From NCBI RefSeq assembly GCF_000151315.2, contig NW_011887303.1:478385-542384 (forward strand): 64,000 bases of DNA, written 5' to 3'. Under the pieces are notes generated by a model that was not told the DNA's origin, ran no database searches, and was given only the letters and a program-made list of their open reading frames with translations. This stretch comes from Capsaspora owczarzaki ATCC 30864. Lineage: Eukaryota; Opisthokonta; Filasterea. Positions 1 through 64,000 of the stretch are shown here, one piece after another. The position numbers were made by a program, and so were the translations under genes. Every line of letters begins with the position of its first letter. Positions within the stretch are counted from its first letter, which is position 1.

Positions 1-56
1 CTGATTCGAATTGGTCCTCTTCCAACAACACCATCCTCGTCTTGTGCTCATCACAG

Positions 57-1697
57 GGTTCTTGAAAGCTTGCTCAAGCCAATCACCATGGAAGAATTCT
101 TCAACTCGTTCTGGGAGTCCAAGCCGCTGGTCGTGCGTCGATCCCGACCCAACTACTACTCGGAGGTGTTTAGCACCGCCACAATGTTTGAGCTCTTCTC
201 CAAGCATGACATCCACTTTACCAAGAATGTGGACGTGACCTTGTACGAGAACGACGAGCGCGTGACTGTTAGCCCGCCTGGCCGTGTGCTCCCGCCAATC
301 GCTCAAAGCTTCCTCGATGACGGCTGTTCGCTGCGTCTGCTCAACCCCCACTCGTACGACGACCGCGTCTGGAGCTTGCTTGCTCGCTTGCAAGAGGCGT
401 TCGGGGCGGGTGCAGGCGCCAACGTCTACTTGACCCCGTGCGAGAGCCAAGGCTTTGCGCCCCACTACGACGACATTGACGCGTTTGTGCTGCAGCTGGA
501 GGGCACCAAAGAGTGGAAGCTGCATCGTCCACGACCGGTCGATCCCGTCCTTCCCTTCATCTCGAGTCGCGATATTCCCGCCGATCAGCTTGAAGAGCCG
601 TTCATTACTGTCCAGTTGAATCCTGGTGATTTGCTGTACATGCCTCGTGGCACCATCCACCAGGTGAGCTTAGGATGAGGGGAGTAGGGCGTGGTTCCAT
701 TCGTCGTATTGGTATGGGCACATCTCACTCGCTCGCTTTTTTCTTTTTTGTCCATGATGTTGTCAGGCACGCACTACTGATGGCAAGCCGTCGCTACACA
801 TTACCATTTCAACTTGTCAAAAGAACAGCTGGTTCCATCTTTTGGAGAAGGCCATGCCCGCCGTGCTCGAGCACGCATCGCGCTCTGGCACCATTGATAT
901 TCGGCAGGTAGGTGGCCGAAAATGTGTGTGTGCGTGCTCATCGACATCTTGCCAACCGTTCTTTCTCATCCCCCCTTTTCTGCAGTCCGTTCCTGCATCA
1001 TTTTTGCACAATGGAGCATCGGCGCGTGCACAGCTCAGCGCTAGCATGACGGCCATCCACAACTCAGCGCTCACCACCGAGGTCGTTCGCGACGTCTTCT
1101 TACGCGAATATGTGATTGATTGCTTGGCACCTCGTCTGAGCGAGAAAGAGGTACATTGTTCGCATGCTTTCCTGCTTTGGCTCGACTGGTGTCCGATTCG
1201 TCCGTGTGGCTCACGCTTACACAATCTGTTGTCTCTTCTTCTTAGCTCGCTCTCACGAACGCCACCGTTCGATCCGATCACATCCAACTCAAGTCGCAAG
1301 TCAAATTCATTCGAGCTCACATCTCTGCTCTCTATCCCGATACCGAGAACGATGGCGACTTGCTCTATCACTCGGCTCAGAACGCCCGGTAAGGAACAAG
1401 CCACGCAGAGTTTTCGTTTTGCCCGTCTGCCCGAGTTTGACTCACTCCAGCTTTTCGGGCTTTTTTGACTTCTTGCTTCAACTTTCTACTGCTAGTCTGT
1501 ACCGTGACGAGGAACCGCTTTCCTTGGTGCTGCCAGAAGGTGGTCGAGTTGTCGTTGCCGCCATAGAGAAGGCCTATCCCGCGTTTGTTCGCATCAACGC
1601 CCTTCCCTCCATCGGAACCGACGAAGAAGGCAATGACATGCGATTGGAAGTTGTGCGCGCCATGTTCAACCAAGGTGTTTTGTTTGCTCGCGTGTAG
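57..1697 (+). CDS. JmjC-domain ribosomal oxygenase (RIOX/NO66-MINA53 family), 5' end outside window
   Basis: Fe(II)/2-oxoglutarate-dependent histidyl hydroxylase of the NO66/MINA53 family, which acts on ribosomal proteins (L8 or L27a) in the nucleus or nucleolus. Exons read as 57-663, 767-907, 986-1150, 1246-1388 and 1496-1697, with GT-AG introns and matching phases. The first visible exon opens after an acceptor AG at 55-56 with SLLKPITMEEFFNSFWESKP, the conserved entry to the JmjC cupin, so earlier exons lie to the left. The metal-binding H-x-D is seen as PHYDDID (about 460-480), and a later histidine in PRGTIHQ (about 645-663) fits the third ligand. The last exons encode the C-terminal winged-helix-like part ending in FARV-stop. 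Assignment to NO66 rather than MINA53 is not possible from this fragment. Confidence 0.85.
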
Positions 1698-1867
1698 CCA
1701 GCATTCTATTTGTTGTTCGAAATAAGAAGCAACGACGACGACGAATTTCGGAGCTTTCTCGTCCGCTAATTCATCATCATTTTGAGATCTACTGTCGGTA
1801 TATCCACATTGTACTTTAGATCGCCTCAGATTTAAAGTTGGAAGGCCTTCAGTCATTCCCCATCTCA

Positions 1868-3186
1868 ATGCATTTCCTGCAATCGGTGACTGCTGCCGCG
1901 CTGCGCTTCCCCGCGCGCCCCGTTGGCGTGTCTGCAATGCTGTACCGTCGAATGGGCTCCACCGCGGCCTCAACCGCTGCGTCGATCGAACGTACGGTGA
2001 TGCTAGCAACGAAAAATGAGTGGTTTTTTCATTTAAAATGCTCTTCCATACTGACTTGTTCACTAATTTCCACCCGACTCTCAACAAACTGGTACCTTTT
2101 TGCTTCCATACTCTCCATGAATCCAATTTCAATCCCCAATTTCTTCCGTCATTGTCTCTTTGGTCACGGTTTCGGCATGACGCAGCGTACTCGCCCGGTC
2201 GCTTGGCCAAGCAAGTCGCAGCGCGCCATCCGACCAAGCACACGCTGTTTGTGGCCAAGACGGTTGCCGAGATGCGCCAGGCACGGCACGAGCTGCGCCA
2301 GGTCCAGTTCCAGCAGCAGCAGCAGGAGGGCGGATCAAGCCCACCCGCCACCAGCCACACGACCGAGGTCGGGTTTGTCCCGACAATGGGATGTCTGCAC
2401 CAAGGGCACCTGTCGCTGATGCGGCAGGCCAAGAAGGACTCGCGCGCGGTCGTCGCGTCCATCTTTGTCAATCCGTCCCAATTTGCCGCGAACGAGGACT
2501 TTGACAAGTATCCGCGGCAGGACAAGGACGACCTGGCAATGTGCGCAAAAGAAGGCGTTGACCTCGTCTTCCTGCCGGAAGTGGCGGAAATGTACCACGG
2601 CAGCACGGGCACCGATGCGTTCGGCAAGGTTGGCACGTTCGTCGAGGTTCGCGGCAAGTCCCAGCTGCTCGAAGGCTCGGTGCGGCCGCACTTCTTCCTG
2701 GGTGTCGCCACGGTTGTGAGCAAGCTCTTCAACATTGTTCAGCCAACAACGGCCTTCTTCGGGCAAAAGGACGTCCAGCAGTGCGTGATTCTCCGTCAGA
2801 TGGTCCACGACCTCTTCATGCCGCTGAACATTCGCGTCTGCCCGACCGTTCGTGAGAAGGATGGTCTGGCCATGAGCAGTCGCAACGTGTATCTGTCCCC
2901 CGAAGAACGCGCCATTGCGCCAATCATGTACCGGGGCATGCAAGCCGCCCTCAACGAGCACTATTTGAAACGTGGCGAGCGCAGCGCCGCTGCTCTCCGC
3001 GAGGTCGTCCGCCAGGTGATTGCAACCGAGCCGAGTGTCACCATTCAGTACATTTCCATTGCCGATGGCAACTCTCTGCAGGAGGTGGACACGATTGACG
3101 ACAAGAACGGCGCCATCCTTTCCGGCGCCATCAAGGTTGGCAAGACCCGTCTGATTGACAACATTTTGCTGGACTTTAAGATGTAA
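1868..3186 (+). CDS. panC: Pantothenate synthetase (pantoate-beta-alanine ligase), probably mitochondrial
   Basis: Joins D-pantoate and beta-alanine with ATP to make pantothenate (vitamin B5), the last step before coenzyme A synthesis. The catalytic core carries FVPTMGCLHQGHLSLM, the ATP-binding HxGH region, then FVNPSQF, FFGQKDVQQ, and the SSRN signature (about 2876) followed by VYLSPEER. An N-terminal exon 1868-1991 joins 2186-3186; the 194-nt intron begins GTACGG and the codon phase is restored. The first exon encodes a basic, alanine-rich leader (MHFLQSVTAAALRFPARP), typical of a mitochondrial presequence, so I place the start at 1868; an in-frame ATG at 1838 is an alternative. A glutamine run (about 2310-2325) interrupts the region before the first motif. 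The neighbour on the right is convergent. Confidence 0.9.
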
Positions 3187-3379
3187 TTACAGCTATCATT
3201 TTTTTCTGTTCTTTGGTTTCCATCGTTTGTTCAAAAAAGCAAATGCGACCGTTCGTTTGTTTTTGTTTGCGTTCCGTTTTGCGACAATCACCAAAGCGGC
3301 ATGAATCAGAGGATAACTTGGGAGATAACTAACTGACTTGAAAATACAACTGAGAGACACGCAACAAAATCAGACAATG

Positions 3380-5419
3380 TTAAGAGTGCCGAGTGGTAGA
3401 ATGTAAACTCAAAGCCGCTCCGCATTCTCGTGACGACAGCCTTCGCTTGGCATCGGTGGCAAGCATCATAGCCTTGCCGAATTGTTGTATCTGATACAAA
3501 GATTGAAGCAAATTGAGCAAACAGGTGGGTCATTCATCGGCAATTCGCTGCCTGCTCACCTTGACCATCGCCTCGACTTTGAGCTCTGCCACCCGAATCT
3601 TTTCCCAACCAACATGCAGCTTGCAATCGCCTCGCTTGAGCATGCAGCACGAGCCGTTTGTTTCGAGATGTCCACAGACATCCTTGTTTGTGTATTGCCG
3701 GATGATATTCTGTGCGGCGAACCCAAGGACGTATTTCGAGTCAGTCTATGGCTTTTGGCATGTCAAAACAAGCACAGATTCGTCCTCTACATCTCTCCGA
3801 CATTTTGCCACACTATACCTTGCGTTTCATTTTGCGGTTGTGCTGTGTGCAAAATATCGCAAGATTGCGACAGTAGCTATCGACTGACTCTTGATAGTTG
3901 CAAAAGACGTCATTCTCCGCAGCGTCTCCTGCCACCCAGCCCATGGTTGGGACACGTTGTGAAACCTGGTTTGTACAAAGCATTCAGCGGAACGCACGGC
4001 AAAGCAAATGGCCATGAGAGAAGCCACCACAACAACAAAATCGTCCGCAAACTCTGAGACCCAAAGCACAAACAAAACCTTTGCAAAGCAGGACTCCAAG
4101 TGCTTCACAATCGACAGGCCAGTGAGGGACGAGCCACAGGAAAAGCAGTCAACCTCGCCGAGGTCGCCGGCACCATCAACACGACGCTTTTTGGTCGCGT
4201 GTTTGCCGTCGTCGTCATCGTCATCGCCGTCAGAAGCATCGTCGTCGTGGTCAGATCCGCCGTCCTCGCGCTCGCGCTTCACTGGCGTGCTTTCTGCAGG
4301 GGACTCTGGCTTGAGATTGGGTATCCGAGCGAGATGAAGCATGAGGTCGCGCATGGTTTGATTGATGGCGAGAACCTCTTGCTTTCGGAGCTCCATCGTC
4401 TCTTCCAGCTGCTGCAACACGCGCTCGTCGTCGTCGGTCGCCGCTGCGACGGCAAAAGTGACGTGAGACTGCTGGTTCCATTGAGCTTGCGTTGGCGGCA
4501 GCACTCGCCGGATTGCGCGAGCAGCCACGCTGATTCCGCACGCTGCTGTGCAATACTTTGATCCCACGCCAGCTGGCTGATCGCATCCGGCGTTCCTACA
4601 CGACGCAAAGCTCTTTTAAAGTGCGAGTGCGAGCCAAGAAAGCCAGGTCAGCAATCGGGGCTCAAATGTCTCAAGGCAGCAATTGAAATGCAGAAACGTT
4701 TGGTGATAATTCTACAACGATTTCCAAATACATCCCTCGAGTAGCAATGTATTTGGCTTGTACTTGATTCGCCGTGCTGCGTTCTGAGCTGTTTGAGAGA
4801 AAATCAAGTATCCGATACGAAGTTGGTTTTGCGAACATTGCAAAGGCGTCATGCGGATCGATATACTCGACCGGCACTACTCTGATACTCTGATTCTCTG
4901 AGACTCTGATTTTCTGATTTTCTGAGACTCTGAGACTCTGATCTGAGTGCATTAGGATTGGTTACCTCGACAGAGCGGGCAGACGTAGCTCTCGACAATC
5001 CGCACCACTTCCTGCGATAGGTTGACACAGTCTGCGTGGCATCCGACGCTGCAGTTGTCGCAGGTGACTGTCGGACGGCCTTCGGTCGGGATTGCTGGCG
5101 ACTGGCAGAGGCAGAAGCCATGGACGGCAGCTGAACCAGACCCCATCCCCGTCCCCGTCCCAGGCCCCGTCCCAGATCCAGACGCAGACAAGCTGGAGGA
5201 CGGCATTGAGGCTGTGGCGGCGGCGGCGGTGGCAAAGGGGAAGTCGGAGAGCGAAGCGGACGAGGCCGGTGCCGGCGTTTGAGCGGAGGACGAGCTCCCA
5301 CTCGCCGCAGCCGTGCTCGAAGCACTGGCAGTGGTCGCAGCGAGGGCATTGGCAGCCGCAGCAGCCAGGACGGCGGCAGTGGCGGCGGCGATGGCGTCCT
5401 CAGTGATTGCAGAGGACAT
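3380..5419 (-). CDS. CXXC1: CFP1/Spp1-like subunit of the Set1/COMPASS H3K4 methyltransferase complex
   Basis: Chromatin protein that anchors Set1/COMPASS at promoters by reading H3K4me3. Exon 5419-4966 encodes a poly-alanine/serine N terminus and a PHD finger (CLCQ, CDNC, CHADC, CPLC). A second exon (about 4612-4078) carries SCRNAGCDQPAGVGSKYC followed by a coiled coil, an acidic/basic linker and CFSCGSSLTGLSIVKHLESC. Exons 3965-3819, about 3726-3560 and 3490-3380 add DVFCNYQESVDSYCRNLAIF, CGHLETNGSCCMLKRGDCKL and HVGWEKIRVAEL. These are the cysteine-rich blocks of the CFP1 C-terminal zinc domain in the right order. I see no CXXC DNA-binding zinc finger between PHD and the second block, as in fungal Spp1. 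The junction after the PHD exon is not resolved (phase 1 out, no matching acceptor found), so a small exon may be missing. The first intron holds a CTGATTCTCTGAGA-type repeat. Confidence 0.82.
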
Positions 5420-5568
5420 TGACCAAACGAACAAGAGACAGAGAAAGAGACTGAGACAAGTTATCTCAGACTCGGACATTAATGGAAGCGACCATCGTAA
5501 ATGTAGACGGAGGGTTGAGAGAGAAGGGAGGGGAAAAAAGTCTGTTTATTGCGAACGGAAATTTTGCT

Positions 5569-7205
5569 TCACAACTTGGAACGACGAGAGGCAAACTTGA
5601 TCAGCGCTTCAGCACATTCGTCGGACGCCCAGCTGCAAGACAAGATGGCAGAAAGATTCGATACAAAGAGCAAGCAGAGATGGTCAGCTGCGAGATGAAA
5701 ACCCCCACGCGAGAGCAACAACAGCGAGATACGTACCGTTGGCTAAGCAAATTGCATTCTCGCTCGTTTGTGTCGAGGTAAGCAGGGATCAGCTTCTCCC
5801 GGATGAGCTGTCGAGAGAGAGAGTGTGTGTGTAAGGTGGATTGAAAGATAGGCTCGTTTTGAGTTCAATGCGAGGCAATGCAAGGACGGACGAAATGACA
5901 AGCATCGAAACGGAGCGTGAACTGACCTTCTTGCAGTCCAGCAACGAGCCAGGCGGCTTGTCGGCCAACTTGGCAACACGCTCCTGGACCTTTTGCCGGA
6001 ACTCTTCCGGAGAAAAGACAGCACTGAACAAGCCGGCTTGGAAGCACTCGTTCGCATTGAAGGTTCGTCCCAAAATCAGCACCTCGTTTGCGCGCGCCAT
6101 GCCCATGATTGCTGGCGAGAATCAACGCCATGTTAGAGTTGGTGATAGCAGAGTCGTTTGAGCGCGTCCTTTTCTTACCTGGGAAGGTCATTGACGACAC
6201 TGCCTCGGGCGATTGGCCAAGATCCGTGAATGGAGTGTAAATGGTCGCATCCGCACTGGCGTAGACAAAGTCCGCGTGAGGAATGATGGTTGCGCCGATG
6301 CCTGTCAGCGTGAAAGGGAGAGACAAGCGCGAGTCAGCGGTTGTTTCCACAGCCAGACACACAAAGCAATCCGTGCTTACCGACGGCTGGGCCGTTCAAA
6401 GCCAGCACAAGGATTTTCGGGAAGGTGATGAATCGAATGGCAAACTTGGAGAATCGGTTGCGAGAAGCGTCCAACATTGCTTGCGGGCCGTCTATCACAT
6501 CACAAGCAAGCGACAAAAAATCAGTTCCAAACACATGCTCCGAGAGATTGAACAAGACGGAAAGCAAACGCAAGACACAAACCTGGGTTTTCGGCGGCTT
6601 CGGCGTACTGCTGATTCATGCTTGCGAGATCGTTTCCGCTGGAAAAGTACTTTCCGTTGCCCGACAGCACCTATGAATGATGCCAAGCAGCAGATGCAGA
6701 TGAGCGCTTTCCTGGACAATCTCAGCAGAATTCTCTCCAAATCGGTTTCACAAAATACTGCACCACGATATTCACGCCATCCGTTTGCGCCGCATAATCC
6801 AGGGCGCGGACAATGTTGTCGTACAGCGGTCCATCAATCGCATTGTACTTCTACGCAATCACAATTCGAGTTGAACATACGAGTCGTTAGAATCACCAAT
6901 TGTGCAAACAAATCACAGGTCGAAACTTGGATCCATCCGAAGTTCATCCACATATTCGTATCCATGATTCAAATACCCCCATTTTTCGCTTAGCTTCTCC
7001 CCAAACTCCAAGAGCCGGGTTGAAACACTGAAGATCAAACAAATCCCGTCGGAAGTCGGAAGAGCGGGATTTGAGCGGAGAGAGTGCGCCGGGTTTTGCC
7101 CAACGGACTGACCTTCGGGCGGTCGAGCGTCATCCACAGGACGCCGTGCTCTGCATCGAGCACCAGCTGGAGCGATGGGAAGGTCGGCGGCGGTGGAATC
7201 GGCAT
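5569..7205 (-). CDS. ECI2: Peroxisomal delta3,delta2-enoyl-CoA isomerase (crotonase fold, ECI2-like) with C-terminal SKL
   Basis: Moves cis/trans-3 double bonds to trans-2 so that unsaturated fatty acids can enter beta-oxidation. Eight exons fit with intact phase: 7205-7113, 6850-6764, 6670-6583, 6491-6381, 6301-6179, 6111-5927, 5807-5737 and 5632-5569. The order of motifs is that of crotonases: LDAEHGVLWMTLDRPK, KYNAIDGPLYDN, VLSGNGKYFSSGNDLASMNQ (oxyanion-hole region), ILVLALNGPAVGIGATI (second oxyanion segment), TPFTDLGQSPEAVSS, then ARANEVLILGRTFNANE. The final exon ends RRSKL-stop, a textbook type 1 peroxisomal targeting signal, so location is inferred as peroxisome matrix. The start at 7205 (MPIPPPPTF) is chosen because homology begins right after it; an upstream in-frame ATG near 7257 would add a hydrophobic stretch. 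The family (ECI2 versus a related hydratase) is inferred from motif spacing. Confidence 0.87.
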
Positions 7206-7737
7206 TGGAGAGGGCAGCAAGTTGGAAAAGTACCCAAAAAACAAAAAAGCTTGACTGAGCATCCAAATCCAGCCCAGATCGAGGTAGTTAGTTGAAGCGA
7301 GTGCAAAGTGGATGAGTGTGTTGGATGAATGGCAGCAGATTGGGCAGACCAGCGAAAAAGCCCAGACGAGTGGAGATTTGAGGTTTTTTTTGTGAGTCAG
7401 TGTTTCAAACCACGGCACTCGCATCGGGGTCGCTCCACCTACAAGGACAGTGCAGTCAGACATTGACCAACTTTGCTCCCTTTCAATTTAAGACCTCAGG
7501 CGGCAGCATGAGAGACTCGGCGCAGCTTTCTTCATCGTTTCAAAGCAATAAAGCCGCCACTCATCTCCACTCCAACTCCAGCCCCCCTCCACTTTTTTTG
7601 TTTTACTGATCTGAATAAACTCGCGATTTGCATCTCACAATTTCATCATTTTCACAGATCTCTCGCCATCTCAGAAAACCCTGCTCACTCTTCTTTAAAC
7701 AAAAAAACCCCACTTGCAAAGAGAACGAACTCAAACG
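7206..7737. promoter_or_regulatory. Divergent intergenic region between the isomerase and PP2A-A genes
   Basis: About 530 bp between two start codons that point away from each other, so both promoters must lie here or overlap the first exons. It has T- and A-rich runs but no obvious TATA box. I see no coding signal. The part next to the isomerase could be a longer N terminus of that gene. Confidence 0.4.
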
Positions 7738-10716
7738 ATGGCTACACCGATGGACGAAGGAGACGACTCGCTGTACCCGATTGCGGTGCTGATTGACGAG
7801 CTGAAGAACGACGACGTGCAGCTGCGTCTCAACTCCATCCGCCGCCTGTCGACGATCGGCCTTGCGCTTGGCGAGGAGCGAACGCGCGTCGAGCTCGTCC
7901 CTTTCCTCAACGGTCCGTTCTCTGTCTCTGTCTCTCTGTCTTTTTCTGTCTCTCTCTCTGTCCCTCCCCTCCCCTTCCGTTCGCTCTCCCCTTCTCGTTC
8001 GCTCTTTCATTCTCGTTCTCGTTCTCGTTCTCGTTCTTCTTCACTCGGTTTTCGGTTTCCTTTGAGTTTTGTTTGCTTTCATCGTTCAAAAAGCAGACTT
8101 TTTTATTATTTTTTATTATTTTTTTTTTATTTTTTGTTCTTTGCTGTTTCTCTCTTTGGCACAATGTGAGGCTGCTGCGGCTGAACGCCGTCCCTCTGTT
8201 TTGGTGGCTTGGCTGGCTTGAAGACAGAGTGCGCGGGAGAGTGGTGGCTGCGGTGGCGCTGCTGCTCCTGCGAACGCTGGGCCGAAGTGAAAAAAAAAAA
8301 AACGGAAATAAAAAAATGAAAAAAAAAATCGAATGCAAACAAATCGCTGGTTAGTGAGCGGTCGTCGTATCCGATGCCATATTTAAGCAGCTTTAGTGAT
8401 ACGGCGCTCTAATACCCACCTCTACCATTTTCTTGCTTGGTGGCTTTTTTTTTCTTTTTCTTTTTTTTTTGTTAGTCTTCCTCTCATCGCTCTCACTCTT
8501 GTCCAAAAGCTCATTCACTCACTTAACAACAAAAACTTGCGCTGTTTGTTTCCCTCTGACGCGCAGACTCGATCGACGACGAGGATGAAGTCCTGCAGGC
8601 TCTGGCTGAAGAGCTTGGCAACTTTGTCCCGCTGGTCGGCGGCCCCGAGCACGCTCACACACTCCTGGCACCCCTCGAGAGCCTCGCTGGCGTCGAAGAG
8701 ACTGCCGTGCGCGAGAAGGTAAAAACAACCCACGTCGTGTCGTGTCTGACTCGCTGTCTGTCTCAGTTGGCTCATTCTTATTTTTTTTTTCTGTCTTCCT
8801 CTAGGCCGTTCTCTCGCTCCGCAAGATCGCCGAGAGCCTCGACGTTGCACAGCTGGACACGCACCTGGTGCCGCTCGTCCACCGCCTTGCCACGGGCGAT
8901 TGGTTTACATCGCGCATCTCTGCCTGCGGCCTTTTCGCCGCTGCGTACAGGCTCAACAACGATGCCAAGAAGGCCGAGCTTCGTCAGAGCTTTGCGCAGC
9001 TGTGCATTGACGAGACCCCGATGGTTCGTCGCGCCGCTGCCGCCAAGTTTGGCGAGTTTGCCGGTGTCATCGAGCCCGCCTTTGTCAAGACCGAGCTCAT
9101 GACTGCCTTCACTGCCCTTGCCCAAGACGAGCAGGTTTGTGTGCTTGTTTGCTTTTTCTTTTTGTCTGTGACGTGTGTGGAGGCATGAATTTCGTTGTGC
9201 TCATACGTTGTTGCCTATTTTTTTTCTTTGTTTTTTCTTTTGGTTGCACTACCTCCTCTTCCGTTCTCTTCTCTTCTCTTCTGTTCTCTTCTCTTCCTCT
9301 CAGGACTCGGTTCGCCTTCTCGCTGTCGAGGGCGGCGTCGCCATCGCTCGCTTGCTCACTCCTGCAGAGAATGAGACCTTGATCATGCCATCGGTTCGCG
9401 CCGCAGCCGTCGACAAGTCATGGCGTGTGCGCTACATGCTCGCTGACAAGCTCATCGATCTGCAGCGCGCCGTCGGCACTGAAATCACCAAGGCCGACCT
9501 GCTCAACTTCTTTGTGGCTCTGCTCAAGGACAACGAGGCCGAGGTCCGCACCATTGCCTCCCAAAAGATCCCCGATTTTGCCAACAACCTCGACGAGGAC
9601 GTCCGCCTCAACGCTGTGCTCACCCTCATGATGCCGTGCGTCAAGGAGCTGTCCAACGACAACTCGCAGCACGTTCGCTCTGCTCTTGCCTCGGTGGTCA
9701 TGCTTCTCGCTCCCATTCTCGGCCGAGACCACACCGTCGAGCACCTGCTCCCCGTCTTCCTGCAGCTCCTCAAGGACGAGTTCCCCGAAGTTCGCCTCAA
9801 CATCATTTCCAAGCTCGACTGCGTCAACCGCGTCATTGGCATTGACATGCTGTCCCAGTCCCTCCTCCCTGCGATTGTGGATCTTGCAGAGGACCGACAG
9901 TGGCGTGTGCGTCTCGCCATCATCGAGTACATTCCTCTCCTCGCTTCCCAGCTTGTACGTTGTTGATCTTGCTTTGGGTTTGCATTGAGCCCTGCGGTGT
10001 TTGTGGGTTGAATTGTGTTGACTGACTTTTCTGTTTGTTTTGTTTCGTTTTGAGTAGGGCGTCGAGTTCTTTGATGAAAAGCTCAGCAACCTGTGCATGA
10101 CATGGCTTGGTGACTGCGTTTTCAGCATCCGCGAGGCTGCCACCCTCAACATCAAGAAGCTTGTCGATACCTTCGGCCTCGACTGGGCCCGATCCAGCAT
10201 CATTCCCAAGGTTTTGTCCATGTACCGACACCCTAACTACCTTTACCGCATGACCACTCTGTTTGCAGTGAATGTAAGCGGCGAGGCAGATGATGTGGTT
10301 GCTTATTTTCGGTGGGGGGGGCTATGTGTGACTAACTTGTTGTTTCTGCGCTCCTCTGCCAACCCCGCTCTAATAGCTCCTCATCGACGTTGTCGACGTC
10401 GACTCCCTCACCCACATGATTCTGCCTGTTGTTTTGCCGATGGCCAAGGACACCGTCCCCAACGTGCGCTTCAACGTTGCCAAGACCCTTGAGAAGATTG
10501 CCATGCGCATCTCCAAGGATGTTATCGAGACTCACATGAAGCCCGTCTTGCAAAGCTTGCAAGAAGATGGCGATGGTGATGTCAAGTACTTTGCCACGCA
10601 CGCTCTTGAAGCTGGTATGTTGCAGAAGCACGAACGTCGGGTTTGACTTTTGACGAGGTACTGACGTTTTATTTTTGTCCTTTTCGTTTGCTTCTCAATG
10701 AACAGCTGGCGTGTAA
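7738..10716 (+). CDS. PPP2R1A: Protein phosphatase 2A scaffold subunit A (PR65), 15 HEAT repeats
   Basis: Scaffold of the PP2A holoenzyme: it holds the catalytic C subunit and a variable B subunit. Seven exons join without phase error: 7738-7912, 8567-8718, 8805-9134, 9304-9954, 10058-10273, 10377-10614 and 10706-10716 (the last only 11 nt, CT-GGC-GTG-TAA). The protein is 590 residues, matching the family's usual 589. It begins [20 protein letters not shown] and is collinear with animal PR65 throughout, for example [58 protein letters not shown] and [13 protein letters not shown]. These are the A/B helices of the HEAT array. Introns contain long TCTCTC and poly-T runs, the first being 654 nt. 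It faces the Phafin-like gene convergently. Identification is close to certain. Confidence 0.97.
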
Positions 10717-11084
10717 AACCTCCAGTACCTACCCGTTGAGAAAATTTGGATTGCTGTTACAATCTTTTTCCCCCCTCCTCCTCCTCCTTCTCCTAGTGTG
10801 CATTTCACTGTCTTGTTTTCCTTCGCTGCTGACTGCCCCGTTGTCGTGTCGAGTTTTAAGTGTGTACCTTTGCTGCATAACTATGTTTCCAAACGACTAT
10901 TGTTGATGTCGATCAAGCTTTTACTTGTGGTGTTGCGTTCGAATTGAAAACCTGCGGGCTTGTCGCAGCATCAAACCAGCAAACCAAGGCAAAACACACA
11001 ACGCAGGCCATGCTCACCAAACCCATGCAGTACAAAAATAGATGTGCAAAACAAAACAAAGAAAAAGCCAAAGCGAGATCAAGC
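10717..11084. other. Convergent 3' flank, no gene seen
   Basis: About 370 bp between the stop codons of PP2A-A (+) and the PH-FYVE gene (-). It contains T/C-rich sequence and presumably both 3' UTRs. No open reading frame of substance or RNA gene was recognised. Confidence 0.5.
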
Positions 11085-14051
11085 TCAGTTTTCTGGCTCC
11101 TCCGAGCCAGCAGAGTCACCTTCCTTCTTGTCAAACTTTGGACGACGAGGGCCACGGCGACGAGCAGTGCCGGGTGCAGCGGCAGCAGAAGCAGCAGTTG
11201 CCGAGTCCTGCCCTTCAGGCGAGCTTGGCTCGGGTTCAGCTACAGCAGCAGCGGGAGCGACGTGTTCGCTGGTTTCCACAGGAGCGGAAGCAGCAACGGC
11301 AGCAGGAGCAGCGGCAGCAGCGGCAGCAACAGCAGCAGCGGCAGCGGCGGCCAGGTTTTCAGCGGTTGCTTGCTCGAGCGAATTCAAACGGACGAGCGAA
11401 TCGACCGGCTCCGAAGCGGGCGTTTCCGGGACGGCCTCGTCAGGCGTGTCTTCAGCAGCTTGCAGAACTTGCATTGACAGAGGCACAGGCTTTTCCACTG
11501 GCGCAGCAGCAGGGGCAGGCTTCTCAACAGGCTCTGTGACAGCCGCGGTCGTAGTCGCAGGCTCGGCAGAAACAGGGACTGCCACTACTGCAGGAGCAGA
11601 AGCAGGAGCCGATGCAGCAGAAACCACCGCAGCATCTCCTGCAACGGGAGCAGCAGGAGTGCTGCCAGCGGCCGGTTTCTTCTTTCGAGGGGCAGGAACG
11701 GGAGCAGGGCCATCATCCACAGGCTCGGCCGGCACGACAACAGCTGGCTCGGAGGGCTTGGGGGCAGCCGCAGCCGATTGTTTGGCAAAGTTCACCTTGA
11801 AATGCGGCTTGCAGTACGGCTTTTCGCTGAGCATGGCAAAGTCGCCTCGCTTGAGCATGATGCCACATTCCGTGCATGCGACGGTTGGCTCGGCAGTAGC
11901 AGCAGGAGCAGTCGCAGAAGCAGGTGCTCCGATAACCTATCAAGTCAATCCACAAAAACTGAATACTGCGAGACTTGACCAAGATAGAGATGAAGCAAGA
12001 AAGAGAACTCCAAATTACCGGTAATACGCGAACTCCAACGGGCGGGCGGCGCGTTGGCTCTGCACTGGTGGTCTCAGGTGCAGTAGGTGCAGGCGTGGTA
12101 TTGGCTGCTGCTGCGGCCGCATCCTGTGACGATCGACAGGAACGATAGGTCAGTTCACGTCCCAGAATACGCATGCGGCAGAGCTCATCCATCGAGGCAA
12201 ACCTTTTCCATTGCGCCCTTAGCTTCAAGAGCCTGTTGGTTGACAACAGCCTTCATAGTTTGATCGAGATCGCCAAAGCGGGACGTTCGCTGCAGTGAAG
12301 TCACAAACAAACAACACCCAACCAAAGTCACGAAAGGTGAGATGGCGCTCCAATCCTATTCACCACTTGCTCCATAACTCGACAAACAATTGTCCCATAC
12401 CTGTGCAGGGGCGGGTGCCGCTGGTCGCGGCGCTGATTGCGGCCGAGCGCTCGGTTGGGGCTCATCTTCAGCGTCCGTATCGCTGGTGTCGTCGTCCGAG
12501 TCCGTGCCAGAGCCGCTGTCGTCGTCGTTTGCCGGAGCAGAGGGCGAGGAGGGCCCGTTTGCAGTGGACGATGCAGTCGGCACTGCGGGCGGTGGCTTTG
12601 GGCGTCGCGGAGCTGGCTGGGGACGCGGAGCAGCAGCAGCTGCGGCAGGAACGGGAGCAGCAGCGCTGGATGGGGTTGCAGTTATGGCAGGAGAAGACGC
12701 GCCAGCGCTGGATTTCTTCAAAAGAGCCACACATTCGTCACAAACACGCTGCGGCTTGGAGGACATCGGAAGGAGCCACGACTGCGAAGTGCAATTTCCG
12801 CACGCGACTTTGCCACAGTTGCGGCAATGGTGCTTGCGGTTGAAGGTGGTAAACTTGCTGTTTTGACAAACCATGCAAGTCGTTACTTTGGCGTCAGGGA
12901 CCCACACTGCCGCAACGTGGCTCAAGGGAACTTTGCCTGATTGTTCGAACAATTTGAAACAGTTGAAAAATAAATGGAAGGACAGCAATCGCAACGGCGT
13001 GTAGATACGAGGACGGTAGCATGATGCTTTCACTCACCCTTTTTCTGAGTTGCCTTTTCGATATACTGCTGAAGCAGCGAAAGCCAGTGCGCCTTGTCAG
13101 CAGCGCTGTGGGAAATGACATGGAAGGACTTGGTTTTGTGGCTGATCTGGAATCCGTTCATGGCATCTTAGAGAACATCAATAGAATTAAGAGTAAGGGG
13201 TGAGTGGAATGATACAATGGGAGCAGCAGCAGCAGGAGGAGCTGACACGCACCAAAATCAATATTGTTCTCCGAGTCGTAAACGGTCGGGAGGTAGTGGC
13301 ATTGGGCAGTGACAGTCATTTGGTCCAATTCGAGGGCGACTTGCTTGGCATAGCGGCCTTTCGCCAACGATGTTCCGTACACCTTGAAAATAAGAAAAGT
13401 CGTGTCGACCATCATCGAGTGAGTACTTCCCCACAGAAACGAAAAGACCCAATACAAACGAATCAACAGCTACTTTCCGCATACCAACAGGTCATTGAAC
13501 ATGACAAAATAACGGGGCTTGAGCGATTTGCGGCATTGCTTGAGCAGAGTGCCTTCATGCAGAAAGACGCGTCCCGGCGCGAGCAGCGACTGTCGATGAT
13601 TGAATTTTTTTTTTCCTTCTCAACGTGAGCCAAACAAGACATTTGATTTTTCAACTGGTTGCAATCTCGCAAAATCTCAGACATTTGAACCCAAAATTTG
13701 AAAAATTCAACAAAAAAGGGTTTTTCAATGGTTTTTCAATGGTTTTCAATAGGTTTTTTTTTTTCGCACCTGTCCGCCGACGAACGACGCCTGGATTTCG
13801 GTGATCTTGTTGATGTTGTACTCGCTCTCTGCGAGCGGCACCGCATCGTCATCCGGGATGGCTGAGGACGCGCGCACGACCACTGGCGGCGACTGTGGGC
13901 GGTTTGGCCGCGACGCAGACACGGGCGACGTCGCGCCAGTGCGCGGCGGTGCGACAGGGCCAGAGCCAGAGCCAAACGCAGCGCTCGTCGCCGAGCTCAT
14001 GGGCACGGCCGCAACGGGCGCCGAGATGAGCGGATGCTGCTGGCTCGACAT
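11085..14051 (-). CDS. PLEKHF: Phafin-like PH-FYVE protein with long C-terminal extension and half a LIM domain
   Basis: Endosomal adaptor expected to bind phosphatidylinositol 3-phosphate. Eight exons (14051-13770, 13589-13485, 13382-13253, 13166-13038, 12936-12401, 12289-12203, 12123-12019, 11936-11085) total 2226 nt, exactly 742 codons. The N terminus is Ser/Pro-rich. A PH domain follows (GRVFLHEGTLLKQCRKSLKP ... PRYFVMFNDLL ... KSFHVISHSAADKAHWLSLL). The FYVE finger comes next, with the WVPD entry, the RKHHCRNCG basic motif and paired cysteines. This order and the linker HVAAVWVPDAKVTTC are those of Phafin/PLEKHF. Unlike animal Phafins, which stop near here, the protein continues for over 400 residues of Pro/Ala/Glu-rich sequence. 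That tail contains CTEC ... YCKPH, the second zinc site of a LIM domain without the first. The start codon lies about 20 bp from a 30-nt A run. Confidence 0.85.
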
Positions 14052-14072
14052 TGATGGGAGGAAAACGAATGG

Positions 14073-14104
<32 letters not shown>

Positions 14105-14270
14105 ACTGAAAATTTTGTATTGAATTGCATTGGATTTGGATTTGGATTACCGCTGCAGCTTGCAATGCAATGCAAAGGGTACTCAGAGAAGCATGGATCC
14201 AAAACAAAATCAAGTTGCTTCACACACTCCTTCTTCTTTCATCTCTTATCATACTGTAATAAACAAACAC
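14052..14270. promoter_or_regulatory. Short bidirectional promoter with 30-nt poly(dA:dT) tract
   Basis: Only 219 bp separate the PH-FYVE start (14051, minus) from the C1orf50-like start (14271, plus). The run of A at 14073-14102 lies next to the minus-strand gene. Poly(dA:dT) tracts of this kind exclude nucleosomes in yeast promoters; that they do so here is inference. Confidence 0.55.
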
Positions 14271-15197
14271 ATGTCGAGCAGTGGAGCATCGACGGCCGGC
14301 AACGGGGCGGGTGCGAGCGACATGGCGGCAGAGCGGCTCGCCGTGGCACAGTACGCGACAGTCAATGCCGACGCACTTGGCACTGTGCAGCTGTCGTCGC
14401 TGGACACCAACGTGCTGACTGCGACGGCGGGCGCCCCGCGTGAGCACCTGGTCGACCTCGCGCGAGCAATCCAGGACGCGGACGTGACCCTGCGCGCCAC
14501 GACGGGTGCTAAGATGCAGGTCATTGTCGACCAAATCCGACTGCTTCAGATGCAGGCGCGAGTGTTTATGGAGGAGGCGCGACGCGACGCCGATCTGCAC
14601 CGCGCTGCGTGTAACTTTACCAAGCGTGCGGGAACCACGTACCATCTGTACCGCCGCGACGGGCCCCAGGACGATGGCGTGCCATACTTGTCACTGTTGT
14701 CGCCTGAGGAGTGGGGTGCGCGGGGCACGCCACACACATTTGTCGGATCCTACCGCCTCGAGGCCGACCAGACCTGGACGCCCGTCGAGCGCATCCGCCA
14801 TCGCGAGGACAACTCTGCGTTTGTGCAGCGATTGCTGGGACCCAACATTATCAAGTACACGGACGCGCCGCTCTTTACGCAGCAGTTGAACATGATTGAC
14901 AACTCGTACAGCAGCGTCGCGCCGCAACAGCTCCTCGGCCCAAGCAGTAACAGCAGCGGCACCAGCGAGTCGCTTGGATCTGCGGGTGGACAACAGCCAC
15001 AGGCGGTGCAGAGCTACCAATCCTCACAGTCCATGATGATGATGATGACACCTCAGCAGCAGCAACAAAATCCAATGGCGCAACAGATTCTAAATCAGTC
15101 GACCCTGGTTACTCCCGTGCCAAAGCGCCAACTCGGCAACGCCGTTCCACTTCCCGCGTCTGTCCGCCAACCAGAGGGATTTGAGCAAGCGCAATGA
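14271..15197 (+). CDS. C1orf50: C1orf50-like protein (DUF2452 family)
   Basis: Protein of unknown biochemical role, conserved across eukaryotes. The core (about residues 50-190) follows human C1orf50 closely: HLVDLARAIQDADVTLRATT, KMQVIVDQIRLLQMQARVFM, EEARRDADLHRAACNFTKRA, GTTYHLYRRDGPQDD, LSLLSPEEWG, HTFVGSYRLEADQTWTPVE. The N terminus is Gly/Ala/Ser-rich. The last ~100 residues are Gln/Ser-rich (a polyQ stretch near 15052-15070), an addition not found in the short human protein. No intron is needed. I prefer the ATG at 14271 (MSSSGAST); in-frame ATGs at 14193 and 14130 would extend it by 26 or 47 residues without homology. It is transcribed divergently from the PH-FYVE gene. Confidence 0.85.
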   Translation: MSSSGASTAGNGAGASDMAAERLAVAQYATVNADALGTVQLSSLDTNVLTATAGAPREHLVDLARAIQDADVTLRATTGAKMQVIVDQIRLLQMQARVFMEEARRDADLHRAACNFTKRAGTTYHLYRRDGPQDDGVPYLSLLSPEEWGARGTPHTFVGSYRLEADQTWTPVERIRHREDNSAFVQRLLGPNIIKYTDAPLFTQQLNMIDNSYSSVAPQQLLGPSSNSSGTSESLGSAGGQQPQAVQSYQSSQSMMMMMTPQQQQQNPMAQQILNQSTLVTPVPKRQLGNAVPLPASVRQPEGFEQAQ

Positions 15198-15611
15198 CGG
15201 ATGGTTGAGATTGTTGGATGATCTTCAATGTGCTTTTTGTTCATTCTTGTTAAAATGGAGAAAAAACAATGAAAACCAAACCCCAAAATACAAACACAGT
15301 CTGTAGAATGGTCATTCTATGGCAGCAGATAATAAACAGGGAATAAACGCATGCATTAAAAGATCAGGAGTGACAATGGCACAAAAGCAAAAGAAAGAAA
15401 GAAAAAAAAGTACAAGAGAACGTGAAAGTCGGGGTAAAAATCAAAACAATGTCTACAATCACGACAACAGCGTAGAGATGCTAGTTTGAAAAAATGAGCA
15501 CGAGCAAATGAGAAACAAGAGCTTGAATTCGGGGGGAAGAATAAGCTGGGGGGTGTGTGTGATAGGATGAAGCAATGACGGAGAAAAAACAATGACGAAA
15601 AGTGAGCGAAA
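15198..15611. other. Convergent 3' flank, no gene seen
   Basis: About 410 bp between the C1orf50-like stop (+) and the zinc-finger gene stop (-). It contains AATAAA at about 15332 and 15342 on the plus strand, which could be polyadenylation signals. No gene recognised. Confidence 0.45.
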
Positions 15612-16988
15612 TCAGCTGGATCCGGATGCAGCTTCGACGGGCAGCAGGTGAGGAAGCTCGCTTGCAGAGCCAGACGCAAGCGTCGCACTGGGAGTAGCAT
15701 GGCCGTCCTGATCCAACGCAGCGTCGGACGAGATGCGCAGATACGCGTCCGTCACAACGTTGGGATTGTTCTCCCGACGCGCATGTCGTCGCAAATGCAT
15801 GGCGAGATGGTCGGACCGCCGGAAGGTGTGTCCGCACCGTGCACACAAGTACGGCTTTGCACCGCTGTGCTTTTGCATGTGTCGAGTAAGCTCATCGGAG
15901 CGCATAAAGGACGACCCGCAATCGGGCCAGGTGCAAGCGTAAGGTCGCTCGCCAGTGTGAATGCGAATGTGCGCTTTGAGGTGCGAGTTTTTCCAATACG
16001 ACTTGCCACATGTTTCATGAGGACAGACAAACTGCTTGTGCTCCTCGTGGTCGACAGCATACGAGGCCCGACGGCGTTGAACGCGCTTGGCTCGGACAAA
16101 GGTGGTCCCATCGTCAACCCGTGAATCATCCGCGTCTTCGTCGCTCTCCTCAGAGTCTTCCTTTTCCTCGCCGGGCGCGGCCTCTGTCCTGATGGCAACA
16201 ACGGAGATTTCGTCAGCACGAGATGGATGGCTCGAACCAGTCGGTGTGCCATTGCTTTGCTTTCGCCTCCGCGGCGGCTTGATCGACCGGCGTTGCTGCT
16301 GCTGTTGTTGTTGTTGATGATGATGCTGGTGTAGTTGCTGATGCTGTTGCTGCTGGTGTTGTACCGACGCTGGAGGATAGACTGTAGGTCCAGTGCCCAG
16401 GAAACCAGAAGCAAATGCTGCTGTTGGAGGCAACGCTCCGCCATTTGACTGGGAAGGAAGGACTCCAGGAAATCCCGAAGTAACACCAGGGTGGCCTGCA
16501 TGCTGGCCGGGCGGGGCAATGAGTTGTTGGTGCTGGCGTTGCAGATCAAGATCAAAATCGGCCTGCGAAGAGGAAGCTGTGAGGTGCAGCGGCTGGTTGA
16601 CCGGATGAGGAGGCCCTTGTTGGAGGTGTTGGGGTGGGTACATGTACGGTTGCAGGGGCGTCGGGTGGAAGCCTTGCATCCGTAGATGCTGCTGCTGCTG
16701 CTGCTGTTGTTGTTGTTGCTGTTGCTGTTGCTGTTGGTGTTGCTGCTGTGGGTGGGCCAGCGGCGTGGACGTCAGGGGCATGCCAGGAGGTGGTGGGAAC
16801 GAGTTGAATGGTTGTCCGAGTTGACCGGACTGGAGATGCGAGTGGGCATGCTGTGGCAAGTCCTGTGGCGTGAACATGACGGGCGAGCGTTGAAACTCTC
16901 CAGATGGAAAGGAGTTGAGTTGCGTTGGCATTCCAGCATGAATGGGGTGTTGTTGTTGCTGCTGCTGCTGCTGCGGTTGCTGCTGCGG

Positions 16989-17020
<32 letters not shown>

Positions 17021-17575
17021 GCTGCTGCTGCTGCTGTGATTGTTGGGGTTGCTGCTGGTGTTGCGGCTGCGGTTGCTGCATGTACATGGGCGGAGGTGGA
17101 AGCATTGAATAGTGCGGCGATGCCGAATTCTGCGAAGCTTGCGAGCTATGCGAGTGATCAAAGCTACCCGATGCTTGCATGGCAACAAACGGACTTAGTG
17201 ACAGCAAGCTGCTCCGCTGGGAAACGGTGGAGCTGGCGGTACTCATCGAAGCGTTCATCGGAGAGGCGCCCGAAGCAAGCGAATTGTTCGACCACCACGC
17301 TAGCTGTGAATTGGGCGCTTGTTGCTGCAGTTGCTGTTGCTGTGCAGGCGTTGTGAGTTGTCCGTTGATGCTCGTGCTGGTTGACAATGCGGCAGAGATG
17401 GAGCCGTTTTGCAAGCCCGAGCTGGACACGGAAACCTCCGAAACAACAGCACCACCGTCCACAGGCTCGGCCACAAGCAAAGGCAGCGGACCGGGTTGCG
17501 CAGATTTAATGTCGCCAGGGAGGCGTGGTTGCATTGCTTCGTCGAGCGACGAAGAATACATCCGAGATGAAGTTG

Positions 17576-17607
<32 letters not shown>

Positions 17608-17826
17608 GGTTGCAGCTGTTGAGGAAGCGGAAGCTGCGACTGTGGATGCTTGGCCTGTGGGTGCTGCACGATGTGTTGAAGTTGCTGATGCATCTGATGC
17701 GGCAGCTGGATGGGTTGCTGGGGCATGGGTTGCGGCTTCCACCCGTAAAACCCCGCAGCAGTGGACATTGGAAGTTGCTGCTGGTGCTGGTGCTGGAGGT
17801 GCTGGTGATGCTGCGGCTGCTGCTGC

Positions 17827-17862
<36 letters not shown>

Positions 17863-18737
17863 AGTGCATCTGCTGGATTCATGGGCGCAAACCCAGGCAT
17901 GCGTCCGCCATCGACGGCAGCATAATGGCCGATGGGGTGCGACAGCGGCATTGACGGCATTGACGGCATGTGAGAGGGCATGAGGGGTGGCGGATACGGG
18001 AAGATTGGCGGTGGGGCGTGGCTGCTAGGTGCGAACGCGTAAGGGTTGCTACCAGATTGATCCAGCATCATCGAGGAAGACCCAGGCAGCGAGAACATGC
18101 TCGGGGACGTGCTGTTCGTGTCCTGCTGCGGCAATCGTGGAGGGAGTGACACGTTGCCACTGCTGCTGCCGTCCGCAGACACGTTCGAAGACGAGGAAAA
18201 GGGGGCAACGTCCTGGGACGCTGCAGCGAGACCGCTTGAGCCAGCAGCGAGCCGGTCGTTATCCTGCACTTGAGCTGGATGAAACGCAGTCAGCCCAGCA
18301 GCGGCAGGTGGCGGATGCGACGCAAGAGGAGCGGCAAGCGCGCCCCCAGCAAAAGTTGCGCCTGTTGGGTTGCTGCCGTTAAGGAGCTGCTGCTGCTGCT
18401 GCTGTTGCTGCGCAGTCTGCTGGTCTGTGCTGCCCGCCGTGCTTGTGCTGGAATGGGGCTGCGCGGTGGTTGTGGAGGCGGGGTGGTCGGCACCACCAGC
18501 ATAAGGGGCGGCAGGGGCGGGCGATGCGATGAGTCGGGACCGCGTGTCTGGTGGCAGCTGCTGTTGCGGCGGCGGTTGGTGAGCGTGGTCCTGCTGCTGC
18601 TGGTTCTGGTTCTGGTTCTGGTTCTGGTTGGGGTGATGGTGATGGTGATGATGATGATGATGATGGTGGTGGTGTTGCTCATTGGACGCGAGCCCTTCGG
18701 CTGCTGCAGAGGCCGCTAACGGGTACGTGTTCGACAT
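15612..18737 (-). CDS. KLF/Sp-type C2H2 transcription factor with very long polyglutamine-rich region
   Basis: Predicted sequence-specific DNA-binding factor, 1041 residues in one exon. Three C2H2 fingers near the C terminus have the KLF/Sp spacing: the first begins [20 protein letters not shown], the second carries RSDELTRH and the third RSDHLAMH. Helix positions that touch DNA match KLF/Sp proteins (KNSHLKAH compared with [16 protein letters not shown] identical), so a GC-box or CACCC site is the expected target. About 800 residues before the fingers are low complexity: a His run and NQ repeats near 18600-18680 and many CAG/CTG-encoded Gln runs (for example 16684-16740, 16950-17035, 17580-17610, 17820-17865). 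An acidic ESDEDAD patch lies just before the fingers. The start at 18737 ([15 protein letters not shown]) is preferred; the frame stays open upstream to 19355, but that part is not protein-like. Confidence 0.83.
16684..17865 (-). repeat. CAG/CTG trinucleotide tracts encoding polyglutamine
   Basis: Clusters of CTG/TTG on the plus strand (CAG/CAA in the gene) at about 16684-16745, 16950-17035, 17578-17608 and 17811-17862. CAA and CAG codons are mixed, which shows selection or history at the protein level and not simple slippage alone. These tracts are likely to vary in length between strains. Confidence 0.85.
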
Positions 18738-19725
18738 GATGATGATGATGATGATGATGGCGACGAGACAAACCGCGGCGGCGACACAAAACGACGCGAC
18801 GACGCCAACGCTGCAGCTCCAAGGACAACGGTGGCAATGACGATGATGACAACGGCAATGACCAACAAAGAAGCTGCTGTCGTGGTTTTGCAGAGTGAAC
18901 TTTGGCGCTGTCGAGGTGTGATTTGTGATCGAAAAAAAAAAAAAAAAAAAAAGCTGTGGTTTCAAAGGGGAAAATAGAAAAAAAAAAAAAAAAACAATGA
19001 AAGGTTCAAACCAACAAGCAAAATGTACGTCAGCAACGGCAGGGGGAAAAACCCGGGAGAAAGTGGACAACGAAAGGAGAGGAAGAGGAAGAGGAAGAGA
19101 AAGAGAGGGCATTGGATGGACGATGGGTGGGGAGTGCCTTAAAGAAATGTTGGCTTTGGGGTGTGGGCAAAATGGAAGAGGGAGTGGAATTGGGAATGAC
19201 AGAGTTGAGTGTGTGAAAGAGAGGGGAAGGAGAGCGCGCAACAGAGTGTGCTTTGTGTGTGTGTGAGTGCATGAGCGTGCGTATGGAGGGCGAAGGGGGG
19301 CAAGCAGAGGGCAAGGAAGGATGGAGGGAGGGAGGGGTGGAAATACCGGTGTCACCTCCTCCTCGGCTTCATTCCATCAAATCACCTCCTCTCGGCTTTA
19401 TTTCGCATCCATCGACGCGTCCTCGACCCCCAACCTGCAAGGAATGTCACACCTTGCTCCAAGCACCAAAAGGCACCCCCACACTCACAACGGAGAGGAA
19501 GACCACTTGATAGCTGTCCGCAGGGGGTTTGGGAACGCCAACAAAGCTCGCAAAGAGAATCCGACGACACACACGATGGCCTCACACACACGCCTCGCAG
19601 CCATCCCAACGGCACTCTGTGCTTTTAAGGGAGACAGAGCTCGTTGTGCTGAGGACGATCATCGCGGACTCGCTCGGTAATTTGAATGTGAATGCAGCTC
19701 ACACGAGTAACGCACGTTTTCTTCT

Positions 19726-19768
<43 letters not shown>

Positions 19769-22700
19769 CTTCCCCTTATCCCGCGCAATCGGCATTGCCA
19801 TCGCGCAATCACACTCGTGTTGCTGGAGATGGGACGGATTTCCAGTGTGATGATGTGCGGTTGGAGTCGATCGTGGCTTGGGAGCGAGTGGTGACTCAGA
19901 TTCAACCAAAGGAGAGGGAAAGAGAAAATCCGCACCGTTAAAAACAACCAAAAAAAAAAAAAAAAAGAATGATCCGATTCTCAATGATGAATCATTAAAA
20001 TTGATATAGAGGCCAATGTGGAAGACCACCACTCTCGCATTGCTTTTGTGAATATCTTCGCTTTTCAACTGCTTGCGGGGGGTGGGTGGAGGGCAAGGTT
20101 GGAGTGGATGGAGGTAAGCAGGACAAAGCGAGAAAGAACGACGAAAAACAAAAAGGTGTTGAAACGGATTGCGGACTCCCCAACAACAACAACAACAACA
20201 GCCCCAGGCAACAGCCCCGCGCGCCAGTTCCCCCCTCCCTTGTGCGTGACAATCATGAGAAATGAAGGTACGAGTGTGTGAGTGCATGTGCGAGGGAGAG
20301 AGAGCGAGAGACAGAGAGAGAGAGAGGCAGCGACAGGAGGCGAGACAGCGAGGGAGTGAAAAAGAAGGAAATCAAGAAACAAACTAAAAAAACAGTCCGC
20401 AAACCAAGCAAACCCTCCACAGCCACAACGTCCAAAGGACCAGAGCGAGAGAGCAGATAGGAGCATGATAATCATCACAGTGACCGACTGCACACTGCAG
20501 GATAGGTGAAAGAGCGAGAGAAGAGCAAAATGAAGGTCGCGTTCTGACCGCAATCGCAAAAAAGCGACCACTTTTAAAAACAACAAACAAACATTAAAAA
20601 ATGCGGGGTTTGAGCTTTTGGAGGGCAACAACGCGATGACACTGTGCTCGTTTGCTCAGCCTTGGATAATAAAAAACATAAGATAAGCACTCGTTGGGGA
20701 GACATGACGTAGCAGGATGAGCGTGTTCGCCGAAGCACTTTCACGGAGCGAATCAAAGGGAAAAAACCGCTTGGTCGCGAAAAGATAACACCCGAAAAAT
20801 GGGAACTCCCTCGCAATTCCATTTCGCCGCTGAAATGCCCAGCCCCCTTCGCTCACTTAATGAGGGGAGTGGGGAGGGGGATGCAGACCAACCATCAGAC
20901 ATGTTGACAAGGCAAAAGGGGAGCGATGGGGGGGACGGCCGCATCGGGGGAAATTAAGGGGAGCCGATCAAAGGAGTCACCCTTCCCTTTGTTTTTTACA
21001 TTGACAACTTCCCAAACCAATCCGCGTGTTATTGACAGATTCGTAGCAATCCACTCCCCGACACCCTCGCTCGCACTCGATCACACTAGGGATCGAGCTG
21101 CCACGCAACGAAGATGGAGTCGGGAGAGCCAACCCATCGACCCCGAAGCAACGAGCGAATCGGCGAACAACAAACAACAAAACATCCAACGACAGTTTTT
21201 GTTAGATGGACTGCGCGTTGGGGCGTAGAGGAAGCCCCTCGATCGGCAGGCGAGCTGGTGACGCCAGCAGTGCCAGGCTCAACCAACGACAGCTCACAAA
21301 CAAGAGGAGAGGCGGTGCGAGAAGAGGGGACGCGAGAGAGCACAGGCCGTTTGATGGCTGCCGCCGTCCGCGGGCTTCATCCCTCCTCGCCCCTTTACCT
21401 CCCACTTGCGCCGTGGCTGGAGTGCGCGAGAAGGAACAAGCAGCTCCCGCTCCGCCAGTGCGATCGAGTTGACACCTTCCATCTCGAACGCGCTTCCACT
21501 GGGCGCTCGTTTTGTTGCTTTTTCCATTTGTTTTTTTTTTTTCTAACATCTCAAACCGAATTCTTACAAAGAAGAAGAAACGAAAACGAAGACTGCTGAA
21601 CACCAGAAGAAGAAAGGTCGAGAGAACAAGCAGCAGGGTGCAAAGAGATGCAGCTGTTGTGTGGGTCTCAGGAAGCGGAGAGAGAAGGGGAGAGAGAAGG
21701 AAGCGGGGCGAGAGCAACAGCAGTGAAACTGAAACCAGAAGCGATGCACAACTCGACCCCCCACCACCACCACCCACTTCATTCCGCACAAGCACCAGCA
21801 CCTCGGGAGGATGGGACTGCATTGTAGGCAAGCGCGAGATGAGTGACTGCAGGTGGTGGCTGTGTTTCAGCAAAAAAAGTGCGCGCGGTCGGCGGTTGCT
21901 CGAAAGTGAAAAACCGCCGAGAACCACCGCCGCCCTCGCTTCTTCTCCAGCACCTCCCACATGAGTGCATCGCTCCTCTTCAAAGCTCGTTAAATGCTCG
22001 TTGTGGTGATAAAGTGCGCGTTTTGGGCGCTGAGGCACCAACGAGGAGCGAACACTCAAAAACGACCAAAAACGGTTTGAGGATCGAAACGCCACCACTT
22101 TCGAAACGATGGCGTTTTGCGGAACGAGTTTGCGCGAATGTGTCGCCATAGCCACATGGGCAGGTGCTGCAAACGATGTTGCAGCTACCGCGAGCGAACA
22201 GCTGCACAGAACGCGCGTCTCTGCCCCCCGACAGCACTCGTAACACCGAAAAGTTCGCACGCGACGCTGCGAATTCAATCGCCCTTCGTTGCTTTTGCAA
22301 GTTCCCGTGCCACCCGTCACGCATCGCTTTGTCTCCAGCACCACAAAAGTCGGGTATTGCCCGTGTCACCGGCAAAGAGCTCGGACGAGGATGTCCGGCA
22401 ACCTCCGAACAAGCGGAACAAGATCAAGCGCCGTAAAAATTGCGCTTTTTTTATCAATGTCCCCGCCCAATAGTCTCCCCGCCCCCCTCCCCTTCTCATG
22501 TCGCCTGCATCAGTCGGCTGTCAATACCACCACTCTGCACATGCGGTGTTTTCCGCTCGCAGACACCGCTACAACAAAGACCACAAAAGGGCTTTTTCTG
22601 GGCAAACCACGCGTTTCCATCGTTTCTTCTTCTTCACTTTCTTTTGTGCTTTTGTTACCTCGCAAGTGCCGACTCGTGTCAAACAGCGTACGGTCATACA

Positions 22701-25574
22701 CCAGCGCCGCCGGCACTCGTCGCCAAGTACGAGCGGACGCTGAAGAAATGAATAACGCGGCTCACAATAAACAAACAGAACCGACCAGAAGGTAAAATGC
22801 GCACAAAGCTCATTCGGTGCACCAAACTCGAACCGTTACAGCTTAAGGAAGAACTCCAAAATTAGGAGCAATGAAAAGAACGAGTGGATGCAGATAGGTG
22901 AAGGGGCGACGCAACGAGAGCAGAGAGAGGAGGAGGAGCAGGAGCCGGCGAAACGACAAAAGGGGCGGAGGTGAGAATTCAGGGCGACCACCGGCCAAGA
23001 CAGCCCCAGCGCCGCTCCATCATTCGTACACACAAGCGTTTGGAACACATGCAAGCTGGAGCAAACGCAACGACCAACACAGCGGAAACGAGAAAAGGAG
23101 GGGGGGGAGAGAAAGTGGTGCGGTTCAAATTTCGCATGACAAAGTTAAAATCGTCCCTCGTGTTCCAATTCGCACATTCAGCGAAAAGCAAACGAGTGTG
23201 CTCGCACTCAACAGACCCCGGGATGTGCACGATGTGCTACATGCGACATTGGAAGCCGCTGCGACGGTGGAAGCCGCTGCGACGAGAAGCGCGCACGTAA
23301 CACCCAACAACACGAACGACACGAGCGCAAACCGCGCGGCAATCGCCCTTCGAATGTGAGGCGAAATTGGGGCAAGATCGGATGCTACAGTGATACAGAC
23401 TGCACTCATACACCCATACGCATGAAGGGGGGTGTGTACAGCAATGGGGGAAAAGGGGTGGATGCAATGGGCGGGTGGGGCGGGGCGTGTGGCAAGACAA
23501 GAGCGGGGCAGACCGCGGCTTACTTACAGCTTCACACGCTGCCAAGGTACGAGCTGCGATGCGTTAAAGAAGCGAGATGGAAAGCGCACGACGAACGATG
23601 ATGGCCGCACGCGAGGAAAGAGCAGCAAAGGGTCAAACGGAAAAAGAGTCAATCAAAATGACACAACGCAGAGAAAAACAAACGAACGAAGAATCGCGAC
23701 TGAGCAGGATGGTTAATGACAGCCACACCAAGCAACGCACTCTCATTGGGCAATTCGAGTGCGTCAGGCACCCTTTGAGTCAAAATGCTGGAGTGATCAG
23801 ACACAGTTGTCTGAACAGTCGAATGTCTCAGTTTGAACTTGTTCGCGGGTTTCTCTCTCCTTCTCTGTCCATCTCCCTTTCTCTTTCTCTCGCTCGCTTT
23901 CTAGCTGCAGTCCAGGTACGTGCATTCATCGCACCCGCTACACCCTTCTCCCAGAATGTTTTTTCCCCTCATGTCCGACCTTCTGCGTCACGGCGTTCGC
24001 ATATTTTGAAAATCGATCTCAATCCATTCCGATCGATCCTTTTTTTTTTTTTTTTTTTTTCGCTTTGTTTTTGTCGTGAATTATTTCAAATTGGTTGGTT
24101 TGTTTTGGCATTTGAGCCTTTCCACAGCTGTCGGAACGCTTGTCCACAAGCACACTCAAAGACACAAAGGGAGGGGGGGCAAAGAGCCTGCGGGGAAGGC
24201 GAGAGAATTCGGCGTGGATGGTACTGAGGGTGTGCACAAAACAGGTGTGTGTGTTTGAGGCATGTTCGCTGAGTCGTTGGGCGTGGCGTTGCGCTGAACT
24301 TTCTCATTCAAAAGGACGATGGTATTACGGCGGCAATGCCAAAGCCAAGCAATCAAAAGTCAAGTCACACGAGAACGCCACTCCTTCTCTCTCTCCCCTC
24401 TCCCAGTAGCTGCAGCTGTCCTCTGCCTTGTCGTGGTTGCAGCGCAAGTATCACGTTTGCAAATGTACTAGGGTACTGAAAAGCCAAAAGGGGGAAACTT
24501 TAACCAAAGGAGGCGCCACCAACCGGAAAAACGCGGCTTCATCTCAAAACCTCAACGACACGCCTCCGCCACACATCAGCGGCAGCCATCTGCCCATCGC
24601 GAATGAATTCAGGTTGCATATGGCAACAAATTTTCATGACTACATGTTGGGCCCCATGTTGCACCAACGCAAGGAACAACGCGGCGTGGAAAAAAAAAAA
24701 AGGGGGAGGGGCGTCTTGAAATAAACAAACAACGCCATTCAATGTCGCGGTCGATTGTCCGCAGCGCAACAGCAAATGAGAGAAAGAAACAAAAAAGACC
24801 CAAACTGCGTCACGCTTCTCGGAGCATTGCGGTTCGCTGGGTGTCGCGCTTTTAGGTCCATTGCGCGCAAACCGTTGCTGCGACTCCAACTTTGCACACC
24901 TTGCCGACTCTCCTTCTGTAAATCTCTCTCCCTGCCCCCGTGATCGAGCCGTTGCGCCCCTCTCCATTGATAAAAGTCAAAAGCACAAAGCAGAGTAGAG
25001 AACAAGAAGGAAGGACACCTCGAAAGAGGGAGAAAACAAAACAACAAGAGCCCTCCCCCGAAAACCTCGCTTCGTGCCGGACACGTTGTTGGAGAACAAA
25101 GCCATGCAAAATCTGGCTCCCTCATCTGCAAGACATCTTCACGGTTCAATCAGAAATGTGCATGGAGGCTGCACGAGTTACGAAGAAAAAGCGTAGAACC
25201 AAACGCACACCAACACGCTCGCGCTCGCCAATTTCAAACAACCAGCAACTTACAAAAAAAAAAAAGTAAAAGTAAAAGTGAGCTTGTATTACAAAAGGGG
25301 ATTGCGTTGGCAAAGAACACGTTCTTAGATACTCATACGACACAAACAGAAGCTTCATCAACGAGCAAAGAACAGAAAAGAACAAAGCAAAAACAGTGAC
25401 ACCAAAAAATTTTACACAAGTACCAAGAACACAACGACCAAGCGACGAAAAAAAAAAAATCAAAAGGAGGGGCAGAAAGAAGCTAAACCAAAAACTCTTC
25501 GAGATAGATAATGGAACAAGAAACAAAACAAGAAGCAAAACAAGAAGCCAAAAAAAAAAAAAAAAGAGCTGGGT
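18738..25574. other. 6.8-kb stretch without a supportable gene, upstream of the KLF/Sp-type gene
   Basis: This is by far the longest gene-free stretch here; elsewhere spacing is 0.15-1.9 kb. It holds poly-A (18932-18952) and a 41-nt poly-T (19728-19768), GA-rich repeats (20290-20345), C/T-rich runs (23850-23905), another poly-T (24040-24060) and a doubled 15-mer (GGAAGCCGCTGCGAC near 23250 and 23268). Several open frames exist (the longest, 380 codons at 21202-22344 minus), but none shows a recognisable domain and they run through poly-T as poly-Phe. It probably includes the 5' UTR and regulatory DNA of the KLF/Sp-type gene, possible 5' UTR introns or a non-coding RNA, and the FAK 3' UTR at the right end. 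Confidence 0.5.
19728..19768. repeat. 41-nt poly-T run
   Basis: Uninterrupted T on the plus strand, the longest homopolymer in the window, about 1 kb upstream of the KLF/Sp-type start. Its exact length should be treated as uncertain because sequencing and assembly miscount such runs. Confidence 0.9.
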
Positions 25575-30120
<4,546 letters not shown>

Positions 30121-31465
30121 TGTTTGTCAAGTTGTTGTTGTTGTTGCTTGTCTTGTGGTTTGTTTGCGCCTCCAAGCAATACGAAACAAAAAAAAAGGAG
30201 GTCAAGGAAACCAGGACGAGAATCAAGCTCCAGCAGAGACGGGTCCTTGGTTGGGGGGATTTCTGCTCAAACTGTAGAAGAAGGATGGCAACAAGAAAGA
30301 GACAGGGAAAGGAAATTTTGAAAAAGAGCAAAAAAAAAAACCGAAAAATAAAAAATAAAAACAAATAACGGTGAGAGACGTACAACAAATCGAGATCAAG
30401 CGGCAAAGTGCGACATGGAAGCTGGGGTGAGAATGTGACAAAAGGATGACGAGAGCGAACCAACCCCGTGCTCTTTGTTTGTCGGTGTAGGAACAGAGCA
30501 AATGGGGTCGCAATGTGCGATCGTATTCGCATAGGAGTCAGGTAATAATAATAAAAAATAATAAAATAATAAAAAAGAAAAAAAAAAACAAGAGCGTCTG
30601 CTGCGAGCGCTTGCTGCATGACGAACCGAACGAGCAACGAGTACAGTGGTTGGTGTGTGAAACTGAAGGCTGTGCACAGCATGAGCCGTGGAAGAGCGTG
30701 CGAAGAAGCAAAAAAACACAATGTTCAAGTGTCAACAAACAAAGAAAAGAACGGATAAAAACGATCTCGTCATAGGACGACAAAATGCAAAAGTCAACAA
30801 AAGCCTAGGTTGAGGCGAATTCGCAGTGAGGGCGCGTATCGATTTTTATAAGTTTTGGATTTTTTTGATTTTTTTTTTTTTTTTTTTTTGAGATTTGTTT
30901 GTGTTTGGTTTGACTCGCAGCAGCAGCCACAATTTTCTACGGCTGTGCAGGAGGCTCCATCGACTGGACCTGCTCTCACCCGGCAAGCGCCCTGCAGCAC
31001 CATGCACTGCACACACGCGTCTGCAGGCTGTCGAGCGCGAGGCTCCATGAGCAGTGGACGGTAAAATGCCGTGTTCCGCTCTTTGCACACTTGTCCAGGT
31101 TCGCGCGCCCCCGCGACCATCGCCACAGATCTGGGCCGATGCTTCGTCCACCCCCTTGATCACTGCGTCCGTGTCCCACCAACGGACCCCGCACCGCCAT
31201 CGCCATCGCCAACGCTCGCGTCGCTCCACGCAATCCACGCAATCCGGGGCGCGCAACGAAGCGAGCCAGCCTTTTTTTTTTTTTTTTTTTTTTTTTTTGT
31301 CGTGATTTTTTTTTTGGACACTTCTCCTTGGCACTCAAGACCGCTCTCCGCTCGTGCGTGTCTCTCGAGTACTTGCGACAGCTCATTCATGAGTGTTTGT
31401 GGCAGGGTCGGCACTGGCCAATCCATCGCTTGTCGAGCTTCAAAAAAACGAGCGAGAAAACAAAG

Positions 31466-31501
<36 letters not shown>

Positions 31502-32006
31502 GAATTGAAACAAAAAAAAAAACAAATCCAAACTCACCAAACACACACAAAATGAAAGAAAAAGAGTCAAGACTGAGTGCAACAACGAAACGAAGACTCA
31601 GACATGTGGGAAGAATCAGTCGGCCTCATCAACGCGAAACGGGGAAACAGGGAAAGAGGGTTGGAGAGAGATCGAAAAGTGAAAAAGGATGCAATCCCTG
31701 CGAACATGGTAAGTCCCGAAGCATCACACACAAACAGCTCACTCGTCGTTGGCGACACAATTTGTAGGTGGCTGAATGGTAATAGGATCACCAGCAGTTC
31801 TGCGAACGCATTCACAGGCCTGCCTGCGCTGGCACTCATGTAAGCAAGCAAAGACAAGAAGAGTCTCACTCGTGTTTCTTGCTTGAACCTGCTGCTGGAA
31901 AGCGGATACATGCAAATAAACACAAACAATAACAGCTCGATTAAAGGTGTTTCAATCCAAAGCAAACAAGACAAGAGATGCGCAAAACAAAATGTCAAAA
32001 GCTGGT
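30121..32006. other. 1.9 kb between FAK and receptor kinase genes, no gene seen
   Basis: Lies upstream of the FAK start and downstream of the receptor kinase stop. It contains a T run (31272-31298), an A run (31468-31498) and AT-rich stretches near 30540-30590. It must include the FAK promoter and the 3' UTR of the receptor gene. No protein domain or RNA gene was recognised in any frame. Confidence 0.5.
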
Positions 32007-35000
32007 TCACAACATTGCACCAATGTCTCGAATAGCACCTTCCGATGCGCCCACCGCAAAGAACTTTTGCAGCTCTGATGCTGTCGGTCGCGCAGTAGGA
32101 ATCAAATCCCAGCAACGCTCAAGCAGAGCATACGCTGCATCTGGGCACGACTCTGGCTTCTGCGGTCGCAAGCCAGCTTCCACTTGAGCAAGCACCTCCC
32201 GGCCTGCAGCCAAGTTGCCATAAGGCGTTGCGCCATACGCATAGACCTCCCCTACAATCAACGTAAATCATTGTACAGTCGTGTGTTAGGCTTCAATGGC
32301 AGACTCGAGCCAAAGGATACCAACCGACTTACAAGCCAAGACACCGTACGCCCACACATCGCTATGAGGAGAAAACCTTCGAAAGTTCAGACACTCGGGC
32401 GCCATCCACTGATAAATGAAATAAGCATAGTGAGAATCGACAACAACACTACCACGCTCCCTCCCTCATCCAACTCAACACACCTTGACAGGCAGGCGAC
32501 CGTTCGTCTCCATATGATAGTAGTCCTTCTCTTCCAGCGCCCTGGACAGACCAAAGTCCGAGATCTTGACAGAGAGGCCTGCTCCGACCAAGCAGTTGCG
32601 AGCAGCGAGGTCGCGATGGACAAAGTTCTGTGTCTCAAGGTATGCCAAGCCTGAGGCCACTTGCTGCAGCGCAAACGACATTTCCGCAGCACTCCAGTAC
32701 ACATTGTCCTTCAGAGAGTTCCGCAACACGCTTCGGAGATCTCCGTACGGCATCAGTTCCAGGATGCACATGTTGGGGTCGCGTTCGAGCAGTGCCGCAA
32801 GCGCCCGCACAATGTTGGGGTGGCTAAATCGGCAGACCATCTGCGCTTCTTCGAAGAAATCTTCGCGAGAGTTCGCCGTGGCATCAGCTGCGAGTTGCTT
32901 GACCGCTACCGCGAGCGTTGATTGATTTCGCTTGGCGCAGAGATAGATGGCATCTTGCGGCACAAACTCAAGGGAGAGCTGCCCTGCTACGACAACACCA
33001 AACGCGCCAGAGCCCAGTGTTTCCCCAAGGACAAGATTGTTTCGAAGCTGGTTGGATATCGCAGTTGGAGTTGTGTGGATGCGAGAAAGTGGCACGGCGT
33101 CGTCGTAGATGGCTTCGTTGGGATTTCTTCGGGCATCGATCGTGTCGTAGTTGGCAGATCCGGACGTTGCAGATGCAGCACTGTTGCTGTATGTTGCAGT
33201 TGCAGTCGCATACAGAGGTTCGCTTGCATCCCCCTTGGACGGGATGGTGACTGTTTGCATGGGCACTGCATATCCTGATTCTGTCGCCTTCAAGAGTTGG
33301 TTTTGATGGCGAGCTCGTTTGCGACGGCGCAACACAATCACAACGAGCAGGATCACCGCCGCGCATCCGACCACCACTCCAATGGCAATGGGCACTGCTG
33401 CTGCAGCGCTGTTAGCGGCCGAGTCTTCGCCATCACGAAGCTCAACCATAATGACATTGCGTGCGTCAAGCTGAGCACCATTCGTCGGGTCTTGCAAAGC
33501 AAGGTATAAGGCTTTGGCCCCTTCAAGCACGTTGTCCTTCAGAATCGTCAGCACAAGCGCGCCCGACGCAGTGCTCTGTCCAGCAGCAAAGTGCACCACG
33601 AGTGGTGATGTGACATGCAAGTCGGAAGTCAAGGATACGCCTTCGTCCGGATGGTCACGATTCAGGAAGGCCGTAAACGGGGCGATGGACGCGTTCGTGC
33701 CAGCGACGACAGTGACGTCCACTGCGCCAAATCGGCCGCCGTTGCGCAGCACAGGAATGTTAAGTGAAGGGGTATCTTCTCGAACCGTATAAACATCGTC
33801 GCCAAGCGGATTGCCGGAGGGTGCAAACTCTATCCAGCCGTTAGGATCGTCGTTGGCTGCAATCGTGACCGTGGCCACAGAGGCATAGGTGAGGTAGGCG
33901 GAGCCCGCAGTGATGCCCGTCAAGAGCACAGTGAACGTCTCGTCCAGCTCGGGAATATCGTCGTCGTCAACCGCAATGCTAATCACAGTGCTCGCTGCAC
34001 CGGCTTCAATCACAACGGGCGCGTCCTGGATGGAGGCGTCAAAGTCTTCACCGCCGGCTGTGCCAGTTCGGACACTGTAGGTGAATGTCACGGCACCAAG
34101 CGCTGAGCCAGTGCGCTCCACCGTGACGAGCGCAACACCAGCGCTCTCCTGAGCAATGAATGTGAGGGAAGTGAAACGGACGACGCCGTCCACGGCGTTG
34201 CTGGCCTCGATGGCACATGGAATGACAGAAGGGGCGTCAGCATCGAGGGTCGCCAGAGATCCCGAGCTGGGACTCAGAACAATGTCGAATAGACGAACAG
34301 GGGCTTGAGCGGCAACGACGTTGAAAGAGTTGGATGTCTGCGACGTCTGGCCAGCCGCAAAGCTCACAGTCCGCACCACTTGATTGTTAAAGTCAGCGGC
34401 AGTCACCGGTGTTGTGAATTGCAAGGTGGCATCGCCTGTCACAGTTCCGAATGTGCCGAAATAGCGCGCAACCTCTGCAGTGAAAGTTGAGCCACCAGTG
34501 ACGAGGAACCGTGCACTGCCATCAGCCGACTTGGTCAACGTTGGAGTGACAAAGCCAATGGTGCCGTAGGGTTTGTCGTTCTTGTTAATGGTCACTGTGA
34601 TTGTCGACTGTGCACCCAAGGTCGCACCGCCAGTGGGGCTGGACAGGGTAACAGCGAACGTCTCGTCCAGTTCCGGAAGCGAATCCGCACGAATGACGAC
34701 CTGAATGACCGCACTCGAGTGGCCCTGAAGCAGCGTCACAGTGCCTGCGCCTTCCACAAAGTCCAGTCCAGCTTGGGCATTGACGTTGTGGTCGGAGCCG
34801 GTGATGGAGGTCGCCCAGGCAAACGTAACGTCGCCAAACAGGCCTGCCGTTCGAGTAATGGTAATGGACACGCTGCTGTCAGAAGCGGGCTCGTCAACCG
34901 CCAATGTGGCAGCGTCAAATGCCAAAACGCCATGCGGGCTGTCGCTTTCCGCAATTGTCACCAGAACGTTGGAAGCAGTCGAGTCAACCGCACCGCCGCC

Positions 35001-37455
35001 GCTGACAATCTCGAGGCGAACGCCAAAGACCTCGGCGAGTTCAGGAATGGTGTCATCCAGGATGGCAACAAGAGCGTTCTTGGTCAGGATTCCAGCGGTA
35101 AACTCGACATCCACAGGTGTCGAAGCGAAATCCAAGTCGATGGTGGCCACAGGTGTGCCAGTTGACGTGTTGAATGCGACAGCGTACGGAGTGACGCGGA
35201 CAGTGACAGTGCCAACGCTACCACGAGCACGAGTGATGGTGAGACTGGCCGATGATGGTTCAGGCCAAGAAGACGCAGTATTAGCAATGCTGAACAGACC
35301 GTAGGGGTAGTCATGTTCGGGCACTGCAACGACCGACGATCCGTAGTAGCCGATCGGAGTCGCTTCGCCAAGAGTCACAGCGGTCGCAGCAGTGATGGTG
35401 TACGTCAGCGTTGAAGGGACAGTCGGAGTACCCATGTTTGGCACTGTGATGGAAACCGCAAAAGTTTGCTGGCCTGCGGGAATTGTCGCAACGAATGTGG
35501 TGGAACTGGCCACAGTGGAGGTCACGGAAAACGTGATATCGACGGCCGAGGCATAGGAAACGGCGCTGAAACGCTCCAACGTGATTGAGAACTCCGGGTT
35601 GGCCATGACGTTGCTCAAGCTGATCTGACGGGAGCCAGCGGACACGCCGACCGTGCCAAACTGCGACTGGCTGGCTTCAATCACGATCTGAGACCTGTTA
35701 AAGTGGTCGTCCAATGCCATGTTGACGGGGCTGGCAAGTTGAATGTCGATCGTTTCTTGAGCCAACGCGCTGCCGCTTGCAGCAAGGTTCAGTGTGATGG
35801 TCTGCTGATGCACTGTCGAAGAAAACTGCAGCGGTGCCGAAGAAACAGCAGTCAAAGATGCCGAGCTGATGGAAAATTGAACAGTCGCATCAACCTGGAC
35901 TGGAGCCTCAACAACCAGGGAGATTGTGCTCGTGCCTGACTCGGGTCGACGAACCACCAGGAAGCGAGACGACACATCAAACGCAACGCGACCATCAGCC
36001 GCGCACTCCAAACCATTGCCCAAAAAGCCAGGCTTGCAGGCGCACGAGTAGTTTCCAGGGGTGTTTGTGCATAGGGCGTCACTGCTGCACGGGAACGGGA
36101 TGCCATTGCACTCATTCACGTCGTCGCAGTGCGTTCCGTTGCCGGAAAAGCCAGCCTTGCAGGTGCAAGTAAACGAGCCAATAGTGTCGGCACAAGTGGC
36201 ATTCGCAGCGCAGTTGTGCATTCCAGTCGTGCACTCGTTGATGTTGATGCAAGATTTGGCGTCAGGCTGCAGCTGGTATCCACTGTTGCACGAGCAAGCG
36301 TAGGACCCAGGCAGATTGGTGCAAGTGTGCTGGCAGCCGCCGTTGGCGCTGCTGCACTCGTTGTTGTCGAGACAGCCGGTTTCGCCTTTGCCATCGCCGT
36401 TTTTCGTGTAGCCAGTGAGGCAGCTACAGTCGTACGATCCAGGGGTGTTGAGACAAGTTTGGTTGCAGCCGCCGTTCAAGTTGTTGCACTCGTTTGTATC
36501 AACGCATCTGAGAGTTGTAGCTGTAGGTGCCCATGCGCCTGTTGTGCTGCAAGTGATGTTTGGAGAGCCTGCAGAGATTGAGTAGCCAGTATTGCACTGG
36601 TAGGTGCAAGTGGAGTTGGCGCTGACAGAGCTGCATTGGCTTTTGGTGGTGTTGGTCGGCGCAGCTGGAGCGGTCGGGCAGGAAACGAGCGTGTTGCAAC
36701 TGGCACCCGTGTAGCCAGGAGTGCAAACCTTAGTGCCTGTTGATGAGCAAGTGTAATAGCCACCGTCATTGGGTATGCAATACACACATGAACCAGAGCC
36801 GCTCGGATAGTAGTTGGTGGCGCAAGTGGAGCAGGACGGAGTGCCAGTGTAGCCTGATTTGCAAGCCGTGCAAGCGCCAGACACGAGATCGCAGGTACTA
36901 CAGTTTCCAGTGGAGGTGGTGCAGAACGTGTCGCACGTCGGCCCGTAATAGTTGGCTTGGCAAATAACACGATACGCAAACTTGATCCAATATGCAGAAG
37001 CGAAAGGATTATTGACAGTAATGGGAATGTAAGCAGCAGAAGAGCCCGCTGTGTAGGTTTGGACGATGGAGCCCAGAATCTGGTTTGACAAAAAGTCTGC
37101 GTCGTAGAATTCCAACTCGAGTTTGAATGAGCCCTGTAAGATCCGAAACAGCAATGGTGAGATTTCGCCGCGACCAGACTGTTTTTAGAATTGATTACTC
37201 ACAGGGTAATTGTTGACCTGGCTGGTCGTGAAGTATTGTTCCCAGACTGGATTGTTGTCGTCTTGCAGTTTGGCAACTGAGCCAGAGTACTCAGTGGTTC
37301 GAAAAACTGTCGCAAGCGGTGGCTCCCGAACTGTCGTCGCACGCAGGTCCATTGAAGGACGCTGAATCGTAATACAAGCCGATCTTTGCTGGGCCGGCAT
37401 TGACGTTCACAGCACAAAGCACCGCCAGCAATGCGGTGATTAGCGTAGATCTCAT
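32007..37455 (-). CDS. Receptor tyrosine kinase with C2-like, EGF, sushi and Calx-beta repeats
   Basis: Membrane receptor kinase. The visible order is: signal peptide ([20 protein letters not shown]), C2-like segment (exon ending 37203, then [19 protein letters not shown]), cysteine-rich EGF/laminin-like repeats, one sushi domain, and about five EGF modules with calcium-binding NxC signatures ([31 protein letters not shown]). Then come roughly seven Calx-beta repeats with the IPELDETF motif, a transmembrane helix ([20 protein letters not shown]) with an RRRKR stop, and a kinase with [36 protein letters not shown] and WMAPE. Exons: signal part from 37455, C2 exon to 37203, 37133-32484, 32408-32333, 32251-32007. 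The signal peptide is in a different frame from the C2-like exon; a 49-nt intron (37410-37362) or a base error could explain it. The ligand is unknown. Confidence 0.9.
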
Positions 37456-38572
37456 TTTCTAATTCAAATTCAACCAAGTCCGAACAAATTTGTCAGTGTC
37501 GTTCTTTGGTGATGCCCAACTAGCCCTCGTCTGCTTCACGTTGCATGCGTGCAAGTTGGACTTGCTGCCAACTACCTGCGGAGCTACGCTAGGAGGGCAG
37601 GCGATTGAAGCAGCCGAAGCGGAGCGACCTGTGGGAAAAACGACCGAAGGGTATCCGTTCGACCTCACCCCTGAGCGAAACCGGCTCTCACACACCCGCC
37701 CCCACCGCCTTCGGGATGAGAAGGCACAGAAAAGTATCACATCGTGCTTCATCCCGTGTCCCTGTCACCCCCACCCCCTTGCAGGCCGTCTCAGTCCGAC
37801 TAAACACTTTCGTCTGCTCTGCAACGTGGACGACAGCACGCCCCCTGGTCCGCCCCGTCGTCCACCGCCCGCCCCCGCTCTGCTCCTTCTGAAGCGCCCA
37901 AGTGCGAATGACCACCCACTGCCACTATGCGGCTGAGGTGGACGCACGCAAAAACGCGTCGGTTTTTAATGTCATTTTTAAAAATCTTACCATTATTGAC
38001 GAATGATGATCACGAGCCGATCCTGAATTCACAAACAAAATCAAACAAACCTCGTCTGAGAAACTCAAACGAGCGTCTTGTTGTGCGCTTGATTTCAAGC
38101 GTTGACAAAGCAAATCAAGGGGGTGGGGAGAAAGCGCCATTCTGTGCAGGCGTGGACGCCCTCTGCTGCTCTCAGCTTTCAGGATCTGCTTGACTCGAGG
38201 CCCTCCCCCCCCCCGTTCTTTCGCTGAGTTGTTGCAAATCGAGCGCTGTGAAAACCACTCGGTTGAATGCAGTTAGTTCACTTTCAGCAGCTTTGCAGTA
38301 TTGCTCTTTTTTTTTTTTTTTTTTTTTTTTGTGTCAATCTCAGCAGCTTTGTTCAAAAACTCTTCATTGTCACGGCTTTGTGCTCTTCTTCTTCATCTTC
38401 TTTTTTTTTTTTCTTTTTTTTTTCCAATATCTTTGGCGTTTGTTCGCCTTCCGTGTTGTTCAACTCTCGCCAGCATTCTCATACATTTGGGTTGAATTTC
38501 CAGTTCTCAGCAGCTTCTTCTTCGTCCATTCAGTTTTCATTGCTTGATTTTTTGCGCCTTTTTCAACAAGCA
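37456..38572. promoter_or_regulatory. Divergent 1.1-kb region between receptor kinase and CSN8 genes
   Basis: Both neighbouring genes start here and point outward. A 24-nt T run (38307-38330) and further T/C-rich DNA lie just before the CSN8 start. No coding potential with a recognisable domain. Confidence 0.45.
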
Positions 38573-40009
38573 ATGGAAGAAATTCAACAGCTTGTCGCTG
38601 CGTTGCGCTTTGACGCCGTCGCTGCAGCCTGCGAGGCGCACGAGCTGAATGTGCGTCGACCTCACGACACCCTTCCCCTTTCCCCAGTTCCGCAAATCGG
38701 TCTCAGTGGTGGTGGTGGTGGTGGTGGTCGTGTTACTGGGCTGATGTCGGCTTGCTTCTTGGCTGTCGTTCTCCCGCTCGCCTCACATCATCACTCTTCC
38801 ACTCTTCCACTCTTCCACTCTTCCACTCGCGCTTTGGCTCGTTTCGCTCCTTGGGCCATTCACTCACGCTTGGCTGCTGATTGTTGTGGATGTGCTCGCG
38901 GCTGGGGAAACACAGGAACTCGCTCGAGGCGTTCTGCTGCAAGAAGACTTTTACGCCATCGCACTGGCCGCGCTGCTCATCCAGAACGATCTGTAAGAGA
39001 CGAAGAGGAACAAGAAAAGCGCTGCCTCACTTGCGCTTGGTCGGCTGGGGCGGAGTCGGGTCGAGGGCGGGCTGCTTCGATGGTCGAGCGCTCAACCTTC
39101 TAGACTCTCAGACAGGAGCTCAATCGGCCATTCGTGTTGATTCATACCTGCTCTGACTCATGTCGCTCTTGTTTTTGTTGTTTCGCACAGAGAGAACGCA
39201 AAGTACCTGTGGAAGCGAATCCCACCAGGAATCAAGCAGCGACCAGATTCGAAGGTGGCCCCAATCTGGAACGTCGGCAAGTTGCTCTGGCAAAAACAGT
39301 ACACTCTTGTGCACCAAGCTGTGCAAGACCTCTGGACCGTTGGTGTGAATGAGGTCTTGGCTTCCAGCATTCAAGGTACGACGAAATGGCGAAATGACGG
39401 GGCGCTATCTTTCATGCAGATCGCGCGGTTGAAATGTTGTTGCTCCATCATTCTCACTTCTCGAACATGCTTGGAATGGTTGGCGTTTGTTGGTGTGTGC
39501 TGCCTTCCAGCTGCCGTGCGAGGGCGCGCATTTGATCTCGTTTCGCGCGCATACTCGACCATTTCTGTGACGGATTGCGCTGCGTTGTTGGGTCTATCGG
39601 AAAGCGAGACGCTTTCTCGTAAGTGCCGTGTGAGCTCGTTGTTGGCGTGGAGATAGAGAGAGAGCGCATGCTGCACAATGAATACCAATCTCGAGGGGTT
39701 TTTTTTTGTTCCATTTCCCAGAAGCATCAGCGGCCAAGTGGCAACTGCAAGACCAATATTTCGTCATTCCTCCGCCAGGTACGTGATATGTTGTGATTTG
39801 TGATTGCACACTCCATGTTGGAGGAGCAGTTTATTTGTGTTTTCATGCTGTTGTTTCAACTCACGCTCTTTCCTTGATCTCTTCCGTCCTTCTCCCCCCT
39901 TGGTTGGTTTTCCTCTTGCCTATTATCAGTACAAGTTCATTCTATGGAACTCCCAAGCACACAGCAGCTTGAACAGCTAACTCGTTACATTTCACATCTT
40001 GAAAAATAA
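38573..40009 (+). CDS. COPS8: COP9 signalosome subunit 8
   Basis: Smallest PCI-type subunit of the COP9 signalosome, which removes NEDD8 from cullins. Exons are read as: 38573 to about 38650 (MEEIQQLVAALRFDAVAAAC); about 38917-38991 (ELARGVLLQEDFYAIALAAL); from 39191 with ENAKYLWKRIPPGIKQ and WNVGKLLWQKQYTLVHQAVQ; then AAVRGRAFDLVSRAYSTISV; a short QASAAKWQLQDQYFVIPPP exon; and VQVHSMELPSTQQLEQLTRY to the stop. Phases match at each join. The NARYLWKRIP-like motif and the FALVSQAYTSI-like block are diagnostic of CSN8, and the length (about 190 aa) fits. The stop codon lies inside an AATAAA (40005-40010). Intron 1 holds four CACTCTTC-type repeats near 38794-38830. Confidence 0.9.
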
Positions 40010-40292
40010 ACGGCTGTTTCTGTTCTTTAACTGCGCTTCTCTTGTGCGTTTCGCCGTCGTTCATGTCGCGATGTTATCCTCCTGAAAGCTCTGTTGTTCA
40101 ATACACATTCCATGATTTTGATCTGCTCGCATTCGACCAATGCAAAGCTGGATCGCTCATTCAGCATCCATCCTGGCAGCTTCTTCCTTTCTGCTGCCAA
40201 TTTCTTTTGTGACATTGGTTTGTATTTACATTCTAAAACGTCATCATCCATCAGACTCAGTCGTCTTTTGGTTTCCTGTCCATTCAGCGACG

Positions 40293-43187
40293 ATGGGCAA
40301 GAAGGACAAGGGCGCCAACCCGGCCGAAGCTGCTCGTGCGTCTCACTCACTCACTGACTCACTCTCACCCGCCACCCATCAACCTCAATGACAAGGACTT
40401 GTGCTTTGATCTGTTTGTCTTGTTTGCTTGTCGTGCTCGATTGGACCTCTCGGGCTCCATCCACTCTTCCTCTGCCTTTGCGCCTCTCACTGAACCTCAG
40501 TCAAACGCTCCACAACCCAGTCGCTCACTGCCTGTTGCCCGTTCCCAAACAACTTGTATTTTGCTGTGGTTCTCTTCTCACTTGCACAGGTAAAGAGCTG
40601 GCGCGTCGGCAGGGAATGAAGGCAAGCGACGGATACGCATGGACATCGTTTTCCCAATGGAAGTGCACTCATCATCCATGGGCGGTGAATATGCATGTTG
40701 TGATTGTTTGATTGTGTGTGTGTGTGAATCGCAGAATAAGAAAACCAAGGAGGCGGCGCAAAAGTCGCGCATGTCCTCTGCAGACCCAAAGCGACTGTAT
40801 GAAGAGTTGGCCGAGCTCACTCGCCAAGGTATATCAACGCGCTCAGACAGATGAGTGATGTGTGCGATGGAGTGTGGGTTGCCGCGAAGATTAATGTCCA
40901 AGATGGATGGTGAATGGGAAAGCAAAAACTCTGACTCTGCCGTTCTGGGAACGTTGTTTTTGGTTGCTCTCAGAAACGAATCGGCCAAAAGACGTCTCAA
41001 TCTACCTCATCCGCGATCGCAAGAAGAAGAAGCAAAGCGAGTTTGATAACGTGATTGCACATTTGGTAAGGCAGCTTGGCGAGCTGAAATCAATCATGCT
41101 CACCCTTCCTCGCGTGCACTTGCTCACGTGCATCGCTGTGCATCACTACCGCGCAGACACGCAACGACAAGGCTGGGCTGGACGCGTTCAATCGGTAGCT
41201 AACTTTATTTCCTCGTTTTGATCCCATCTCGATCGCATGACGCTCACTGGTGCTTGTTTTTGCTTCGTCTAGTTGGAAATCAGACTTTGATGAAGTAGCT
41301 TCGGCAAAATTAGTCGAGGCGACCGCCGCAAAGCACGAGAAAAAGCGTGCCAAATTGACCAATAATCGGGACCAGTCGGCCAACAACGAAAGCGACGAGC
41401 TCAACACGCACGCCTTTCCCCCACCTCCGTCTGCGTATTACGGCGACACATCCGCCCCTGGATGGGCACCTCCAACACTGCCAGGTGGAGGCTATGCGCT
41501 TCCGCCAGGTTTCTCTGCCCCATCCGCGTCGCGGCACCCTCCGCCGCCAAAGTTTGTTCCAGGGCCACCCTCCAATCTGGCTTTCGACGACACTGCTGCC
41601 AAGAGCCAAGAACGTCAGAAAGAGCGTCTGGCTACCCTTGCTCGACTGCGCGAGCAGGCCTCCAAGGCGTCCTCGATTGTTGACGACGCATTGGCGGAAC
41701 TCCAAACGCGCCAGCAAACCCTCATACATCATCCCGACAATATTCGTGCACCAGAGTCGGACGACGAGGATGGTGATGTGCTTGATTCAGAAGAAGACGA
41801 GGAACCGAGAAGCGGTCGTGCCAAGAAGCAGGACAAGGAGGTGAAATGGAGCACAACGGACGATTTCGACATGGACAACACCCCGCCCAAGCAAGCGCCA
41901 CCACCACCACCACCACTGTTGCCGTTACCTGTTGCGGCCGCTGCTGTTAGTGCGCCGCTCAATGTTGGTGGCGGTTTGCTACCTGTACCTGGAGCGGCTG
42001 CGCCGCCGCTTCTTCCAGCCCCAGCTCGCCCTGCGTCTTTGCTTCCTCCCCCGCACCCTTCATTGCCAGCGCCTGGCATGGGATTCCGCCCACCGCTTGC
42101 TGCTGCAGCCTTTCCACCCACCCAACCTTACTCGAATTTTCCACCCCCGCCGCCGCCATTGCATCAAGGTGGCCCTGCATATGGCCTCCCTCCTCCTCCT
42201 CCTCCACCACCCTTTCCCTACGCTTCATCACAGTTTCCGCCACAGGTTGCCGGGCAGCATCAGCATGCCGGATTCCCTCCGCCGCCACCGCCGCCCTTCT
42301 CGCAGCATCCATCGCAACAGCAGCAATACCCCTTGCCACCGCCTCTCCCGTATGGCCACCCTGCCCATGGCCAGCCCTACTATGCGCTTCCTCCTACTGG
42401 CCCTGCGTACGCTCCTGCCGCTCCAGGCGGACCTCTGCTGGCAACGCCCTCAATGACGAGCGCTCCTGTCGCTCCTCCGTCCCAACAACCCGTGGCCGCG
42501 CCAGCTCCGATTACCCCGATCGAGCAGCCTGTCGTACCAAGTTCGAAATCTGCTGCGCCTTCTTCCGGCCTTGGCGGCTTGCTCGCATCGTACGGCGATA
42601 GCGATGATGAAGATGATGCAGCTGCAGAACCAAGCAAGCCGCAGCAGCAGCAGCAGTTTGCTGCGCCTCCTCCACCACCCCCAATCCCACTTGCTCCTGC
42701 GTTTCCGAGCGGAGCGCCTGCGTATGGCGGGCGTTTGCCTCCGCCACCGCCGCCGCTGCTGGCCGGCATGATGGCTCGTCCTCCGCCTCCTCCTCCACCC
42801 CCGCTCGCCCAGCATCCCCAGTTTCAGCACTACCAGCCTCAGCCGCAGTTTGGAAACGCACCTGCGTATTACGGGCCGCCTCCAGGCGCGGCGCAAGTCG
42901 GCTCGTCAGCAATGCCCATCACTGCGGTCGTGCCCACCATTTCAGCTGCGCCGGCAATCCGCAACCTGAAGCAAAATCTGACAAAGTTTGTACCAACGTC
43001 GTTGCGGAACAAGAAACCGCAAGACGGTGCGACAGCGGGTCCGACAGCCTACGCGTCGTCCTCATCTTCTGCGGCTCCTGCTGCGGTGGACGATCAGGAA
43101 GCGTCTCAAGGCAACGCTCAGGGTGCCAAGCCGTCCACTGACGATGCTTACAACAGCTTTATGAAGGACCTTGAAGGCATCCTTTGA
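40293..43187 (+). CDS. WBP11: WBP11-like splicing-associated protein, proline-rich
   Basis: Nuclear protein linked to pre-mRNA splicing through WW-domain partners (PQBP1, FBP11). Exons 40293-40335, 40590-40621, 40735-40828, 40974-41065, 41157-41194 and 41273-43187 keep phase. The N terminus carries the WBP11 motif: KELARRQGMK joined to NKKTKEAAQKSR and DPKRLYEELAELTRQ, then LIRDRKKKKQSEFDNV. The body is a long series of proline runs (PPPPPPLLPLP and similar), the expected WW-binding ligands. The C terminus (NLTKFVPTSLRNKK and DDAYNSFMKDLEGIL) matches the conserved WBP11 ending. The second intron (40622-40734) begins GC rather than GT, after AAG, a good GC-AG donor; using it gives the KELARR-to-NKKTKE join seen in the family. 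Confidence 0.9.
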
Positions 43188-44101
43188 GATCCTTTTGACT
43201 CGAAAAGCAACGAACGCACCTTTTCAAGGCTAGAATGTCGTCATTTTTGTTTACTGTTTTTTGTTTGTTTTTTTGGTTGTAGAGTCACGAGTTGGTTTTC
43301 TTCCTCCTTTTAAATGTTGGAATGGAGGATTGGTTGTGTCTTTTTGCTCATGGCTGACCTCACACGAGAAACTGCAAGGGATGGGCTGGAAAGTGAGTCA
43401 AAAGTGCATGAACGATTCAATTTCAATTCAATCCGCCCAGAGTCATCCCCTCGGCGTTCATTTTCATTCGCAGAGAAATCAGTAAAGCGATGGTTGAATG
43501 TACTTCCAACAAAGACTCCTGGAGCTGGCTGGCTTTGGGATCCCAGCAGCAGAGCGAATCGCGACTTTGGAGCACTTGCGTATGCGTTGACAAAGCGTTG
43601 CGGTAGTGCAAATCAATTTGGCCCCTTTGTCCTTCGCACGTCTCAAAGACAACCATCATCCAACGCAACCGCAATGCTTTTTCCGCCATTGTCTAAAACT
43701 TCTCAATCGACGAGTTGAAGCACTTTATGGTGTGAGTGGTCGGCAAATCGAGTTTTGGTAGCTTTTTTTTTTTTTTTCCATGCACTCGTGGCCTTCACAA
43801 CCACACCTTCTCACTCATCCTAATTCGAATTTTGAATCCATTTCAACTGATCGTTATGGCTCAGTTCACTCTTTGTTCTTTTGAATTTCGTGACTGACTG
43901 ACTGACTTTGCATTGGGACCAATTGTTCAGTAAAACTGACCTTGGTTCGACTCGCTGCAAAATCCTTCGCTTCTCTCGCTCTTCTCGTTCGCCCATTTCC
44001 TTGGCTACGAGGACGCCTTGTACCTTGACTTGCGCATCGCCCGACTTCAGCCACTGGCACTAATCGACTCCGAGAGGGGGGGGGGAAAAGGCACAAACAC
44101 A
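43188..44101. other. 0.9-kb spacer between WBP11 and bZIP genes, no gene seen
   Basis: Contains the WBP11 3' UTR and the promoter of the next gene. A short GACT repeat occurs near 43892-43908 and a T run near 43765. Open frames here have no recognisable domain. Confidence 0.45.
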
Positions 44102-46271
44102 ATGACCCAGCGGTTGCACGAGCGGCGAAATGCAGCGGCGGCGACCACGGATGCTGCTACTGCGTCGTCGCACAACAACCACCACGGCCACCCGCACAGC
44201 CACGCGCATGCGCATCACCACCAGAGCCACCACTCGGCCGCGGCGCACGGCCGGCACGACATGCAGGCCGACCATCCATCGCCTGCCGTCTTCACCCCGC
44301 CGGCGTTCAGCGACCATCACGCCGCCAACCACGCCGACCGCGGCTGGGGCAACTTTGGCGGGCCCCACTTGCGCTCGCACGGGCTCACACCGGGCGCCTC
44401 GGGCCACCACGAAACGAGCAACCTGCTCTCCATCCCAGGTAGCGCAGTACGCAGTGTATCAAACAAACAAAACTCACCAAAAAACTATTGAAAAAGAAAA
44501 AAAAAAAAAAAGGCGAATTTGGCGCGCATTTTTTCAAATCTTGGCTGTTTCAACATCAGATTCGCTGTGTTGTTTCGGGTTGGATTGTGGAGGGGGGTTT
44601 TTTCGACTTGCTTTATTTAACAGTGGTGGAAATTTCGGAGATTGAGACGCTTTGAATTGTGATGCTTTGCTGGTTGTTTTGATTTTCGCTCATTTTTTTA
44701 CCGTGTCTTGCGTTTGGTTGACAGGATTTGCAGGTCCTCTGTCCACGAATAGCGAGCTGGAACTCATCCAGCAAATTAGCCCTTTTGATGCAAGCTTTGC
44801 GCAGGTTTTGACGGATGACGGGGACCGCGCTTCTCGAAGGTCGCGACGGTCGAAGGAGAATGGCGCTGCAGCGTCGCCGGGCGTCATTCACATCACGCCA
44901 GCATCGCCGCGTCCCCGAAGTGGTCGGGTGCGCATGGAGGCACATGAACCGGAGCAGGCGGCGGATGCGAGCAGCCATGAAACAGACGACGAGCCCAGCG
45001 CGGGTCCACGACGAAGGCACTCGGAGCGCAACGGCCGCCGCCAGTCCCCATTCACAATTTCAACCGCGCCAGAGCAACAGCTGTCCGCAAGAATCATTAC
45101 AGAAGCCGACATGGAGCACTCGTCCAACGCCGCGCATCCGCGTCGCTCTGCTCGCATTGCGGCAAGTCCTGGCCTGCTGCTCTCCACATTTCAAATCACG
45201 GAAGTCATTACTCCGTCCGTCCTGTCGCGAGTGGCTCTAAATACGCCGTTCTTGAATGAGGTGCATTCTGGAATGCTTGATCTGGACAACATGCCGCACG
45301 AACCCATCACTGCCTCGATTGTCCACACAACGACCCCGGCTCAACGCGTGATTGAGCTGGCCAAGCCCGTGCTCTTGCCTGGACGGCAGCGGCGATCGCT
45401 CAACGGCACGCGTCCCACTCTTTCATCGCCGGGGGTGGATGCGTCGTCTTCGTCGTCTCCCTCACTGTCTGCGTCCGACGCGACATCATCCAATCTTCCC
45501 GTGTTTGTTGTTACTTCAGCCACAGCCCGCGAAGCCCTGCCTGGCACCACTTCAGCAGCCGCAGCCTCAGCAGCCGCAGCCTCAGCAGCCTCGGCGTCCC
45601 ACCGGAACAAGCCCACACACCCCCATACTGCGGTGGTTGGTCCCCCGCCAATCACCCCTGGCACATTTGATCGTTTCATCTCCCCGCTGTTCCAGTCTGG
45701 AGAGGCGGCTTCGGTCGCAAACACGACAAGTGCCGCCCCTTCTAGCTCTGTTAAAAAGTCGAGCGCCGCGAAAGCAGTCAAGCCCAGTAAGCGCTCTGCG
45801 GCGGAGGCCGACTTGGACGTGAACGACTCGGACGCGGACAGCACTTCCGAGTTTACTGCCCGGCCCGGCGCCACAGAGGAGGAGCGTCGCCAGCTGGCCC
45901 TTGCACGCAACCGCCAGGCAGCCTCTCGGTGTCGCGCCAAAAAGAAGAGGTGGCTGTCCGATCTCGAACAGCGCGAGCAGTCCATTCAAATGCACAACAG
46001 CGCGCTCGTCCTCGAGGTTGAGGAGCTGCGCATGGAGATTGAGCGTCTGCGCCAGGTGCTCTTGAAACACACCGACTGTGCAGTGACTCGTGCACTCCAG
46101 GCCAGCGGTGGCGACACAGGGATGGAGGTCAAACCCACGATTGCCTCGGCCTCGAATCGAGTCGCACAAATAGAGCAGAATGCCGAAATCCCAACCAAAC
46201 CCACTGTCGTCAAGTTTGCCCTGCGAACCCCTGCAAAGCACTCTCAATCAACGTACAAGTATGCAGGGTGA
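44102..46271 (+). CDS. ATF2/Atf1-type bZIP transcription factor
   Basis: Nuclear leucine-zipper factor expected to bind CRE (TGACGTCA) sites. Two exons, 44102-44438 and 44725-46271, with exact phase, give 627 residues. The N terminus is His-rich (HAHHHQSHHS), followed by a TPGASGHHETSNLLSIPG segment that crosses the intron. The basic region RNRQAASRCRAKKKRW (about 45907-45954) and the zipper (LEQREQSIQMHNSALVLEVE, LRMEIERLRQVLLKHTDC) match the ATF2/ATF7/Atf1 group, including HTDCAVTRAL, close to HKDCPVT in ATF2. In that group, stress-activated MAP kinases phosphorylate the N-terminal part; SP/TP sites are frequent here (SPAVFTPP), but that regulation is inference. Poly-Ala and Ser runs lie at 45545-45590. 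The convergent neighbour is VPS37. Confidence 0.88.
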
Positions 46272-46469
46272 AAAGGCGAGGTGGGGGAGTTTTGCATGGC
46301 AAAAATGTATCCGCTTTGATAGTTGGTTGTATTCGCTTGCTTTTGGTGAGTTTTTTGGTGTGATGCTCTGGTCTAGTACACTGCCAAGATCTCCGTTTGT
46401 TTTGTTGCAATGTTTACATTGTGTATTGTTGTTGTTCTTAACACTTTTTGTTTCTTTTTTCGTTTGCAT

Positions 46470-47628
46470 CTACCGTTGATGATCTTTCAAGTGTTGCAAC
46501 TTTTCAATCTTTGCGCTTCGTTCGTGGTACAGCCGCCGCAGACCTTGGTAGTCTCGCACAAAGTCGTCCACGGACGAGCATTCGCCTGAGCGCAACTGTT
46601 CGGCCAGCGCCTCGGATTGGCTGTCGGCCTCGGTCGCTGCCACTTTCAGTGATTGGAGAAGAGCATCTGTACTAAATCGCTGCGAGATGGCCATCATAAA
46701 ACGACAAGTAAATCGGTGAGTGCGCGATGATGCGCAAAGACTGCGAGTCGTGGTGGCCTTACCCGGGAAGCCTCTTGTTGTTCTTGGAATAGGGCATCGT
46801 ATTGCTGCTTTTTGTTTGCCAGCTCGGTGTGTAGCTCTGCCAGCCGCGAGAGTTGCTCAATAAAGCGCGGCTCCAGCGCCAGGTTTTGTTCTGTATGACG
46901 GGGGAAAACAGTGAGAATGAACGCTTCATCCGGTTTTGGTTTCTTCTTTCAATGGCATGCACTCGCTGTCGCTTACGCGCAATATCGTGGTTCTTGGCCA
47001 GCAAGTCCGACCGGGCTTTTGCGATGGATGCGCACATTGGCATTTCTGAGCAAATCTGGTCGAGCAACTGCTCGTCTTCCAGCAACGCGTTCAACTCGCT
47101 CAGCGACGTCATGGCCTTGAGATCCGGGAACTGCTCGTAGATGGTGTGTACGCCGACTGTTTGTATCTGTGACTGCTGATCGTGGTAGACCTGTTGTGTG
47201 TACAAAATGGTAGGGCAGCGAATGAGGTTGGTTAGGTTGGATGGTAAGAACTCGCTGTTCCAGTGAAGTGCCGGTTACTCTCCGAGTTCACTAACAACGA
47301 CGCTCACGTCACCAACAATCACCATTTCCCCCTCTCTCCCTCTCCCTCACTTTCATTCCGCTGGATTGGACCTTACCGTTGGCTGGCGTGGTGGCAATCC
47401 CCTGCTGTTGCTGCTGCTGCTCCCGCTGGGCTGAGGCTGCGCTGGCATGGACGCCGGCGACTGGCTCCGGAAGCTCGGGTACTGAGGCTGTGGCGGCATT
47501 GGGTACGCCGAGCCCTGCTGCTGCTGCAGCGATGTTGGGTACGGCAGCTGCTGCGGATGATACCGTTGCTGCAGCGGTGGTTGCTGCTGTTGCTGCTGCT
47601 GCGGCTGCCCGTGGTAGTTGGTGTACAT
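46470..47628 (-). CDS. VPS37: VPS37-like ESCRT-I subunit (Mod(r) domain)
   Basis: Component of ESCRT-I, which sorts ubiquitinated cargo into multivesicular bodies. Exons 47628-47377, 47190-46977, 46890-46763 and 46679-46470 total 804 nt (267 aa) with intact phase. The first exon is Gln/Pro-rich (polyQ from CTG/TTG at 47400-47420 and 47578-47605). The Mod(r) helical domain follows: FPDLKAMTSLSELNALLEDE, NHDIA joined to QQNLALEPRFIEQLSRLAEL, LFQEQQEASR joined to RFSTDALLQSLKVAATEADS, then DDFVRDYQGLRRLYHERSAK. This pattern of three or four long helices is VPS37; which animal paralogue it resembles most cannot be said. It shares a 236-bp divergent promoter with BDP1. Confidence 0.88.
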
Positions 47629-47864
47629 TGGCGCAGGGAGTTTGACAAAGTGGAGTTGAACAGCGAAAAACTCAATGGAAAACTCAATGGAAAACTCAAT
47701 TAAAAAAAAAAAAAAAAAGACTAGAAACTTGTTTCAACTTTCTCAGATTGTCGTTTGACTTTCTGAGATTTGGTGATCAAGTTTTATTTTAACGTTTTGT
47801 TTTTCTGTTTTGTGATTTGGTTCACTTTTTTTGTTTCTGAGTTTTTTTTTTTTCAGGTTTTTGG
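47629..47864. promoter_or_regulatory. Short bidirectional promoter between VPS37 and BDP1
   Basis: 236 bp between two outward-facing start codons. It contains an A run at about 47702-47718 and several T runs up to 47853. No other gene fits. Confidence 0.5.
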
Positions 47865-50369
47865 ATGGTTTTGAAATTTGCGCCAAAAGTGCCGAATTCT
47901 GGTTTGTCGACGGCGACTTCGACGCGGCGAAGACCGGTCGCGGCAGTTGATGCGCCTGCAGTGTCACAGCAGCAGGACGACGAGGAGCACGACGCGAGCC
48001 GGGCGACCGCAGCCCCGCCAGCAACAGAGGTCGAGGCCGAGCGCGCGAATGCACCACGCGACGACGCCGACAACCACCGCCACAACCACGACGACGCTGC
48101 CCCGACTCCTGATGATGCTGCTGCTGCTGCTGCTACTGCTTCTGCTGCTGCTTCTGTTGGCACTCAGGAAGCATCGTCATTGTCATCGTCATTGCCATCG
48201 CAGCTGCCGTCCGCGGCGTCGTCCATCGCTTCGAATACTGCCGTACCGTCGTCGTCCCCTTCTGCGCTGCTCTCGTCGGCGGCGGCTGCCATTGTCGGAC
48301 TGACAGCGACGGCAACCGCTCCTGCTGCAAACAAGCTCCGGTTTGCACCGCGCATCCCGCCAGCGGGTGGAGCTGCTCGGAGACCGGCCGCCGCCGTTGC
48401 CATCGCCATCTCCACTCCAGCCAACTTCAATGAGGACGACGCGGCCACCCAGGGCGCTTCCCAGGACACTGGAGCACCGTCGAGCGATGCACACAGTGGA
48501 ACAGATGCTGCTGGGACTTCTGCTAGTGGGGGATTGAGCACTCGTCCCGCTGCTTCAACCTCGGCCTCAAGCGGTCGCCCGATTGCCTCACTCATCACCA
48601 TACCCTCGTCATCAGCAGCAGCATCATCATCATCGTTGTCGTCGAGTGCGCTGCCATCGTCTGCATCGTCCTCGTCCTCGTCCCGGAATGCGGCAACTGC
48701 CATTTCTGCTCCAGGCTCTGGCGCTTCGTTAATCTCCATGCCCGAGTCAATCGAGCCCGCCTATATCAGTCATCATGGTGCTAGTAGTATTAGCAGCAGT
48801 AGTGGTACTAGTAGTACAGGCGCCAGTCATAGTCAGATGGACGCCAGCAGTCAGTGGTCGCTGCAGCGATGGTCGGAATCTTCAACAGCTCACCATTTAA
48901 CAACGAGCGCTTCGATCGCCGATGGCAACGACCCTTCGTCCATGCTCGTGCCGGCGACAGCCGTCAAAAAGTCAAAAAAGCGCATTACAGGTGTCAGCGA
49001 TGTCAACAAGCTGACCATGCGTGACCTGATTTACTACAATCCGACCAACAATCGCATGCAATCCACCATCGAGACGCGCAAGCGCCGTGCCGCTGCCTCT
49101 GCCGAGGCTCGCAAACGCACCAAGCTCGATTCTTCCAGTCAAGCTGGCGATGACGACAATGCAACGCGGAGTAACGATGTGAGCGGAGGGAGCGAGGACG
49201 AGGACAGTGACGACGAAGCAGACGGCAGCAGTAACAACAACAGCATGCTTGGTGCCAGTGCCACTGAAGAGTCTGCTGCTGGTGGCATCAGGGATCACGC
49301 CGTCCCCGTGCCCAGTCTCGTCGCAAGCCGCTCGCTGGCCGTCCCAATTGCCTACGGGAGCAGCGAGGCCCCTCCTCTGGCTACAAGCACCAATGTGATT
49401 GCGCCTCAGCTCACCATTGACGCTGAGGGCAACATTGTGATGGCCAAGGACAGTTTGGTGGTCACAACGACCACAATTGCGCCAGAGGCCAAGGTTGTTG
49501 GCGAAGCCATCAAAGAGACAGGCGTCATGTCGACCTATGCATCCTACCTCAAGCGCTCCAAAGCGGAACGCTGGACGCCGCAGGAGACGGCACGCTTTTT
49601 CGAGGTACTGAGCATGGTTGGCACCGACTTTTCGCTGGTCAACCAGTTCTTCCCGGACCGCGACCGCCGCCAAATCCGCAACAAGTACAAGCGAGAAGAA
49701 CGAGAAAACCGGGCGCGGGTCGACTATGCCCTGCGCAACCGCAAACCGCTCACAATGGCCATCGACGTGCACGGCACCGGTGAGCCAGACTTGCTGCCCG
49801 TCCTACCGCGATCTGCCGCATCGAGTCCCTCCAAAACGTCAGATCTTCTTGCTGCAGCCGCTGCTGCAGCGGCCAGTGCTGCCTCCAGCCCTGACGTCAA
49901 GACACCACGGCGGCTCGCCAAAGTCCACATGAACGGTTTGCCCGACATTGAAGCCGGCGAGGACGAGCGCCTGTTCCTGGAGCAGCTCTTCCACCGCATG
50001 GAGGAGGATGCTGCCGCCCCGGGCTCTGTCGCGTCGAGTGCTGCTGCTGCTGCTGCTGCTGCACCGGGATTGCATGCTGCACTGCCTGGGCCGCCTACTA
50101 CTACTACCACTGCTGCCACGTCGGGTAAATCCGCAAAAGCTGGATCTTCGCGGCAACGTCCGTCTTCCGAGTCGCTCGGCTTTGGCTCTGGACGTCCGAC
50201 GACCATTGGCCTACCGCTGGGTAGTGGTGAAGATGCATCTGGCTTTTTGTCAAGATCGACGAACGACGGTGGTGGCAACGACGACGACGATGGCGACGAC
50301 AACGAGCTCGTCCACACTGGATATGCCCAAGACAACCGCGACGACTATGATGAGGCTGACGAGTATTAA
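47865..50369 (+). CDS. BDP1: TFIIIB subunit B'' (BDP1)
   Basis: General transcription factor of RNA polymerase III; with TBP and BRF1 it forms TFIIIB on tRNA and 5S genes. A single 834-codon exon. The conserved part is the extended SANT domain at about residues 565-640: SKAERWTPQETARFFEVLSM, VGTDFSLVNQFFPDRDRRQI, NKYKREERENRARVDYALRN. It is preceded by the short N-SANT motif TMRDLIYYNPTNNRM, also diagnostic. The rest is Ser/Ala/Thr-rich low complexity with acidic patches (SEDEDSDDEADGS) and an acidic tail. An ATG follows a T-rich leader at 47865. Its length is between yeast (594) and animal BDP1, so additional repeats of vertebrate BDP1 are absent. Confidence 0.92.
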   Translation: MVLKFAPKVPNSGLSTATSTRRRPVAAVDAPAVSQQQDDEEHDASRATAAPPATEVEAERANAPRDDADNHRHNHDDAAPTPDDAAAAAATASAAASVGTQEASSLSSSLPSQLPSAASSIASNTAVPSSSPSALLSSAAAAIVGLTATATAPAANKLRFAPRIPPAGGAARRPAAAVAIAISTPANFNEDDAATQGASQDTGAPSSDAHSGTDAAGTSASGGLSTRPAASTSASSGRPIASLITIPSSSAAASSSSLSSSALPSSASSSSSSRNAATAISAPGSGASLISMPESIEPAYISHHGASSISSSSGTSSTGASHSQMDASSQWSLQRWSESSTAHHLTTSASIADGNDPSSMLVPATAVKKSKKRITGVSDVNKLTMRDLIYYNPTNNRMQSTIETRKRRAAASAEARKRTKLDSSSQAGDDDNATRSNDVSGGSEDEDSDDEADGSSNNNSMLGASATEESAAGGIRDHAVPVPSLVASRSLAVPIAYGSSEAPPLATSTNVIAPQLTIDAEGNIVMAKDSLVVTTTTIAPEAKVVGEAIKETGVMSTYASYLKRSKAERWTPQETARFFEVLSMVGTDFSLVNQFFPDRDRRQIRNKYKREERENRARVDYALRNRKPLTMAIDVHGTGEPDLLPVLPRSAASSPSKTSDLLAAAAAAAASAASSPDVKTPRRLAKVHMNGLPDIEAGEDERLFLEQLFHRMEEDAAAPGSVASSAAAAAAAAPGLHAALPGPPTTTTTAATSGKSAKAGSSRQRPSSESLGFGSGRPTTIGLPLGSGEDASGFLSRSTNDGGGNDDDDGDDNELVHTGYAQDNRDDYDEADEY

Positions 50370-50607
50370 GCATTGCTTTTGGTGCTCGTCTTGTGATGTC
50401 AGCAGCAGCGACGTGAGCTGAGCTGAGCTGTTTTGTTAATGACCCATTCATTCTCTGCTTTTTTTATTTCTGATTTTCACAATCCTGCAATCCCGTAGAT
50501 CGAAGCTTGAGTTTGTTTGCTGTACACTATTTAGTATCTTGTTGTTGGCACTCTCAGAAATGCGGCTCAGAGCTCAGTCCTTCATCACAGACACACACAG
50601 ACACCAA

Positions 50608-50807
50608 ATGGCTGCTGTCCAGAAGCTCGCACAGTTCGGCACTGCCCTCGTCCAATCGAGTGGCAAGCTCGTCAACACCACCATCCGTACGTCTGCGGTG
50701 ACACACTGACTCTGCTGGTTCCCCCCTTCCCTTCCCTTCCCCTTTCTCTCAATGAAAGCAAAGTTTGAAGGGTTTGTGATTTTTTGGCTGGAAACCCATT
50801 ATTGTGG

Positions 50808-50838
<31 letters not shown>

Positions 50839-51741
50839 ACGAGGAAATCAAAACGCTTTTTTTTTCTTTTTTTTTTTTTTTTGCTTTTGCTCCATTCATA
50901 TCATAGTTTCAAAGTGACTTGTGTTTCATGCTCTGTTGTTTTTTGGTTTTGACATTGAATATGTGCGAATTGGATGATTGTGAGCGGGGGTCGAACTGTG
51001 AGCCGGGGGAGCGCGAGAGAGTGATCGCACACAAGGAGGAAAAACGAGATCTTTCCCCCCACCTCCCACTCTCCCTCTCTCCCTCTTACCACACGCAACG
51101 ATGGCCAAAGCGGCTCAATGCATCAAGGAGAGGGTGTGCAATGTGAGACGTGGTCGCAAAAAAAAAGCGATCGCTCGTGCGTGACTGGGATGCTGGACTG
51201 GCGACGACGAATGCAATCCCCAGCCATTCGCACTCCATGACTCCATCACTCCATCACTCCATCACTCCATCACTCTGCAATGTCATTCACCAGGACGGAT
51301 TGAGTGCTGGGTGTGAGTCTGGCAAACGCGAGTCGCATTCAGCAAAACAACCCACTCTCAAGCTCACTCTCAATCTCACTCTCAGTCTCATTCACTCCTT
51401 CACTCACTCTCGTCCGCTTTGACCTGTGTGACCTGTACACCTCTTTAGGCTGCGCTGAGACTGTCGCGCCGCACGTCAAGACCTTCGCCAAGAACGCCAA
51501 GGCCGAGCTCCTCCCTCCCCTGCCAGCAGAGTTTGGCGAGGTCTCGCGCGACGCCAGCAAGGTCATCCACTCGGCCCAAAAACTCTCCTTCCTCAACCTC
51601 CCCATCAAGGAGGCCGTCCAGAAGACCCTTGTCGGCGTTGAGATTGCTTGCTGGTTCTTTGTCGGCGAGATTATTGCCCGTGGCAGCCTTGTCGGCTACG
51701 CAGACAAGCACGCCGATGCCCACCACGACGCCCATCATTAA
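50608..51741 (+). CDS. ATP5MG: Mitochondrial ATP synthase subunit g
   Basis: Small membrane subunit of the F0 part, needed for dimerisation of complex V and crista shape. Exon 50608-50686 (MAAVQKLAQFGTALVQSSGK) joins 51449-51741 after a 762-nt intron, giving 123 residues. The second exon shows KTFAKNAKAELLPPLPAEFG and the membrane segment KEAVQKTLVGVEIACWFFVG followed by EIIARGSLVGY, which line up with KVELVPPTPAE and WFYVGEIIGKRGIIGY of animal subunit g. The glycine-rich GVEIACWFFVGEIIARG region carries the helix-packing GxxxG-type motif. The His-rich tail (HADAHHDAHH) is an addition. The intron contains a 30-nt A run, T runs and an ATCACTCC tandem repeat. Confidence 0.9.
50808..51300. repeat. 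Intronic simple repeats in the ATP synthase subunit g gene
   Basis: A 30-nt A run (50808-50837) is followed 20 nt later by T runs, so the intron RNA could fold into a long A-U hairpin. Further on, an 8-base CATCACTC-type unit repeats about four times near 51237-51276. Confidence 0.7.
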
Positions 51742-52095
51742 CCAAGAGGGGGAAAAAACAACAAAATAGATCGTCCTCGTCTCCCGTGAACAACAATCAA
51801 CCACCGAGGAGGCGCAACGCGTCTTTGTGCAAGGCAATGTTGAATGCTCTGGGATTGGTGGCTTTGTTTGAGCGGACCGGTGATTTGAGTTTTTTTTTTG
51901 TTTTTTTTTTTTGTTGGTTTGTGTTTGTATGTTGTGTGTGTGTGTTTGTGTGTGTGCGTGTATTTGTGAATGTAGTTATGACCTCATCCAACCCACGAAC
52001 CTTCCCAAAAGTACCAATCCTGTGGTACAAACACGACTCGGCAAAAATGGTTGAATGCACTCTTCAACACGCTTGCTGCGAAGGTCCGTGCTTGT
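51742..52095. other. Convergent 3' flank, no gene seen
   Basis: About 350 bp between the ATP synthase subunit g stop and the ASCC2 stop. It has T and TG runs (51891-51960) and presumably both 3' UTRs. Confidence 0.45.
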
Positions 52096-55000
52096 TCACT
52101 GCGTTGCTGGCTGACTCAGGAACGATTGGTTGCGCTTGCGGTCGGCTTGGTTTTTGCGATCGTGGTTGGCGCGCTTGGCCTTGTTCTGGCGCGCGTTTGC
52201 ACGGGCGCGGTCGTCCGACGGCCCACCACCTTCACGGCCTCCATGCTGAGAATGGTGCGGGCCCCCGCCGCCGTGTGGGCCTGTGCCAGGCGGGCCTCGA
52301 CCGCGACCTCGTCCGCCCTGTTCACGAGCAGCCAATGCGCAAGTCAGAAAAGGATGGCGAACACACCCAAAAACAAAACAAACCCCACCCAGAGTAGTAC
52401 AAACTTACAGCCGGCGGACCAGCACCTTGAGGGACTGCTTCGCCAGATTCTTCATCGCTGCTTCCACCGTCAGCGCCTTTCGTGCTGCGGTGTATTTGAA
52501 GACCACGCTGGTTGAGAGGCTGCAACAAGGACCCGTCGGCCGATTTCTCTTGCACCGCCAGCTTGGCCTGGTTCATCTCTTGCTGCGAGAGCACACGACC
52601 GCCCTTGCCATAAACCAGAGCATTGGGACCTGAAGCTGCAGCGACTGCAGCAACAAGCACCTCTCCAGACGACTTGTCGCGATTGGCCGCAGCAGTACGA
52701 GCCAAGATTTGGGCCGACGGCACAGCGACGCCGCTGGTGTCCAAAGCCGACTTGGCAGCGCTCGCCTTGCTTCGACCGGTCTGCTGAGGCAGCTCTTCGC
52801 GATCGTCCGCTTGGAGATCGCCAAAGTCGAGGTTGTCGTCGTAAGTGTCATCGTACTCGTCGTCGTACTCGAGCTCATACTGCGACTCGAGGATGGCTGC
52901 CTTGGCTTCTCGAACAAATGACTTGTCATCGAGAAGGTCACGGGCATCAGCAGGCTCAGCACTAGGAAGAAACACGAAAACCAAAAAAAAAAAAATGAGC
53001 GGGATGATACACATTGAAAAGTCGACGCCTTTCTAACATACCGTCGTCCCACATGAATGCGTGACGAATCGATGGTTGTTGAAGCACCCTTGAGCAGATC
53101 AAACTCATCGTGATCGAACACGTTGAGGCGCTCGTCAAGCAGCGACCGCCCAGCTTGGTGGACAGGCACAACTTGTGCGGCATTGGAGCTTCCTGATGAT
53201 GTGGGATAGCTGGCATCTTTTCGATCATGCGCGCGAAGCTGCGGGGGCAAACTGCTTTCGTCAAACAGCGCATCTGTCGTGCGTTCGACGCTCATGTCAA
53301 AGTGCTTCAAGCAAGCCGCCACGAAGCCGACACCCAGGTCGGGGAAGATGTCACGAATCGCTGCAACCTTTTGTTGGAGGTCTGGCGAAGGCTGTTGCGA
53401 GTATTTCGTGGTGATGAAGGAGAAGAGAAGGTTGGAATCGAATCCGGTTGCGCCAAAAACAAACAAAAAAAACCTAAATCTGTGTGTTGTTACCTGGCCG
53501 GGGTGTTGCTTGGACGCTGGACCAACATCGCCGAGTCGCTTTCCCGCAGTTGAGGTAGATGGAGGAGGAACGCGAGCGGCAGTTGCGCCCTTACGCTCAG
53601 AAATGGCCGCAATGCCGTCGCACACAAATCGGATTCGTGTATCATCGCTGTCGACGACGACAACAACAAGTGGAATGGCACATGTGTGAGCATTTCATTA
53701 CAACCGAGGAGCAGGCGCAGAGCTCCAAACGAAACCAACCAAAAACAAACAAAAAATAAGGAGAACGAGGGACGCTTACATGAACTTGTTGACGCGGCTC
53801 AATCTTCGCAGACGATCCGTCAAGTAGAAACGCTGCTCGAGAGCAAATACAACCTTTTGCATGGAAAGAATGATGGTAATGTTATCAAACATGCTGTCCA
53901 GTCGCGCAGAGAAAGCCGGTGGTGCCCAGTCGCCGCCAGAGGTTGGCTTGTCGGCATGGGCCTCGCTTGAGACAGTCAAGGGCACGAGATACACTGCATC
54001 GAGAACTGCGTGTACGAGTGCCAGCACACTCCGTGAAAGGCGAAGCAGGCTCGATCGGCCAGCCTCGACCGAAGCCCAGGCAGATTCCGGGACTTCCACA
54101 TCCGGTGTCGACGGCACGGTAGTCACCTGGCGAGCAGCAATGCTCCAGTAGGACAAGAGGCGAGGTAGAAGCGAATCAGCGACGAACGCCGACCGCAAGA
54201 GCAGGTTGCCTTGCGAGGTAAAGTCGGTTTCACCGATCGGAACTTCTTCCACAACCGCCTTGCGCCCCTTGACGTGGGAAACGGGGAACATGAACAAATC
54301 CGCAGAGACAGGCAAAACATTCACAAACGACTCGAGCGCATCGAACGCGTCCGCGAGCTGGCACGAGTGCTGAATGATGTCGCGAGGAGTGGCTTTTGGT
54401 TGGGTGGACGAGACCTGGCTGCCAGCTCGAGGCACAGGAGCGCCACTGTCGTAGAGGGAGGAAGAGCCGCCGCAGGCGGTGGATAGCCAGACGACTTCAG
54501 TGGCAATGGATTGAAGCGTGGCAGGACGAACCAGCGTGCTCAGGTCGGACATGTACTTTGGCTGCCGCGCAAACAGGCCGGCAAGCAAGCCTTGAACCAG
54601 ATCATGGTTGCTGCGGGCGTACAGCGAGGCAATGTCCATCATCTTTGGAATGTCAAAGATAAAGTTGTCGTACACAATGCTCGCGTGGACGGCGTCGCTC
54701 ATAAAGTGTTGCCGCGACTCGCTGGGGACGCCCATCCGGAGCAGCAGCAAGAATACGGCGTGGTGCAGCTGCTTTTCGAGTTGAAGGAGCCGAGTTGCTT
54801 CTGTCTCGACCTCAACGACATGGGTAGTAGGTGGTTGGGCGGCGGCTGTTACAACTGGCGGGCGGGTCGCTGACATTCCATCCTCGCCATCACTCTGAGA
54901 ATCGTCACTCGGCGCAGCAGCTGCTTTGCCCTTGCCTTTGCCTTTGCCCTTGTCGTTGGCTGGAGCTTTGCCCTTGCCCTTGCCCTTGCCCTTGCCCTTG

Positions 55001-55887
55001 TCGTTGGCTGGAGCCGGCGCGGGAAGGGCGGCAGGCTGGAGTGGTGGGAAATCGCCACTCGTTGCGTCAAACTCGTCCCCGCCGACATCGGTGAGTGCCG
55101 CTGACAGGCTCTGTGAGAGTTGATCAAACCCTTGCTGCCATGCATTGCGCCAGGAGACGAGTCTGATCAATGGCACCCAGGACCGCGGGGCAAACTTGAG
55201 GTACAAGTCGATGAATCGCTGCAGCGGCAAGCAATAGACGGCATGGCTCCAGAAGACCGAGTAGTTGAGCTGCAATAGCCACTGCACATCGCCCAGCATG
55301 AGCGTGAGGGCCTCGACGCGCAGCCGAATGCCCGCGTCAATGGCGGCGGCAGCGTTCGGGTTGGCGATCAGCGCGCTCGGCGGCGGCAGGACGGGCGGCG
55401 CAGTGTATGGCAGGAAGCGCATCGTGTGTGCATCTGCAGAGACCCACTGTGCGTCGAGATCGCGCACGGGCTTGAGCAGCAGCGCGGCCTCGTCCACGAC
55501 CATTGTCAGCGAGTTCTCCAACGCGACGGGCGGCTTGCTCTGCTCGTGCGCCGCGGCCTTCTCGCGCAAGTCCTGTCCATACAACAAAAAATAATCAGGC
55601 AAAAGCATGCGAGAGAAGTGTGAGTGGAAAGGCCAAAGGTTTGGGGAGGGGAAAAGTCGAGCGTTTTCGTTTTTGGTATGGGTGAAAGTATTGTGTAATA
55701 CTGCTTCAATGGATTGCATTGGATTCAGTGAGCTTGCATTACGATGGTTGGGTGATTGCATAAAAAAAATGTCGGTAAAGCGCTTCAATGGATTGGAAAT
55801 TGACCCCGATCTGGTGTTGAAGCAACAAAGAGTTTAGAGAGGGGGAGGGGATGAGGGTACCTGCAACTTGGCAGCGCGATCAGACAT
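52096..55887 (-). CDS. ASCC2: ASCC2-like subunit of the activating signal cointegrator complex (CUE domain)
   Basis: Ubiquitin-binding partner of the ASCC3 helicase in alkylation repair and in rescue of collided ribosomes (RQT). A nine-codon first exon (55887-55861, MSDRAAKLQ) joins 55572-53780, which carries the N-terminal helical domain (GDVQWLLQLNYSVFWSHAVY, LQRFIDLYLKFAPRSW) and an inserted KGKGKG repeat (54930-55010). Later exons give IDDTRIRFVCDGIAAISERK, then the CUE domain (VAAIRDIFPDLGVGFVAACL, ERTTDALFDE), LLDERLNVFDHDEFDLLKG, and an acidic DDEYDDTYDDNLDFGD motif that matches EDEYDDTYDG in animal ASCC2. The last exon ends with RANHDRKNQADRKRNQSF, the conserved basic ending. The junctions around the CUE exon and near 52975 are approximate. 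Confidence 0.88.
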
Positions 55888-56099
55888 GGAAACAACAACA
55901 ACAAAAAAAAAAAAAAAAGAGAGAGACTGAGAAACTGCAAGGATGTTGGATGGAAATGGAAAACCACGAATATCACGATGATGATGATGACATCGACATG
56001 ATGGGGGGGGGTGAGGAAGAACAAAAGCGCGGAACGTGAATGGGACTGGGAACGAAAAGCTGTAATCGGACATTGGTTGGGTTGGCTGCAGAAGCATCA
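55888..56099. promoter_or_regulatory. Short spacer between MCRS1 stop and ASCC2 start
   Basis: Only about 210 bp, so it must serve as the ASCC2 promoter and the MCRS1 3' flank. It contains an A run near 55902-55918 and a GATGAT repeat near 55976-55991. Confidence 0.45.
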
Positions 56100-56997
56100 T
56101 CATCCGCCACGCAACATGTTGATCAAAGGCATGTTCACGACAAACAGCATGGCTAAATCACCAAACTGCACGTGAATAGAACACAACAAAGGTGTGAGCA
56201 TCCAAACACACACACAAACAAACCCAACATTAGAACCCATTGCTGGCTCACCTCAATCAGTGCGTTGTGCGGAAGATGCCGCTTGGAATTCGGGGGAACA
56301 GCGGTGCCGTTGATAAATATGGAGCGGCGGCCAACATTAAACAGCCTAAAGTTGCCAGTCGGTTTGAGCTTGATGATGGCCTGGAGTCCAAACACAAGAA
56401 ATGACCTCAGTTGAGTTTTTTTGCTGTTGTTGTTGTATGTCTGATAGACACGATTGCAGCCACAGGAAAAGAACAAGTCGCGTTGTCAAGGGGGGGACAA
56501 CAACAAGACTCACCTGGCGGCGCGAAACTTTGGAGCTCGCTCCTTCACGCATCAAGTCAACATCGACAGGGCTGAGTGGCGTGTCTCGACCAATAACAAT
56601 CTGCCGCGATGTCATGGGATGCCGGTGTTGGCCTCCCACAAGCATTGCCAGCGTCTTTCCATCAAACAGCGCATCGGGCAGCGAGCGAACGTGAGCATCG
56701 CGCTCACGTTGCAGCGCATTGAGTGCAGCAGCTTGATCGTCGCCACTCCCATTTACTGCCGCAGCTAGCGCCGTAGACTGCGATCGTGCAAACATTGTGA
56801 ATCCCAGCCCAGCCGAAAGCTCGAGCTCCAGTCGACGTAACTGGCGTTTCTGTGTGTGATCGAACATGTCGAGCTCTGTGGAAGCGCAAAGCAGTCGGGA
56901 CAAGAACAGTGTCATGTTGCATGCACAGATGAGTCGTGTGAGAGAAAGGAGACTGGTGTCAATCAGAATCAAAATGCGGCGAGAGATACACGATGAA

Positions 56998-57033
<36 letters not shown>

Positions 57034-58785
57034 AAACTCACCTTTCTGAAGCAACTCGTTGACCTGATCTACTTGTTCAATGCGCTCCTTGACAGTTTGC
57101 TCGATGGTCACGGATGATTCGGGATTGACAGCGGCAGAAGCAACATCCTGCCCGGAAATGTAGGCGTCAAACAAGGCGGACGCCCCAAACCGCACGAGCG
57201 TTTGATAGTGTTGAAACAGAGACTTTGCAGTGCGACACAAATGGAACTTTGCTCGATTTTGCTCCAGAATGTCGGCGAAATGTTGTGGCGCGCATGCAGA
57301 GAGCAGTGGGTCGAGCTGCCCGGAATTCTGTGTGGGGGTGACGGTGGCATCGGTAGCGGTGGCACTCGCATTCGCGTCTGTACCAAGCGTCAAAGAGCTC
57401 GGTCCAACTGCTGGCGACAAGGCGGCAGTTGACATGAAGGTCGAATCGGACGGATCTGCAGAGGGCGTTGCTGCGCTTTCGGCCGCGAAGGGAGCGGGCG
57501 AAAAAGCGGTGGCGGGACTGGCCGCAGCACTGGATGACGATAGCGGTGTGGCAGATGATGTGAGCGGCTGTTGTTGCACGCTCAATGGCGCCGTTGGTGG
57601 TGGAGATGCACTTGCAGAGGGCAGCGCAGAGGAAGCAGCGCGCTGGACTCGCCAATCCGCGACCGCCTGTAACAACACCAGCTCTTCAGCAGCGGACCAT
57701 GGAACTTTTTGCAGCACCAGGTCAGTGGCCAGCGTTGGAACGACAGTCGCGATGCCTGCCACCAATTCGGCCGACACTTCGCGATCGTACAGCAGCGCCT
57801 GCCACCGCTGGGTGACCTCGGCCAATGTGTGGTGGTGCGAAAACGGAGCGGCAAGGAAGACGCGCTCCAAGCTTGCAGTGTGCTGCACGCCAGCCACGAG
57901 CAGAGCATCGTCCAAGGGCGTCCAGCGCGCCCCGTACAGCGACGGCTTGGCGCCGAGCAGCGCGGTGATGGCCTGAGGTTTGAGCCTGGCCTGCAAGCTC
58001 GTTGCAGCCATCGTATTACCGTTCGACAGGAACGGATCTGCGCTACCTGCACCCGCAGACGACGACGACGCGCCAGTCGCGACAGTGGGCCTGCGCGGGA
58101 TGCTAGCGGGGGCCTTCTTTGGCGCGGGTCTGGCTGCTGGTGCAGAGTGGTGCATGTGCGCATACGACGCGGCCAACGACGACGCCAGCGATGCCGTCAA
58201 TGACGACGAGGAGGAGGAGGATGACGATGATGATGGTGCGGCTGCCGACGTGGCGGAGGGTGCACTGACGCTGGACGAGTACAAGGACGACAGAGCAGCA
58301 GCAGTAGCAGAAGGCAGAGGACGAGCCAAGCCGCCGGCCAGCGTGCCAGCAACCGCTGCTGCTGCTGCTGCTGCTGGTGCTGCTACCAACCCACCACCAC
58401 CAGCAGCAGCCACTGCGCTCATGTCGCTGCTGGAGAACGGCCGGGACTTGGGCAGGACGGCCGTGTCGACCACCTCGTCGTCAAACTTTGGCCGCTTGAT
58501 CGACCGGCTCGACGCACGCGCGGATGTTGGCGTCGATCGCGAGCCGAGCGGAGTGCCAGACGCAGACAACTCTTGCTGCTGCTGCAGAATCGCGTGGTCG
58601 GCCGCCGAGATGGACGGCAGCCGCTTGCGTGCTGAGCTGCTGGAGTGTGACGACGTCGACGATCGCCCAGCCAGCGACGACGACAACGACGACGCATCGA
58701 GTGGCTGGTGGGACATCTGTGACGGTGCTGATGCTAATGCCGCGCTGGAAGTGGTGCTTGATGCCGGTGGCTGCGCGTCCGCCAT
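56100..58785 (-). CDS. MCRS1: Microspherule protein 1 homologue (MCRS1), FHA domain
   Basis: Subunit of the NSL histone acetyltransferase and INO80 complexes. The first exon, 58785-57042, opens with about 250 residues rich in Ser/Ala, then the MCRS_N region: YGARWTPLDDALLVAGVQHT, TLAEVTQRWQALLYDREVS, KVPWSAAEELVLLQAV, FHLCRTAKSLFQHYQTLVRF. The second exon begins at about 56881 with ELDMFDHTQKRQLRRLELEL. The FHA domain spans three exons: GRDTPLSPVDVDLMREGASS and KVSRRQ, then AIIKLKPTGNFRLFNVGRRS with INGTAVPPNSKRHLPHNALI, then FGDLAMLFVVNMPLINMLRG to the stop. This order, and the VDVDL...SRRQ...GRRPIYI-like motifs, match animal MCRS1. The 5' leader contains facing A and T runs able to pair. 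Confidence 0.9.
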
Positions 58786-58803
58786 CTGCAGTCAAAAACA
58801 AAC

Positions 58804-58845
58804 AAAAAAAAAAAAAAAAAAAAAAAACAGACTGAGTTTTCCATT

Positions 58846-58883
<38 letters not shown>
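58804..58883. repeat. Inverted homopolymer repeat: 24 A then 36 T
   Basis: An A run (58804-58827) and a T run (58848-58883) are separated by 20 bases, a perfect inverted repeat just upstream of the MCRS1 start codon. In the MCRS1 transcript it would be a long A-U hairpin in the 5' leader, if transcribed; in DNA it may extrude or deplete nucleosomes. Exact run lengths are uncertain. Confidence 0.8.
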
Positions 58884-58884
<1 letters not shown>

Positions 58885-60522
58885 TTCTTTGATGTTTGAA
58901 TGACTGTTTGAATGTTGGCAATGAGGTGTATGTGGCCGTCTACTGGGACAACATCTCCAGCTACTGGTGGGAATCCATGGCATGATAGGTTCCAGGACAA
59001 TTGGCATTCGTAACACCTTAAAAAAGGCAGCTCAAAATTGGAGCGGACGTTGCCATCTACCCTCCTTCATGCGGCGCGTCCGTGAGATTGTGAGATTGTG
59101 AGACTGTGAGAATTGTAATCCCTCGTTGGGTCTTAGAGCTATTGGCCACATGACGTCGGGTGATGGGCACAAAAATGCGTCCGATTGCCCTTGACTTCAC
59201 TCCATCCTCGTCAACAACCCACCGACTACCTTCGTTAGCTGTTCGAGTCTCGGTTTTGACATCGGTCGGGTTCGTTTTCACTGTGTAGGGCCTGGTTAGC
59301 TGAGAAGGAGACAGTCAAAACCAAACACAAAAAACACAACAAAAACTACACCAAAACGAAAATTTTAGTTGACGCAGGCAAAATTCGAGTTTGCCCGAAA
59401 ACTGCGCTCCAAATCCAACAAAGCACCTGTTTTGCTACATAGCTCAAGCATTGCCTGTTAATTTGTAAGCTGTCGACAGATTTACAAGAACGCACGAACA
59501 TGCGTCCAAAAATTTGAGCCTCCACAGCGATGCAACCTGTCTGCCTTGACTTGTCCCATTTGACGACCTACGCTTTTCTCCGCTCAACTTCCAAGATACG
59601 CAAGTGATAAAGAATAATATTTTTGATAACATGGCGCAAAACCAGTTCAAAGAGGTCAACAGACCTTGGCAATCGCCGGGTCGGATGTTCAGCTATTGCG
59701 AACCGCGAAATTTGCAGGTTTCCCCCCCCCCTTTTTTTTTTTCAAACCGATGTGTACTTGTATTTAACAGTACTCACACCGTCGTAACAACAAAAGTTCG
59801 CTGAGCTGCGCCGCTGGTATTGGCGTACGCAGCTCTAGTCAAACATTTGCAGCCCAGATTTGATGTCTGGGGGTGCTAACAACATTTTGGTCGTCGCAGA
59901 GGCCGAGGATCATCTTTTGGAAGTCGAGTCGGGCTCGATTGCGAGTGCGTTGCCCCAGAGCTTATGGAAGCCTGGGCTTGTCTTGAGTTCTTTGTTTGTG
60001 CGGCATGTGTAGGTGTCTTGCCTCGCGCGATTGAGAACAAGGCTTCGGAAGTGCGCAATAGCGTGGTCCGTGTGGATGGTTGCGTGGTCGAAGCGAGCTC
60101 GGCACCGCAACGTCCAGAGTGTCCATCGGGCAGGTGGAACAACATGGTGAGACACGAGCGGGAGTGGTCGTGCTTCTTGTCCACAATGAGTAGTTCGTAT
60201 CGGTCTGTGCGCCAAGGTCCGAGCAGCTTCGTTTTGGGCAATGTTTTGTTTTTTTGTTTTGTTTTCCCTCTCCTTCATGTTTCAAGTTGGCGTCCGTACT
60301 TGTCATCCTCGTCCATGCCATTGTTGTGTTGTTGTGTTTTTCAGTCTTCTTGATGATGTGGCGGCGCTTTTTTTCTTCTTTGTGTTTGCGTCGCTGCCGC
60401 ACTTTTCGTGCGTTTGGCACCGGCTGGGGTCTGCACTCTGCGTTTGAGAGATGATTTGTGAAAGCACAACCAATGAGACTGACTGAAACAACCGCGTTGT
60501 TCCGATGGATTGAAAGTCAGCC
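58884..60522. other. 1.6-kb spacer before the LRR gene, no gene supported
   Basis: Small open frames exist on both strands (for example 59964-60353 plus, 59876-60241 minus), overlapping each other and without recognisable domains. A ~50-bp block at 59095-59148 resembles sequence just after the LRR gene stop (63323-63369). It may hold remnants of a decayed relative of that locus. Confidence 0.4.
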
Positions 60523-63316
60523 ATGCTGTCGTACCAGAGCATGAGCGCGAAACAGCGGGAGTTGTACGACAAAGTCAAGAATGCCAGTCAATGGTTCGGG
60601 TACGAAAAGGCCGGAAATATTGGAAATAAATTGCGACAACATGTGTACTGATGAAAAGGAGGATAGACTGCCATACAATCAAATTGACGATGCCGGCGCA
60701 CAGGCGATTGCTGAGGGACTCAAAAGCAATTCGAAGGTGACGGGACTCTCGTAAGTCATCTCGCTTCGAGTGATGAGTGTGAATGGGTGGCTTCGGCAGA
60801 GTGGCTCACTATGGGAGGGGATGGACAGTCTGTGGAGCAACCAAATTGGTGATGCTGGAGCGCGGGTGATTGCTGAGACACTCAAAGTCAATATGACGAT
60901 AACTGTACTCGAGTAGGTCGTCTCACTTTGACAAGTGCATGTGAGTGGGCGATCTAGTAGAGGGCATTACGAGTGCTCACTGATGGACGGACAGTCTGAA
61001 CAACAATCAGATTGGTGATGCTGGGGCACAAGCGATTGCTGAGACACTCAAAGTGACCACGACGTTGATCAAGATCGAGTAAGGGGTGTCACTTTCCCTC
61101 AACAGGGTGCATTTAGAGTGCTCATTGATGGAGGGGATGTACAGTCTGAATTGGAATCAGATTGGCGATGCTGGAGCACAGGCGATTGCTGAAGCGCTCA
61201 AAGTCAACACAACAGTCACTAACCTCGGGTAAGTCATCTCACTTTGACGTGAGTCGATGATCCAGCAGAGGTGTTCATAGTGCTTACTAATGACTGAACA
61301 GTTTGTACAATAATAAGCTTGGCGATGCTGGAGCGACGGCGATGGCTGAGATGCTCAAAGTGAACAAGATGCTGACATCGCTCGTGTAAGGCATCTCACA
61401 TTAACTGATATTTGTAAATGGTGATGTCAGCAATGACATTTAGCGTGGAGGAGATGGACAGTTTGGGCAACAATCAGATTGGCGACGCTGGAGCGAACGC
61501 AATTGCCGAGTCACTCAAAGTGAACATGTCCTTGCAAGCGCTCGAGTGAGTCACATCACTTTTGCTGGCGCTTGTCAGTGGAAGTCTTTTCAACAAATGG
61601 TACTCACAGTGCTCATTGATGGAGCAATTTGACAGTTTGCGCACGATTGGCAACGCTGGAGCGCAGGGAATGACTGAAGTACTCCAAATGAACACGACCT
61701 CAGGTGAGGCATAGTCACTGATGCATGTGAGTGGGTAGCAGAGGGTACTCAAAATGCTCATTGAATGGAACGGACCGACAGTCTGCGTCAAATTGGCGAC
61801 GCAGAAGCGCAGGCCATTGCTGAGGCACTCAAAGTGAACAAGACCTTGACTTATCTCAGGTAATCCATCTCACTTTGACGAACGCGTGCGAGTGGGGATT
61901 GTAGCAGAGGGCATTTAGAAGGCTCACCGATGGAAGGGACGGACAGTCTGGACTTGGGGTATATTGGCGAGGCTGGAGCAAATGCGATCGCTGAGTTACT
62001 CCAAGTGAACTCGACATTGTCGCGTCTCAAGTAAGTCATCACACTTTCAACGATGCTTGTGTATGTGCGATCCAGTAAAACGAATTCAGGATGCTCACGA
62101 ATGGAGAGAATGGACAGCCTCAAGCAGAATCAGATTGGTGATGCTGGAGCGCATGCAATCGCTGAAGCACTCAAGGTCAACACGAGGCTGACACATCTTG
62201 GGTAAAGCATCTCACTTTACAGATGCTTGTGAGTGGATGATTCAGCAGGGGGCATTTCAATGCTTACTGATGGATGTACAGTCTGAGTGAGAATGAGATT
62301 GGCAATGCGGGAGCGCAGGCGATTGCTGAGGCACTCAAGGTGAACTCGACGCTGACTTGGCTCTTGTAAGGCAGCTATCCCTCATAGTTCCACTTGAGCT
62401 AACTGATGGATGGAACGCACAGTTGGGACGACAATCTGATTGGCGATGCTGGAGCCCAGGCGATTGCCGAAGCGTTCAAGGTGAACCCGAAGCTGAGGGA
62501 TATTTTGTATGATGTCGTGCACTTTGACTTTGAGCCAGGGTGAGCCATACATCCTGCTTACTCGTTGCATTGCTCAACAGTCTAGCGCGGAATTGCATTA
62601 GCAATGTTTGTTCGCAAGCAATCAGAAAACGCACAGACACCGGCCAAAAGGGTCCTACGTAAGCTAAGTTGTCCTTGCCAAACGAAGCCATTGAAGCTCA
62701 CGCGAGCTGCTTCCAACCAATAAAGTGTGCCTTCCGATTGCTCATTTATGGTGCTTGTTCGTTGCGCAGCATTTACGACCAGGTTAACCCTCGTGCATTC
62801 TCCTTACTTTCACGCGTAGCAACCGCTGACGACCTTCAGACCGTGTTTTGCTTGCTGACCAGCGGACCGGAGCTGAAAGATCAGTCCACATTTCTGCCAG
62901 CATTACCAGCCGAGATCGCAGACATCATTATGGACGAAGCGCAACACTGGCAAGGCGTACAGCATACCAAACGAGACCCGTACGATGACCGTCCTGTCAA
63001 GGTCACAGTGCCTCAAAGCATCCATGGTAATTCGACCCGTGTGAAAGCAATTCAAGTGGTTCGGGACACGAAGAATCTTTACTACCGCATCGGTGACAAC
63101 GTCTTTGACTTGATTGTTCGAGATGAGCAAGGTGCTGTTCAATATGAATACGCGGCGAAAGCGACGTTTGTCAATTCTACGCTCGTGTCCGCGACGCTCT
63201 GGCCAGCGAGTACTCCTATCATCAGGCAAATCCGCGTGGGTTGGCAAGTTCAGGTTCAACCCAGTGAGTCTGCCCGAGATGTGCTGTTTGAATCGCTCGT
63301 TGTTAGATGTTTGTAG
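60523..63316 (+). CDS. Leucine-rich-repeat protein (ribonuclease-inhibitor/NLRC3-type), one repeat per 84-nt exon
   Basis: Exon 60523-60599 (MLSYQSMSAKQRELYDKVK...) is followed by LRR exons starting at 60667, 60829, 60995, 61145, 61302, 61462, 61782, 61947, 62118, 62282 and 62423. Nine are exactly 84 nt and encode 28-residue repeats of the type NQIGDAGAQAIAEALKVNTT; the one at 61782 is 78 nt and the last, 62423-62539, is 117 nt. Every junction is phase 2. The exon-like unit at 61636-61703 is 68 nt and would break the frame, so I leave it out. Two C-terminal exons follow, 62581-62658 and 62770-63316, the latter with LPALPAEIADIIMDEAQHW and a domain I do not recognise. Binding of another protein by the LRR horseshoe is the family expectation. 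No NACHT or kinase domain is present. If expression fails it could be a pseudogene. Confidence 0.8.
60667..62539 (+). repeat. Tandem array of LRR exon-plus-intron units (about 141-174 bp period)
   Basis: Unit starts are spaced 162, 166, 150, 157, 160, 174, 146, 165, 171, 164 and 141 bp. Not only the 84-nt exons but also the introns resemble each other: most begin GTAAGTCATCTCAC-like and end GCTCACTGATGGA...GACAG-like. The array therefore arose by duplicating whole genomic units. Confidence 0.88.
61636..61703 (+). pseudogene. Decayed LRR exon within the array
   Basis: Between acceptor GACAG and donor CAG/GTGAGG there are 68 nt, not 84. The repeat reads LRTIGNAGAQGMTEVLQMNT, has lost the residues that normally precede IG, and lacks the LTxL end. 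Its length is not a multiple of three, so including it shifts every later exon; skipping it joins 61545 to 61782 in phase. Confidence 0.7.
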
Positions 63317-63375
63317 AGTACCTTGTGAGACTCCGATTCCCACGGGTTGGGGCATAGAGCTATTGGCCAGGTAAC

Positions 63376-63764
63376 TGTTAGGATCCCGGACTGGACAGGG
63401 AAGGGTACTCAGGTGTTGGCGCAAGACAGGACAAGGAATTGGGGATTTTTGGGATTTAATAAAGACAAGACAAGAAAGGATCCAAATCGAATCAGGTTGA
63501 TCAAATTTTGACGACTGACAGACAAACATATTTGTCATCATCAAATCAGAAAATCAGACAAGAGAAATCAGAGTAAGACAGAAGAAATCAGGAAGAAAGA
63601 CAAGGGTGAGAAAACACGCAAGAAATCATTCAAAGTGGCAGGTTGTGTCATGCCCCACTGGCATGCCTACTTACTTGCATGCATTACCTTGTATTGTCTG
63701 TCATGTCTCCAGTACTGGGAATGGTTCATTCGTCAATATACCTTTATTCATGAACATTGCCTGA
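63376..63764 (+). other. Possible LTR and leader of the retroelement
   Basis: Sequence between the LRR stop and the gag frame begins TGTTAGGATCC (63376), a common LTR start, and holds TTTAATAAAG (about 63457) as a possible TATA box or polyadenylation signal. The other LTR copy lies outside the window, so the boundaries cannot be confirmed. No gene here. Confidence 0.3.
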
Positions 63765-64000
63765 CAATCGACGTACCTTTGCACTGACTCTGACACTACG
63801 CTATCCCTCTCAGCTGACCAACTGGCCGCAATTATCGCTCAAGCCATTGCGCTGCATCAGTCCTCCATCCAACCCGTTGTTGTTGCTCCCTCTGTCCCTC
63901 CGCCTCTGCGTCCTCAGCTCACCCTGCCGGAATTCTTCACTGGCAAGGATCCTTCCAAGACCAGAGACTTTCTGCTTCAGGTCAGGCGCTATGTCGGCAA
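63765..64000 (+). mobile_element. Ty3/gypsy-like retroelement, start of gag, cut by window end
   Basis: An open frame from 63765 to the window edge reads SADQLAAIIAQAIALHQ, then RPQLTLPEFFTGKDPS and KTRDFLLQVRRYVG. The P-x-F-x-G ... F-L-x-x-x-x-x-Y pattern is typical of gag capsid starts in Ty3/gypsy retrotransposons. No ATG is seen between the preceding TGA (63762) and the conserved part, so the true start, or a frameshift, is unresolved. Protease, reverse transcriptase and integrase would lie beyond the window. The element is in the same orientation as the LRR gene, 450 bp after its stop. Confidence 0.65.

Follow-up and report, generated by a model that had tools for sequence, protein, structure and literature searches.

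A leucine-rich repeat gene of Capsaspora owczarzaki composed of 84-nt exon modules, a probable member of a diversified recognition repertoire with two kinds of C-terminal output

The window analyzed here is a stretch of 64,000 nt from Capsaspora owczarzaki ATCC 30864 (assembly GCF_000151315.2, contig NW_011887303.1, positions 478,385 to 542,384 of the forward strand), and the coordinates of its genes are given as positions within it. A leucine-rich repeat (LRR) gene is located at 60523-63316 on the plus strand and consists of exon 1, twelve LRR units, an exon of 78 nt and a final one:

60523..60599, plus strand, exon 1: 77 nt, ends in phase 2; MLSYQSMSAKQRELYDKVKNASQWF-; 145 similar places genome-wide
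60667..60750, plus strand, LRR unit 1: 84 nt, phase 2-2
60829..60912, plus strand, LRR unit 2: 84 nt
60995..61078, plus strand, LRR unit 3: 84 nt
61145..61228, plus strand, LRR unit 4: 84 nt
61302..61385, plus strand, LRR unit 5: 84 nt; in the next intron the paralog L010 diverges from the window gene
61462..61545, plus strand, LRR unit 6: 84 nt
61636..61703, plus strand, LRR unit 7, damaged: 68 nt (strong donor) or 78 nt (weak donor)
61782..61859, plus strand, LRR unit 8: 78 nt, in frame
61947..62030, plus strand, LRR unit 9: 84 nt
62118..62201, plus strand, LRR unit 10: 84 nt
62282..62365, plus strand, LRR unit 11: 84 nt
62423..62506, plus strand, LRR unit 12: 84 nt
62581..62658, plus strand, degenerate LRR-like final module: 78 nt, phase 2-2
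62770..63316, plus strand, C-terminal exon: 547 nt, TAG stop; a domain of about 181 amino acids (aa), family unassigned, here named CTD

Ten of the twelve LRR units are exactly 84 nt long, one more than an earlier note on this DNA had counted; one of the other two has 78 nt and one is damaged. The same note had placed the end of the gene at 62658, which leaves out the last exon (62770-63316) and the C-terminal domain that it adds. The introns measure 57-111 nt, are of the GT-AG type and lie in phase 2, with damaged unit 7 as the exception, so that the claim of phase 2 at every junction holds everywhere but there. The strong donor of unit 7 (GTGAGG) gives a 68-nt exon and a frameshift; a weak in-frame donor (GTCACT) gives 78 nt and a frame of 565 aa from ATG to TAG. 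The introns were also said to be alike, and they are homologous: the mean identity of their interiors was 57.2% (55 pairs) vs 49.6% in 40 dinucleotide shuffles (standard deviation 0.5, maximum 50.8). In Pfam, four stretches in units 3-6 matched LRR_6 (PF13516, the ribonuclease inhibitor-like LRR) with an E value of 1.7e-20. The gene lacks a kinase domain and ends in the CTD.

Three further features were observed in the window. On the minus strand, two adjacent frames at 25578-30126 with FERM, tyrosine kinase and focal-adhesion-targeting domains represent a FAK-like gene, and a long frame at 32478-37184 with EGF, Calx-beta and tyrosine kinase domains represents a receptor tyrosine kinase. Both are in keeping with a filasterean genome. 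Just downstream of the LRR gene, an open frame at 63800-64000 on the plus strand looks like the beginning of a gag protein of a retrotransposon.

Units were called in the window and in 32 loci of the same genome (L009-L040), which were picked for their similarity and are not a random sample; L001-L008 were left out of the count, being short and mostly overlapping other loci. The calls comprised 362 units (at least one of them spurious, given two overlapping calls in L019), of which 328 were exactly 84 nt long, 25 were 75, 78, 81 or 87 nt long, eight had other lengths and one was without a length. This count is biased toward 84 nt, because the exon caller prefers lengths of about 84 nt and multiples of three; unit 7 of the window gene was scored by it as 78 nt. 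None of the 328 84-nt exons contained an in-frame stop, but when they were read in the two alternative frames 278 and 301 did contain a stop. Each module encodes one 28-aa LRR in a frame-keeping exon, and the exons are uniform in length, in tandem and bounded by phase 2 on both sides, window unit 7 being the exception. The family introns between units are homologous, in phase 2 and mostly 55-100 nt long.

One locus, L032, adds a second level of order: its 17 units, in an array that begins at the edge of the examined stretch (first 2.7 kb, reverse complement), alternate strictly between two exon types and two intron types (64-65 and 77-84 nt), with exons about 75% alike within a type and 55% between types. 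The alternation resembles the A/B repeat of ribonuclease inhibitor, but with one exon per repeat. The arrays might in principle have arisen by separate insertions of introns at one point of each LRR in an intronless array, for which the sole support is that phase 2 is common at the LRR exons of other lineages (excerpts of PMC6564038 and PMC11378527). Against such insertions, the introns are homologous within and between loci, and in L032 they follow the exon types. With intron homology between units visible in the arrays themselves, this origin was rejected as extremely improbable.

Regarding the residues of the module, variety was highest at positions 26, 2 and 3 (3.97, 3.81 and 3.74 bits); codon 28, which the intron splits, was also mixed. 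In the general LRR pattern, LxxLxLxxN marks the beta strand of the concave face, and by this pattern we take positions 2, 3 and 26 to lie on the concave face of one beta strand. The intron sits in the middle of the strand, as placed by the general pattern, and halves the concave beta strand of every repeat; residues 26 and most of 28 are therefore encoded by one exon, and the following exon supplies residues 2 and 3.

Substitution rates at these positions were estimated in disjoint pairs drawn from 305 distinct 84-nt exons, with bootstrap intervals. For the 49 pairs at a distance of up to 0.10, the ratio of dN at positions 2, 3 and 26 to dS at all sites was 3.05 (1.87-5.71), and dN/dS at the other positions was 0.49; the corresponding values were 2.10 (1.46-2.98) and 0.39 for the 66 pairs at up to 0.15, and 1.81 (1.45-2.25) and 0.33 for the 92 pairs at up to 0.20. 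The three positions were chosen after the entropy table had been seen, though they are concave by the known LRR pattern, and the units are non-independent owing to recombination. With dS taken from those three codons only, the ratios were 4.08, 1.46 and 0.96 at the same three limits, and the wider set of positions 2, 3, 25 and 26 gave 1.99 at a distance of up to 0.15. When triplets of positions were drawn at random 2000 times, 1, 0 and 0 of the draws attained the value of the concave set. Homologous flanking introns served as a second yardstick (63 pairs, 20 of them with identical exons): the nonsynonymous rate at positions 2, 3 and 26 was 3.20 times the intron rate (95% bootstrap interval 2.30-4.46) and 2.57 times the synonymous rate (1.84-3.83), the remaining positions evolved at 0.54 of the intron rate (0.36-0.78), and the ratio of silent to intron rate was 1.24 (0.81-1.73). 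For single pairs of loci, exons changed faster than introns between the window gene and L009 (15/839 vs 4/726); no exon excess was seen for L016/L017 (18/672 vs 15/514), the window gene and L010 (9/420 vs 8/325), L035/L037 (19/499 vs 18/395) or L021/L040 (0/588 vs 2/483). A test of dN/dS at the concave-face residues had been proposed in the earlier note, and it shows that the hypervariable positions, concave by prediction, carry an excess of amino-acid change, with the scaffold around them constrained.

These rates also bear on the possibility that the family is mostly non-functional repetitive DNA, spread by duplication and showing mutational patterns. Damaged units occur in the window gene and in L043, the lengths of eight of the 362 units are not a multiple of three and one unit is without a length (some of these being last units and perhaps miscalled), and stretches of N adjoin some arrays, all of which would fit such decay. 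It is nevertheless very unlikely, since the 84-nt exons are free of in-frame stops (0 of 328), scaffold codons evolve at 0.54 of the intron rate and concave codons above it, and 100 of the 101 longest CTD matches contain no internal stop. A pure pseudogene family was rejected on the stop-free 84-nt exons and the pattern of codon constraint.

Near-identical copies of arrays differ by whole modules, with the joins lying in homologous introns; close relatives are mosaics of one another's units. L021 and L040, about 27 kb apart in inverted orientation on contig C13, show 0/588 exon and 2/483 intron substitutions in seven matched units, and L021 carries one additional unit, an exon and an intron totaling 169 nt, whose two joins fall within homologous introns and leave the frame intact. 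L042 and L043, inverted on C8, are near 100% identical in their common units; nine units were found in L042 and 13 in L043, where a 252-nt gap may conceal one more. The distance from exon 1 to the CTD is 819 nt longer in L043, which together with the unit counts indicates that about five units were added there. The extra units are a tandem repeat of adjacent units, and one repeated exon has 80 nt and is broken in frame. That modules are gained or lost without harm to the frame is thus borne out by the pair on C13 and fails for one repeated exon of the pair on C8. Repeat number is not fixed among paralogs either: complete arrays among the paralogs of the window gene hold 7 to 16 units (L010 and L040 being incomplete).

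When the units of 13 paralogs were ordered by their best match to the window gene, part of the assignments having an identity of just 62-75%, nine of the 13 started with units 1-2; among the 11 with a complete end, ten finished 10-11-12 and L035 finished 8-11-12, and the middle was variable. L010 is 95.6% identical to the window gene as far as the fifth intron and then diverges. Units with a match of at least 93% in another array numbered 120 (both members of a pair counted), and 30 of them have a neighbor less than 85% alike. Compared with shuffled orders, neighboring units showed a greater likeness to each other in 11 of the 32 array blocks at p of about 0.02 or below and in 13 at 0.036, and not in the rest. 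Between the five kinase loci and the other arrays, the best unit match was 88% and no near-identical unit was shared; for 16 of the 37 kinase-class units the nearest exon lay outside the class. Recent exchange between kinase and CTD classes is unsupported, because the best match between units of the two is 88%.

The arrangement of these copies on the contigs was noted separately. Closely alike LRR genes occur as inverted pairs, 20-180 kb apart, on C13 (454-482 kb), C8 (470-493 kb), C12 (44-96 kb) and C4 (655-832 kb); the pairs include L021/L040, L042/L043 and L016/L017, and L035/L037 on C14 are in direct orientation. The inverted pairs are possibly large palindromes or an effect of assembly.

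Instead of germline change, the main use of the design could be the generation of isoforms by combinatorial exon skipping in RNA. Modular phase-2 exons allow it, and the window gene remains open from ATG to TAG (539 aa) if unit 7 is skipped. Excerpts of the literature add that exon skipping occurs in Capsaspora as a regulated process, with an enrichment in kinase genes and with preservation of the frame by about 60% of the exons so regulated (PMC3870316), and that alternative splicing affects the LRR exons of human NLR genes (PMC6642158). The same excerpt of PMC3870316, however, counts only 191 cassette exons with less than 95% inclusion in at least one stage and 39 with less than 85%, few against hundreds of LRR exons, and its account of skipping does not name LRR exons; we consider skipping quite unlikely as the main use.

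The genome comprises 27.46 Mb (29 contigs). Two published actin primers of Capsaspora (PMC9170242) match it exactly with their 3' ends, the promoter end at C1:2241274 and the terminator end roughly 1.4 kb from it, and an actin reading frame occupies the interval; two coYki sequences of that publication, a 90-nt arm and a 20-nt primer, gave no match. The size of the family was assessed in this genome. A search with a four-LRR protein gave at least 189 matches, a lower bound because 150 of 1263 candidates were scored. Regarding the CTD, all 132 candidates were scored and 129 matched genome-wide, and the 101 longest matches (at least 133 residues) formed the set used below. Exon 1 gave 146 matches at E values up to 10, of which 145 were kept after removal of the weakest; the weak tail may include chance matches. 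The paralogous arrays for which a genome search had been suggested are therefore abundant, with 145 exon-1 places and 129 CTD matches. For 73 of the 101 longest CTD matches, an exon-1 match lies upstream on the same strand at 0.7-4.5 kb (72 exon-1 places used). A kinase of the RLK/Pelle type lies within 7.5 kb on the same strand of 37 of the 73 CTD-less exon-1 places vs one of the 72 CTD-linked ones, which leaves 36 CTD-less places without an assigned output; this comparison used 75 kinase places whose E values were no worse than about 2e-53, from a search that scored 134 of 277 candidates, and a fragment belonging to an already-counted gene was dropped.

For the kinase of L017, the best PDB matches were 2qkw (titled 'Protein kinase', which we take to be Pto), BRI1, FERONIA and IRAK4, and among the 60 best chains those specifically named were all plant receptor-like or related kinases or IRAKs, some rows being generic. 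PF07714 and PF00069 were found in L015 and L017. A coiled-coil-like stretch precedes the kinase in L017, L018 and L026, and L015 terminates in a RING finger. The kinase of L018 reads NFG at the place where kinases usually read DFG, and on this motif some of the LRR-kinases may be inactive.

The CTD had no relative above threshold in Pfam or in the PDB sequences, and its identification as a known domain was rejected on these searches. In the viral and prokaryote collections, its peptide pattern matched in 30 and 187 stretches, respectively, none of which encodes a relative. A weak lead is DUF7730, with three of 23 CTD members and a best E value of 0.042. ROC-COR was absent from the scanned proteins (parts of the window gene, kinase paralogs and 23 CTDs). 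NACHT, CARD and PYD were not found in exon 1 plus unit 1, units 3-6 or the CTD of the window gene, nor was NACHT found in the 23 CTDs scanned.

The CTD raises the possibility that the LRR-CTD genes encode substrate adaptors of a ubiquitin ligase, similar to F-box/LRR proteins, in which the first half of the CTD would dock the ligase and the LRRs would select rapidly changing substrates, the diversity then reflecting either the turnover of proteins or a conflict, be it with transposons or with guests inside the cell. The conserved stretch LPALPAEIA-IMDEA in the alignment of the CTD family fits this, as the region appears to us F-box-like, and a structure model from the window sequence alone places four helices before strands, at low confidence. 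The mean pLDDT of that model was 38.1, however, which makes it unusable for a fold search, no F-box family was found in Pfam at E values up to 0.5 in 23 CTD members scanned, and the members ending in a kinase do not fit. We regard the adaptor function as unlikely.

Our preferred reading, to which we assign a probability of roughly 0.65 from the sequences, is that the gene is a member of a cytosolic, germline-diversified LRR recognition repertoire with a kinase or CTD output. The family plan runs from a short first exon through a variable array of one-LRR modules to an output of at least two kinds, either the CTD, as in the window gene, or the RLK/Pelle-type kinase, with a coiled-coil-like stretch ahead of the kinase in several members. 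The proteins are probably cytosolic, no signal peptide or membrane segment having been found by hydropathy in the 539-aa protein of the window gene. Unequal homologous crossing-over in the introns would produce new orders of modules and new strand surfaces, and recognition, for example of microbes in the snail host or of self and non-self during aggregation, would be passed on via the kinase or the CTD. A broken module such as unit 7 may be tolerable, because its omission preserves the frame. Some members of the family may be dying, as unit 7 of the window gene is damaged and one L043 unit of 80 nt is broken in frame.

Arrays of this design are known elsewhere, here cited from excerpts of the respective papers. 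Tetrahymena has tandem arrays of 90-nt phase-2 LRR exons (PMC6564038), alike in that many tandem LRR exons have one exact length and nearly all are in phase 2, with exon-intron repeat units, recent expansions and varied gene structures. They differ in being of 90 nt and from a ciliate, whereas the Capsaspora exons measure 84 nt, not 90, and go with compact introns, a first exon shared across the family and two kinds of output; the excerpt of PMC6564038 mentions no common kinase or CTD output, and it states that such uniformity is known from no other eukaryote and suggests that the 90-bp class evolved once. The brown algal ROCO genes (PMC11378527, in excerpt) likewise have one LRR per phase-2 exon, shuffling and positive selection at some LRR residues, and an immune role was proposed there; they differ in their 72-nt exons and their ROC-COR GTPase core, compared with 84 nt in Capsaspora and the scanned proteins in which ROC-COR was not found. 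The likeness to vertebrate NLR genes that had been suggested for this gene holds for the exon design, as in NOD/NLRC genes a single 28-aa LRR occupies each frame-keeping exon and is removable by splicing (PMC6642158, in excerpt). It does not extend to the domains, with NACHT, CARD and PYD not found in the scanned parts of the window gene, or to the near-identical copies in Capsaspora that vary in module number. Regarding the kinases, choanoflagellates are reported in the excerpt of PMC6040629 to show no evidence of IRAK and to possess LRR/TIR-kinase proteins; by description, Capsaspora is likewise a relative of animals in which LRRs and a kinase are directly coupled, but within the Capsaspora family only paralogs of the window gene carry the kinase. 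No report of LRR exon arrays in Capsaspora was found among the literature matches listed, which does not prove that none exists. Exon-per-LRR arrays in phase 2 are thus known from other organisms, and the Capsaspora case with two outputs is apparently undescribed.

A more far-reaching reading, which we put forward tentatively and at somewhat less than even odds, is that of an independently evolved, fast-changing intracellular repertoire of 100-150 genes. Its homologous introns would serve as recombination hinges that divide the binding strand midway. Each crossover would thereby swap whole repeats and also remake a hybrid concave surface, and the output would be an IRAK/RLK-type kinase or a lineage-specific domain. 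Such an immune- or allorecognition-like system would stand near the base of the animal lineage and do without NACHT.

Kinases of the RLK/IRAK type act in Toll signaling in animals and in LRR receptors in plants. If the preferred reading is true, a close protist relative of animals would possess its own germline-diversified LRR repertoire tied to a kinase of this type, and a further lineage would be added to those with arrays of uniform LRR exons in phase 2. Through the near-identical pairs with their whole-module differences, the rate and place of intron recombination would become directly measurable. Capsaspora is transfectable and gene-editable, according to an excerpt of PMC9170242, and would then be a tractable system for the origin of recognition repertoires.
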